A stretch of DNA of 44,614 nucleotides from Clostridiales bacterium (GTDB lineage: Bacteria > Bacillota > Clostridia > Oscillospirales > Feifaniaceae): assembly GCA_012719075.1 (NCBI GenBank), contig JAAYBB010000006.1, positions 1-44,614 on the forward strand. Direction: 5' to 3'. The notes below the pieces were generated by a model, which was given only the letters and a program-made list of their open reading frames with translations, ran no database searches and was not told the origin of the DNA. A program made the translations under genes and the position numbers. This document shows positions 1-44,614 of the stretch, in pieces. How positions within the stretch are numbered: the stretch's first letter is position 1; every line of letters starts with the position of its first letter.

Positions 1-714
1 CGAGACGGTCAGCGTCTCAAAGGGGGAGATGTACTTCATGCGCAGGGCGGTCAGGCCGCTGTAGAACAGGTGAAAGCAGTCGATGGGATTGACCGCGAGG
101 TCGGGCCGGGAGCCGTGGCCGCCCCGGCCGGTCAGCGTGATGCGGTAGAAGACCGAGCCGGCCATCACGCCGCCCGGCTCCACAGAGATCTTGCCGCCCT
201 CGAAGGTCGAGAGCAGGTGGGTGCCGTAGACCGCGTCAAAGCGGATGTCGTTTTGCTCAAAGTGGCGCAGCAGGTAGCGGGCGTTGAGCCCGGCCTCCTC
301 GCCCCGCTCAAAGGCGAGGTAGACCTTGCCCTCGAGGCTGTCCTCCATCTCCTGCAGCACCTTGGCGGCCACCAGCAGCATGGCGGTGTGCCCGTCGTGC
401 CCGCAGGCGTGGGAGACCCCCGCATTTTTGCTGACCGCCCCCTTGGGGCCCTTGAGGTTGTGATCGTTCTCGGGCACCGGCAGCGCGTCCAGGTCGGCGC
501 GCAGCATCACGCAGCGGCCGCCCTCCCGGCCGACCTCGGCCACGATGCCGCCGTGCCTGACCTCGGTGTGGCGCACACCGAACTGTTCGAGCTTTTGCCG
601 GACGTACAAGAGGGTCTCGGTCTCCCGGCCCGAGAGCTCGGGGTGCTCGTGGAGATGCCTGCGCATGTCGGTCAGCAGACCCTCGTTTTCCCTGACCCGC
701 TCCAAAATGGTCAT
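1..714 (-). CDS. M20-family amidohydrolase, C-terminus cut by window edge
   Basis: N-terminal 238 residues of an M20D-type metal-dependent amidohydrolase (the family that hydrolyses N-acyl amino acids, indole-acetyl-amino acids or hippurate). Visible metal and catalytic landmarks: the CGHDGH block at residues 104-109, the GEE pair near 138-140, His166 in the YGTHL stretch, and the GRGGHGS lid motif near 197-202. The C-terminal part of the catalytic domain lies outside the window. Two ATGs compete: the one at 720 is only 2 nt from AGGAGG, the one at 714 is 8 nt away, so 714 is chosen. It is transcribed divergently from the infC operon. The exact substrate cannot be read from the sequence. The long open frame on the opposite strand (70-744) is a shadow caused by GC-rich codon use. 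Confidence 0.9.
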   Translation of the reverse strand, partial: MTILERVRENEGLLTDMRRHLHEHPELSGRETETLLYVRQKLEQFGVRHTEVRHGGIVAEVGREGGRCVMLRADLDALPVPENDHNLKGPKGAVSKNAGVSHACGHDGHTAMLLVAAKVLQEMEDSLEGKVYLAFERGEEAGLNARYLLRHFEQNDIRFDAVYGTHLLSTFEGGKISVEPGGVMAGSVFYRITLTGRGGHGSRPDLAVNPIDCFHLFYSGLTALRMKYISPFETLTVS

Positions 715-798
715 GGCCATAACCTCCTCGCTGCAGCGATATAAAATGGGGATGCGATTTTCCAGAATTTTGAGTGCCGGGTTCCGTTCACACTATAC

Positions 799-826
799 AG
801 TATCATCGGCAGGCGGACCTTGTAAA
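799..826 (-). promoter_or_regulatory. Possible promoter of the M20 amidohydrolase
   Basis: On the - strand TTTACA (821-826) and GATACT (799-804) are 16 bp apart, about 85 nt upstream of the start codon. The hexamers are only moderate matches to sigma-A consensus, and overlapping alternatives such as TATAGT exist, so this is tentative. Confidence 0.35.
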
Positions 827-859
827 GTGCGATTTTGGCGCCAAGTGCGCCGGCGGGGC

Positions 860-888
860 TTGACAGCGACCCGCCGGACTGGTACACT
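860..888 (+). promoter_or_regulatory. Sigma-A promoter of infC-rpmI-rplT
   Basis: TTGACA at 860-865 and TACACT at 883-888 with a 17-bp spacer. It lies about 200 nt before infC, leaving a long untranslated leader that carries a terminator-like hairpin. Confidence 0.8.
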
Positions 889-1007
889 AAACCTACAATA
901 AAGCAGAGACGGCGCCATCCGCTCTCACCGAGACTGCGCAACCCGCGGTCCGGTCAATAGGGCGACTAAAGACCACGCGGCATGCGTGGCTTGTGTTGCG
1001 ACTTTGT

Positions 1008-1040
1008 AGCGGATGGGCAGACCATTCGCTTTTATTTTGT
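1008..1040 (+). terminator. Leader terminator (attenuator candidate) of the infC operon
   Basis: A 9-bp stem (1008-1016 with 1022-1030, one G-U pair, 5-nt loop) is followed by a T-rich run, TTTATTTTGT, at 1031-1040. It sits between the promoter and infC, so transcription must pass it to reach the operon. In Bacillus subtilis the same operon is controlled by L20-mediated premature termination in its leader; the position here fits such an attenuator. A smaller hairpin lies upstream (973-978 with 984-989). The antiterminator fold was not resolved. Confidence 0.65.
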
Positions 1041-1088
1041 CCGCCCGCTCCAGCAGGGCTTGGATGATTTTATTGAGGAGGTGCCAAG

Positions 1089-1640
1089 ATCGCCAGCAAA
1101 GAGTTGCTCATCAATGAACAGATCACCGACAAAGAGGTGCGCGTTGTCGACAACGACGGGTCCCAGCTCGGCATTATGAGCCTGCGCGACGCCCAGGACC
1201 GCGCGGCCGCCCAAAACCTGGATCTGGTCAAAATTGCGCCGCAGGCCAACCCGCCGGTCTGCCGGATCATGGATTACGGCAAGTACAAATTCGACCAGTC
1301 CAAGCGGGAGAAGGAGGCGCGCCGCACCCAAAAGCAGGTGGAGATCAAGGAGATCCGGCTTTCGGTCAACATCGACGTGCACGACTTCGCCACCAAGCGC
1401 AACCACACCCAGCGCTTTCTGGAAGAGGGCAACAAGGTGAAGGTGTCGGTGCGCTTTCGCGGCCGCGAGATGAGCCATACTTCACTGGGAGAGGCCAGGC
1501 TGCTGGAGTTTGCAGAGGCCTGCAAGGAGTACGGGACCTACGACAAGCCCCCTAAGCTGGAGGGGCGCAACATGTCCATGGTCCTCAGCCCCATCTTGAA
1601 TAAGCAGACAAAGGAGAAGCAAAGTCATGCCGAAAATTAA
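1089..1640 (+). CDS. infC: Translation initiation factor IF-3 (ATC start)
   Basis: IF-3 binds the 30S subunit, prevents premature joining with 50S and proofreads start codon-anticodon pairing. About 183 residues: an N-terminal domain with the LINEQI motif, a basic linker rich in Lys and Arg around residues 70-95, and the C-terminal RNA-binding domain ending near the GRNMSMVL motif. The start is chosen as ATC at 1089: AGGAGG at 1076-1081 is 7 nt upstream, and the resulting N-terminus ([10 protein letters not shown]) aligns without gaps to the B. subtilis IF-3 N-terminus as I remember it. The in-frame TTG at 1104 would leave a 22-nt gap to the ribosome binding site. Rare start codons (AUU, AUC, AUA) on infC are known and allow IF-3 to repress its own synthesis. 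The gene overlaps rpmI by 14 nt. Confidence 0.95.
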
Positions 1641-1824
1641 AACACACTCCGGCGCAAAGAAGAGGTTCAAGATCACCGGCACCGGAAAAGTGAAGCAGAA
1701 CTCGACCAAGCGGCGCCACAAGCTGGGCAAGAAGACCCGGAAGCTCAAGAGGAGCCTGCGCATGCCGGCCTACTCCGATTCGACCAACGTCAAGCAGGTC
1801 AAGTCGCTGCTCCCTTACAAATAA
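1627..1824 (+). CDS. rpmI: 50S ribosomal protein L35
   Basis: Very basic 65-residue ribosomal protein of the large subunit. The N-terminal [14 protein letters not shown] stretch and the conserved Lys/Arg-rich middle are diagnostic of L35, and the length is normal. Its start lies inside the 3' end of infC (14-nt overlap), and the AAGGAG site is in infC coding sequence, so the two are probably translationally coupled. It belongs to the conserved infC-rpmI-rplT operon and is expected to share its L20/IF-3 feedback control; that is family knowledge, not read here. Confidence 0.97.
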
Positions 1825-1946
1825 ACACGGCCTGCCCCTGTCGTTGACAACAGCGGGTGTACAGGGCCTCTGTGGGCCCGCCCCGGGACAGCTCAAAGCG
1901 GCAAAGCGGCCGCAATCTATCCGCATGGAGAAATGGTGGTGCAGTC

Positions 1947-2300
1947 ATGGCTCGCGTTAAAGGTGCTATGATGACAAGAAAAAGAAGAAAAAAGATTTTA
2001 AAGATGGCCAAGGGCTATTTTGGACGCAAGAGCAAGAACTTCAGGGTGGCCAACCAGACCGCCATGAAGTCGCTGACCTATGCCTATACCGGCCGAAAGC
2101 TCAAAAAGCGTGATTTCCGCAGGCTGTGGATCACCCGCATCTCGGCCGCCTGCAAGCTCAACGACATAAACTACTCCCGCTTCATCAACGGGCTGCGCAA
2201 GGCGGGCATCGAGCTCAACCGCAAGGTGCTGGCCGACCTGGCCGTCAACGACGCACCGGCCTTTTCCGAGCTCGTGGCACAGGCCAAGGCCGCCCTGTGA
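1947..2300 (+). CDS. rplT: 50S ribosomal protein L20
   Basis: Large-subunit protein essential for early 50S assembly and, in several bacteria, the repressor of its own operon through binding the leader mRNA. 117 residues, the usual length, beginning MARVKGAM and continuing with the [15 protein letters not shown] block typical of L20. The frame stays open upstream to 1857, but residues before 1947 do not match the family. The ribosome binding site is weak (a GGTGGTG run 5 nt upstream, or GGAG at 16 nt), which suits a gene that depends on coupling or leader structure. The 122-nt rpmI-rplT gap has an imperfect hairpin flanking 1832-1868. A terminator follows about 30 nt after the stop. Confidence 0.97.
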
Positions 2301-2328
2301 AGAGGGGCCAAACCCGATCTCGCGAAGA

Positions 2329-2361
2329 CCCCGGCGCACTGCGGCGCGCCGGGGATTTTCT
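2329..2361 (+). terminator. Intrinsic terminator after rplT
   Basis: Perfect 9-bp GC stem (2329-2337 with 2346-2354, 8-nt loop) followed by ATTTTCTGT. It closes the infC operon. Confidence 0.8.
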
Positions 2362-2431
2362 GTATCGGCCGGCGGACGGTACCACCCGGCACCGTTTTTC
2401 AGATAAACCGCGCTAAACCCCTCCGGAGTGT

Positions 2432-2462
2432 GGTATACTAGCCGCAGCGCGGCGAGTATACC
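2432..2462. repeat. Palindrome A (14-bp arms, 3-nt loop)
   Basis: Arms 2432-2445 and 2449-2462 are complementary at 13 of 14 positions around the loop AGC. The outer part reads GGTATACTAGCCGC. A related sequence recurs about 110 bp downstream (2544-2575). There is no T-run, so it is not an ordinary terminator. Confidence 0.75.
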
Positions 2463-2517
2463 GGCGATGTCCCGATCGCCTCCCGCGCTGCGCGCGGAAC
2501 CCGCGAGGGATGACACC

Positions 2518-2575
2518 GTATACCCGTCGGCTGTGCCGACAGGGTATCCTGGCCGCAGCAAAGCGGCGATGATAC
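2518..2575. repeat. Palindrome B, a diverged copy with overlapping alternative hairpin
   Basis: GTATC..GCCGC (2544-2556) pairs with GCGGC..GATAC (2563-2575), repeating the design and core sequence of palindrome A. Its left arm also pairs upstream: ATACCC-GTCGGC (about 2520-2531) with GCCGAC-A-GGGTAT (2535-2547), so the two folds exclude each other. Confidence 0.6.
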
Positions 2576-3043
2576 GAATTTTCTGGACTGTAACTGGTAA
2601 TGTAAATTGATTAAAATAATTTCCCTGTCCGCCGGCGCGGGCCGCCGAAAAACAGGGCGGACAACAGGACAATGTGGGGTGCCATTTGCCTGCGCGCGAA
2701 GCACCGTGACCGCAAAGCGGCCGAAGTGCCGCCGGCCCCTCCCTGTGCAGGCTGCGACGGGCACGGGGCGATGGCCTGTCCCGTCTGTTTGCCCTTTCGC
2801 CGGATGATGCAGCCACCCCCTGACGAAAAGGGCGCGGGCGGAGGGCTGTTGCCCCCCGCCCGCAAAACCGCCGCGGCCGGCGGCTATTCAAGTGATGCAC
2901 AGAGCACGGCCTCTTTGGCGTCTGGAGGGGCGGGAGGGTGTTGGCCGGCCCTTCGGCATCACAATACCAGACTATGTAAAACGGCCGGTTTGGTGAGACC
3001 GGCGGCCGCTTCGCACACATCCGAACAGAAAGGGGAGACCGAC

Positions 3044-3718
3044 ATGGCCGATATTGCGCCCTCGCTGCTGGCGGCCGACTTTGACCGGCTCGAGCAGGAG
3101 ATCGAGGCCCTGGACCGCGCGGGCACCGGCATTTTGCACCTGGACGTCATGGACGGCATCTTTGTGCCCAACTATACCTTCGGGCCCGAGCTCATTGAAC
3201 GGATCCGACCCAAGACCCACATGCTGCTCGACACCCACCTGATGGTCATCGAGCCCTCCCTGCACATTGACGACTACCTCATGGCCGGGTCGGACAGCAT
3301 CACTATCCACTACGAGTCCTCGACCTACGTCGAGGAGGACCTGCTGCGCATTCAGTCGGCGGGGGCCCGCGTCGGGCTCTCGATCAAACCCGAGACCCCG
3401 GTGGAGGAGATCGAGCCCTATTTGCGCTACCTGGACCTGGTGTTGGTCATGTCGGTGGAGCCGGGCTTTGGCGGGCAGGCCTTCATGCCCGAGGTCCTGC
3501 CGAAAATCCGCAGGCTGCTGGAGCTCAAGCTCAGCGGCGGGCACTATTACAACATCCAGGTGGACGGCGGCGTCAACCGCGGCAACATCGCGATGCTGGT
3601 CGACCAGGGGGCCGACTTGCTGGTGATGGGCTCCGCCTTTTTCAGCGAGCACGACTACGGCGCGGCGCTGGCCGAGTTCCGCAGTCTGGCCCGCTACCGC
3701 ATGCGCGAGGGCGACTAG
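3044..3718 (+). CDS. rpe: Ribulose-phosphate 3-epimerase
   Basis: Interconverts ribulose 5-phosphate and xylulose 5-phosphate in the pentose phosphate pathway. 224 residues forming a TIM barrel, with the expected active-site landmarks: IAPSLLAADF at the start, metal ligands His32 and Asp34 in HLDVMD, Asp37, His65 in DTHLMV, the SVEPGFGGQAF phosphate loop region, and the VDGGVN motif with the second catalytic Asp. The start at 3044 has AGGGGAG 6 nt upstream; the frame is open back to 2672 but that extension is not protein-like. A specific relative such as allulose-6-phosphate epimerase is possible but less likely. dapF follows after 129 nt, probably in the same transcript. Confidence 0.93.
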   Translation: MADIAPSLLAADFDRLEQEIEALDRAGTGILHLDVMDGIFVPNYTFGPELIERIRPKTHMLLDTHLMVIEPSLHIDDYLMAGSDSITIHYESSTYVEEDLLRIQSAGARVGLSIKPETPVEEIEPYLRYLDLVLVMSVEPGFGGQAFMPEVLPKIRRLLELKLSGGHYYNIQVDGGVNRGNIAMLVDQGADLLVMGSAFFSEHDYGAALAEFRSLARYRMREGD

Positions 3719-3847
3719 CGGCCATCCGCAGGCATGGTGCAGCATAATCTTACACTACGATAGGGACATTGGAGCTGGTGTTCGCGGCGGTATAGCTGCC
3801 GGGGGAAAACGGGCGCCCTTTGCGCCCGCGCGGAAGGAGCAGTACCC

Positions 3848-4693
3848 ATGGAAATCCGTTTTACCAAGATGCACGGCGCCGGAAACGACTATATCTACGT
3901 CAACGCCTTTGAGCAGACGCTCGAGGACCCGCCCGCCTTTGCCGCGCGGTTTTCCGACCGCCACAAGGGCATCGGCGGCGACGGGCTGGTGCTGATCGGC
4001 CCCTCGGAGATCGCCGACGTGCGCATGCGCATGTTCAACGCCGACGGCTCGGAGGGCAGGATGTGCGGCAACGCCAGCCGCTGCATTGCCAAGTACGTAT
4101 ACGAGCGCGGCATCTGTCAAAAGGAGACCATCCGGCTCGAGACGCTGGCCGGCATCAAGGAGCTGCACGTCCACGCAGAGGGCGGCCGCGTGCAGGCCGT
4201 GACGGTCAACATGGGGACCCCGAAGCTGCACCCCGCCGACCTGCCCATGCTGGCCGAGGGGGAGACCTTTGTCGAGCAGGCCATCGAGGTGGCCGGCCGG
4301 ACCTATCAGGCCACCGCCGTCAACACCGGGGCGCCCCACCTAGTCGTCTTCACCACCACGCCGGTCCACGAGCTGCCGCTGGGCGAGATCGGCCCGCGGT
4401 TTGAGCGGCACCCCCTGTTCCCCGACCGCGTCAACACCGACTTTGTCAACCAGCTCGGCGCCGGCGACTTCCAGATGCGGGTGTTTGAGCGGGGCAGCGG
4501 TGAGACGCTGGCCTGCGGCACCGGCGCGTCGGCCGTGGTGGTGGCGGCGGTGCTGACCGGCCGTGCGCGCCGGGATCAGGAGGTCTGTGTGCACCTGCTC
4601 GGCGGAGAGCTCTACGTGAGCTGGCTGAGCGGCGGCGACGTCATCATGCGCGGCCCGGCCGTGGAGGTGTTTGAGGGCTGCGTGGACGTATAG
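3848..4693 (+). CDS. dapF: Diaminopimelate epimerase
   Basis: Converts LL-diaminopimelate to meso-diaminopimelate, the precursor of lysine and of the peptidoglycan cross-link residue. 281 residues, normal length. The two catalytic cysteines of this cofactor-independent racemase are both present: Cys73 in GRMCGN and Cys223 in ETLACGTGAS. The N-terminal HGAGNDY and central GIGGDG motifs are also conserved. AAGGAG lies about 9 nt before the ATG. It follows rpe and is followed by an 11-bp GC hairpin (4710-4720 with 4724-4734) that lacks a strong T-run. Confidence 0.97.
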   Translation: MEIRFTKMHGAGNDYIYVNAFEQTLEDPPAFAARFSDRHKGIGGDGLVLIGPSEIADVRMRMFNADGSEGRMCGNASRCIAKYVYERGICQKETIRLETLAGIKELHVHAEGGRVQAVTVNMGTPKLHPADLPMLAEGETFVEQAIEVAGRTYQATAVNTGAPHLVVFTTTPVHELPLGEIGPRFERHPLFPDRVNTDFVNQLGAGDFQMRVFERGSGETLACGTGASAVVVAAVLTGRARRDQEVCVHLLGGELYVSWLSGGDVIMRGPAVEVFEGCVDV

Positions 4694-4862
4694 GAATTGC
4701 GGGGAGGGCGGGCCGCGGCAGAGTGCCGCGGCCCCTGTGTAAAAGGGCGGGCGACCGCGTGAACGGCAGGCCGGAAAAGCCGCGTGTCCGCCGGGTGAAA
4801 ACGGCCAAAAGCCGCCTGACCGAAGGACTTGCAGGCACCCCTTTTTCAGTCCATTTTGCGCC

Positions 4863-4891
4863 TTGACCTTTGAGGGCGGGTATGCAATAAT
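4863..4891 (+). promoter_or_regulatory. Sigma-A promoter of pssA-psd
   Basis: TTGACC (4863-4868) and AATAAT (4886-4891), 17-bp spacer, followed by an A-rich start region. It leaves a leader of about 100 nt before the pssA GTG. Confidence 0.7.
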
Positions 4892-4995
4892 GAAAAAAAC
4901 AATTGCAGCAAATCCGTCATTTTGGAACAAAACGATGGACCTCAATACAAGGGGTATCGCCCGGCAAACAACCGTCCTGCAACCAAGGAAGAGAT

Positions 4996-5634
4996 GTGAT
5001 CGCGATTTTAATTGGCTATTACAACAAATCGGTCTGGCTGACCTACCTCGGGCTGGCCAGCTCGGTCCTCGGCATGACGCTGGCCCTGAACGGGAGGCTT
5101 TATCTGGCGCTGGCCCTCCTGCTCTTTTCGGGCCTCTGTGACATGTACGACGGCACGCTGGCCGCGCTGGTGGAGCGCAGCGATGCCGAAAAGAAGTTCG
5201 GCATCCAGATCGACTCGCTCTGCGACGTGGTCTGCTTCAGCGCCTTCCCGGCCATCATTGCCTTTTCGGTGGCGGGGAGCACGCCGCTCTGCCTGCTCAC
5301 CATGGTCATGATCGTGGCGGGCGGCGCCATCCGGCTGGGCTACTTCAACGTGCAGGAGGAGCTGCGGCAGGCCGAGACCGACGAAAAGCGCACCCACTAC
5401 CAGGGGCTTCCGGTCACGGCCAGCGCCATCATCCTGCCGATTGGCGTCATTGTCTTTCGGCTGCTTGCGGTCGAGCTGTCGCTGGGGCTGCCGCTGCTCA
5501 ACGGCGCCATCGCCGTGGCCAATGTGCTCAACATCCGCATTTCAAAGCCGCAGCAGCTGGGCAAGCTGCTGTTGCTCGCGCTGGGGCTGATCTCCTTCTT
5601 CACGCTGCTCTACATGCGGAGGAAGGGGGTTTGA
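4996..5634 (+). CDS. pssA: CDP-diacylglycerol-serine O-phosphatidyltransferase
   Basis: Membrane enzyme that makes phosphatidylserine from CDP-diacylglycerol and serine. About 212 residues, strongly hydrophobic, with several membrane segments. The CDP-alcohol phosphotransferase signature is at about residues 46-76 (DMYDG..AA ... GIQIDSLCD): all four Asp residues are kept, but the Arg that usually follows the Ala is replaced by Ala. GTG at 4996 is preferred because GGAAGAG lies just upstream; the frame is open back to 4903, but that extension is polar and not family-like. It overlaps psd by 4 nt. The pair PssA-Psd leads to phosphatidylethanolamine, which supports serine as the acceptor. Confidence 0.88.
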   Translation: MIAILIGYYNKSVWLTYLGLASSVLGMTLALNGRLYLALALLLFSGLCDMYDGTLAALVERSDAEKKFGIQIDSLCDVVCFSAFPAIIAFSVAGSTPLCLLTMVMIVAGGAIRLGYFNVQEELRQAETDEKRTHYQGLPVTASAIILPIGVIVFRLLAVELSLGLPLLNGAIAVANVLNIRISKPQQLGKLLLLALGLISFFTLLYMRRKGV

Positions 5635-6491
5635 GCCGGGCCGGCCTGCCGCAGCGCCTGCTCTATCGGACCCGGACCGGCGCCGTCCTGCTCCGGCTGC
5701 TGACCGCGCCTCGCCTCTCCAAGTGGGCGGGGCGCTTTTGCGACAGCCCGCTTTCCAAGGGGCTGATCCGCCCCTTTGCCAGGCGCAATCGAATTGACGT
5801 CGGGGCCTGCCGGCGGCGGGCCTTCTGGTCCTTCAACGACTTCTTCACCCGGCAGCTGCAGCCGGGCGCGCGGCCCTTTGCGCAGACGCCCGGTTGTCTG
5901 CAAAGCCCCGCGGACGGCTGCGTGAGCGCCTATCGGATCGACCCCTCCAGCCGCTTTTGCATCAAGCGCATCGAATACAGCCTCGAAGCGCTGTTGCGCG
6001 ATCCGGCGCTGGCCCGTCGCTATGAGGGGGGCACCTGCTGCATCCTGCGGCTGGCGCCCGCCCACTACCACCGCTTTGCCTATGTCGACGGCGGCGTCAA
6101 GGGCAAGAACGTCCGCATCGAGGGGCGGCTGCACACGGTGCGCCCAATTGCCTACGAGCGCCACGCCGTGCCGGTGGAAAACACGCGGGAGTACTGCGTG
6201 ATCTGCACCGAGCAGTTTGGACAGGTGGTACAGATGGAGGTGGGGGCCATGCTGGTGGGGCGCATTGTCAATTACCGCACCGGCATCGGGCGGGTGGAGC
6301 GCGGCGAGGAGAAGGGCCTGTTTGAATTTGGCGGCTCCACGGTCCTGCTGCTGTTCGAGCGGGGGCGGGCCGAGCTGCAGCCGCGCTTCTTTGCAGAGAC
6401 TGCGCGCGGCAGGGAGATTTTTGTCCACATGGGGGAGGCAATTGGATCGGCCCCCCCGCAGGGCGGGGTTCAGGCGAGCAACGCCCCCTGA
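5631..6491 (+). CDS. psd: Phosphatidylserine decarboxylase proenzyme
   Basis: Decarboxylates phosphatidylserine to phosphatidylethanolamine at the membrane. 286 residues. The proenzyme cuts itself before the Ser of a Gly-Ser-Thr motif, and the new N-terminal pyruvoyl group is the cofactor; here the site is FGGST with Ser236. The Asp of SPADG (about residue 92) and the His of LAPAHYHRF (about 145) match the self-cleavage triad. NDFFTR near residue 65 is another family block. The TTG start overlaps the pssA stop (4 nt) and follows a purine-rich GGAGGAAGGGGG stretch, indicating translational coupling. No second decarboxylase partner is expected since one gene gives both subunits. Confidence 0.93.
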   Translation: MSRAGLPQRLLYRTRTGAVLLRLLTAPRLSKWAGRFCDSPLSKGLIRPFARRNRIDVGACRRRAFWSFNDFFTRQLQPGARPFAQTPGCLQSPADGCVSAYRIDPSSRFCIKRIEYSLEALLRDPALARRYEGGTCCILRLAPAHYHRFAYVDGGVKGKNVRIEGRLHTVRPIAYERHAVPVENTREYCVICTEQFGQVVQMEVGAMLVGRIVNYRTGIGRVERGEEKGLFEFGGSTVLLLFERGRAELQPRFFAETARGREIFVHMGEAIGSAPPQGGVQASNAP

Positions 6492-6575
6492 GCGGCACAG
6501 GGCGCTGACAGCGCAAACTGTAGGCCAAAGCGAGACAATCTGGTCATCAAATCTTCCCAAACTCGGCAAAACTCG

Positions 6576-6604
6576 TTGACAATGGCCGGAGAGTGCGCTA
6601 AAAT
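6576..6604 (+). promoter_or_regulatory. Sigma-A promoter of hppA
   Basis: TTGACA (6576-6581) and TAAAAT (6599-6604), exact 17-bp spacer. A second, weaker extended -10 (TGGTATACA near 6686-6694) lies closer to the gene and downstream of the leader terminator. Confidence 0.8.
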
Positions 6605-6623
6605 AACTGGTGAAAACTGCTTC

Positions 6624-6660
6624 TCCGCAAGGGACAACCTCCTTTGCGGAACATTTTTTG
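6624..6660 (+). terminator. Terminator-like hairpin in the hppA leader
   Basis: Stem TCCGCAA (6624-6630) with TTGCGGA (6644-6650), inner AGG/CCT pairing, followed by ACA and six T (6654-6659). It begins only about 15 nt after the predicted transcription start, so it would either attenuate hppA or release a very short RNA. Confidence 0.65.
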
Positions 6661-6724
6661 CGCAGGCGAGCCTGTGTAAAAACAGTTGGTATACACTATA
6701 GAAAAGCAAGGAGTGTGCGAACGT

Positions 6725-8830
<2,106 letters not shown>

Positions 8831-8852
8831 ACCCGATAAGCACCAAACAGAC

Positions 8853-8883
8853 AAACACCCCCGGCAAAAGGCCGGGGGTGTTT
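8853..8883. terminator. Terminator hairpin, copy 1, after hppA
   Basis: Perfect 13-bp stem (8853-8865 with 8871-8883) and loop AAAAG. The same arm and loop sequence recurs at 9082-9114. The T-run is short (TGTTTG). Confidence 0.8.
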
Positions 8884-9081
8884 GAGCTTGTCAAAAAAGG
8901 CGGTCTTATGCAAGGCGGGTGGCAAAAACAGCCCCGATATCAAATCTGTAGGAACGGCGGACATGTGCCGACGTTCCTGCTCCGAAGCGGGCCTGCGAGT
9001 TTCGAGCCCCAAAGGGGCGAGGAACGAAGGCGCGAGCGCACAGGCCCTCTTGTCAAAAAACCGAAGGTTTTTTGACAGTCT
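8884..9081. other. Structured 200-bp segment between two copies of one terminator
   Basis: No credible coding frame. Three hairpins are visible. Arm 8951-8956 pairs with 8972-8977 and continues inward. An outer stem GGGCCTG (8989-8995) with CAGGCCC (9041-9047) encloses GCCCC-AAA-GGGGC (9006-9018), flanked by symmetric GA/GA steps. Finally a perfect 12-bp stem with a GAA loop lies at 9051-9077. The TTGTCAAAAAA sequence of the last stem is partly repeated at 8888-8898. It may be a repeat element or a structured RNA; no known RNA family is recognised. Confidence 0.5.
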
Positions 9082-9114
9082 AAAACACCCCCGGCAAAAG
9101 GCCGGGGGTGTTTT
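9082..9114. terminator. Terminator hairpin, copy 2, between hppA and UDG
   Basis: Perfect 14-bp stem (9082-9095 with 9101-9114), loop AAAAG, identical in its core to the copy at 8853-8883. T-runs on both strands make it suitable as a shared terminator for the converging hppA and UDG transcripts. Confidence 0.85.
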
Positions 9115-9153
9115 CGGTTGGTGCAGCGCTCTTTCAGACAGGGCGTGATTCAA

Positions 9154-9720
9154 TCAGGTGGGCTGGCCCTCCTGCAGGGCCCGATAGCGCTGCAGGATCG
9201 ATTTGAAATCCTCAAAGCAAAGGGGCTTTTGCGCGGGGTTGCGCAGCAGTGCGGCGGGGTGCAGCGTGGCCGTGATGGGGATGCCCTGCCAATCGAACCA
9301 CAGCCCGTGCTCCCTGGTGATTTTGAAGTCGGACCGGATCAGCCGCATGGCCGCGATGCGGCCGAGGCAGACCAGCAGCCGCGGGGCGATCAGGCGGATC
9401 TGCTCCTCGAGGTAGGGCATGCAGGCCTGCTCCTCCTCCGGCAGCGGGTCGCGGTTGCCGGGCGGGCGGCACTTGACGATGTTGGCGATGTAGACCTCCG
9501 CGCGCGAGAGGCCGAAGGCGTCGAGGTAGAGGTCAAACAGCTGACCGGCGCGGCCGACAAAGGGCTCCCCGCGCCTGTCCTCCTGTTCGCCCGGACCCTC
9601 GCCGACGAACATCAGATCGGCCCTTGGATTGCCCACGCCGAACACCACGTTCGTTCTGGTGCGGTGCAGGCCGCAGGCCCTACAGTCGAGGCAATGCTCC
9701 CGCAGCAGGTCGAGGGACAT
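9154..9720 (-). CDS. Family 4 (Fe-S) uracil-DNA glycosylase
   Basis: Removes uracil from DNA to start base excision repair. 188 residues. Four cysteines placed as in the [4Fe-4S] family 4 enzymes are visible: Cys13 and Cys16 in CLDCRACGL, then the Cys of KCRPPGNRDP and that of EEEQACMPYL. Catalytic motif 1 reads GEGPGEQED, and motif 2 reads HPAALLR near the C-terminus. ATG at 9720 has AAGGAG 9 nt upstream; the upstream open frame to 9768 is not conserved-looking. It converges with hppA and shares its terminator, and it lies just downstream of rnpB on the same strand. Confidence 0.93.
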   Translation of the reverse strand: MSLDLLREHCLDCRACGLHRTRTNVVFGVGNPRADLMFVGEGPGEQEDRRGEPFVGRAGQLFDLYLDAFGLSRAEVYIANIVKCRPPGNRDPLPEEEQACMPYLEEQIRLIAPRLLVCLGRIAAMRLIRSDFKITREHGLWFDWQGIPITATLHPAALLRNPAQKPLCFEDFKSILQRYRALQEGQPT

Positions 9721-9768
9721 GTTGCTCACTCCTTTGCGCACAGTGGTTTTGCGGCCCGATCCGGGCAC

Positions 9769-9806
9769 AAAAAAACGCCCCCGATGTCACCATTGGAAGA
9801 GCGGTT
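9769..9806 (-). terminator. Terminator of rnpB
   Basis: On the - strand CGCTC pairs with GGGCG around an inner CC..ATG/CAT..GG stem and is followed by seven T (complement of 9769-9775). It lies directly after the RNase P RNA 3' end. Confidence 0.6.
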
Positions 9807-9809
9807 TTT

Positions 9810-10174
9810 GTGCGACCAAGTCTGTAAGCCGGGTTCTGTATTCGACAGTCATCTATCTGAGGCCGCCTGTTGACAAGCGGCTCTTGCCACCTACCTGAAC
9901 CTGTGCCGGGCAAGCACTGTCCGGCAAAGCCGGACCGTTCGATGCGGTGTTGCTCCGAATTGGGTTTGCATGGCCGCCCAGTCACCTGGGCGCCGGTGGG
10001 CTCTTACCCCGCCTTTCCACCCTTACCGGATTGCTCCGGCGGTATCTCTCTGTTGCACTGTCCCTAAAGTCGCCTTTGGTGGGCGTTACCCACAATCCTG
10101 CCCTGCGGAGCCCGGACTTTCCTCATGCACGGCCTTTCGGCACCGGTGCACGCGACTGTCTGACTTACTCGCAC
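9810..10174 (-). ncRNA. rnpB: RNase P RNA, type A
   Basis: Catalytic RNA of ribonuclease P, which trims the 5' leaders of pre-tRNAs. The universally conserved blocks are present in the right order: GAGGAAAGTCCGGGC (complement of 10110-10124) near the 5' end, and ACAGAACCCGGCTTACAG (complement of 9822-9839) near the 3' end; together they build the P4 core. The ends are set by helix P1: GTGCGA..AAGTC at 10162-10174 pairs with GACTT..TCGCAC at 9810-9822, with a 2-nt mismatch. About 365 nt. A consensus promoter sits a few bases upstream. The ends are accurate to a few bases. Confidence 0.95.
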
Positions 10175-10178
10175 AAAC

Positions 10179-10207
10179 AGTATACTAAATTGCGCGGCCG
10201 TTGTCAA
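10179..10207 (-). promoter_or_regulatory. Sigma-A promoter of rnpB
   Basis: On the - strand TTGACA (10202-10207), 17-bp spacer, TATACT (10179-10184). Predicted start about 10172, matching the P1 5' strand of the RNA. Confidence 0.9.
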
Positions 10208-10242
10208 ATCTCCGCGCCGCTGTGGCAAATTCCAGAAAAGAA

Positions 10243-10271
10243 TTGAAAAGAAGGCCCAAATCAACTATAAT
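10243..10271 (+). promoter_or_regulatory. Sigma-A promoter of murD
   Basis: TTGAAA (10243-10248), 17-bp spacer, perfect TATAAT (10266-10271). It diverges from the rnpB promoter; the two -35 boxes are about 35 bp apart. Confidence 0.85.
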
Positions 10272-10336
10272 AGAGGGCATCAGCAAAAGCCAGATCAGTA
10301 AATTTATGGAAACACACAGCCCTGTGGAGGTGTCCG

Positions 10337-11710
10337 TTGAATCAGGCGCTCGAACAGTTTGACCGGCGCGTGGCCGGCGCGCGGGTGACCGTGATCGGCA
10401 TCGGCGTCAGCAATACGCCGCTGATCCGCCTGCTGGTGGAGCGGGGCGCGCAGGTCACGGCCTGCGACCGCAAGGAGGAGCAGGCCCTCGGCCCGGTGGC
10501 CGGCGAGCTGCGCGCGCTCGGGGTGGTCCTGCGCCTCGGCGAGGACTACCTTGAGGACCTGCACGCCGACCTCATCTTTAAGACGCCCGGCATGCGCTAC
10601 GACCTGCCGCAGCTGCTCCGGGCGGCCGAACAGGGCGCCCGCGTCACCTCCGAAATGGAGGTCTTTTTCGAGCTGTGCCCCTGCAGGCTCATTGGCGTGA
10701 CCGGCAGCGACGGCAAGTCCACCACCACCACGCTGATCGCCGAGCTGCTGCGGCAGGCCGGCCACAGCGTGCACCTCGGCGGCAACCTCGGCCGGCCGCT
10801 GCTGCCCGACATCGAACAGATTGGCGAGGGGGACATCGCGGTGCTGGAGCTCTCGAGCTTCCAGCTGCACACGATGACGAGAAGTCCCCACATCGCCGTG
10901 GTGACCAACCTCTCGCCAAACCACCTCGACATGCACAGGTCGATGGAGGAATATGTCGACGCCAAGCGCAACCTCTTCCGCCACCAGCGGCCGGGGGATG
11001 TGCTCGTGCTCAACGCCGACAACGACCTGACCCGTGCCTTTGCAGGCGAGGCCGTGGGCGACGTGCGGATGTTCAGCCGCCGGCTGGAACAGGCCGACTT
11101 TTACGCCGACCGGCGCGGGGACATTTACCATGGCGGCGAGCCGGTGCTGCGGCGGGAGGCGCTGCGGCTGCCGGGCGACCACAATGTCGAGAACATGATG
11201 GCGGCCATGGCCGCCGTGTGGGACCTGGTCTCGCCGGCCGACATCCTGGCCGTGGCCGGCCGCTTTGCCGGCCTGCCCCACCGGCTGGAGCCGGTGCGCG
11301 AGCTGGACGGGGTGCGTTACCTCAACGACTCCATCGCCTCCAGCCCCACCCGCACGGCGGCCTGCATCCACGCCTTTGCGCAAAAGCTTATTTTGATCCT
11401 GGGCGGCTACGACAAGCACATCGCCTTTGACGAGCTGGGCGAGCTGCTCTGCCGGCGGGCCAAGGCCGTGGTGCTGATGGGCGCGACCGCCGACCTGATT
11501 GAGCGGGCCGTGCGCGCAGCGCCCTCCTTTGTCGAGGGGGCGCCGCCGATCCTGCGCTGTGAGGACATGGAGCAGGCGGTCGCGGCCGCCCGCGGGCTGG
11601 CCGCGCCGGGCGACATCGTGGCGCTCTCGCCGGCCTGCGCCAGCTTTGACCGATACCCCAACTTCGCCGCCCGCGGCGAGCACTTCAAGGATGTGGTACG
11701 GGCGCTGTAG
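10337..11710 (+). CDS. murD: UDP-N-acetylmuramoyl-alanine D-glutamate ligase
   Basis: Cytoplasmic ATP-dependent ligase that adds D-glutamate to UDP-MurNAc-L-Ala in peptidoglycan synthesis. 457 residues. N-terminal Rossmann-like UDP-binding domain (VTVIGIGVSN near residue 17), central ATPase domain with the P-loop GVTGSDGKST (about 119-128) and the LSPNHLDMH block, and C-terminal domain with NDSIASSPT and the SPACASFDRYPNF stretch that is typical of MurD. TTG start at 10337 with GGAGG 6 nt upstream. It stands apart from the usual mra/dcw cluster, with its own promoter, and is followed by the M42 peptidases. Confidence 0.95.
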   Translation: MNQALEQFDRRVAGARVTVIGIGVSNTPLIRLLVERGAQVTACDRKEEQALGPVAGELRALGVVLRLGEDYLEDLHADLIFKTPGMRYDLPQLLRAAEQGARVTSEMEVFFELCPCRLIGVTGSDGKSTTTTLIAELLRQAGHSVHLGGNLGRPLLPDIEQIGEGDIAVLELSSFQLHTMTRSPHIAVVTNLSPNHLDMHRSMEEYVDAKRNLFRHQRPGDVLVLNADNDLTRAFAGEAVGDVRMFSRRLEQADFYADRRGDIYHGGEPVLRREALRLPGDHNVENMMAAMAAVWDLVSPADILAVAGRFAGLPHRLEPVRELDGVRYLNDSIASSPTRTAACIHAFAQKLILILGGYDKHIAFDELGELLCRRAKAVVLMGATADLIERAVRAAPSFVEGAPPILRCEDMEQAVAAARGLAAPGDIVALSPACASFDRYPNFAARGEHFKDVVRAL

Positions 11711-11791
11711 CGCGGCGGCCCGCCCATGCCCCGCGGAGCAAGACCGCAAAGTCCACGGGGCAATCAACACGAGGATTGCAGGTGATGAAAA

Positions 11792-12835
11792 ATGGATCTC
11801 AGGCAGACGCTCTTCTCCCTCTCCGAGCTTCAGGCCGGCTCCGGCCAGGAGTTCCGCGCGGCAAAGGCGCTCACCGAGCTGTTTGCGCCCTACTGCGACA
11901 GCGTGGAGACCGACGCGCTTGAAAACGTGATCGCCATCAAGCGCAGCGAGGTCAAGGACGCCCCCACGCTGCTGATCGACGCCCACACGGACGAGATCTG
12001 CATGGTGGTCACCGAGGTGCGCAAGGACGGCTTTTTAAGCTTCAACAGCATCGGCGGCATCGACCGCCGCACCATCCTCTCCTCCGAGGTCATGGTGCAC
12101 GCCAAATCGGGCGACTACTACGGCATCGTGGCGGCCCTGCCGCCCCACCTCTCGACCGAGGAGGAGCGCAAGAAGACCCCCGAGCTCGAAAAGCTCTGCA
12201 TCGACGTGGGCTTTGACGGCCCCCGCGCGGCCGAGCTGTTCTCGGTCGGCGACTTTGTCTCGTTTGTGCGCCGTCCCTGCGCGCTGATGGGCGGCGCCGT
12301 CACCGGCAAGACCTTTGACGACCGGGCCTCGGTGGTGGCCATCCTCTCGGCCTTCTACGCACTGCGCGACACCCGCCTGCCCTTCCACGTGGCGGCGCTG
12401 CTCTCGGCGCAGGAGGAGGTCGGCCTGCGCGGCGCCAAGGTCGGCGCCTACGGCATCGACCCCGACGAGGCCATCGTGATCGACGTCTGCCACGCCGCCA
12501 TGCCCGACTGCCCCAAGGAGCGCACCAGCCCGATGGGCAAGGGCCCGGTCGTGACCTTCTCGCCCATCCTCGACCGCCGCATGACCGAGACGCTGATCGA
12601 GGTGGCCGAGGCCTGCAACATCCCGCTGCAGACCGACGTCTCGATGGGGACCACCGGCACCAACGCCCACGCCGTCTTCAACGTGCGGCAGGGGGTGCCG
12701 ACGGCGCTGCTGGAGCTGCCGCTGCGCTACATGCACACCACGGTCGAGACCATCGACATGAAGGACCTGGCCAACACCGGCAGGCTGCTCAAGGAGTACA
12801 TGCTGCACAAGAAGGAGGAGATGACCCGTGCTTGA
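11792..12835 (+). CDS. M42 family aminopeptidase, first of three
   Basis: Cytosolic, di-metal aminopeptidase of the TET/glutamyl-aminopeptidase family, which trims peptides inside self-compartmentalising tetrahedral dodecamers. 347 residues. The full active site is visible: His and Asp in DAHTDEI (about residue 64-70), bridging Asp in FDDRAS (about 177-182), the general base and metal Glu pair in SAQEEVGLRGA (about 206-216), Asp in IVIDVCHA and the C-terminal His of RYMHTT. An insertion with ALPPHLSTEEERKK (about 111-124) belongs to the dimerisation domain. It overlaps the next M42 gene by 8 nt. Confidence 0.92.
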   Translation: MDLRQTLFSLSELQAGSGQEFRAAKALTELFAPYCDSVETDALENVIAIKRSEVKDAPTLLIDAHTDEICMVVTEVRKDGFLSFNSIGGIDRRTILSSEVMVHAKSGDYYGIVAALPPHLSTEEERKKTPELEKLCIDVGFDGPRAAELFSVGDFVSFVRRPCALMGGAVTGKTFDDRASVVAILSAFYALRDTRLPFHVAALLSAQEEVGLRGAKVGAYGIDPDEAIVIDVCHAAMPDCPKERTSPMGKGPVVTFSPILDRRMTETLIEVAEACNIPLQTDVSMGTTGTNAHAVFNVRQGVPTALLELPLRYMHTTVETIDMKDLANTGRLLKEYMLHKKEEMTRA

Positions 12836-13841
12836 CCTGATCAAAACGCTGGTGGAGCCCCGCGGCGTCACGGGCGACGAGGCCGAGATCGCGCAGGTCA
12901 TCCTCGCGCTGTGCAGGGAGCGGGCCGACAGCGCCCACATCGACAAGCTGGGCAACGTGATCGCCTTTAAAAAGGGCAAGAGCGGCGCCAAGCAGGTCAT
13001 GGCCGACGCCCACATGGACGAGGTCGGCTTTTACATCAACCTGATCGGCGAGGACGGCCTGCTCAAGTTCACGGCGGCCGGCATCGACCCCCGCGTGGTC
13101 ATCGGCCGCCGCGTGCTGGTGGGCAAAGACCGGGTGCCCGGCGTGGTGGGGGCCAAGCCCATCCACCTGCAGTCGCCCGAAGAGCGCGAGATCGCGCTGC
13201 CGGCCGACAGGCTCTTCATCGACATCGGCGCCAGGGACGCCGCCGAGGCGAAGGGCAAGGTCAGGGTGGGGGACACCGCCATCTTCGAGTCCGACCTCGT
13301 GACCTTTGGCGACGGCTTTGTCAAGGCCAGGGCGCTCGACAACCGGACCGGCTGCGCCGTGCTGCTCGAGGCCATGCGGGAGCAGCCCCACTACGACACG
13401 ACCTATGTCTTCTCGGTGCTCGAGGAGAGCGGCGGACACGGCGCCCGCGTGGCCACCATGGCCTGCGCGCCCGACGTCGCCATCGTGATCGACACCACCA
13501 CCGCCGCCGACCACGTTGAAAAGCCGGAGCAGGCCAAGTCCTGCATCCCCGGCGAGGGGACGGTCATCTTCCTGATGGAGTCGACCACCTACTACAGCCC
13601 CGCGAGCGTCAAAAAGGCCAAGGAGATCGCGGCCGAGGCCGGCGTTAGGTGGCAGCACAAGCGCGTCACGCTGGGCGGCCTCAACTCGGGCTCGATCCAG
13701 CGCACCGGCAGGGGGGTTGAGACCATCGCCGTCGCCACGCCTTGCCGCTACCTGCACTCCTCGGCCTGCACCGCCAAGCTCAGCGACGTCGAGGAGACCA
13801 GAAAGCTCGTGACGGCGCTGCTGACCAGCCCCAAGCTGTGA
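12828..13841 (+). CDS. M42 family aminopeptidase, second of three
   Basis: Paralogue of the preceding gene, 337 residues. Active-site residues are intact: DAHMDEVGF (about 61-69), LDNRTG for the bridging Asp (about 171-176), IVIDTTTAAD and RYLHSS. The Glu-Glu motif sits in an altered setting, LEESGGHGA instead of the usual QEEVGLRGA, suggesting different pocket chemistry from the flanking copies. The GTG start at 12828 overlaps the upstream stop, with AAGGAGGAG about 8 nt before it inside the first gene, so the two are translationally coupled and may assemble together. Substrate unknown. Confidence 0.9.
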   Translation: MLDLIKTLVEPRGVTGDEAEIAQVILALCRERADSAHIDKLGNVIAFKKGKSGAKQVMADAHMDEVGFYINLIGEDGLLKFTAAGIDPRVVIGRRVLVGKDRVPGVVGAKPIHLQSPEEREIALPADRLFIDIGARDAAEAKGKVRVGDTAIFESDLVTFGDGFVKARALDNRTGCAVLLEAMREQPHYDTTYVFSVLEESGGHGARVATMACAPDVAIVIDTTTAADHVEKPEQAKSCIPGEGTVIFLMESTTYYSPASVKKAKEIAAEAGVRWQHKRVTLGGLNSGSIQRTGRGVETIAVATPCRYLHSSACTAKLSDVEETRKLVTALLTSPKL

Positions 13842-13886
13842 CCGGCGGGGGGCCCAAGAGACTGACAAATCATGGAGGTTTTACAC

Positions 13887-14885
13887 ATGGAACTTTACAA
13901 GCGCATGGTGGAGACCCTCTCGGTGTCCGGCAACGAGGAGCGGCTGGCCGAGCTGATCGAGGCCGAGGTGGCCCCCTTTGCCGACGAGATCACAAGGGAC
14001 GTGATGGGCAACCTGATCGTCCTCAAAAAGGGCGTCGGCGAGGCGCCCAAAAAGCTGATGTTCTCGGCCCACATGGACGAGATCGGCTACATGGTCACCC
14101 ACATTGAGGAAAAGGGCTACCTGCGCTTTGCGCGCATCGGCGGCCTGAACATGCTGCACATCGCCGGCTCGCCGGTCATCTTTAAAAACGGCGTCAAGGG
14201 CTACGTGATGTACGAGACCTCGGTGGCGCCGAAGGACCTCACGATTGAGCAGTTCTACATCGACATCGGCGCCGAGTCCAGGGAGGAGGCCGAGCAGATG
14301 GTCTCGGTCGGGGACGTGGCCGGCACCATGGGCAGCCTGTACGAGGCCGGGGCGCACCGCTGGGTGTCCAAGTCGATGGACGACAAAATTGCCTGCTACA
14401 TCCTGATTCGGGCGCTGCAGCAGCTCAAGGAGACCCGCTACGACACCTACTTTGTCTTCTCGGCGCAGGAGGAGGTCGGGCTGCGCGGCGCCACCACGGC
14501 GGCCTACAACATCGACCCCGACTACGGCATCGCGCTGGATGTGACCAGCGTGGGCGACATGCTCAACCAGAAGTCGCCCAACGCCGTCAAGCTGGGGCAG
14601 GGCGCCGCCATCAAGGTGCGGGACAACAGCATCATCTCCTCGAAGCGCATGGTCAACTTCCTGGTCGACGTGGCTAGGGAGGCCGGCATCCCCTACCAGA
14701 TGGAGGTGCTGATGATGGGCGGCACCGACGCCGGCGCCATCCACCTGACCCGCGGCGGCGTGGTGTCGGGCGGCATCTCGATCCCGACCCGCAACGTCCA
14801 CTCGGCCGTCGAGATGGTGGACAGGAGGGACGTCGAGGCCTGCATCGCGCTGGTGCTGGCCCTGCTGAACAGGGACATTGAATAA
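13887..14885 (+). CDS. M42 family aminopeptidase, third of three
   Basis: 332-residue paralogue with the full M42 site: SAHMDEIGY (about 62-70), SMDDKIA (about 167-173), SAQEEVGLRGA (about 196-206), IALDVTS and RNVHSAVE at the C-terminus. ATG at 13887 is chosen because GGAGG lies 8 nt upstream; the ATG at 13872 overlaps that site. The 45-nt gap after the second copy still allows one transcript. Tandem, closely spaced but clearly diverged copies suggest complementary specificities; archaeal TET proteins are known to form mixed particles, and here that is only inference. Confidence 0.92.
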   Translation: MELYKRMVETLSVSGNEERLAELIEAEVAPFADEITRDVMGNLIVLKKGVGEAPKKLMFSAHMDEIGYMVTHIEEKGYLRFARIGGLNMLHIAGSPVIFKNGVKGYVMYETSVAPKDLTIEQFYIDIGAESREEAEQMVSVGDVAGTMGSLYEAGAHRWVSKSMDDKIACYILIRALQQLKETRYDTYFVFSAQEEVGLRGATTAAYNIDPDYGIALDVTSVGDMLNQKSPNAVKLGQGAAIKVRDNSIISSKRMVNFLVDVAREAGIPYQMEVLMMGGTDAGAIHLTRGGVVSGGISIPTRNVHSAVEMVDRRDVEACIALVLALLNRDIE

Positions 14886-14924
14886 GCGGACATAGACCGG
14901 CGGCTTAAGGAGGGGTGCAGAGGG

Positions 14925-15743
14925 TTGATCAAGCGCTATGTGAGCACCGACATTCCCGACATCCGCGCCTTTCTGCTGCCGGAGCCGGACAAGTACATCC
15001 AGTTTCACACCGGCATGCAGGCGGTGGACATGCTGTACTTCGACATCTGGCTGAGCCGTGCGCGCGGCGGGCAGCTGACCGCCGTGCTGTTTCGCAGCTA
15101 CGGCGACTTCTGCCTGCGGGTGACGCCGGAGGCCGACCTCGAGGAGCTGGCCGGCTTCATCCGCTTTTTGCCCATGCTCACGACGCTGAGCTGCGACGCC
15201 GCGACGGCCGAGCACCTGCTGCCGCAGCTGGACCAGGTCCGCGCGGTCACGCCCTGCGCCGTCGCGGTGCAGAGCGCCCCAGGCCCCGTGCTGCCCTTTG
15301 AGCTCGACTACAGGCGGGCCGGCTCGATGGAGGACTTCCGGCAGGTGTTCGACCTGCTGGGGGCGGCCGGCAACCTCGAGATCGCCCGCTTTGAGGACTA
15401 CTACTACCTGCGGCGCAACCGCGAGAAGAGCTGGACCGGCCGCACCTATCTGCTGACGCATCAGGATCGGCCCTACGCCACCGTCTCGACGGCCGGCGAG
15501 TGTCCCGGCATGGCGCTGGTGGCCGACGTGGCCACCCACCCCGACTACCGCCGGCAGGGGCTCGCCAGCGCGCTGCTGACGGTGCTCTGCGACGAGCTGC
15601 ACAGGGTCGGCAAGATCCCCTATGTGAGCTATGAGGCGGGTGGCGTGGCGGGCTTTTACCGGCGCCTGGGGTTTCAGGAGCTCTACCCGTTTTTGCGGCT
15701 GCAGGTCGAGCGCCCGCCGGTGCCCATGCGCAACCTGTTTTAG
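14925..15743 (+). CDS. GNAT-family N-acetyltransferase
   Basis: 272-residue protein with an uncharacterised N-terminal half and a C-terminal GNAT acetyltransferase domain (about residues 125-265). The acetyl-CoA pyrophosphate loop is visible as RRQGLAS following VADVATHPDY, and the FYRRLGF motif marks the last strands. The domain arrangement, a helical or pseudo-GNAT N-half before the real GNAT fold, is common in Firmicutes proteins of unknown substrate. TTG start at 14925 with AAGGAGG about 11 nt upstream. It follows the M42 trio by 39 nt, so it may be co-transcribed. Acetylation target unknown. Confidence 0.8.
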   Translation: MIKRYVSTDIPDIRAFLLPEPDKYIQFHTGMQAVDMLYFDIWLSRARGGQLTAVLFRSYGDFCLRVTPEADLEELAGFIRFLPMLTTLSCDAATAEHLLPQLDQVRAVTPCAVAVQSAPGPVLPFELDYRRAGSMEDFRQVFDLLGAAGNLEIARFEDYYYLRRNREKSWTGRTYLLTHQDRPYATVSTAGECPGMALVADVATHPDYRRQGLASALLTVLCDELHRVGKIPYVSYEAGGVAGFYRRLGFQELYPFLRLQVERPPVPMRNLF

Positions 15744-16038
15744 GCAGGGGCTGCGGCACTGCCGGGCGTGAACGGCCGCCGCAGGGCGGGCGCCTGTGGA
15801 CCGCCTTCCCCGTTGATCGGATGAATCCGACTTTTGACTCGATGGGAGGAACGCGTGGAAAAATCAGTTGCCAGGGCGCCCAAGGGCGCGTGGCCTGGTT
15901 TTTCGGGCGTTCCTCCGGCCGTCCTGCCGGGACCCGCTGCGCTGGGCGGCGGCATCGGCCTGTGCCGTTTGCCGGCATGCCCCTCGCCCGGGGCGCCCCC
16001 GTCCGCACGGGAACACAACAACCGTTTTGGAGCAACCC
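15744..16038. other. 295-bp gap before the YnbB-like gene
   Basis: No convincing gene. A GTG at 15855 with GGGAGGAA upstream opens a 68-codon frame that overlaps the next gene by 23 nt, but its Pro/Ala/Gly-rich product looks like translated GC-rich DNA. Short hairpins are present (for example around GGCGCCCAAGGGCGCG near 15874-15890). No clear promoter was found. Confidence 0.4.
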
Positions 16039-17322
16039 ATGGAGCTGTTTTACAAGTTTGACATCGACCCCCTCATCCTCCGGCATGCCGCCGCCTGCGA
16101 GCAGTCGCTGACGGCCCGCTTTGCCGAGATCGACCGCCTCTCGCGGCTCAATTCCCAAAAGGTGCACTACGCCTTTCAGCGCTGCTGCGTCAGCGAGTCG
16201 CACTTTGTCGGCACAACCGGCTACGGCTACGACGACCGCGGGCGCACCGTGATCGACCGCGTCTACGCCGAGACCTTCGGCGCAGAGGACGCGCTGGTGC
16301 GCCACTTCATGGTGACCGGCACCCACGCGCTGACCACGGCGCTGTTCGGCCTGCTGCGGCCGGGCGATTTGATGCTCTCGGTGGCGGGCCTGCCCTATGA
16401 GACGCTGCACCGGGTCATCGGCCTCAAGCCGACGGTGGGCTCGCTGGCCGAGTTCGGCGTGGCCTTTGAGGAGGTGCCGCTGGACGGCGACGGCCGTCTG
16501 GACGATGCCGCCATCGAGCGCGCGCTGAAGGCGCGCCAGCCCAAGGTGGCCTACCTGCAGCGCTCGCGGGGCTACGACACGCGGCCCTCGATCTTCATCC
16601 ACGAGATTGAGCGCATGGCAAGGCTGATCCGGCGGGTCAGCCCCGAGACCGTCTTTTTTGTCGACAACTGCTATGGCGAGTTCGTCGAGGCGACCGAGCC
16701 CATCGAGGCGGGGGCCGACCTCATGGCCGGCTCGCTGATCAAGAATCCCGGCGGCTCGATGGCCGAGTGCGGCGGCTACATCGCCGGGCGGGCCGCGCTG
16801 GTCGAGCGCTGCGCCAACCGCCTGACGGCGCCCGGCCTCGGCAAGAGCATCGGCCCCTCGCTGGGCCAGAACCGCAACCTGCTGCGCGGCTTTTACTTTG
16901 CGCCCTCGATCACGGCAAACGCGCTCAAGACCGCCGTCTTTGCCGCGGCGCTGTTCGAGCGGCTGGGCTTTGCCTGCTCGCCGCGGGCGCTGGACCCCCG
17001 CACCGACGTGGTGGAGCAGATCCTGCTGGGCAGCCGGGAGGGACTGATCACCTTCTGTCAGGGCATCCAGGCCGGCGCCGCCATCGACTCCTTTGTGCTG
17101 CCCGAGGCCTGGGCCATGCCGGGCTATGCGCAGGAGGTGGTCATGGCGGCCGGCGCCTTTGTGCAGGGCTCCTCGATCGAGCTGTCGGCCGACGGGCCGG
17201 TCCGCGAGCCCTATGCCGCCTACATGCAGGGCGGCATCAACTACGACACTGCGCAGGTGGGCATTCTGACCGCCGCCCAGCGCATGCTGGAGGCCGGCCT
17301 GCTGCCGGAGGCGGCATGCTGA
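16039..17322 (+). CDS. PLP-dependent YnbB/methionine gamma-lyase-like protein
   Basis: 427-residue fold-type I PLP enzyme of the family annotated as aluminium-resistance or methionine gamma-lyase-like (B. subtilis YnbB). The cofactor lysine is the one in SLIKNPGGSMAECGGY (about residue 236), preceded by FFVDNCYGEF carrying the PLP-contacting Asp. Other family blocks: GYGYDDRGR (about 62-70), FMVTGTHA (about 94) and the C-terminal YAAYMQGGINYD. Its true reaction is not established in the family. ATG at 16039 has TTGGAG 7 nt upstream; the frame is open back to 15868, but that part is not conserved-looking. The stop overlaps the ruvC start by 7 nt. Confidence 0.88.
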   Translation: MELFYKFDIDPLILRHAAACEQSLTARFAEIDRLSRLNSQKVHYAFQRCCVSESHFVGTTGYGYDDRGRTVIDRVYAETFGAEDALVRHFMVTGTHALTTALFGLLRPGDLMLSVAGLPYETLHRVIGLKPTVGSLAEFGVAFEEVPLDGDGRLDDAAIERALKARQPKVAYLQRSRGYDTRPSIFIHEIERMARLIRRVSPETVFFVDNCYGEFVEATEPIEAGADLMAGSLIKNPGGSMAECGGYIAGRAALVERCANRLTAPGLGKSIGPSLGQNRNLLRGFYFAPSITANALKTAVFAAALFERLGFACSPRALDPRTDVVEQILLGSREGLITFCQGIQAGAAIDSFVLPEAWAMPGYAQEVVMAAGAFVQGSSIELSADGPVREPYAAYMQGGINYDTAQVGILTAAQRMLEAGLLPEAAC

Positions 17323-17807
17323 TCCTCGGGGTGGACCCCGGGCTGGCCTCGGTGGGCTATGGTGTGGTACACTACGAGAAGAACCGCTTTCGCCCGCTGG
17401 AGTTCGGCACGCTGGTCACGGCACCGGACCTTGCGCTCGAGCAGCGGCTGCTGCGCATCCACCGGCACTTCGAGGCGCTGATCGCGCGGCACCACGTCGA
17501 TTCCATGGCGGTGGAGGAACTGTTTTTTACCAAAAACGTCAGTAATGGCATTCAGGTCGGGCATGGCCGCGGCGTGGTGCTGCTGGCGGGGGCGCTGGCC
17601 GGCATTCCGGTGTTTGAATACACGCCGATGCAGGTCAAGCAGGCCATCACCGGATACGGCAGGGCCGAGAAGCACCAGGTGCAGTACATGGTCCGGGCCA
17701 TCCTCGGCCTGCAGGAGGCCCCCCGGCCCGACGACACGGCCGACGCGCTGGCGCTCTGCGTCTGCCATGCGCACAACGCCGGCTCCAAACTGCAAAACCT
17801 GAAATAA
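17316..17807 (+). CDS. ruvC: Holliday junction resolvase RuvC
   Basis: Endonuclease that cuts Holliday junctions symmetrically, acting with RuvAB. 163 residues with an RNase H fold. The four acidic metal ligands are visible: Asp7 in GVDPGLA, Glu67 in VEELFF, and Asp140 and Asp143 in DDTADAL. The ATG overlaps the end of the YnbB-like gene by 7 nt and GGAGG lies 4 nt upstream, so expression is coupled to that gene. ruvA follows after 50 nt, completing a ruvC-ruvA-ruvB order usual in Clostridia. Confidence 0.96.
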   Translation: MLILGVDPGLASVGYGVVHYEKNRFRPLEFGTLVTAPDLALEQRLLRIHRHFEALIARHHVDSMAVEELFFTKNVSNGIQVGHGRGVVLLAGALAGIPVFEYTPMQVKQAITGYGRAEKHQVQYMVRAILGLQEAPRPDDTADALALCVCHAHNAGSKLQNLK

Positions 17808-17857
17808 TTGTCTCAAAATTTGGGGCGTTGCATATAGTGGGGCAGGAGGGATCTAAA

Positions 17858-18466
17858 ATGTTTGCATATATTTGCGGTACACTTGCCGAGATCGGCGAGA
17901 ATCACGCGGTGATCGATGTGGGCGGCATCGGCTTTCGGCTGAAGGCCTCCTACAACACGCTGCGCTGCCTGCCCGACTGCGGCGAACAGGTCAGACTCTA
18001 TACTTATCTCAATGTCCGCGAGGACGCCATGGAACTGTACGGCTTTTACAGCGAGAGCGAGCGGGACGCCTTTGAAATGCTGACCTCGGTGTCGGGCGTC
18101 GGCCCGCGCGTCGCGATGGCGGTGCTCTCGGAGCTCACACCCGAGCAGTTTGCGCTGGCCATCGCCACCAAGAACACAAGGCAGCTCATGCAGGCAAGCG
18201 GCGTCGGCCAGAAGCTGGCGCAGCGCATCGTGCTGGAGCTGACCGACCGCATCGGCAGCGACCTGCTGGTGACCTGCGACAACAACGAGAACGTCAACTC
18301 CCACGCGGTGCTGCGCTTTGGCGACGGGGCCGACGAGGCGGTCGCGGCGCTGGTGGTGCTGGGCTATACCCAGAGCGACGCCATCCGCGTGATCCGCCGG
18401 ATGAACACCGAGGGGCTGACGGTCGAGGACATGATCCGCGAGGCGCTCAAGCAGCTGTCCTGCTGA
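17858..18466 (+). CDS. ruvA: Holliday junction DNA helicase subunit RuvA
   Basis: Junction-binding subunit that holds the four-way DNA square and recruits RuvB rings. 202 residues: N-terminal OB domain (MFAYICGTL with the IDVGGIGF strand), central double helix-hairpin-helix region (LTSVSGVGPRVAMAVL near residue 70, QASGVGQKLAQRIV near 110), a linker, and the C-terminal RuvB-contacting domain (about 155-202). ATG at 17858 with GGAGGG 8 nt upstream. The frame is open slightly further upstream but without family similarity. Confidence 0.96.
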   Translation: MFAYICGTLAEIGENHAVIDVGGIGFRLKASYNTLRCLPDCGEQVRLYTYLNVREDAMELYGFYSESERDAFEMLTSVSGVGPRVAMAVLSELTPEQFALAIATKNTRQLMQASGVGQKLAQRIVLELTDRIGSDLLVTCDNNENVNSHAVLRFGDGADEAVAALVVLGYTQSDAIRVIRRMNTEGLTVEDMIREALKQLSC

Positions 18467-18515
18467 GCCGAGCTTGGCGGAGGACGTGTAACAGACAGGA
18501 AGGAAGTGGGCGGGC

Positions 18516-19607
<1,092 letters not shown>

Positions 19608-19640
19608 TGCCACAATCTTGAGATCGAAGGAAGGATGCGT

Positions 19641-21002
19641 ATGGCCATACAATTTGGAACCGACGGCGTGCGTGGCGTTGCCGGCGCAGGGCTGACCTGC
19701 GACACCGCGCTGAAGCTCGGTCAGGCCGCCGCGCGCTGCCTGGCCAAGTCCGAGGGCACAGGGCACAAAATGCTGGTGGGCAAGGACACGCGCCACTCCT
19801 GCGACATGCTCGAGGCGGCGCTGGTGGCCGGCATCTGTTCGATGGGGGCCGACGTGGTGCGCCTGGGCGTGATTGCGACGCCGGGCGTCGCCGTGCTGAC
19901 CGAGCGCTACGGCGCCTGCGCCGGCTTTGTGATCTCGGCCTCCCACAACCCCTACGAGCACAACGGCATCAAGCTGTTCGGCGAGAGCGGGCGCAAGCTC
20001 AGCGACGAGCAGCAGCAGGACATCGAGGCGCTGCTGTCGGAGCAGGCGCTGGTCCCGCACTACCGCACCGGCACCGAGATCGGGCGGGTGGAGGAGATGG
20101 ACCGCCAGGCCGACGAGGACTACGTGGCCTTTTTGGAAAAGGCGGCCGACGTCGACCTGTCGCACCTCTCGGTCATCATCGACGCCGCCAACGGCGCCGC
20201 CTATCAGACCGCCCGGCTGCTGGCCGAGCGGCTCGGGCTCTCGGCCACCTTTCTCGGCGTCGAGCCAAACGGCGCCAACATCAACCTGGACTGCGGCTCC
20301 ACCGCACCAAAGCGTCTGGTCGAGGCGGTGCGGGCGCAGCGGGCCGACATCGGCATCGCGCTGGACGGCGACGCCGACCGCATCATCGCGGTGGACGAGC
20401 GCGGCAACCTCGTGGACGGAGACCAGCTGCTGGCCATCTTTGCGGAGGACTACCGCAAGCGCGGCCTGCTGCGGGGCAACACGATTGTGGGCACCAAGAT
20501 CAGCAACCTCGGGCTGCACAAGTACTGCTCCGAGCGGGGCATCCGGCTGATCTGCACCGACGTCGGGGACCGCTATGTGCTGGCCCGCATGCTCGAGGAT
20601 TCGCTGTTGCTGGGCGGCGAGCAGGCCGGGCACATCATCCTGCGCGACTACATCGAGACCGGCGACGGGCAGCTGGTCGGCGTTCGGCTGCTGTCGCTGC
20701 TGGCCCGCAGCAAAAAGCCGCTGTCGCAGCTGGCGTCGGTCATGGAGCGCTACCCGCAGATCACGATCAACACCAAGGTGAGCGACGAGACCAAAAAGCG
20801 CTATGCCAAGCACCCGCGCTACCTCGAGGAGCGGGAGGCGGTCGAGGAGGCGCTCAAGCAAAACGGGCGCCTGCTGGTGCGCCCCTCCGGCACCGAGCCG
20901 GTGCTGCGCGTGATGGTGGAGGCCAAAACCCTCGAGCAGGCCGAGGCCATGGCAAAGCGGGTGGCGGCGGTGCTGCAGGCCATTGACGAATCGGCCCGCT
21001 GA
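19641..21002 (+). CDS. glmM: Phosphoglucosamine mutase
   Basis: Converts glucosamine 6-phosphate to glucosamine 1-phosphate on the way to UDP-GlcNAc for peptidoglycan. 453 residues, typical four-domain phosphohexomutase. The phosphoserine is Ser101 in ISASHNP, the Mg2+ loop is DGDADR (about 239-244), the sugar-binding loop includes GGEQAGH (about 324-330), and the phosphate-binding RPSGTEP lies near 414. ATG at 19641 is chosen over ATG 19635 because AAGGAAGG ends one base before the latter. It is closed downstream by a hairpin whose loop contains the next promoter. Confidence 0.96.
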   Translation: MAIQFGTDGVRGVAGAGLTCDTALKLGQAAARCLAKSEGTGHKMLVGKDTRHSCDMLEAALVAGICSMGADVVRLGVIATPGVAVLTERYGACAGFVISASHNPYEHNGIKLFGESGRKLSDEQQQDIEALLSEQALVPHYRTGTEIGRVEEMDRQADEDYVAFLEKAADVDLSHLSVIIDAANGAAYQTARLLAERLGLSATFLGVEPNGANINLDCGSTAPKRLVEAVRAQRADIGIALDGDADRIIAVDERGNLVDGDQLLAIFAEDYRKRGLLRGNTIVGTKISNLGLHKYCSERGIRLICTDVGDRYVLARMLEDSLLLGGEQAGHIILRDYIETGDGQLVGVRLLSLLARSKKPLSQLASVMERYPQITINTKVSDETKKRYAKHPRYLEEREAVEEALKQNGRLLVRPSGTEPVLRVMVEAKTLEQAEAMAKRVAAVLQAIDESAR

Positions 21003-21048
21003 GCGGCCTTGCGGCAAAATTTCGGCCGTAAATCAACTGAAAAACAAC

Positions 21049-21077
21049 TTGACCCGGACAGAGAATTGTGGTATGAT
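21049..21077 (+). promoter_or_regulatory. Sigma-A promoter of rpmG-secE-nusG-rplK-rplA
   Basis: TTGACC (21049-21054), 17-bp spacer, TATGAT (21072-21077). The -35 box overlaps the left arm of a terminator stem and the -10 box lies in its loop. The leader runs about 130 nt to rpmG. Confidence 0.85.
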
Positions 21078-21105
21078 GTCTCCACCTCTGTTCGGGTCTT
21101 TTTTT
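21051..21105 (+). terminator. Terminator after glmM enclosing the rpmG promoter
   Basis: Arms 21051-21063 and 21086-21098 are complementary at 12 of 13 positions (the exception is a G-U pair in RNA), followed by seven T (21099-21105). Only transcripts entering from glmM contain both arms; RNA started at the nested promoter (about 21084) lacks the left arm and should read through. Confidence 0.75.
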
Positions 21106-21215
21106 ATGGTCAAAATGTGCCGGTCACATTTGGCCTGCCGACCGAGGGAGAGAGCCGGCCAAAGCAAAAAAAGCGCCTTTGGCCAAACGAGTTTTCGACA
21201 AGGAGGCCTACGAGT

Positions 21216-21365
21216 ATGAGAGTGAAAGTCACCCTGGCCTGCACTGAGTGCAAGCAGCGCAACTACGACAGCATGAAGAACAAGAAGAACACGCCCGAGC
21301 GCATTGAAATGAACAAGCACTGTCGGTTTTGCAAGAAGCACACCCTCCACCGGGAGACCAAGTGA
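21216..21365 (+). CDS. rpmG: 50S ribosomal protein L33 (zinc-binding form)
   Basis: 49-residue large-subunit protein. Four cysteines, Cys9, Cys12, Cys36 and Cys39, form the zinc ribbon of the C+ paralogue; in several bacteria a C- paralogue replaces it under zinc starvation, but none is seen here. ATG at 21216 with AAGGAGG about 8 nt upstream. The frame is open back to 21009, but that region is the promoter and leader. First gene of rpmG-secE-nusG-rplK-rplA. Confidence 0.96.
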
Positions 21366-21429
21366 CGCCAAAGCGGCGCCCTTCCCGACTGAGGGCGGCA
21401 TGGCCGCCAGCCGATAAGGAGGTAACGAG

Positions 21430-21702
21430 TTGACCGACAATACGCCGACCAACGCAACGCCGTCGCCGCAAAGGCCGGCGCCCGCAAAGAAAAAAGAGAA
21501 GAGACCGGGCGTTTTTCAGCGGATCGGCAAATACCTGAAGGACACCAGGAGCGAGATCAAAAAAGTCGTCTGGCCGTCGAAGTCCCAGATCGTCAACAAC
21601 ACGGCGGTCGTCATCGCCTGTATTGTGGTGGTGGGGGCCTTTATCGGCGGGCTGGACTTTGTCTTTACGCGCGGCCTCGCACTTTTGCTGAGTCTGCTGT
21701 GA
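21430..21702 (+). CDS. secE: Preprotein translocase subunit SecE
   Basis: Small membrane subunit that clamps SecY in the protein-export channel. 90 residues: a Pro/Lys-rich cytosolic N-terminus, the amphipathic helix with the conserved DTRSEIKKVVWPSK block (about 38-51) and one C-terminal transmembrane helix (about 57-80). This is the one-helix form normal in Firmicutes. TTG start at 21430 with AAGGAGG 7 nt upstream. Located between rpmG and nusG as in most bacteria. Confidence 0.95.
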   Translation: MTDNTPTNATPSPQRPAPAKKKEKRPGVFQRIGKYLKDTRSEIKKVVWPSKSQIVNNTAVVIACIVVVGAFIGGLDFVFTRGLALLLSLL

Positions 21703-21742
21703 CCCGCGGTTACCGACAACCGGGAGAGGGGGAGAATTTGCG

Positions 21743-22264
21743 ATGAACGAGCCCGCAAGATGGTATGTGGTGCACACCTATTCCGGTTACGAGAACAAGG
21801 TCATGACCAACCTCGAGAAAATCGTCGAGCGCAGCAAGATGCACGACCTGATTCAGGACGTGCGCGTGCCGATGGAGACGGTGGTCGAGATCAAGGACAA
21901 CGAGACCCGGGAGGTCAAGCGCAAGCTCTTCCCGGGCTATGTGCTGGTCAAGATGATCATGAACGACGTCAGCTGGTACGTGGTGCGCAACGTGCGCGGC
22001 GTGACCGGCTTTGTCGGCCCCTCCTCGAGGCCCGTGCCGCTGACTGAGGAAGAGGTGGCCGCCCTCAACGTGGAGACGAGGGAGATCAGGGTCGACCTCG
22101 AGGTCGGCGACATCGTCAAAATCACCGAGGGCGCCCTCTCGGGCTTTTTGGGAGAGGTCGAGCGGATTGAGCCCGAAAACAACAAGGTCCAGGTACTGGT
22201 CTCGATGTTCGGCCGCGAGACGCCGGTTGAGCTCGAGCTGACCCAGGTCGAAAAGGACCGCTGA
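21743..22264 (+). CDS. nusG: Transcription antitermination/pausing factor NusG
   Basis: RNA polymerase-associated elongation factor that also links polymerase to ribosome or Rho. 173 residues: NGN domain starting WYVVHTYSGYE and containing the FPGYVLV strand and the VTGFVG turn, then a KOW domain (about residues 118-173) with GDIVKITEGALSGFLG. Length and both domains are standard. ATG at 21743 is preceded by a GGGAGAGGGGGAG run. It lies between secE and rplK, the canonical place. Confidence 0.97.
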   Translation: MNEPARWYVVHTYSGYENKVMTNLEKIVERSKMHDLIQDVRVPMETVVEIKDNETREVKRKLFPGYVLVKMIMNDVSWYVVRNVRGVTGFVGPSSRPVPLTEEEVAALNVETREIRVDLEVGDIVKITEGALSGFLGEVERIEPENNKVQVLVSMFGRETPVELELTQVEKDR

Positions 22265-22360
22265 CCCCTGCGGGGACGGTGCCCCGCAGACGAACGTGGG
22301 AGGAGCTCGCCGCCGCGGCCGGCTCCGCCAACCACCACATTTTAAGGAGGTTCTAAACCC

Positions 22361-22789
22361 ATGGCCCAGAAGGTAATCGGCTATGTTAAACTGCAAATCC
22401 CGGGTGGCAAGGCAACGCCCGCACCGCCGGTCGGCCCCGCGCTTGGACAGCACGGTGTCAACATTGTCGCCTTTACAAAGGAGTTCAACGAGCGGACTAA
22501 GAACGACGTCGGCCTGGTGATCCCGGTGGTCATCACGATCTACGGCGACCGCTCCTTCTCCTTCATCACCAAGACGCCCCCGGCCCCCGTGCTCATCAAA
22601 AAGGCCCTTGGCCTCGAGAAGGCCTCGGGTGTGCCCAACAAGGAAAAGGTCGGCCAGCTGACGCTCGAGCAGGTCCAAAAGATTGCCGAGACCAAGATGC
22701 CCGACCTCAACGCCGCCAATGTGGAGGCGGCCATGCGCATGATCAAGGGGACGGCCCGCAGCATGGGCATCACGGAGGAAGAGGCGTAA
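22361..22789 (+). CDS. rplK: 50S ribosomal protein L11
   Basis: Large-subunit stalk-base protein that binds 23S rRNA of the GTPase-associated centre and is needed for RelA-type stringent signalling. 142 residues. The N-terminal domain has the [17 protein letters not shown] proline-rich stretch and the C-terminal rRNA-binding domain has [15 protein letters not shown]; both are diagnostic. Strong AAGGAGG about 9 nt before the ATG. It forms the L11-L1 pair with rplA. Confidence 0.97.
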
Positions 22790-22870
22790 AGCCGCTTATG
22801 AATGTGGGAGGATGCAAGGGCCGCACGGCGGTCCCTGGGGCATCCGCCGACCACAGAGGAGGAAAAGAAC

Positions 22871-23566
22871 GTGAAACGAGGCAAGAATTATCAGGAGAGC
22901 ACCAAGCTGTACGAAAAGCTGAAGCTGTATGACCCCACCGAGGCGCTGCAGCTCTCCATCAATACCGCAAAGGCAAAGTTTGACGAGACCGTCGAGGTCC
23001 ACGTCAAGCTGGGCGTCGACTCGAGGCATGCCGACCAGCAGGTCAGGGGCGCCGTCGTGCTGCCCCACGGGACCGGCCGGGACGTCCGCGTGCTGGTCTT
23101 TGCCAAGGACGAGAAGATCGACGAGGCCCAGGCGGCCGGCGCAGACTATGTGGGCGGCGCCGAGCTGGTGGCCAAGATCACCGGCGAAAACTGGTTTGAC
23201 TACGACGTCGTCGTGGCCACCCCCGACATGATGGGCGTGGTGGGCCGCCTGGGCAAGGTGCTGGGTCCCAAGGGCCTGATGCCCAACCCCAAGGCCGGCA
23301 CCGTGACCGCCGACCTGACCAAAGCCATCGCCGAGATCAAGGCCGGCAAGATCGAGTACCGCCTCGACAAGACCAACATCATCCACTGCCCGATCGGCAA
23401 GGTGTCGTTCGGTGTCGAGAAGCTGAACGAGAACTTCAGCACGCTGCTGAGTGCCGTGATCCGCGCAAAGCCGGCCGCCGCCAAGGGGCAGTATATCAAG
23501 AGCTGCGTCGTGGCCTCCACGATGGGCCCCGGGATCCGCATCAACCCGGCCCGCGTGACCGACTGA
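22871..23566 (+). CDS. rplA: 50S ribosomal protein L1
   Basis: L1-stalk protein that helps release deacylated tRNA; in many bacteria it represses the rplK-rplA mRNA. 231 residues, standard length: MKRGKNYQE start, the [12 protein letters not shown] strand, the [21 protein letters not shown] block (about 125-145) and the C-terminal [12 protein letters not shown] start at 22871 with AGGAGG 8 nt upstream; the longer frame to 22802 lacks similarity. Unusually, a terminator begins 17 nt after the stop and rplJ-rplL do not follow. Confidence 0.96.
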
Positions 23567-23583
23567 GTGAGCTGAAATGCGCC

Positions 23584-23619
23584 AAGCCCAAAGGTGGGGA
23601 CCTTTGGGCTTTTCCTTTT
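23584..23619 (+). terminator. Intrinsic terminator after rplA
   Basis: Perfect 12-bp stem (23584-23595 with 23600-23611, loop GGGG) running into TTTTCCTTTT. It ends the ribosomal operon directly after rplA. Confidence 0.9.
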
Positions 23620-23899
23620 CCCCACGCGGGGCGCGGGTTGAAATTTAGCTTATAGATCTTGCCACCGGTTGGGACAAAGGTCGCCCCCGCGGGGCGTGGA
23701 TTGAAATCTCAACGGCGCAATCCCCGAGGAACACAAAAGCGGCCGCTCCCCGTTCGGGGATTGGAGCGCCCGACCGTTCGGGCATGGCGGCCTTGTTTGG
23801 CAGTCGCTCCCCACATGAAGAACGCGGATGTGCGCCAAATGAAGACAGGCGGCGTACCCATCGGAGCACGGCGGCCACCCGGTCGGGTGCCGCACTGAA
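23617..23899. CRISPR. Decayed type I-C-like CRISPR array
   Basis: Repeat 2 (23680-23707) begins GTCGCCCC and ends GCGTGGATTGAAAT, the hallmark of type I-C repeats; its reverse translation gives the FQSTPR / SIHAPR signature often seen in mis-called CRISPR proteins. Repeat 1 (23617-23644) matches it at 22 of 28 positions and ends GGGTTGAAAT. The 35-nt spacer between them (23645-23679) is of I-C length and richer in A+T than its surroundings. Weaker repeat-like sequences begin at about 23742 (GCCGCTCCCCG), 23803 (GTCGCTCCCC) and 23870, giving steps of 63, 62, 61 and 67 nt. No cas gene or clear leader is in the window. Repeats 1-2 are convincing; the later three are tentative. Confidence 0.6.
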
Positions 23900-23927
23900 T
23901 ACTCGGCAAAATTGAATACTCGACAAA
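23896..23927. repeat. Tandem 15-bp direct repeat before dcyD-like gene
   Basis: TGAATACTCGGCAAA (23896-23910) and TGAATACTCGACAAA (23913-23927) differ at one base and start 17 bp apart, ending just before the ribosome binding site. The arrangement suggests an operator or a slippage duplication. It touches the last degenerate CRISPR repeat. Confidence 0.7.
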
Positions 23928-23942
23928 GAGGAGGGCATGGAC

Positions 23943-24944
23943 ATGACGACGAGAGAGCTGCGCAAGCTGCTGGAGGGGCTGCCCCACATCGAGCTTGGCC
24001 TCAACCCCACGCCGCTGCACCGGCTGCGCAACCTGGAGCGCAAGCTTGGGCACCGGCCCATCTTCATCAAGCGGGACGACCTCAACGGGCTGGGCATCGG
24101 CGGCAACAAGGTGCGCAACCTGGAGTTTCTGCTCGGAGAGGCCCTCGCGCAGGGGGCCGACTGCGTGATCGCCTCGGGCATGCTGCAGTCCAACCTCTGC
24201 TCGCTGGCCGCGGCGGGCTGCCGACGGGCGGGACTCCGCTGCCTGCTGGTGCACAACAACCGCCCGCCCGAGCGGCTGGAGGGCAACATGGTGCTCAACC
24301 ACCTGCTGGCGGCCGAACACCACTACCTCGGCGATGTCGACTCCTCGCTGCGCGAACAGTATGCGCAGGAGCTGTACGAGCGGCTGCAGGCGCAGGGCAG
24401 TCGGCCCTACCTGATCCGCAACGGCGCCTCGGACGGCGCCGGGCTGCTGGGCTATGTGCAGGCCGCCGTCGAGCTGGCCGAGCAGCTGGAGCAGGGCGGC
24501 GAACCCGCCGACATCGCCCATGTCTGCATCCCGGGCGGCAACGGCGGTCTGGCGGCCGGCATGATCTTCGGCGCGGCGCTGCTGGGCCGGCCCTTTGAGG
24601 TCGAGCTGGTCACGGTCGAGTACGACGAGGCCGAGCTGCGCCCGATCCTGCGGCACTTTTTCTCGGAGCTTGCGCGCATCATGGGCTGCAGGCCCGACGG
24701 CGACCCTGAGGAGGCCTTCACGTTGCACACCGACTTCCGCTGCGGCGGTTGGGGCCTGATCGACGATGAGGTGACCGACTTCCTGTATGACTTTGCCCAG
24801 ACCGAGGGCATCTTTGTGGAGAAGGTCTACACCGGAAAGACCCTGTACGGCATGGTCAAGCTGCTGGAGCGCGGGTATTTTGAGGACCGCGGGGTCTGCT
24901 ACCTGCACTCGGGCGGCATGGGGGCGCTCTTTACCCAATTTTAG
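23943..24944 (+). CDS. D-cysteine desulfhydrase / ACC deaminase family PLP enzyme
   Basis: 333-residue fold-type II PLP enzyme. The cofactor Lys is Lys56 in GGNKVRNLEF, the SNLCSLAAAG motif (about 82-91) binds the substrate carboxylate, and PGGNGGLAAG (about 199-208) is the phosphate loop. The likely reaction is D-cysteine to pyruvate, sulfide and ammonia; ACC deaminase or D-amino acid lyase activity on another substrate is possible. ATG at 23943 is preferred since AGGAGG lies 8 nt upstream, versus 2 nt for ATG 23937. No co-transcribed partner is evident; it lies between the CRISPR remnant and a hairpin (24982-25008). Confidence 0.85.
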   Translation: MTTRELRKLLEGLPHIELGLNPTPLHRLRNLERKLGHRPIFIKRDDLNGLGIGGNKVRNLEFLLGEALAQGADCVIASGMLQSNLCSLAAAGCRRAGLRCLLVHNNRPPERLEGNMVLNHLLAAEHHYLGDVDSSLREQYAQELYERLQAQGSRPYLIRNGASDGAGLLGYVQAAVELAEQLEQGGEPADIAHVCIPGGNGGLAAGMIFGAALLGRPFEVELVTVEYDEAELRPILRHFFSELARIMGCRPDGDPEEAFTLHTDFRCGGWGLIDDEVTDFLYDFAQTEGIFVEKVYTGKTLYGMVKLLERGYFEDRGVCYLHSGGMGALFTQF

Positions 24945-25033
24945 CGCGCCCCCGCGGGGGCCGGGAAGCGCCGCCGCAACAGCCCCGGCCGCACCGATCG
25001 GCCGGGGCAACCGTCCTTTGGCACAAATGCCGC

Positions 25034-25062
25034 TTGACAAAAAGGCTACATAGTATTATATA
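25034..25062 (+). promoter_or_regulatory. Sigma-A promoter of the SpoU methylase (and dprA?)
   Basis: TTGACA (25034-25039), 17-bp spacer, TATATA (25057-25062) in an AT-rich island, 45 nt before the next gene. Confidence 0.8.
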
Positions 25063-25107
25063 TATTGAAGATCCTTCCAAAGGGCGTGGGCGAAAGGGGG
25101 CGAGCAG

Positions 25108-25881
25108 ATGGAGGAGCGGATCACCAGCACCCGAAACCGGCAGGTCGTCGAGGCCGCCAAGCTGCTGTCGCCCAAGGGCAGGCGGGAACAGGGGCGCTTT
25201 TTGCTGGAGGGCGAACGCCTGGTCGGCGAGGCGCTGCGCGCCGGCCTTCGGCTGACCGCGCTCTATGCGCGGGACCCCGGTCAGGCGGAAGCCAAGGGCT
25301 TGCCCCTGCCAGTCACCCCGGTCAGCGACGAGGTGCTGCAGCGGCTCTGCGACACCGTGACGCCGCAGGGCGTTGTGGCGGTGGCCGAGCTGCCCGAAGA
25401 CCGGCCGCTCGCGCTCTGTCCGGGCGGCGCCTACCTGCTGCTCGAAAACCTGCAAAACGCGGGCAATGTGGGCAATGTGCTGCGCACGGCCGAGGCCTTT
25501 GACCTCGACGGCGTGCTGTTCTGCGGCGACCGCGTGGACCTGTTTTCCCCCAAGGTGCTGCGCGGCAGCATGGGCTCCAGCCTGCGCGTGCAGACGGCGC
25601 ACTACGACACGCCGCAGCAGCTGCGGCAGGCCGCCGATGCCGCGGGGCTCCCGCTCTGGGGCGCGGCGCTCTCAGACCGGGCCATCCCGCTGACGCAGGC
25701 CTCGCTTGCCGGCGGCATTGTCGCGGTGGGCAACGAGGGGGCGGGGCTGTCGGAGGCGCTGCTGGCACTTTGCGACCAGCTGGTCGTCATTCCGATGGCG
25801 GGCATGACCGAGTCCCTCTCGGCCGCCACCGCGGCGGCCATTCTGATGTGGGAGCTCTGGGCCCGGCGGCGGCCGGACTGA
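25108..25881 (+). CDS. SpoU/TrmH-family rRNA 2'-O-methyltransferase
   Basis: SAM-dependent RNA ribose methylase of the SPOUT class, most like the Firmicutes YsgA/RlmB group acting on 23S rRNA. 257 residues: an N-terminal L30e-like substrate-binding domain (about 1-95) and the knotted SPOUT domain with motif 1 NAGNVGNVLRTAEAF (about 116-130), motif 2 GNEGAGLS (about 210-217) and motif 3 IPMAGMTESLSAATAAAIL (about 229-247). In motif 3 the usual Asn after Ser-Leu is Ser. The rRNA target cannot be read. dprA follows after 206 nt; in Firmicutes this gene is more often near pheST, so the position is not informative. Confidence 0.88.
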   Translation: MEERITSTRNRQVVEAAKLLSPKGRREQGRFLLEGERLVGEALRAGLRLTALYARDPGQAEAKGLPLPVTPVSDEVLQRLCDTVTPQGVVAVAELPEDRPLALCPGGAYLLLENLQNAGNVGNVLRTAEAFDLDGVLFCGDRVDLFSPKVLRGSMGSSLRVQTAHYDTPQQLRQAADAAGLPLWGAALSDRAIPLTQASLAGGIVAVGNEGAGLSEALLALCDQLVVIPMAGMTESLSAATAAAILMWELWARRRPD

Positions 25882-26087
25882 GGGCATCCTCCGACCCGGG
25901 TCCCCGGCGGCGGACGCCACGGAATCTCCAAAGAGAACGCGCGAAAAATCTCCCCACGGACGCCGGGGCGGCCGGGCGCTCATCACGCGCCCGCCAAGGG
26001 CGCCCCGCACCCCAAGCCCCGGCACACGCCCCTTGCATTCAAGGGGGAAAAGGCCCCCCTTGGACTTCAGAGAATTGGAGGCCTGCA

Positions 26088-27314
26088 ATGGATCCCTACG
26101 GCGTCTGGATGACGGCCCGGCTGGGCGGGGCCACACTGAAGACCAATCTGCTGCTGGGCCGCTATGGCGGACCCCGGCAGCTCTACGAGGCCGACCCCGA
26201 GGAGGCGGCCGCGGTCGCCGGCCTCTCGCCGGTCGAGAAGAGGGCGCTCCAAAACCGCTCGCTCGACGACGTCTTTGAGCTGGTCGCGCAGTGCGACCGG
26301 CTCGGCATCCACATTCTGCACACCTGGGAGCCGGACTACCCGCCGCTGCTCACCGAAATTGCAGTGCCCCCCTTTACACTCTTTTACCGCGGCAGCCTCG
26401 AGCCGCTGCGGCAGCGCCTGTGCATCGCCATTGTGGGGACGCGCAGCTGCACCCGCTACGGCACGCAGGTCTCGGAACAGCTGGCGGCCGAGCTCGCCAG
26501 CTGCGGCGTCACGGTGGTGTCCGGCATGGCCGACGGCATCGACGCCTCGGCCAACCTGGGGGCCCTCAAGGGGGGCGGCCGGACCGTGGCGGTGCTGGGC
26601 AACGGCGTCGACAAGGCCTATCCGGCCCACAACACCTACCTCATGGAGCAGATTTTGGAGTCGGGCGGCCTGGTCCTGTCGGAGTACGCGCCGGGCAGCC
26701 GCATCCACCGGACCCACTTTCCGGCCCGCAACCGCATCATCAGCGGCCTTTCGCAAGGGGTGCTGGTGGTGGAGGCGCCGCTGCGCAGCGGCGCCATGAT
26801 CACGGCCTCGCTGGCGCTCGAGCAGAACAGGGACCTCTTTGTGGTGCCGGGCAACATCACCTCGATCCCGTCGGAGGGCACCAACCAGATGCTCAAGGAG
26901 CAGTGCGCAAAGCCGGTGACCTGCGCGCTCGACATCCTCGAGGAATACCTGGTCAGCCACGCCGACTGCCTGCGGCTGACGACGCCGCTCCCGGAGGCGC
27001 CGACCGGCAGGCGGGCCTGCGGCACCGCCCCGGCCGAGGCGCCCGAGGCGCGGCGCAGGGGCTGGCCGCCCCAGTCCAGGGAGCGGGCCGCGCAAACCCT
27101 CTCGTCCGAGGAACAGTGCCTGTTCGAGGCGCTGCAGGACAGCCCGCTGACGGCCGACCAGCTCATCGCGCTGACCGGCCTATCGGCCTCCAAGGTGATC
27201 TCGGCCCTCACGATGCTGGAGGCCAAGGGCTGCATCGACGCGCTGCCCGGCGGCCGATTTGCACCCGCGTTGGGCGGAATTTTAAACAGCCTGGGCGGCA
27301 GCTCGGGCGAATGA
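26088..27314 (+). CDS. dprA: DNA processing protein DprA
   Basis: Loads RecA on incoming single-stranded DNA during natural transformation; kept in many bacteria without known competence. 408 residues: N-terminal helix-hairpin-helix/SAM-like part, the Rossmann-like DprA/Smf core with VGTRSCTRYG, SGMADGIDASAN, VAVLGNGVD and FPARNRIISGLS (about 118-245), a poorly conserved Arg/Ala linker (about 300-345) and a C-terminal winged helix (about 350-400). ATG at 26088 with TTGGAGG 6 nt upstream. The order dprA-topA-trmFO is a conserved Firmicutes neighbourhood. The preceding gap has a hairpin at about 26039-26065. Confidence 0.94.
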   Translation: MDPYGVWMTARLGGATLKTNLLLGRYGGPRQLYEADPEEAAAVAGLSPVEKRALQNRSLDDVFELVAQCDRLGIHILHTWEPDYPPLLTEIAVPPFTLFYRGSLEPLRQRLCIAIVGTRSCTRYGTQVSEQLAAELASCGVTVVSGMADGIDASANLGALKGGGRTVAVLGNGVDKAYPAHNTYLMEQILESGGLVLSEYAPGSRIHRTHFPARNRIISGLSQGVLVVEAPLRSGAMITASLALEQNRDLFVVPGNITSIPSEGTNQMLKEQCAKPVTCALDILEEYLVSHADCLRLTTPLPEAPTGRRACGTAPAEAPEARRRGWPPQSRERAAQTLSSEEQCLFEALQDSPLTADQLIALTGLSASKVISALTMLEAKGCIDALPGGRFAPALGGILNSLGGSSGE

Positions 27315-27428
27315 GCTTGAAAACATAAATGCCCGCTTTAAACATATGACTATGGCGAACGGCATTTGCGCATAAAAAGGGACTCCGCCCGTCGAGGGGT
27401 CCCACTCAAAACGATAAGGTGGAACAGC

Positions 27429-29621
27429 ATGTCAAATTTACTCATTGTGGAGTCCCCGGCCAAGGCCAAGACCATTAAAAAGTACCTCGGCAGCAGCTTC
27501 AAGGTGATGGCCTCGATGGGGCACGTCCGCGACCTGCCCAAGAGCAAGCTGGGCATTGATGTCGACAACAACTTCGAACCGAGCTACATTGCCATCCGCG
27601 GCAAGGGCGATTTGATCAAGGGCCTCAAAAAGGAGGCCAAGAGTGCCAAAAAGGTCTACCTCGGCACCGACCCCGACCGCGAGGGGGAGGCCATTTCATG
27701 GCACCTGTGCCAGCTGCTCGACCTGGACGACCACGCGCCCATCCGGGTCACCTTCAACGAGATCACCAAGCAGGCGGTGCAGCAGGGGGTCAAGAACCCC
27801 CGCCCGCTCAACATGGACCTCGTGGACGCCCAGCAGGCCCGGCGCGTCGTCGACCGCCTGGTGGGGTATAAAATCAGCCCCTTTCTGTGGAAAAAGGTGC
27901 GCAAGGGCCTCTCGGCCGGCCGCGTGCAGTCGGTGGCCACCCGCCTGATCGTGGACCGCGAGGAGGAGATCGAGGCCTTTGTGCCGGTCGAGTACTGGAC
28001 CGTCGAGGCCGACCTGAACACCGAGGGCGGGGAGCTGTTTACGGCCCGCTTTTACGGCGACGCAGGGGGCAAGATCGCCCTCTCCAACCAGCAGGAGACC
28101 GACGAGGTGCTGGCCGTGCTGCGGCAGGCCGGCTACCGCGTGACCTCGGTCAAAAAGGGGCAGAAGCGGCGCAACCCAGCACCCCCCTTCACGACCTCGA
28201 CGCTGCAGCAGGAGGCCTCGCGCAAGCTGGGCTTCACCTCGAGAAAGACCATGTCCATCGCGCAGGAGCTGTACGAGGGCGTCGACATCGAGGGCGTCGG
28301 CCTGATGGGCATCATCACCTATATGCGCACCGATTCGCTGCGCATTTCGCAGGACGCCCTGAACGAGGTGCGGGCCTTTATCGGCAACACCTACGGCGAG
28401 AAGTACCGGCCCAAGTCGCCGCGCGTCTACCGCAGCCGCGGCGGCGCGCAGGACGCCCACGAGACCATCCGCCCCTCTGCGGTCACGCTGCTGCCCGAGC
28501 AGGCGAAGGGCAGCCTGCCGGCCGACCACTACCGGCTGTACAAGCTGATCTGGGATCGCTTTGTGGCCTGCCAGATGGAGTCGCAGGTGCTGGACGTCGT
28601 CAATGTCGAGGTCGAGGCCGACGGCGGCAGCAGGCGCTACCAGTTGCGCGCCTCGGGCAACACGGTCCGCTTTCCGGGCTTTACCGCGATTTACGAGGAG
28701 GCCGCCCCCGAGCGCAGCGGGCGCGAGGGGGAGGAGGCCGACGAGAAGGGGGGCCGGCTGCCGCCGCTCGAGGAGGGCAACCCGCTCTCGCTGGCCGACC
28801 TGCACGGCGACCAGCACTTCACGCAGCCCCCGCCGCGCTTTACCGAGGCCGGGCTCATCAAGGCACTCGAGGAAAACGGCATCGGCCGCCCCTCCACCTA
28901 TGCGCCCACCATCTCGACGATCCTGGCCCGCGACTACGTGGTCAAGGACGGCAAGAGCTTTAAGCCGACGCCGCTGGGCATCGTGACCACGACGCTGATG
29001 AAGGACCACTTCCGCGACATTGTCGACATCGACTTCACGGCCACGATGGAGAGCAACCTCGATCGGGTGGCCGGCGGAGAGGTGGACTGGCAGCAGACCA
29101 TCAAGGCCTTTTACGAGCCCTTTCAAAAGGAGCTCGACCGGGCCGAGACCGAGCTGGGCGGCATCTACTTCAAGGTGCCCGACGAGCAGACCGAGGAGGT
29201 CTGCGAGCGCTGCGGGCGCAACATGGTCATCAAGTCGGGGCGCTACGGCAAGTTTCTGGCCTGCCCCGGCTACCCCGACTGCAAGAACACCAAGCCCTTA
29301 ATCCACGACACCGGCGCCAAGTGCCCCAAGTGCGGCGGGCGCATCGTGCAGCGCGTCAGCAAGAACAAGAACAAGTACTACGCCTGTGAATTCAACCCGA
29401 ACTGCCCCTTCATCACCTGGTACGAGCCGGCCAAGCAGCAGGTCTGCGAACTCTGCGGCAGCGCCATGCTCCAGCATGTGCGCTACGGAAAGAAGAGCCT
29501 GATCTGCGCGAACGACGCCTGTCCGAACGGCCAGGTGCCGGCCCTGCCCAAGGTGGGGGTCGCCGGCGGGGCGCCGGACAAGGAGGGCGAACAGCCAACC
29601 GTGACGGAGGGGTCCGAATGA
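27429..29621 (+). CDS. topA: DNA topoisomerase I
   Basis: Type IA topoisomerase that relaxes negative supercoils through a 5'-phosphotyrosine intermediate. 730 residues: N-terminal Toprim domain (LLIVESPAKAKTI, DPDREGEAISWH near residue 80), central toroid with catalytic Tyr298 in ITYMRTDS and the RPSTYAPTISTIL block, then three C-terminal four-cysteine zinc ribbons starting near residues 591, 631 and 672. All are complete. ATG at 27429, AAGGTGG 7 nt upstream; the frame is open to 27366 without similarity. The ATGA at the end is shared with trmFO. Confidence 0.97.
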   Translation: MSNLLIVESPAKAKTIKKYLGSSFKVMASMGHVRDLPKSKLGIDVDNNFEPSYIAIRGKGDLIKGLKKEAKSAKKVYLGTDPDREGEAISWHLCQLLDLDDHAPIRVTFNEITKQAVQQGVKNPRPLNMDLVDAQQARRVVDRLVGYKISPFLWKKVRKGLSAGRVQSVATRLIVDREEEIEAFVPVEYWTVEADLNTEGGELFTARFYGDAGGKIALSNQQETDEVLAVLRQAGYRVTSVKKGQKRRNPAPPFTTSTLQQEASRKLGFTSRKTMSIAQELYEGVDIEGVGLMGIITYMRTDSLRISQDALNEVRAFIGNTYGEKYRPKSPRVYRSRGGAQDAHETIRPSAVTLLPEQAKGSLPADHYRLYKLIWDRFVACQMESQVLDVVNVEVEADGGSRRYQLRASGNTVRFPGFTAIYEEAAPERSGREGEEADEKGGRLPPLEEGNPLSLADLHGDQHFTQPPPRFTEAGLIKALEENGIGRPSTYAPTISTILARDYVVKDGKSFKPTPLGIVTTTLMKDHFRDIVDIDFTATMESNLDRVAGGEVDWQQTIKAFYEPFQKELDRAETELGGIYFKVPDEQTEEVCERCGRNMVIKSGRYGKFLACPGYPDCKNTKPLIHDTGAKCPKCGGRIVQRVSKNKNKYYACEFNPNCPFITWYEPAKQQVCELCGSAMLQHVRYGKKSLICANDACPNGQVPALPKVGVAGGAPDKEGEQPTVTEGSE

Positions 29622-30919
29622 GCGTGCTGATTGCGGGTGCCGGGCTGGCCGGCAGCGAGGCGGCGTGGCAGCTGCTGCGCCGCGGCGTTGCGGTGGAGCT
29701 GATCGACATCAAGCCGATCGCCTTTACGCCCGCCCACCACAGCGAGGGCTTTGCCGAGCTGGTCTGCTCCAACTCGCTGCGGGCCGAAGGGGTGCTCAAC
29801 GCCGTCGGCCTGCTCAAGGAGGAGATGCGCCGCCTGGGCTCGCTGGTCATGGAGGCGGCCGACGCCACCCGCGTCCCGGCCGGCGGCGCGCTGGCGGTGG
29901 ACCGGGAGGCCTTTTCGCGCTTCATCACCGAGCGGCTGACGGGGCACCGCCTGCTGCGCTACGAGAGCCGCGAGCTGACGGCGCTGCCCGACGACCGGCT
30001 GGCCATCATCGCGACCGGCCCGCTGACCACCGGCGCGCTGTCGGCGGCCATCACCGAGGCCTTCGGGACGGCGCAGCTCTCCTTTTTCGATGCGGCCGCC
30101 CCCATCGTGGAGGCCGACTCCATCGACCGCGAGCGGGTCTTTTTTCAGTCGCGCTACGACAAGGGCGAGGCCGACTACATCAACTGTCCGATGGACCGCG
30201 AGCAGTACGACGCCTTTTACCGGGCGCTGCTCTCGGCCGAGACGGCCGAGCTGCACGGCTTTGAGCAGGGGCAGGTCTTTGAGGGCTGCCTGCCCATCGA
30301 GGTGCTGGCCGGCCGCGGGTACGACACCATGCGCTTTGGCCCCCTCAAGCCGGTCGGACTGGTGGACCCCGCCACCGGGCGGATGCCCCATGCGGTGGTC
30401 CAGCTGCGGCAGGACAATGCCGCCAAAACCCTCTACAACCTGGTCGGCTTTCAAACCCGCCTGAAGTTCGGCGAGCAAAAGCGGGTCTTCTCGATGATTC
30501 CGGGGTTGGAGCGCGCCCGCTTTGCGCGCTACGGCGTCATGCACCGCAACACCTACCTCAACTCGCCCGCGCTGCTGACCAGCACCTACTGCAGCAAGAG
30601 CCGGCCCAACCTCTACTTTGCCGGCCAGCTCAGCGGCGTCGAGGGCTATGTGGAGTCGGCCGCCTCGGGGCTGCTCTGCGGCATCCACGCGGCGCAGCGC
30701 TTCCTTGGCAAAAAGCCGGAGCCCTTTCCGCCCGAGACCGCCATGGGGGCGCTGGCGCACTATGTCGCCACGCCGGGGCGGCGGGACTTTCAGCCCATGA
30801 ACGTCAACTTTGGCATTCTGGCACCGCTCAACTTAAAGGCCTCGGGCCGAAAGGACCGGAACACCAAGCTCGCGGAGCGGGCGCTGCACATCGTCGACCG
30901 ACTGGCGAAAAACCTCTAA
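29618..30919 (+). CDS. trmFO: Methylenetetrahydrofolate-tRNA (uracil-54) methyltransferase
   Basis: FAD- and folate-dependent enzyme that makes 5-methyluridine-54 in tRNA. 433 residues. The FAD-binding GAGLAGSEAAW loop is at residues 6-16, followed by the SNSLRAEG and INCPMDREQY blocks (about 189-198) containing the cysteine next to the active site, and a second nucleotide-binding stretch YFAGQLSGVEGYVES. The C-terminal NVNFGILAPL is typical of the family. It starts in the 4-nt ATGA overlap with topA, so the two are coupled. A terminator follows, and the usual downstream neighbours hslV/codY or plsX are absent here. Confidence 0.95.
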   Translation: MSVLIAGAGLAGSEAAWQLLRRGVAVELIDIKPIAFTPAHHSEGFAELVCSNSLRAEGVLNAVGLLKEEMRRLGSLVMEAADATRVPAGGALAVDREAFSRFITERLTGHRLLRYESRELTALPDDRLAIIATGPLTTGALSAAITEAFGTAQLSFFDAAAPIVEADSIDRERVFFQSRYDKGEADYINCPMDREQYDAFYRALLSAETAELHGFEQGQVFEGCLPIEVLAGRGYDTMRFGPLKPVGLVDPATGRMPHAVVQLRQDNAAKTLYNLVGFQTRLKFGEQKRVFSMIPGLERARFARYGVMHRNTYLNSPALLTSTYCSKSRPNLYFAGQLSGVEGYVESAASGLLCGIHAAQRFLGKKPEPFPPETAMGALAHYVATPGRRDFQPMNVNFGILAPLNLKASGRKDRNTKLAERALHIVDRLAKNL

Positions 30920-30932
30920 CGGTGGAGGAGTG

Positions 30933-30960
30933 GGGCGGGTCTCAAGATTCCGCCCTTTTT
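30933..30960 (+). terminator. Intrinsic terminator after trmFO
   Basis: Stem GGGCGG (30933-30938) with CCGCCC (30950-30955) and a T5 run, 12 bp after the stop codon. Confidence 0.75.
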
Positions 30961-30974
30961 CCGCCCCATTTGCG

Positions 30975-31004
30975 TTGACAAGTCCAAGGCGTCTTGCGTA
31001 TGAT
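30975..31004 (+). promoter_or_regulatory. Sigma-A promoter of the acp-like/rnc/smc operon
   Basis: TTGACA (30975-30980), 18-bp spacer, TATGAT (30999-31004), 60 nt before the acyl-carrier-like gene. Confidence 0.8.
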
Positions 31005-31063
31005 AGGGTGGAGCACGGGCCGGCGTTGACCCGGTCCTATTTCACAGGTTGAGGTGAACAGCC

Positions 31064-31285
31064 ATGCTCATGGAATTTATCAGAGAACAGCTCGCCCTCC
31101 AGCTCAATGTGGAGGAGGACGCCGTATGGCCCGACACGCGCTTTGACGAGCTCGGGGCCGACGCCGTGGACATCGTTGAACTCGTGATGGCGCTGGAGGC
31201 CGAGTACGGCGTGCTGCTGGAGGACGAGCAGCTGGAGCGCGTCCAGACGGTGGGCGACCTCATCAAGCTGGTCGAGGAGAGCTGA
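31064..31285 (+). CDS. Acyl carrier protein homologue lacking the phosphopantetheine serine
   Basis: 73 residues that align along the whole length with bacterial ACP: helix 1, the loop with FDELGAD, helix 2 IVELVMALEAEYG and the C-terminal helix VGDLIKLVEE. In true ACP the motif at the start of helix 2 is Asp-Ser-Leu-Asp and the Ser carries 4'-phosphopantetheine. Here it reads Asp-Ala-Val-Asp: residue 34 is Ala (GCC at 31163-31165), one base from TCC Ser. The fold and acidic surface look intact, so it is not an evident pseudogene, but it cannot carry acyl chains. Position before rnc-smc is the canonical acpP place. It may act as an apo-ACP-like partner protein, or be a relic while a functional ACP lies elsewhere. 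GAGGTGA lies 7 nt before ATG 31064. Confidence 0.9.
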   Translation: MLMEFIREQLALQLNVEEDAVWPDTRFDELGADAVDIVELVMALEAEYGVLLEDEQLERVQTVGDLIKLVEES

Positions 31286-31343
31286 GGGGCCACATGTAGA
31301 AAAAAAGCGGCCATAAAAACGGACATAAAAGGAGGGGATTGCG

Positions 31344-32048
31344 CTGACCAGGGACGAAGGCCGGCAGCTTGCACAGCTGCAGGAAAAGCTGGGGCACCGG
31401 TTTGCCCAGCCGGCGCTGCTGGTGAGCGCCATGACCCACTCCTCCTTTGCCAACGAACAAAAGCCAAACCAGGTGGCCTGCAACGAGCGGCTGGAGTTTT
31501 TGGGGGATTCTGTGCTCTCGCTGATCGTGTCGCGCTACCTGTTTACGCACTACGACAGGCTGCCCGAAGGAGACCTGTCCAAGGTGCGCGCAGCGGTGGT
31601 CAACGAGAAGTCGCTGGCTGGCTTTGCGCGCAAGCTGGGGCTGGGCACCTTTTTGCGCATGGGCCGCGGCGAGGAGCAAAACCAGGGCAGAAAGCGCGAC
31701 TCCATCCTGGCCGACGCGTTTGAGGCCCTGATCGCCGCGCTCTACCTCGACGGCGACTTTGAGGCCGCCGAGGCCTTTTTGATGCCGCTGCTCGAGCGGG
31801 CGGTGGAGGCGGCCATCTCGGGCAAGCGCTTTAAGGACTACAAGACCGAGCTGCAGGAGATCGTGCAGAAGAACAAGGAGGAGACCCTCAGCTACGAGCT
31901 GGTCTCGGCCGACGGGCCGGACCACAACAAGCTGTTTGAGGTGCAGATCTACCTCAACAGCAACCCGATTGCCAAGGGCCGGGGGCGCAGTAAGAAGGAG
32001 GCCGAGCAGCAGGCGGCGCGGGCCGCGCTGGAGCTGATGGGCCAGTGA
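31344..32048 (+). CDS. rnc: Ribonuclease III (non-canonical CTG start)
   Basis: Double-strand-specific endoribonuclease that processes rRNA precursors and structured mRNAs. About 234 residues: catalytic domain with signature ERLEFLGDSVLSL (about 49-61) and the second acidic site in DAFEALIAALY (about 128-138), then a C-terminal dsRNA-binding domain (DYKTELQEIVQ ... KKEAEQQAARAAL). No ATG, GTG or TTG exists in frame between the stop at 31326-31328 and GTG 31422, yet the LGHRFAQPALLVSAMTHSSF region upstream of 31422 is conserved. AGGAGG at 31330-31335 is 8 nt before CTG 31344 and only 2 nt before ATT 31338, so CTG is favoured. Second gene of the acp-like-rnc-smc-ftsY cluster. Confidence 0.94.
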   Translation: MTRDEGRQLAQLQEKLGHRFAQPALLVSAMTHSSFANEQKPNQVACNERLEFLGDSVLSLIVSRYLFTHYDRLPEGDLSKVRAAVVNEKSLAGFARKLGLGTFLRMGRGEEQNQGRKRDSILADAFEALIAALYLDGDFEAAEAFLMPLLERAVEAAISGKRFKDYKTELQEIVQKNKEETLSYELVSADGPDHNKLFEVQIYLNSNPIAKGRGRSKKEAEQQAARAALELMGQ

Positions 32049-32070
32049 GCGCCGCCGCCGGAGCCGGCCG

Positions 32071-32517
32071 TCTCGCTTTTGCGCGGTGCTCTCGGCGCAC
32101 TGCGAGGCGGCCGACGTGCCCATCGTCAAAGTGGGGCTGCACGCCGAGCCGGGCTTTGAGCGGGGCGAGCGGGTGGCCGGCCCCCACCACCCCGTCTTTC
32201 GGGAGCTGGCCGAGGGGGCGTGCCACCTCGCCGTGGCATTGGACAAGCTGGAGGAGGTTGACGTACGCGGGCGGCGGCTGGTGCTGCTGGTCGCGCCGGG
32301 CAGGACCTCCCGCATGGCGGGGCAGGGCGGCGTCAACCGCTGGCAGTTGCTCGGGCACAGCGGCGCCGCAAGGCTGTCCATCCGCGAGCGGGCGGGGCTG
32401 GCCCCCTTTGAGGTCCAGGTTGAGATCGAACCGCGCCAAACCAAGACGAAACGGAGTTGCCTATGCGCCTCAAACAGGTGGAGATCAGCGGGTTCAAGTC
32501 CTTTCCCGACAAAGTGA
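32071..32517 (+). pseudogene. Remnant: C-terminal domain of a radical SAM protein (Elp3-like)
   Basis: Between rnc and smc one frame encodes about 120 residues resembling the C-terminal domain of the radical SAM proteins (COG1243, Elp3-like) that sit between rnc and smc in many Clostridia: CEAADVPIVKVGLH, then VAGPHHPVFRELAEG, and the later GQGGVNRW. The whole N-terminal radical SAM barrel with its CxxxCxxC iron-sulfur motif is missing. The similarity begins about 25 nt after the rnc stop, as though a deletion fused the two. No ribosome binding site precedes GTG 32086, and the frame runs 55 nt into smc. It is probably untranslated debris; an assembly deletion cannot be excluded. Family assignment is from memory of the motif pattern. 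Confidence 0.65.
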
Positions 32518-35500
32518 ATATCGACTTCGGGGACGGGATCACCGCCATCGTGGGGCCCAACGGCAGCGGCAAGAGCAACCTCGTGGACGCGGCGCGCTGG
32601 GTGCTGGGCGAGCAGAGCGCCAAAACGCTGCGCGGCGGCAAGATGGAGGACATGATCTTTGGCGGCGCGGCCGGCCGTCGGCCGGTCGGCCTGGCCGAGG
32701 TCTCGCTGGTCATCGACAACGCCGACGGGCAGCTGCCCACGCCCATGCAGGAGGTGCGGGTCACCCGCCGGCTCTACCGCTCGGGCGAGAGCGAGTACCT
32801 GCTGGGCGGGCGGCCGGTGCGGCTGCGGGACGTCTACGAGCTGTTCATGAACACCGGCATCGGGCGGGACGGCTACTCGGTCATCGGGCAGGGCCGCATC
32901 GCCGAGGTGCTGTCGGCCCGCAGCGACGAGCGGCGCACCATCTTTGAGGAGGCGGCCGGCATTGCCCGCTACCGCTACCGCCGCAATGAGTCGCAGCGGC
33001 GGCTGGAGGCCGCCGAGGCCAACCTCGTGCGGCTGCGGGACATCCTGTCGGGCTACGCCTCCCGCGTCGAGCCGCTGCGGCTCCAGATGGAGCGGGCCAG
33101 GAAGTACCTGGTCTACAGCGAGGAGCGCAAGGGGCTTGAAATCAATGTCTGGCTGCACAGCCTCGAGCAGACGCAGGACCAGGTCTCGAAGGCCGTGGAC
33201 GACCATCAGATCGCCACGGCCCAGCTGGCCGACCTGGGCGAGCGGCAGCAGCAGGCCGACCTGGCGCTGGAGGCGCAGACCGGCCGCGTGCAGCAGATCC
33301 ATGTGGAAATCGACGGGGCGCTGCGCAATCAGCGGGCGCTGGCCGAGCAGGGCGCCGCCGCGGGCAGCGCGGCCGCCGTGGCCGAGGCCGAGCTGCGGCA
33401 CAACGCCGAGCAGCGGCAGCAGCTGCTGCACAGCGCGGCGCAGTCGGGCGAGCGCCTGCAGGCCCAGCAGGGGCGCAGGCAGGCGCTCGCGGAGCAGCTT
33501 CTCCAGCACCGGCAGGCGCTGCAGGCGCAGCGGCAGCAGGTGGAGGGGCTGCAGCAGGCGCTGCGGCAGGAGGCGCTCCAGGAGGTGGAGCGCCAGATCG
33601 CCGACCTGCGGCTTTTGCTGTTTGAGCAGGCCGACCGCCTGTCGGAGCGGCGGGTGGCGCAGAGCGCCGCGGCGGCGGCCGCCGCCGCCGAGCGCGAGAA
33701 CGGCGCCCGCATCGGCAGGGAGCTCGAGGTCGCCGCACAGCAGCTGGCGCAGCGCGAGCAGGCGCATGCGGCGCTGCAGCAGGCGCTGGAGCGCGCGCGG
33801 GCGACCGCCGCCGACTGTCAAAACGCCATCCGCGGCCGGCAGATGCTGCAGGAGGGCCGCAAAAAGCGGCTCGAGGAGGCCTCTGCCGAGCTCGAGCAGG
33901 CCGGGCGGGCGCTGGCCGAGCGGCAGGAGCAGCACCGGCTGCTGGTGGGCATGGAGCAGAGCCGCGAGGGCTTTTCGGGCGCCGCCAAGCTGGTGCTCGA
34001 GGAGGCTGCGCACGGGCGCCTGCAGGGTGTGCGCGGCGCCCTCTCGTCGCTGATCGGCACCGACCCGAAGTATGCGCTGGCCATTGAGACGGCGCTGGGG
34101 CCGGCGCTGCAGAACATCGTGGTGGACACCGAGCAGCAGGCCAAGGCGGCCATCGGGCTGCTGCAGCGCCGGCAGGCCGGGCGGGCCACCTTTTTGCCGC
34201 GGAGCGCCATCCGGCCGGGCAGGGATCGGCCGAAGGCCGAGGGCAGTCTGGGCGTTGCGGCCGACCTCGTGACCTGCGGCGCCGAGGTCGCCGACATCGT
34301 CAGCTCCCTGCTGGGCCGCACGCTGGTGGCCGAGCGCATGGACGACGCCATCGCGCTGGCCAGGCGGGACGGCCACCGCTACCGCGTGGTGACGCTGGAC
34401 GGCCAGGTCATCAATGCCGGCGGCTCCATGACCGGCGGCTCGCAGGTCAAGGGGGCGGGGCTGCTGACCCGCCGGGGCCGCATCGAAGAGTTGGCCGAGG
34501 CCATTGCCGCGCAGCAGGGCGCGCTGGAGCAGCTCGCGCGGAGGCGCGAGGGGCTGGCCGGCGAGCTCGCGCTGGCGCAGGCCGAGCTCGAGGGCGCGCA
34601 GGCCGAGCTGCAGACGGCGCTGGAGGCCGCTGCGCGCACAGAGGCACAGCTGGAGGGCGCATGGCAGGCGGTCGAGGGGCTGCGGCAGCAGCACCGGGGG
34701 CTGCTGGGACAGCTTGGCGACAGCGGGGCGGCCGCCTCGAGGCTGGAGGGCGAGGCGGCCCTGGCCGAGACCGACACCCGGCAGCTGCAGGAGCGGCAGC
34801 GGGAGCTCGAGGCGCAGCTGCGCCAGCTGGAGCTCGAACAGGCGCAGGCGGCCGAATCGGTCTCGCAGGCGCTCGCCCACATCAACGAACGGCGGGTGGA
34901 GCTGGCCGCCTTTGAGAAGGAGACCGAGGGCCTTGCGGCCCAGCTGCAGGAGTTGGAGGCCGCCATCTCGCTGTCGGGCGCCGACCGGGCGCAGCTGGAG
35001 GCCCGGCAGCAGGCGCTGCAGCAGGCTGAAGAGGCGCTGCGGACACAGCTGGACCGGCACCGCGCGGAGCTGCTGCAGGCGGAGCAGGGGCAGCAGGAGC
35101 AGACCGCCCGCGTGGCCGCGCTGACCGCCGAGCGGGAGCAGGCCGAGCGCATGCAGGTGGCGCTGCGGCAGCAGTCGCGCGAGCTGGCCGACCAGAAGGA
35201 GCTGCTGGCGGCCGAGCAGGCCAGGACCGAGGCCAGGCGGCAGCAGATCGAGGCCGAGCGCGAGAGCCTGACCGCCCAGCTCTTTGACGAGTACGAGCTC
35301 ACGGTCTCGCAGGCGCAGGCGCTGCGCACGCCGATGGCGAGCAAGGCGGAGGCGCTAAAGCGCATCCAGACGCTCAAAACCGCCATCCGCCAGTTGGGGC
35401 CGGTCAACGTCGGCGCCGTCGACGAGTACCGCGAGGTTAAGCAGCAGTTCGACTTCTACACCGGGCAGATCGAGGACCTCGAGACCGGGAAGCGGGAGCT

Positions 35501-36020
35501 CGAGCGCATCATCGGGGAGCTGACCCGCGAGATGAAGCAGATTTTCGCCGACCAGTTCGCCGTGATCAACGCCCACTTCGGGCGGGTGTTCGGCGACCTG
35601 TTCGGCGGCGGAACGGCCACGCTGACGCTCTCGGACCCCTCCGACGTGCTGGGCTCCGGCATCGACATCCACGTGCGGCCCGAGGGCAAGGTCATCAACC
35701 AGCTCAGCGCCCTCTCGGGCGGGGAGCAGGCGCTGACCGCCATCGCGCTCTACTTCGCCATCCTCGAGGTGCGGCCCTCGCCCTTTGTCATCCTCGACGA
35801 GATCGACACGGCGCTCGACGAGATCAACGTGCAGCGCCTGGCCAACTACTACAAGCGCTTTTCCGGCCGGGTGCAGCTGATCCTGGTCACCCACCGCCGC
35901 GGCACCATGGAGGCCTGCGACATCCTGTACGGCGTCACGATGCAGGAGCGGGGGGTCTCCAAGCTGCTCAAGATCGACGTCAACGACCTCGAAAAAGAAA
36001 TCGGACTGACGGCCAAGTAG
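32463..36020 (+). CDS. smc: Chromosome segregation protein SMC
   Basis: Condensin ATPase that organises and separates sister chromosomes with ScpA/ScpB. 1185 residues in the standard layout: ATPase head N-part with Walker A GPNGSGKSN (about 31-39), long coiled coil, hinge domain (about 500-660) with FSGAAKLVLEEA, GVRGALSSLI and the GGSMTGGS loop, return coiled coil, then head C-part with signature LSGGEQALTA (about 1082) and Walker B FVILDEID (about 1107). The coils are extremely rich in Ala, Gln, Glu and Arg, including a run of eight Ala near residue 405. ATG 32463 (MRLKQVEISGFKSF) has GGAG 6 nt upstream. ftsY follows after 28 nt. Confidence 0.97.
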   Translation: MRLKQVEISGFKSFPDKVNIDFGDGITAIVGPNGSGKSNLVDAARWVLGEQSAKTLRGGKMEDMIFGGAAGRRPVGLAEVSLVIDNADGQLPTPMQEVRVTRRLYRSGESEYLLGGRPVRLRDVYELFMNTGIGRDGYSVIGQGRIAEVLSARSDERRTIFEEAAGIARYRYRRNESQRRLEAAEANLVRLRDILSGYASRVEPLRLQMERARKYLVYSEERKGLEINVWLHSLEQTQDQVSKAVDDHQIATAQLADLGERQQQADLALEAQTGRVQQIHVEIDGALRNQRALAEQGAAAGSAAAVAEAELRHNAEQRQQLLHSAAQSGERLQAQQGRRQALAEQLLQHRQALQAQRQQVEGLQQALRQEALQEVERQIADLRLLLFEQADRLSERRVAQSAAAAAAAAERENGARIGRELEVAAQQLAQREQAHAALQQALERARATAADCQNAIRGRQMLQEGRKKRLEEASAELEQAGRALAERQEQHRLLVGMEQSREGFSGAAKLVLEEAAHGRLQGVRGALSSLIGTDPKYALAIETALGPALQNIVVDTEQQAKAAIGLLQRRQAGRATFLPRSAIRPGRDRPKAEGSLGVAADLVTCGAEVADIVSSLLGRTLVAERMDDAIALARRDGHRYRVVTLDGQVINAGGSMTGGSQVKGAGLLTRRGRIEELAEAIAAQQGALEQLARRREGLAGELALAQAELEGAQAELQTALEAAARTEAQLEGAWQAVEGLRQQHRGLLGQLGDSGAAASRLEGEAALAETDTRQLQERQRELEAQLRQLELEQAQAAESVSQALAHINERRVELAAFEKETEGLAAQLQELEAAISLSGADRAQLEARQQALQQAEEALRTQLDRHRAELLQAEQGQQEQTARVAALTAEREQAERMQVALRQQSRELADQKELLAAEQARTEARRQQIEAERESLTAQLFDEYELTVSQAQALRTPMASKAEALKRIQTLKTAIRQLGPVNVGAVDEYREVKQQFDFYTGQIEDLETGKRELERIIGELTREMKQIFADQFAVINAHFGRVFGDLFGGGTATLTLSDPSDVLGSGIDIHVRPEGKVINQLSALSGGEQALTAIALYFAILEVRPSPFVILDEIDTALDEINVQRLANYYKRFSGRVQLILVTHRRGTMEACDILYGVTMQERGVSKLLKIDVNDLEKEIGLTAK

Positions 36021-36048
36021 GCCGTGCACAGTGAAGGGGGAACCCCAA

Positions 36049-36957
36049 GTGGGACTGTTTGACAAACTGCGGGACGGCCTGACCAAGACCAGGGCCTCCT
36101 TTGGCCGCGCGGTGGACGGCGTGCTCTCGGCCTTCACCCGCATCGACGAGGAGCTGTTTGAGCAGCTCGAAGAGGCGCTGATCCTGGCCGACGTCGGGGT
36201 GGAGTCCTCCGAGGCGGTGCTCGAGCGCCTGCGCGAGCTGGTGAAGCAGCGCCGGGTCGAGGATCCGGCGCAGGTCCGGGCGCTGCTGGCCGAGGTCATC
36301 TCGGAGCTGCTGACGGCCGAGGGGGACGAGGGCCTGCAACTGTCCACCAAGCCCTCGGTGGTGCTGCTGGTGGGGGTCAACGGCGTCGGCAAGACCACCA
36401 CGGCGGGCAAGCTGGCCGCCCGGTACGGCGCGCAGGGCAAGAAGGTCATCCTCGGCGCGGCCGACACCTTCCGGGCCGCAGCGGCCGACCAGCTTGAGAT
36501 CTGGGCCAAGCGCAGCGGCGCCGACCTCGTGCGCCACCAGGAGGGCAGTGACCCGGCTGCCGTGGTCTTCGACACGGTGTCGGCCGGCAGGAGCCGCGGC
36601 GCCGACCTGATCCTCTGCGACACGGCAGGGCGCCTGCACAACAAAAAGAATTTAATGAACGAGCTGGGCAAAATATTCCGTGTGATCGAGCAGGAGCTGC
36701 CGGCCTGCGACCGCGAGGTGCTGCTGGTGCTGGACGCCACGACCGGGCAGAACGGCCTGGCGCAGGCGCGGGAGTTCCTTTCGGTCGCGCCGGTCACCGG
36801 CATCGTGCTGACCAAGCTGGACGGCACGGCCAAGGGCGGCATCGTCATCTCGATTTGCCGCGAGCTCGGGGTGCCGGTCCGCTTTGTCGGCGTCGGCGAA
36901 GGGGTGGACGACCTCCAGCCCTTCGACGCACAAGATTATGCAAAGGTGCTGTTTTAA
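36049..36957 (+). CDS. ftsY: Signal recognition particle receptor FtsY
   Basis: Membrane-associated SRP GTPase that delivers ribosome-nascent chains to SecYEG. 302 residues: a short N-domain (FDKLRDGLTKTRASF start, no long acidic A domain, as is usual in Firmicutes) and the GTPase G-domain with G1 GVNGVGKTTTAGKLA (about 110-124), DTFRAAAADQL, G3 DTAGRL and G4 TKLDGTAKGG. GTG at 36049 is chosen because AAGGGGG lies 8 nt upstream; GTG 36031 would place the site inside the gene. It overlaps nothing, and the next gene begins at the base after its stop. Confidence 0.96.
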   Translation: MGLFDKLRDGLTKTRASFGRAVDGVLSAFTRIDEELFEQLEEALILADVGVESSEAVLERLRELVKQRRVEDPAQVRALLAEVISELLTAEGDEGLQLSTKPSVVLLVGVNGVGKTTTAGKLAARYGAQGKKVILGAADTFRAAAADQLEIWAKRSGADLVRHQEGSDPAAVVFDTVSAGRSRGADLILCDTAGRLHNKKNLMNELGKIFRVIEQELPACDREVLLVLDATTGQNGLAQAREFLSVAPVTGIVLTKLDGTAKGGIVISICRELGVPVRFVGVGEGVDDLQPFDAQDYAKVLF

Positions 36958-37560
36958 ATGAAGCTGACACAACTCGTGATGGCCACCGGCAACAAAGGCA
37001 AGCTGGCCGAGCTGCGGGCGCTGCTCGCGCCGCTGCGCATCGAGGTGCTCTCGCCGGCCGACTGCGGCGTCGAGGGGATGGAGGTCGAGGAGACCGGCGA
37101 GACCTTTGAGCAAAACGCCTTAATCAAGGCGCTGGCCTACATGCGGGCCACCGGCCTTGCGGCCGTGGCCGACGACTCGGGCCTCTCGGTCGACGCGCTC
37201 GAGGGCGCGCCGGGCGTCCACAGCGCCCGCTACGGCGGCCCCGGCCTCGGCGACGCCGACCGGGTGGCGCTGCTGCTCGAGCAGCTCGAGGCGCTGCCGG
37301 TCGAGGCGCGCGGCGCGCACTTCACCTCGGCCATTGCGCTGGCGCTGCCCGAGGGGGACGGCTTTGTGGTGACCGGCGAGTGCTACGGCACCCTCACGCG
37401 GGAGCCCGACGGCGAGGGGGGCTTTGGGTACGACCCCATCTTTTTTTATGCGCCCGAGGGCTGCACCTTCGCCGTGATGGCGCCCGAGGTCAAAAACCGG
37501 GTCAGCCACCGCGCCGTGGCCATGCGGCTGTTCCTCGAGGAGCTTGAGAAGCGACTCTGA
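36958..37560 (+). CDS. rdgB: XTP/dITP pyrophosphatase (Ham1/RdgB)
   Basis: House-cleaning enzyme that hydrolyses non-canonical purine triphosphates (dITP, XTP) to monophosphates and PPi. 200 residues, normal size. Family motifs: MATGNKGKLAEL (residues 8-19), the catalytic and metal region ADDSGLSVDALEGAPGVHSARYGG (read in parts, about 71-94), EGGFGYDPIFF (about 152-162) and SHRAVA near the C-terminus. The ATG abuts the ftsY stop, so the two are co-translated. PPi from its reaction is a substrate for HppA. Confidence 0.96.
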   Translation: MKLTQLVMATGNKGKLAELRALLAPLRIEVLSPADCGVEGMEVEETGETFEQNALIKALAYMRATGLAAVADDSGLSVDALEGAPGVHSARYGGPGLGDADRVALLLEQLEALPVEARGAHFTSAIALALPEGDGFVVTGECYGTLTREPDGEGGFGYDPIFFYAPEGCTFAVMAPEVKNRVSHRAVAMRLFLEELEKRL

Positions 37561-37661
37561 CGGGGAGCGTAGCCCTGAATGCGCCGGGGTTTTGACCCAT
37601 GGGCTAAAAGCCGGATGATCCGAACAAACTGAAGGATATTCGACATAAAGGAGCTTTTTCA

Positions 37662-37946
37662 ATGCTGACAAGCAAGCAGCGCGCGACACTGCGCGGCATG
37701 GCCAACGGGCTGGACACCCTTTTCCAGGTTGGCAAGGAGGGCCTTGGCGACGCCTTTTTCAAGCAGGTCGACGGCGCACTGGAGGCTAGGGAACTCATCA
37801 AGCTGCGGGTGCTGGAGACCTCCATGCTCGCGGCGGGGGAGGCGGCGCAGCAGATTGCCGCCCAGTGCGGTGCCGAGGTGGTGCAGGTGATCGGCAGCCG
37901 CTTTGTGCTGTACCGCCCGTCGAAGGAGAAGAGGATCAAGGTATGA
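37662..37946 (+). CDS. yhbY: YhbY-family ribosome-associated RNA-binding protein (CRM domain)
   Basis: 94-residue single CRM domain protein, linked to 50S precursor maturation. The LTSKQRATLRGMANGL start, the VGKEGL loop (the GxxG-like RNA-binding turn) and the C-terminal GSRFVLYRPSK strand are typical. ATAAAGGAG lies upstream of the ATG. In Firmicutes it regularly precedes nadD and yqeK, as here; it overlaps the fusion gene by 4 nt (ATGA). Confidence 0.93.
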   Translation: MLTSKQRATLRGMANGLDTLFQVGKEGLGDAFFKQVDGALEARELIKLRVLETSMLAAGEAAQQIAAQCGAEVVQVIGSRFVLYRPSKEKRIKV

Positions 37947-39139
37947 AGACGGCTGTGTTCGGGGGGACCTTCAACCCGCCCCACGAATCCCATGTTGAGA
38001 TGGCGGCCTTTGCCGTCGAGCAGCTGGGCTTTGACCGCGTGGTGGTGGTTCCGGCCGCCGACCCGCCCCACAAGGCCGTGGAGGGCGACGCGACGCCGCA
38101 GGACCGCCTGCGCATGGCCGAGCTGGCCTTTGAGGACTTTGACGAGGTCGAGGTCTCCGACATCGAGCTGCGCCGGCCCGGCAAGAGCTACACCTACGAC
38201 ACGCTGCGGCAGCTGCAGGAGGAGAGCCCCTACGAGTACTACCACCTGCTGATGGGGCAGGACATGCTGGAGGCCATCGAGCAGTGGTACCGCTTTGAGG
38301 AGCTGCTGAGCGCCGCCCCGATCATCGTCTTTCCGCGGGCGGGCAGCGAGGGGGACCTGGCGGCGCTGGTGGAGCGGCTGTCGGCCGACTACGGAGCCGA
38401 CGTCGAGGTCGCGCAGACCGAGCTGGCGGGGGTTGCCTCGCGCCGGCTGCGCGAGGAGCTGCGCGAGAGCCTGCCCGAGGCGGTGCCGGCCCCGGTGCTG
38501 CGCTATATCCTCGAGCGCGGCCTGTACGGCGTGCGGCTGGACGGGGGCCGCGCCAAAACCGGGCGGGAGCGGCAGCTCATCGAGCAGCTGCGCCGCCGCA
38601 TGCAGCCGCACCGGCTGCCCCACGCCTTCGCGGTGATGGAGGAGATGGAGCGGCTGGCCCTGCACTACGGCGAAGACGTTTCGCGCGCCCGGCTGGCCGG
38701 CCTGCTGCACGACGTCACCAAGGGCGAGTCGCTGGAAAATCAGTTGCGCCTTTGCGCCAACTATGATATAGTAATCTCTACACTTGAAAAGGCGTCTCCC
38801 AAATTATTACATGCCCTGACGGGCGCCGCCGTCGCGCGGGAACTGCTGGGCGGCGGCGAAGAGGAGATCGTGACGGCCATCCGCTACCACACCACGGGGC
38901 GGAGCGGCATGTCGCGGCTCGAGCAGCTGCTGTATTTGGCCGACTACATCGAGCCGCTGCGCGAGTTTGAGGGCGTGGAGCCGGTGCGCGCGCTGGCCTA
39001 CGAGGACCTGGTGGGCGCCCTGCGCCTGGCACTGGACAACACGCTGCGCGAAGTGTTGGAGGCCGGCCGCCTGCTGCACCCCGACACGCTGGAGGCCCGC
39101 AACGAATTTGTCGCCATCATGATGGAGAGGGACCGATGA
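37943..39139 (+). CDS. nadD: Fused NadD-YqeK: nicotinate-nucleotide adenylyltransferase with HD hydrolase
   Basis: 398 residues that join two proteins usually encoded separately. Residues about 1-195 are NadD, which makes deamido-NAD+ from nicotinate mononucleotide and ATP: GGTFNPPHESH (7-17, where the usual Asp is Asn), SYTYDTLRQL (about 88-97) and GQDMLEAIEQW. The usual C-terminal SSTxIR motif is altered to VASRRLR. Residues about 205-398 are YqeK, an HD-domain enzyme known to split Ap4A symmetrically: LPHAFAVMEEM, AGLLHDVTKG (about 250-259), HALTGAAVA, RYHTTG and YLADYIEP supply the metal ligands. No stop or frameshift lies between them. Start ATG 37943 overlaps yhbY, and the end overlaps the LCP gene, both by 4 nt. 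Confidence 0.93.
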   Translation: MKTAVFGGTFNPPHESHVEMAAFAVEQLGFDRVVVVPAADPPHKAVEGDATPQDRLRMAELAFEDFDEVEVSDIELRRPGKSYTYDTLRQLQEESPYEYYHLLMGQDMLEAIEQWYRFEELLSAAPIIVFPRAGSEGDLAALVERLSADYGADVEVAQTELAGVASRRLREELRESLPEAVPAPVLRYILERGLYGVRLDGGRAKTGRERQLIEQLRRRMQPHRLPHAFAVMEEMERLALHYGEDVSRARLAGLLHDVTKGESLENQLRLCANYDIVISTLEKASPKLLHALTGAAVARELLGGGEEEIVTAIRYHTTGRSGMSRLEQLLYLADYIEPLREFEGVEPVRALAYEDLVGALRLALDNTLREVLEAGRLLHPDTLEARNEFVAIMMERDR

Positions 39140-40620
39140 ACGCCCGCTTTGCGAACAACAAAAAGAGGGTCACCCCGCTCGGCACGGTGCTGGTCACCGT
39201 GCTGCTTGTGGTGCTCGCGCTGCTGGTCACGACGGGGCTGTTTTTTTACACGCTGGCCTCCAGCACCTACGAGCCGCCCCCGCCCCCGCCCGATCCGACG
39301 GTGGAGCCGGGCGGCGACGGAGATTCCGAGCTGCCGGGCGACGGGCCGGACGTCGAGGAGCGGGTGCGCCGCAAGGGCGTCTACACCATCCTGATCGGCG
39401 GCACCGACTTTGAGGGGTACCGCACTGACGCCATGATCCTGGCCATGTTCGACACCGGCAACAAGCAGCTCAACCTGCTGCAAATTCCGCGGGACCTCTT
39501 TGTCGAGACCGGGCGCGACAGCCGCAAGGCCAACGCGCTCTATGCCTACGGCAAGGGGCCGCTGATGGTCTCGGCGCTCTCGAAGGAGCTCGGCCTCGAG
39601 ATCGACCACTATGTGGTCATCAACCTCTCCTGCTTCCGCAAAATCGTCGATTCGCTCGGCGGGGTCAAGCTCAACGTGCCCTTCGACATCGACTATGAGG
39701 ACCCTTACCAGGACCTCTACATCCACCTCAAGAAGGGGGAGCAGGTCTTAAACGGCAAGCAGTCGGAGGGCTTTGTGCGCTTCCGGTACGGCTATCTCGA
39801 CATGGACATCGGCCGCATGAACGCGCAGCAGCTGTTCCTCTCGGCCCTGGCCAAGACCGTGCTCGACAACGTGACCAAGATCCCCGGCCTGATCACGACG
39901 CTGTTTCAGAGCATGAAGACCGACATGACCGTCGACTTCATGTCGCTGCGGGCCATGGAGGCGCTCAAGCTCTCGCTGGAGGATGTGCGCATTTTCACGC
40001 TGCCCGGCGAGTCCTGGTACTACGGCGGCGAGAGCGGCCTGACCGGCTATCGCGACGAGACCTTCTACCTGCTGACCAGGCACTTCAACATCTATGAGGG
40101 GGAGCCCCTGATCGAGGGCAGCCTCAAGGAGTACGGGCACAAGAGCGACGAACAGCCCGACCTCGAGGGCCGCACGCTGGTCGAGATCGACCAGCAGCAC
40201 CCCAAGTTCAACCTCAACCCCAAGTGGGACTGGAAGAGCTACCTGGCGGCCCAGCAGGGTGCGACGCCCGAGCCGGCGCCGGAGGAGGAGCTCCCCGAGG
40301 AGACCCCGGCTGTGCAGGACCCCGAGCCGGACGCCGCACAGCCCCCGGAGCAAAAGCCCGAACAGGAATCCGGCCAAAAGCCCGAGCAGGGACCCGGGCA
40401 GGAGGCCCTGCCGGCCGGCGCGACGCCGGCCACCCCCGAACAGCCGACGTCTGGGCCAGACGCCGAAAACACCCCCCCGCCGGCCGAGTCCGAGCCGCAG
40501 GGGCAGCCGCCGGCCGAGTCCGGACGCCCCGACGAGCTGGACCAACCGCCGGCAAACGCCAGTCCGGAACCGACCGGTTCGGGCACCGGCGGTTCGGCGC
40601 CGCTGCCCGACGGACTGTGA
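39136..40620 (+). CDS. LytR-CpsA-Psr (LCP) family cell-wall glycopolymer ligase
   Basis: Membrane-anchored enzyme of the class that transfers teichoic acid-like or capsular polymers from lipid carrier to peptidoglycan. 494 residues: cytosolic basic N-terminus, one transmembrane helix (about 14-40), a Pro-rich spacer, and the extracellular LCP domain (about 80-300) with the lipid-pyrophosphate-binding pattern GGTDFEGYRTDAMIL, IPRDLFVE, the VDSLGGVKLNV strand and the FVRFRYGYLDMDIGRMNAQQ block with its Arg residues. The last 110 residues are a disordered tail of Pro, Glu, Gln, Ala with imperfect KPEQ-GQ repeats. It starts inside the nadD-yqeK stop (ATGA). Confidence 0.9.
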   Translation: MNARFANNKKRVTPLGTVLVTVLLVVLALLVTTGLFFYTLASSTYEPPPPPPDPTVEPGGDGDSELPGDGPDVEERVRRKGVYTILIGGTDFEGYRTDAMILAMFDTGNKQLNLLQIPRDLFVETGRDSRKANALYAYGKGPLMVSALSKELGLEIDHYVVINLSCFRKIVDSLGGVKLNVPFDIDYEDPYQDLYIHLKKGEQVLNGKQSEGFVRFRYGYLDMDIGRMNAQQLFLSALAKTVLDNVTKIPGLITTLFQSMKTDMTVDFMSLRAMEALKLSLEDVRIFTLPGESWYYGGESGLTGYRDETFYLLTRHFNIYEGEPLIEGSLKEYGHKSDEQPDLEGRTLVEIDQQHPKFNLNPKWDWKSYLAAQQGATPEPAPEEELPEETPAVQDPEPDAAQPPEQKPEQESGQKPEQGPGQEALPAGATPATPEQPTSGPDAENTPPPAESEPQGQPPAESGRPDELDQPPANASPEPTGSGTGGSAPLPDGL

Positions 40621-40793
40621 CCGTCCGCCCCTGACCGGCACAGGGCACCTTGCCGATCGATCGGCAGGCGGCATCGCACGCGCCCTTTGCCCGCCTGACC
40701 GGCGCTTTCGGGCCAACCCAAACCCATACGCGCCTGCCGCCGCGCCCTCCCTGCGCGGCGGACGGGATCAGCAAATACGATGGAGGTCTGTGA

Positions 40794-41156
40794 ATGGAGC
40801 TTTCCCCGCACGATCTGGCCATGGCCATGGCCGAGATTTTACTCAATAAAAAAGCCATCGACGTCCAGGTGCTGCGCATTGGCGACCTGTCGGTCCTGGC
40901 CGACTACTTTGTCATCTGCACCGGCAGCAGCAGCACACAGGTCAAATCTCTCGCAGAGGAGGTGGAGTCCCGGCTTAGCGAGCGAGGAATCGAGCCGCAC
41001 CATATCGAGGGGCATCGTTCGACCAGCTGGATCCTACTCGACTACTCCTCCGTGGTCCTGCACGTGTTCTATCAGGAGTCGCGTGAATTCTACCGGCTCG
41101 AGCACATGTGGGCGGATGCGGAGAAGCTTGACCTCTCGGCCCTGGGCCGGGCCTGA
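40794..41156 (+). CDS. rsfS: Ribosomal silencing factor RsfS
   Basis: Binds L14 on the 50S subunit and blocks subunit joining when nutrients are short. 120 residues, whole DUF143/Iojap domain: AMAMAEILLNKKA at the start, IGDLSVLADYFVICTGSSSTQVKSLA read in parts (about 29-54), and SSVVLHVFYQESREFYRLEHMW near the C-terminus, also read in parts. GGAGG 7 nt before the ATG. The order nadD/yqeK-(LCP)-rsfS-leuS is typical for Clostridia. The 173-nt gap upstream holds no recognisable feature. Confidence 0.95.
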   Translation: MELSPHDLAMAMAEILLNKKAIDVQVLRIGDLSVLADYFVICTGSSSTQVKSLAEEVESRLSERGIEPHHIEGHRSTSWILLDYSSVVLHVFYQESREFYRLEHMWADAEKLDLSALGRA

Positions 41157-41258
41157 ATCAGGTCGCACGGGACATTCGACACGCGATTTGACCGGCGCCC
41201 GCCCAAAGAGGCCCTCTTGCGCATGCCAAAGTTTGAATCGGGAGGACGTTGTCGGAGT

Positions 41259-43658
<2,400 letters not shown>

Positions 43659-43661
43659 GTC

Positions 43662-43691
43662 TTGACAGCACACAATTGCGGGCTGTATAAT
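43662..43691 (+). promoter_or_regulatory. Sigma-A promoter of rpsU
   Basis: Perfect TTGACA (43662-43667) and perfect TATAAT (43686-43691), 18-bp spacer, starting 4 bases after the leuS stop. Confidence 0.9.
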
Positions 43692-43742
43692 GATTTGAAA
43701 GACGGATATGGGGATTGTTTGTACCACGAGGGGAGGGATACG

Positions 43743-43919
43743 ATGTCGGAAATCAGAATCAAGGACAATGAATCGCTGGACAGTGCGCTGCGAAGATTCA
43801 AGCGCTCCTGCGCCAAGGCTGGTGTGCTTTCGGAAGTTCGGAAGAGGGAACACTATGAAAAACCCAGTGTGAAGAGAAAGAAGAAGTCGGAGGCGGCCAG
43901 GAAGCGAAAATTCAAGTAG
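43743..43919 (+). CDS. rpsU: 30S ribosomal protein S21
   Basis: 58-residue basic small-subunit protein needed for initiation-competent 30[22 protein letters not shown] and the Lys/Arg-rich C-terminal half ([15 protein letters not shown]) are diagnostic. ATG 43743 has GGGAGGG 5-6 nt upstream; the frame is open to 43662 but overlaps the promoter. It has its own strong promoter and its own terminator, so it is a single-gene unit. In many Firmicutes it is followed by yqeY, which is not present here. Confidence 0.95.
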
Positions 43920-44005
43920 GCCGGCATCCACCGTGCAAATGCGCAAGCCCATCTCCAACCCCTATTCTTAAAACAATCTCCGTCGCCGCTTTACAAAGAT
44001 AAACG

Positions 44006-44034
44006 AGCCCTGCCGTCAAGGCAGGGCTTTTTTA
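44006..44034 (+). terminator. Intrinsic terminator after rpsU
   Basis: Perfect 9-bp stem AGCCCTGCC (44006-44014) with GGCAGGGCT (44020-44028), 5-nt loop and a T6 run. Confidence 0.9.
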
Positions 44035-44605
44035 TTGCCGGGCAGGCGGCTTCGCGTGCGGTCGTCAGGAAGAAAGCTGCGCTGCGGCATCCGGGAAGAG
44101 CTGTGGGGATACTTCGGGGAAGGCACGCTGCGATCGGCAAAAGGGCGCGGGCGACCGGCAAAAAAGGGATGCGCTGTGTGGCGTCGATGTGTGGCGGGGA
44201 TCCCTTTTCTGCCCAGGCCAACAAATAACCGCTTGCGCGGTGTTCGCGTGTCCGACAGCGCCGATCCTGCGCCGACGCCTCCGCCGCAGGCAGGAAAGCG
44301 CCTGCACACCTCCTCAAACACTTCCGCACAATCATCCCGCCGCTGCCAGGTGCACGGGCTGAGCGGCAGTGTGCAGGCGCGCCATTTGAGCGCCTTCCGA
44401 AGCGGGAAGGGGGGCGAATGGGGTGTGGCTGCAACAGATGAGTCCGCCGCGCCAGAGGCGCCTGACGGGGCAGGGGATGGGGTCGGGTGCGTCACGGAGC
44501 CGCGTTTTGATTTGGCCTCGGCAACAAATACCATTGAAAATGAGCCGAAAAAGAGGTACCCTTACCTTGTCTTCGCGAGACAAATACATGCATGGAGGTC
44601 AAAAA
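44035..44605. other. 570-bp gene-free stretch with inverted repeats
   Basis: Open frames on both strands exist but are compositionally random for GC-rich DNA and lack ribosome binding sites. Structure seen: AAAAGGGAT (44162-44170) with ATCCCTTTT (44200-44208), terminator-like on both strands; and a perfect 12-bp inverted repeat GCGCCTGCACAC (44298-44309) with GTGTGCAGGCGC (44369-44380), 59 bp apart. A weak promoter-like TTGAAA (44534-44539), 17 bp, TACCCT (44557-44562) precedes the next gene. Confidence 0.5.
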
Positions 44606-44614
44606 ATGTTTGAA
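44606..44614 (+). CDS. First codons of a gene running off the window
   Basis: ATG-TTT-GAA at the very end, preceded by TGGAGG (44593-44598) at 7 nt spacing in an A-rich context, which marks a genuine start. Only Met-Phe-Glu is visible, so the product cannot be named. Confidence 0.6.

Follow-up and report, generated by a model that had tools for sequence, protein, structure and literature searches.

The window, a contig of 44,614 nucleotides (C22) from the many-contig draft of a Clostridiales genome (G000; 1.88 Mb, 92.8% complete), carries a small forward-strand gene at 31064..31285 that encodes an acyl carrier protein (ACP)-like protein of 73 amino acids, assigned from its open reading frame, profile matches and predicted structure. 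Its upstream neighbor is the tRNA methyltransferase gene trmFO (29618..30919, forward strand), and it is followed on the same strand by rnc, encoding RNase III (31344..32048), and smc (32457..36020); trmFO and smc were placed from the open-reading-frame list and by neighborhood comparison. The ACP-like frame starts with ATG, is intact and is preceded by a ribosome-binding-like GAGGTGA (31051..31057, forward strand; both by direct reading). Motif search located a forward-strand promoter-like site, TTGACA-18-TATGAT, at 30975..31004, which matches the consensus at 11 of 12 positions and of which 0.1 are expected in shuffles of the region. Translation of rnc likely starts at CTG 31344, which follows a strong AGGAGGGG site and is in frame with the listed open reading frame from GTG 31422; gene callers restricted to ATG, GTG and TTG would cut 26 residues off RNase III here (31344-31422). 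Between rnc and smc lies what is left of an Elp3-like radical SAM gene, its C-terminal part (32077..32202, forward strand), recognized by comparison with the related genomes G006 and G007.

Ordinary ACPs are small bacterial proteins that carry growing fatty acids, and helix 2 is where all of them are most conserved. The motif that usually reads GADSLDxVEL is GADAVDIVEL in the window protein, in which Ala34 (codon GCC, 31163..31165, forward strand; direct reading and codon comparison) replaces the serine at the phosphopantetheine position. The preceding residues read FDELGAD instead of F-x-DDLGAD, one residue fewer before the motif, which is a family-wide feature of these rnc-linked ACPs. Pfam PF00550 (PP-binding) covers the full length of the protein with 46.9 bits (cut-off 20.8). 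The NCBIfam ACP models score it slightly under their cut-offs, among them the FASII ACP equivalog TIGR00517 at 62.7 bits against 70.45. An AlphaFold2 model built from 23 homologues (mean pLDDT 93.3) has the usual ACP helices, finds the ACP 5h9g as its closest PDB match (TMq 0.90) and overlays solved structures of both apo- and holo-ACPs in a four-helix ACP fold. The predicted fold is thus intact while the attachment serine is missing, and the protein is classed as a homologue of ACPs and not as a functional carrier. The first-pass annotation had described a full-length ACP-like protein with Ala34 in the acpP slot before rnc, which the reading frame, PF00550 and the model all confirm; its further statement that holo-ACP cannot form on this protein is supported by the alanine at the phosphopantetheine position.

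The family of this genome comprises eight genomes, four of which (G002-G005; drafts 92-98% complete) make up a sister genus, g3. The order dprA-topA-trmFO-ACP-rnc-smc is common to G000 and all g3 genomes, and runs on to ftsY and rdgB where the available stretch extends that far. In G006 and G007 plsX stands between trmFO and the ACP gene, a slot in which it is found in neither G000 nor g3, and in G001 plsX lies between trmFO and rnc with no ACP gene before rnc. All four g3 genomes have TTGACA-17-TATGAT upstream of the ACP orthologue in the same intergenic space, such that a near-consensus promoter-like site precedes the gene in five of five genomes when G000 is counted; the ACP genes of G006 and G007 showed no equivalent site nearby. 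Because this site presumably also drives rnc, its conservation alone does not prove that the ACP is needed. G006 and G007 have a complete copy of the Elp3-like radical SAM gene between rnc and smc, whereas only the fragment remains in G000 and no copy is detectable in g3; the remnant is an internal control for gene decay within the ACP operon.

We searched G000 with PF00550 and obtained three ACPs: the window copy, one on contig C60 and one on C34. The C60 protein carries GLDSLD and lies within a complete FASII cluster whose genes are, in order, birA, a phosphopantetheinyl transferase (PPTase) gene, plsX (on the opposite strand), a MarR-type regulator, fabH, acpP, fabK, fabD, fabG, a second FabK-like gene, fabF, accB, fabZ, accC, accD and accA. 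These names come from sequence reading, with profiles confirming plsX, the PPTase, fabD and acpP. The second ACP with a DSL motif that the first-pass annotation proposed looking for therefore exists, and since it is encoded in the FASII cluster the window protein is not the FASII carrier of its genome, whether sole or main. The window protein shares fold, length, helix-2 sequence and position before rnc with bacterial FASII ACPs (AcpP/AcpA; PF00550, TIGR00517), but it differs from them in lacking the 4'-phosphopantetheine serine, in having no holo or acyl form and in leaving the FASII role to another copy. The third ACP-like sequence (GFNSLS; C34, 13336-13500) lies at the contig end, adjacent to a long protein of collagen-like repeats.

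The G000 ACP shares 58-61% identity with its g3 orthologues. Ala34, for which the first-pass annotation had proposed a check of fixation in relatives, is not fixed in g3: residue 34 is Ser in G002, G003 and G005 (codon TCC in each) and Pro in G004 (CCG). Every other rnc-linked ACP that we read has Ser. In trees of trmFO and rnc, G000 groups with g3 (moderate support, 89-93% bootstrap) and G004 falls inside g3, so the serine has been lost at least twice, once to Ala in G000 and once to Pro in G004.

PlsX is the protein known to connect acyl-phosphate with ACP. Profile searches of the four g3 genomes recovered neither PlsX nor FabD in any of them, PF00550 found no ACP besides the rnc-linked copy, and PF01648 found no PPTase. 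Since PPTases in this family are divergent (that of G007 was overlooked by Pfam and picked up by a profile of the G000 and G006 PPTases), we searched once more with a profile built from three PPTases of the family itself, which again yielded none in any g3 genome and none in G001 either, although G001 has FASII genes. Searches for PlsY recovered it from three of the four g3 genomes and from neither G001 nor G005. Single absences are no proof in these drafts, because a PPTase goes undetected in the FASII-bearing G001 and PlsY in G001 and G005; on the profile results, PPTase is nevertheless likely absent from g3. Acyl-phosphate is probably still used in this genus, given PlsY in three of its genomes, and perhaps derives from scavenged fatty acids. 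With no detectable FabD, PlsX or PPTase and with PlsY in three genomes, g3 (G002-G005; L014-L017) appears to have an unusual lipid supply.

We calculated pairwise pN/pS over codons 2-72, together with NG86 values and with rnc for comparison. Within g3, values for the ACP gene range from 0.15 to 0.31 (Fisher p from 4e-11 to 7e-7), and reading frames are open throughout; the Pro34 allele of G004 and the Ser34 allele of G002 give 0.17. The g3 ACP gene is thus under purifying selection. Absence from all four genomes suggests that FASII and PlsX were lost before g3 diversified; if so, the gene remained constrained when its carrier role was over. Comparisons of G000 with g3 give 0.40-0.53 (p from 2e-7 to 2e-3), with synonymous change near saturation. 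Constraint after the loss is therefore supported for g3 and not for G000 itself, where a long branch leads to Ala34 and the substitution may be of recent date. Between G000 and g3 the block containing the motif and helix 2 is 75-83% identical and helix 1 35-46%, which supports the first-pass statement that helix 2 is conserved; this is weak evidence by itself, because helix 2 is the most conserved region in ordinary ACPs too.

These observations lead us to favor, with some reserve, the view that the rnc-linked ACP has a dispensable carrier role and persists as a protein that is always apo and works through binding partners. Its carrier function would have become dispensable in this lineage, in G000, where the separate FASII ACP would do all acyl carrying, and in g3, where the rnc-linked orthologue appears to be the only ACP left, with FabD, PlsX and PPTase not found. 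The protein without serine would still be made, would stay apo and would bind one or more partner proteins via its conserved helix 2-3 face. An SMC-type protein is our best lead for such a partner, although a guess by analogy, since AcpP of Escherichia coli stimulates the SMC-family protein MukB equally in apo and holo form and smc lies in the ACP operon. An IscS-type partner seems less likely because E. coli ACP requires Ser36 to bind IscS (PMC13343975), and the literature offers no support for RNase III as a partner. The precedents make an apo role plausible and would rank an SMC-type partner ahead of a desulfurase. A more far-reaching version, in which FASII, PlsX and PPTase were lost in one genus, the serine was lost at least twice and an apo ACP fully uncoupled from lipid metabolism was kept to fulfil an essential role in protein-protein contacts at the rnc-smc locus, we put forward only tentatively, as somewhat doubtful.

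Alternatively, the gene might be a relic paralogue under relaxed selection, which once served PlsX and is now on its way out, the FASII ACP having taken over after plsX left the slot and the serine having drifted away in G000 and G004. Consistent with this, plsX directly precedes the ACP gene in G006 and G007 but not in G000 or g3, the FASII cluster of G000 is complete and includes an ACP, PlsX and PPTase of its own, pN/pS is higher between G000 and g3 than within g3, and G001 has lost the rnc-linked ACP outright, which shows that the local copy can be dispensed with where a FASII ACP exists and so also counts against a retained apo protein. We nevertheless consider a relic unlikely. The g3 genes keep open frames and low pN/pS in four genomes that all lack PlsX and FabD, the promoter is conserved, and the radical SAM neighbor shows what decay looks like at this locus. 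The first-pass annotation had left open whether the protein is a repurposed apo-ACP or a relic paralogue, and it is the former that is favored by the state of the gene in g3: a sole ACP under purifying selection behind a conserved promoter, with no detectable FabD, PlsX or PPTase.

A further reading, which we also regard as unlikely, has the g3 orthologues remaining holo and linked to lipids by a PPTase that is missing from the assemblies or has diverged too far to be found, and the serine lost only from the redundant copy of G000 and from G004. Three of the four g3 species keep Ser (TCC), so that their ACPs could be holo should a PPTase have escaped detection, which counts against the apo protein that we prefer; the family's PPTases are indeed divergent enough for Pfam to miss one that a second profile found, and the presence of PlsY in three of the g3 genomes suggests that acyl-phosphate use continues. 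However, the three-member family profile detects no PPTase in any g3 genome, PlsX is absent from all four, and G004 has Pro34 and no other ACP. An assembly or sequencing error at codon 34 of G000 is highly improbable. TCC to GCC is a one-base change in a draft of many contigs, and relatives with Ser, which the first-pass annotation had named in connection with a lone assembly error, do exist in three g3 species, but codon 34 reads CCG in G004, an independent genome, and the frame and the remainder of the G000 protein are clean.

The closest precedent is the mitochondrial ACP (mACP) of Plasmodium and other apicomplexans, in which the serine is changed to Phe, Cys or Gly. There an ACP without serine has been kept after FASII and PPTase were lost from its compartment, and the organism has another, canonical ACP in a different place, as G000 does. 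The window protein is a bacterial variant of this kind. As in the Plasmodium protein, the serine is replaced (here by Ala or Pro) and the rest is constrained at the pN/pS values given above. As to the setting, FASII and PPTase were not found in g3 and are present on another contig in G000, and PPTase is likewise undetected in the FASII-bearing G001. In Plasmodium, where the residue is Phe, the protein is essential, and it binds Isd11-Nfs1 independently of phosphopantetheine (PMC8547962). It differs in being eukaryotic and in having this known partner in Fe-S assembly. E. coli AcpP as a partner of MukB offers a second parallel in that an ACP function is independent of phosphopantetheine, apo-AcpP being sufficient and apo- and holo-AcpP stimulating the MukB ATPase equally (PMC8602292). 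E. coli AcpP, however, retains Ser36 and serves in FASII, and MukB is a distant SMC relative. An E. coli ACP with S36T cannot replace AcpP (PMC3340395), and activation of IscS, beyond binding, needs acyl-ACP (PMC13343975). FASII-less Mollicutes such as JCVI-syn3A keep an ACP in a genome without fatty-acid synthesis, as g3 appears to, but they retain AcpS, PlsX and fatty acid kinase and their ACP is holo (PMC6609329). They differ in this from g3, where PlsX and PPTase were not found.

ACP binds many proteins outside lipid synthesis, including MukB, SpoT and IscS, and in bacteria its essential carrier role masks whether such contacts matter. A lineage with a serine-less ACP, one genus of which apparently has no loading enzymes, is a natural separation-of-function mutant, in which the non-lipid role is whatever keeps the ACP gene alive. 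Should the full uncoupling considered above be true, it would amount to a natural genetic separation of a moonlighting role from acyl carrying in bacteria. We found no earlier report of a stand-alone bacterial ACP lacking the serine in the literature searched, the coverage of which is incomplete. To gauge rarity we scanned DNA for the motif GxD[not Ser]xDxxE/DxxM, which leaves out Ser-to-Gly, Cys, Arg and aromatic changes and misses ACPs departing from the motif elsewhere; among 394 genomes of the order it matched three, namely G000 (Ala), G004 (Pro) and G120, the last being a chance match within an unrelated gene region and not an ACP. Among 391 genomes of the class, a set partly overlapping with the first, it matched G000, two further sequences that are again chance matches and not ACPs, and G676. 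A scan of named genomes with an ACP alignment returned distant ACPs with Ser and no named close relatives. The match in G676 (G676:C1; L165, 1501-1536) is a real stand-alone ACP with Asp for Ser (GFDDLDMVEL) at an unrelated locus away from rnc, where it sits among small open reading frames not recognized as FASII genes, possibly in a mobile element.
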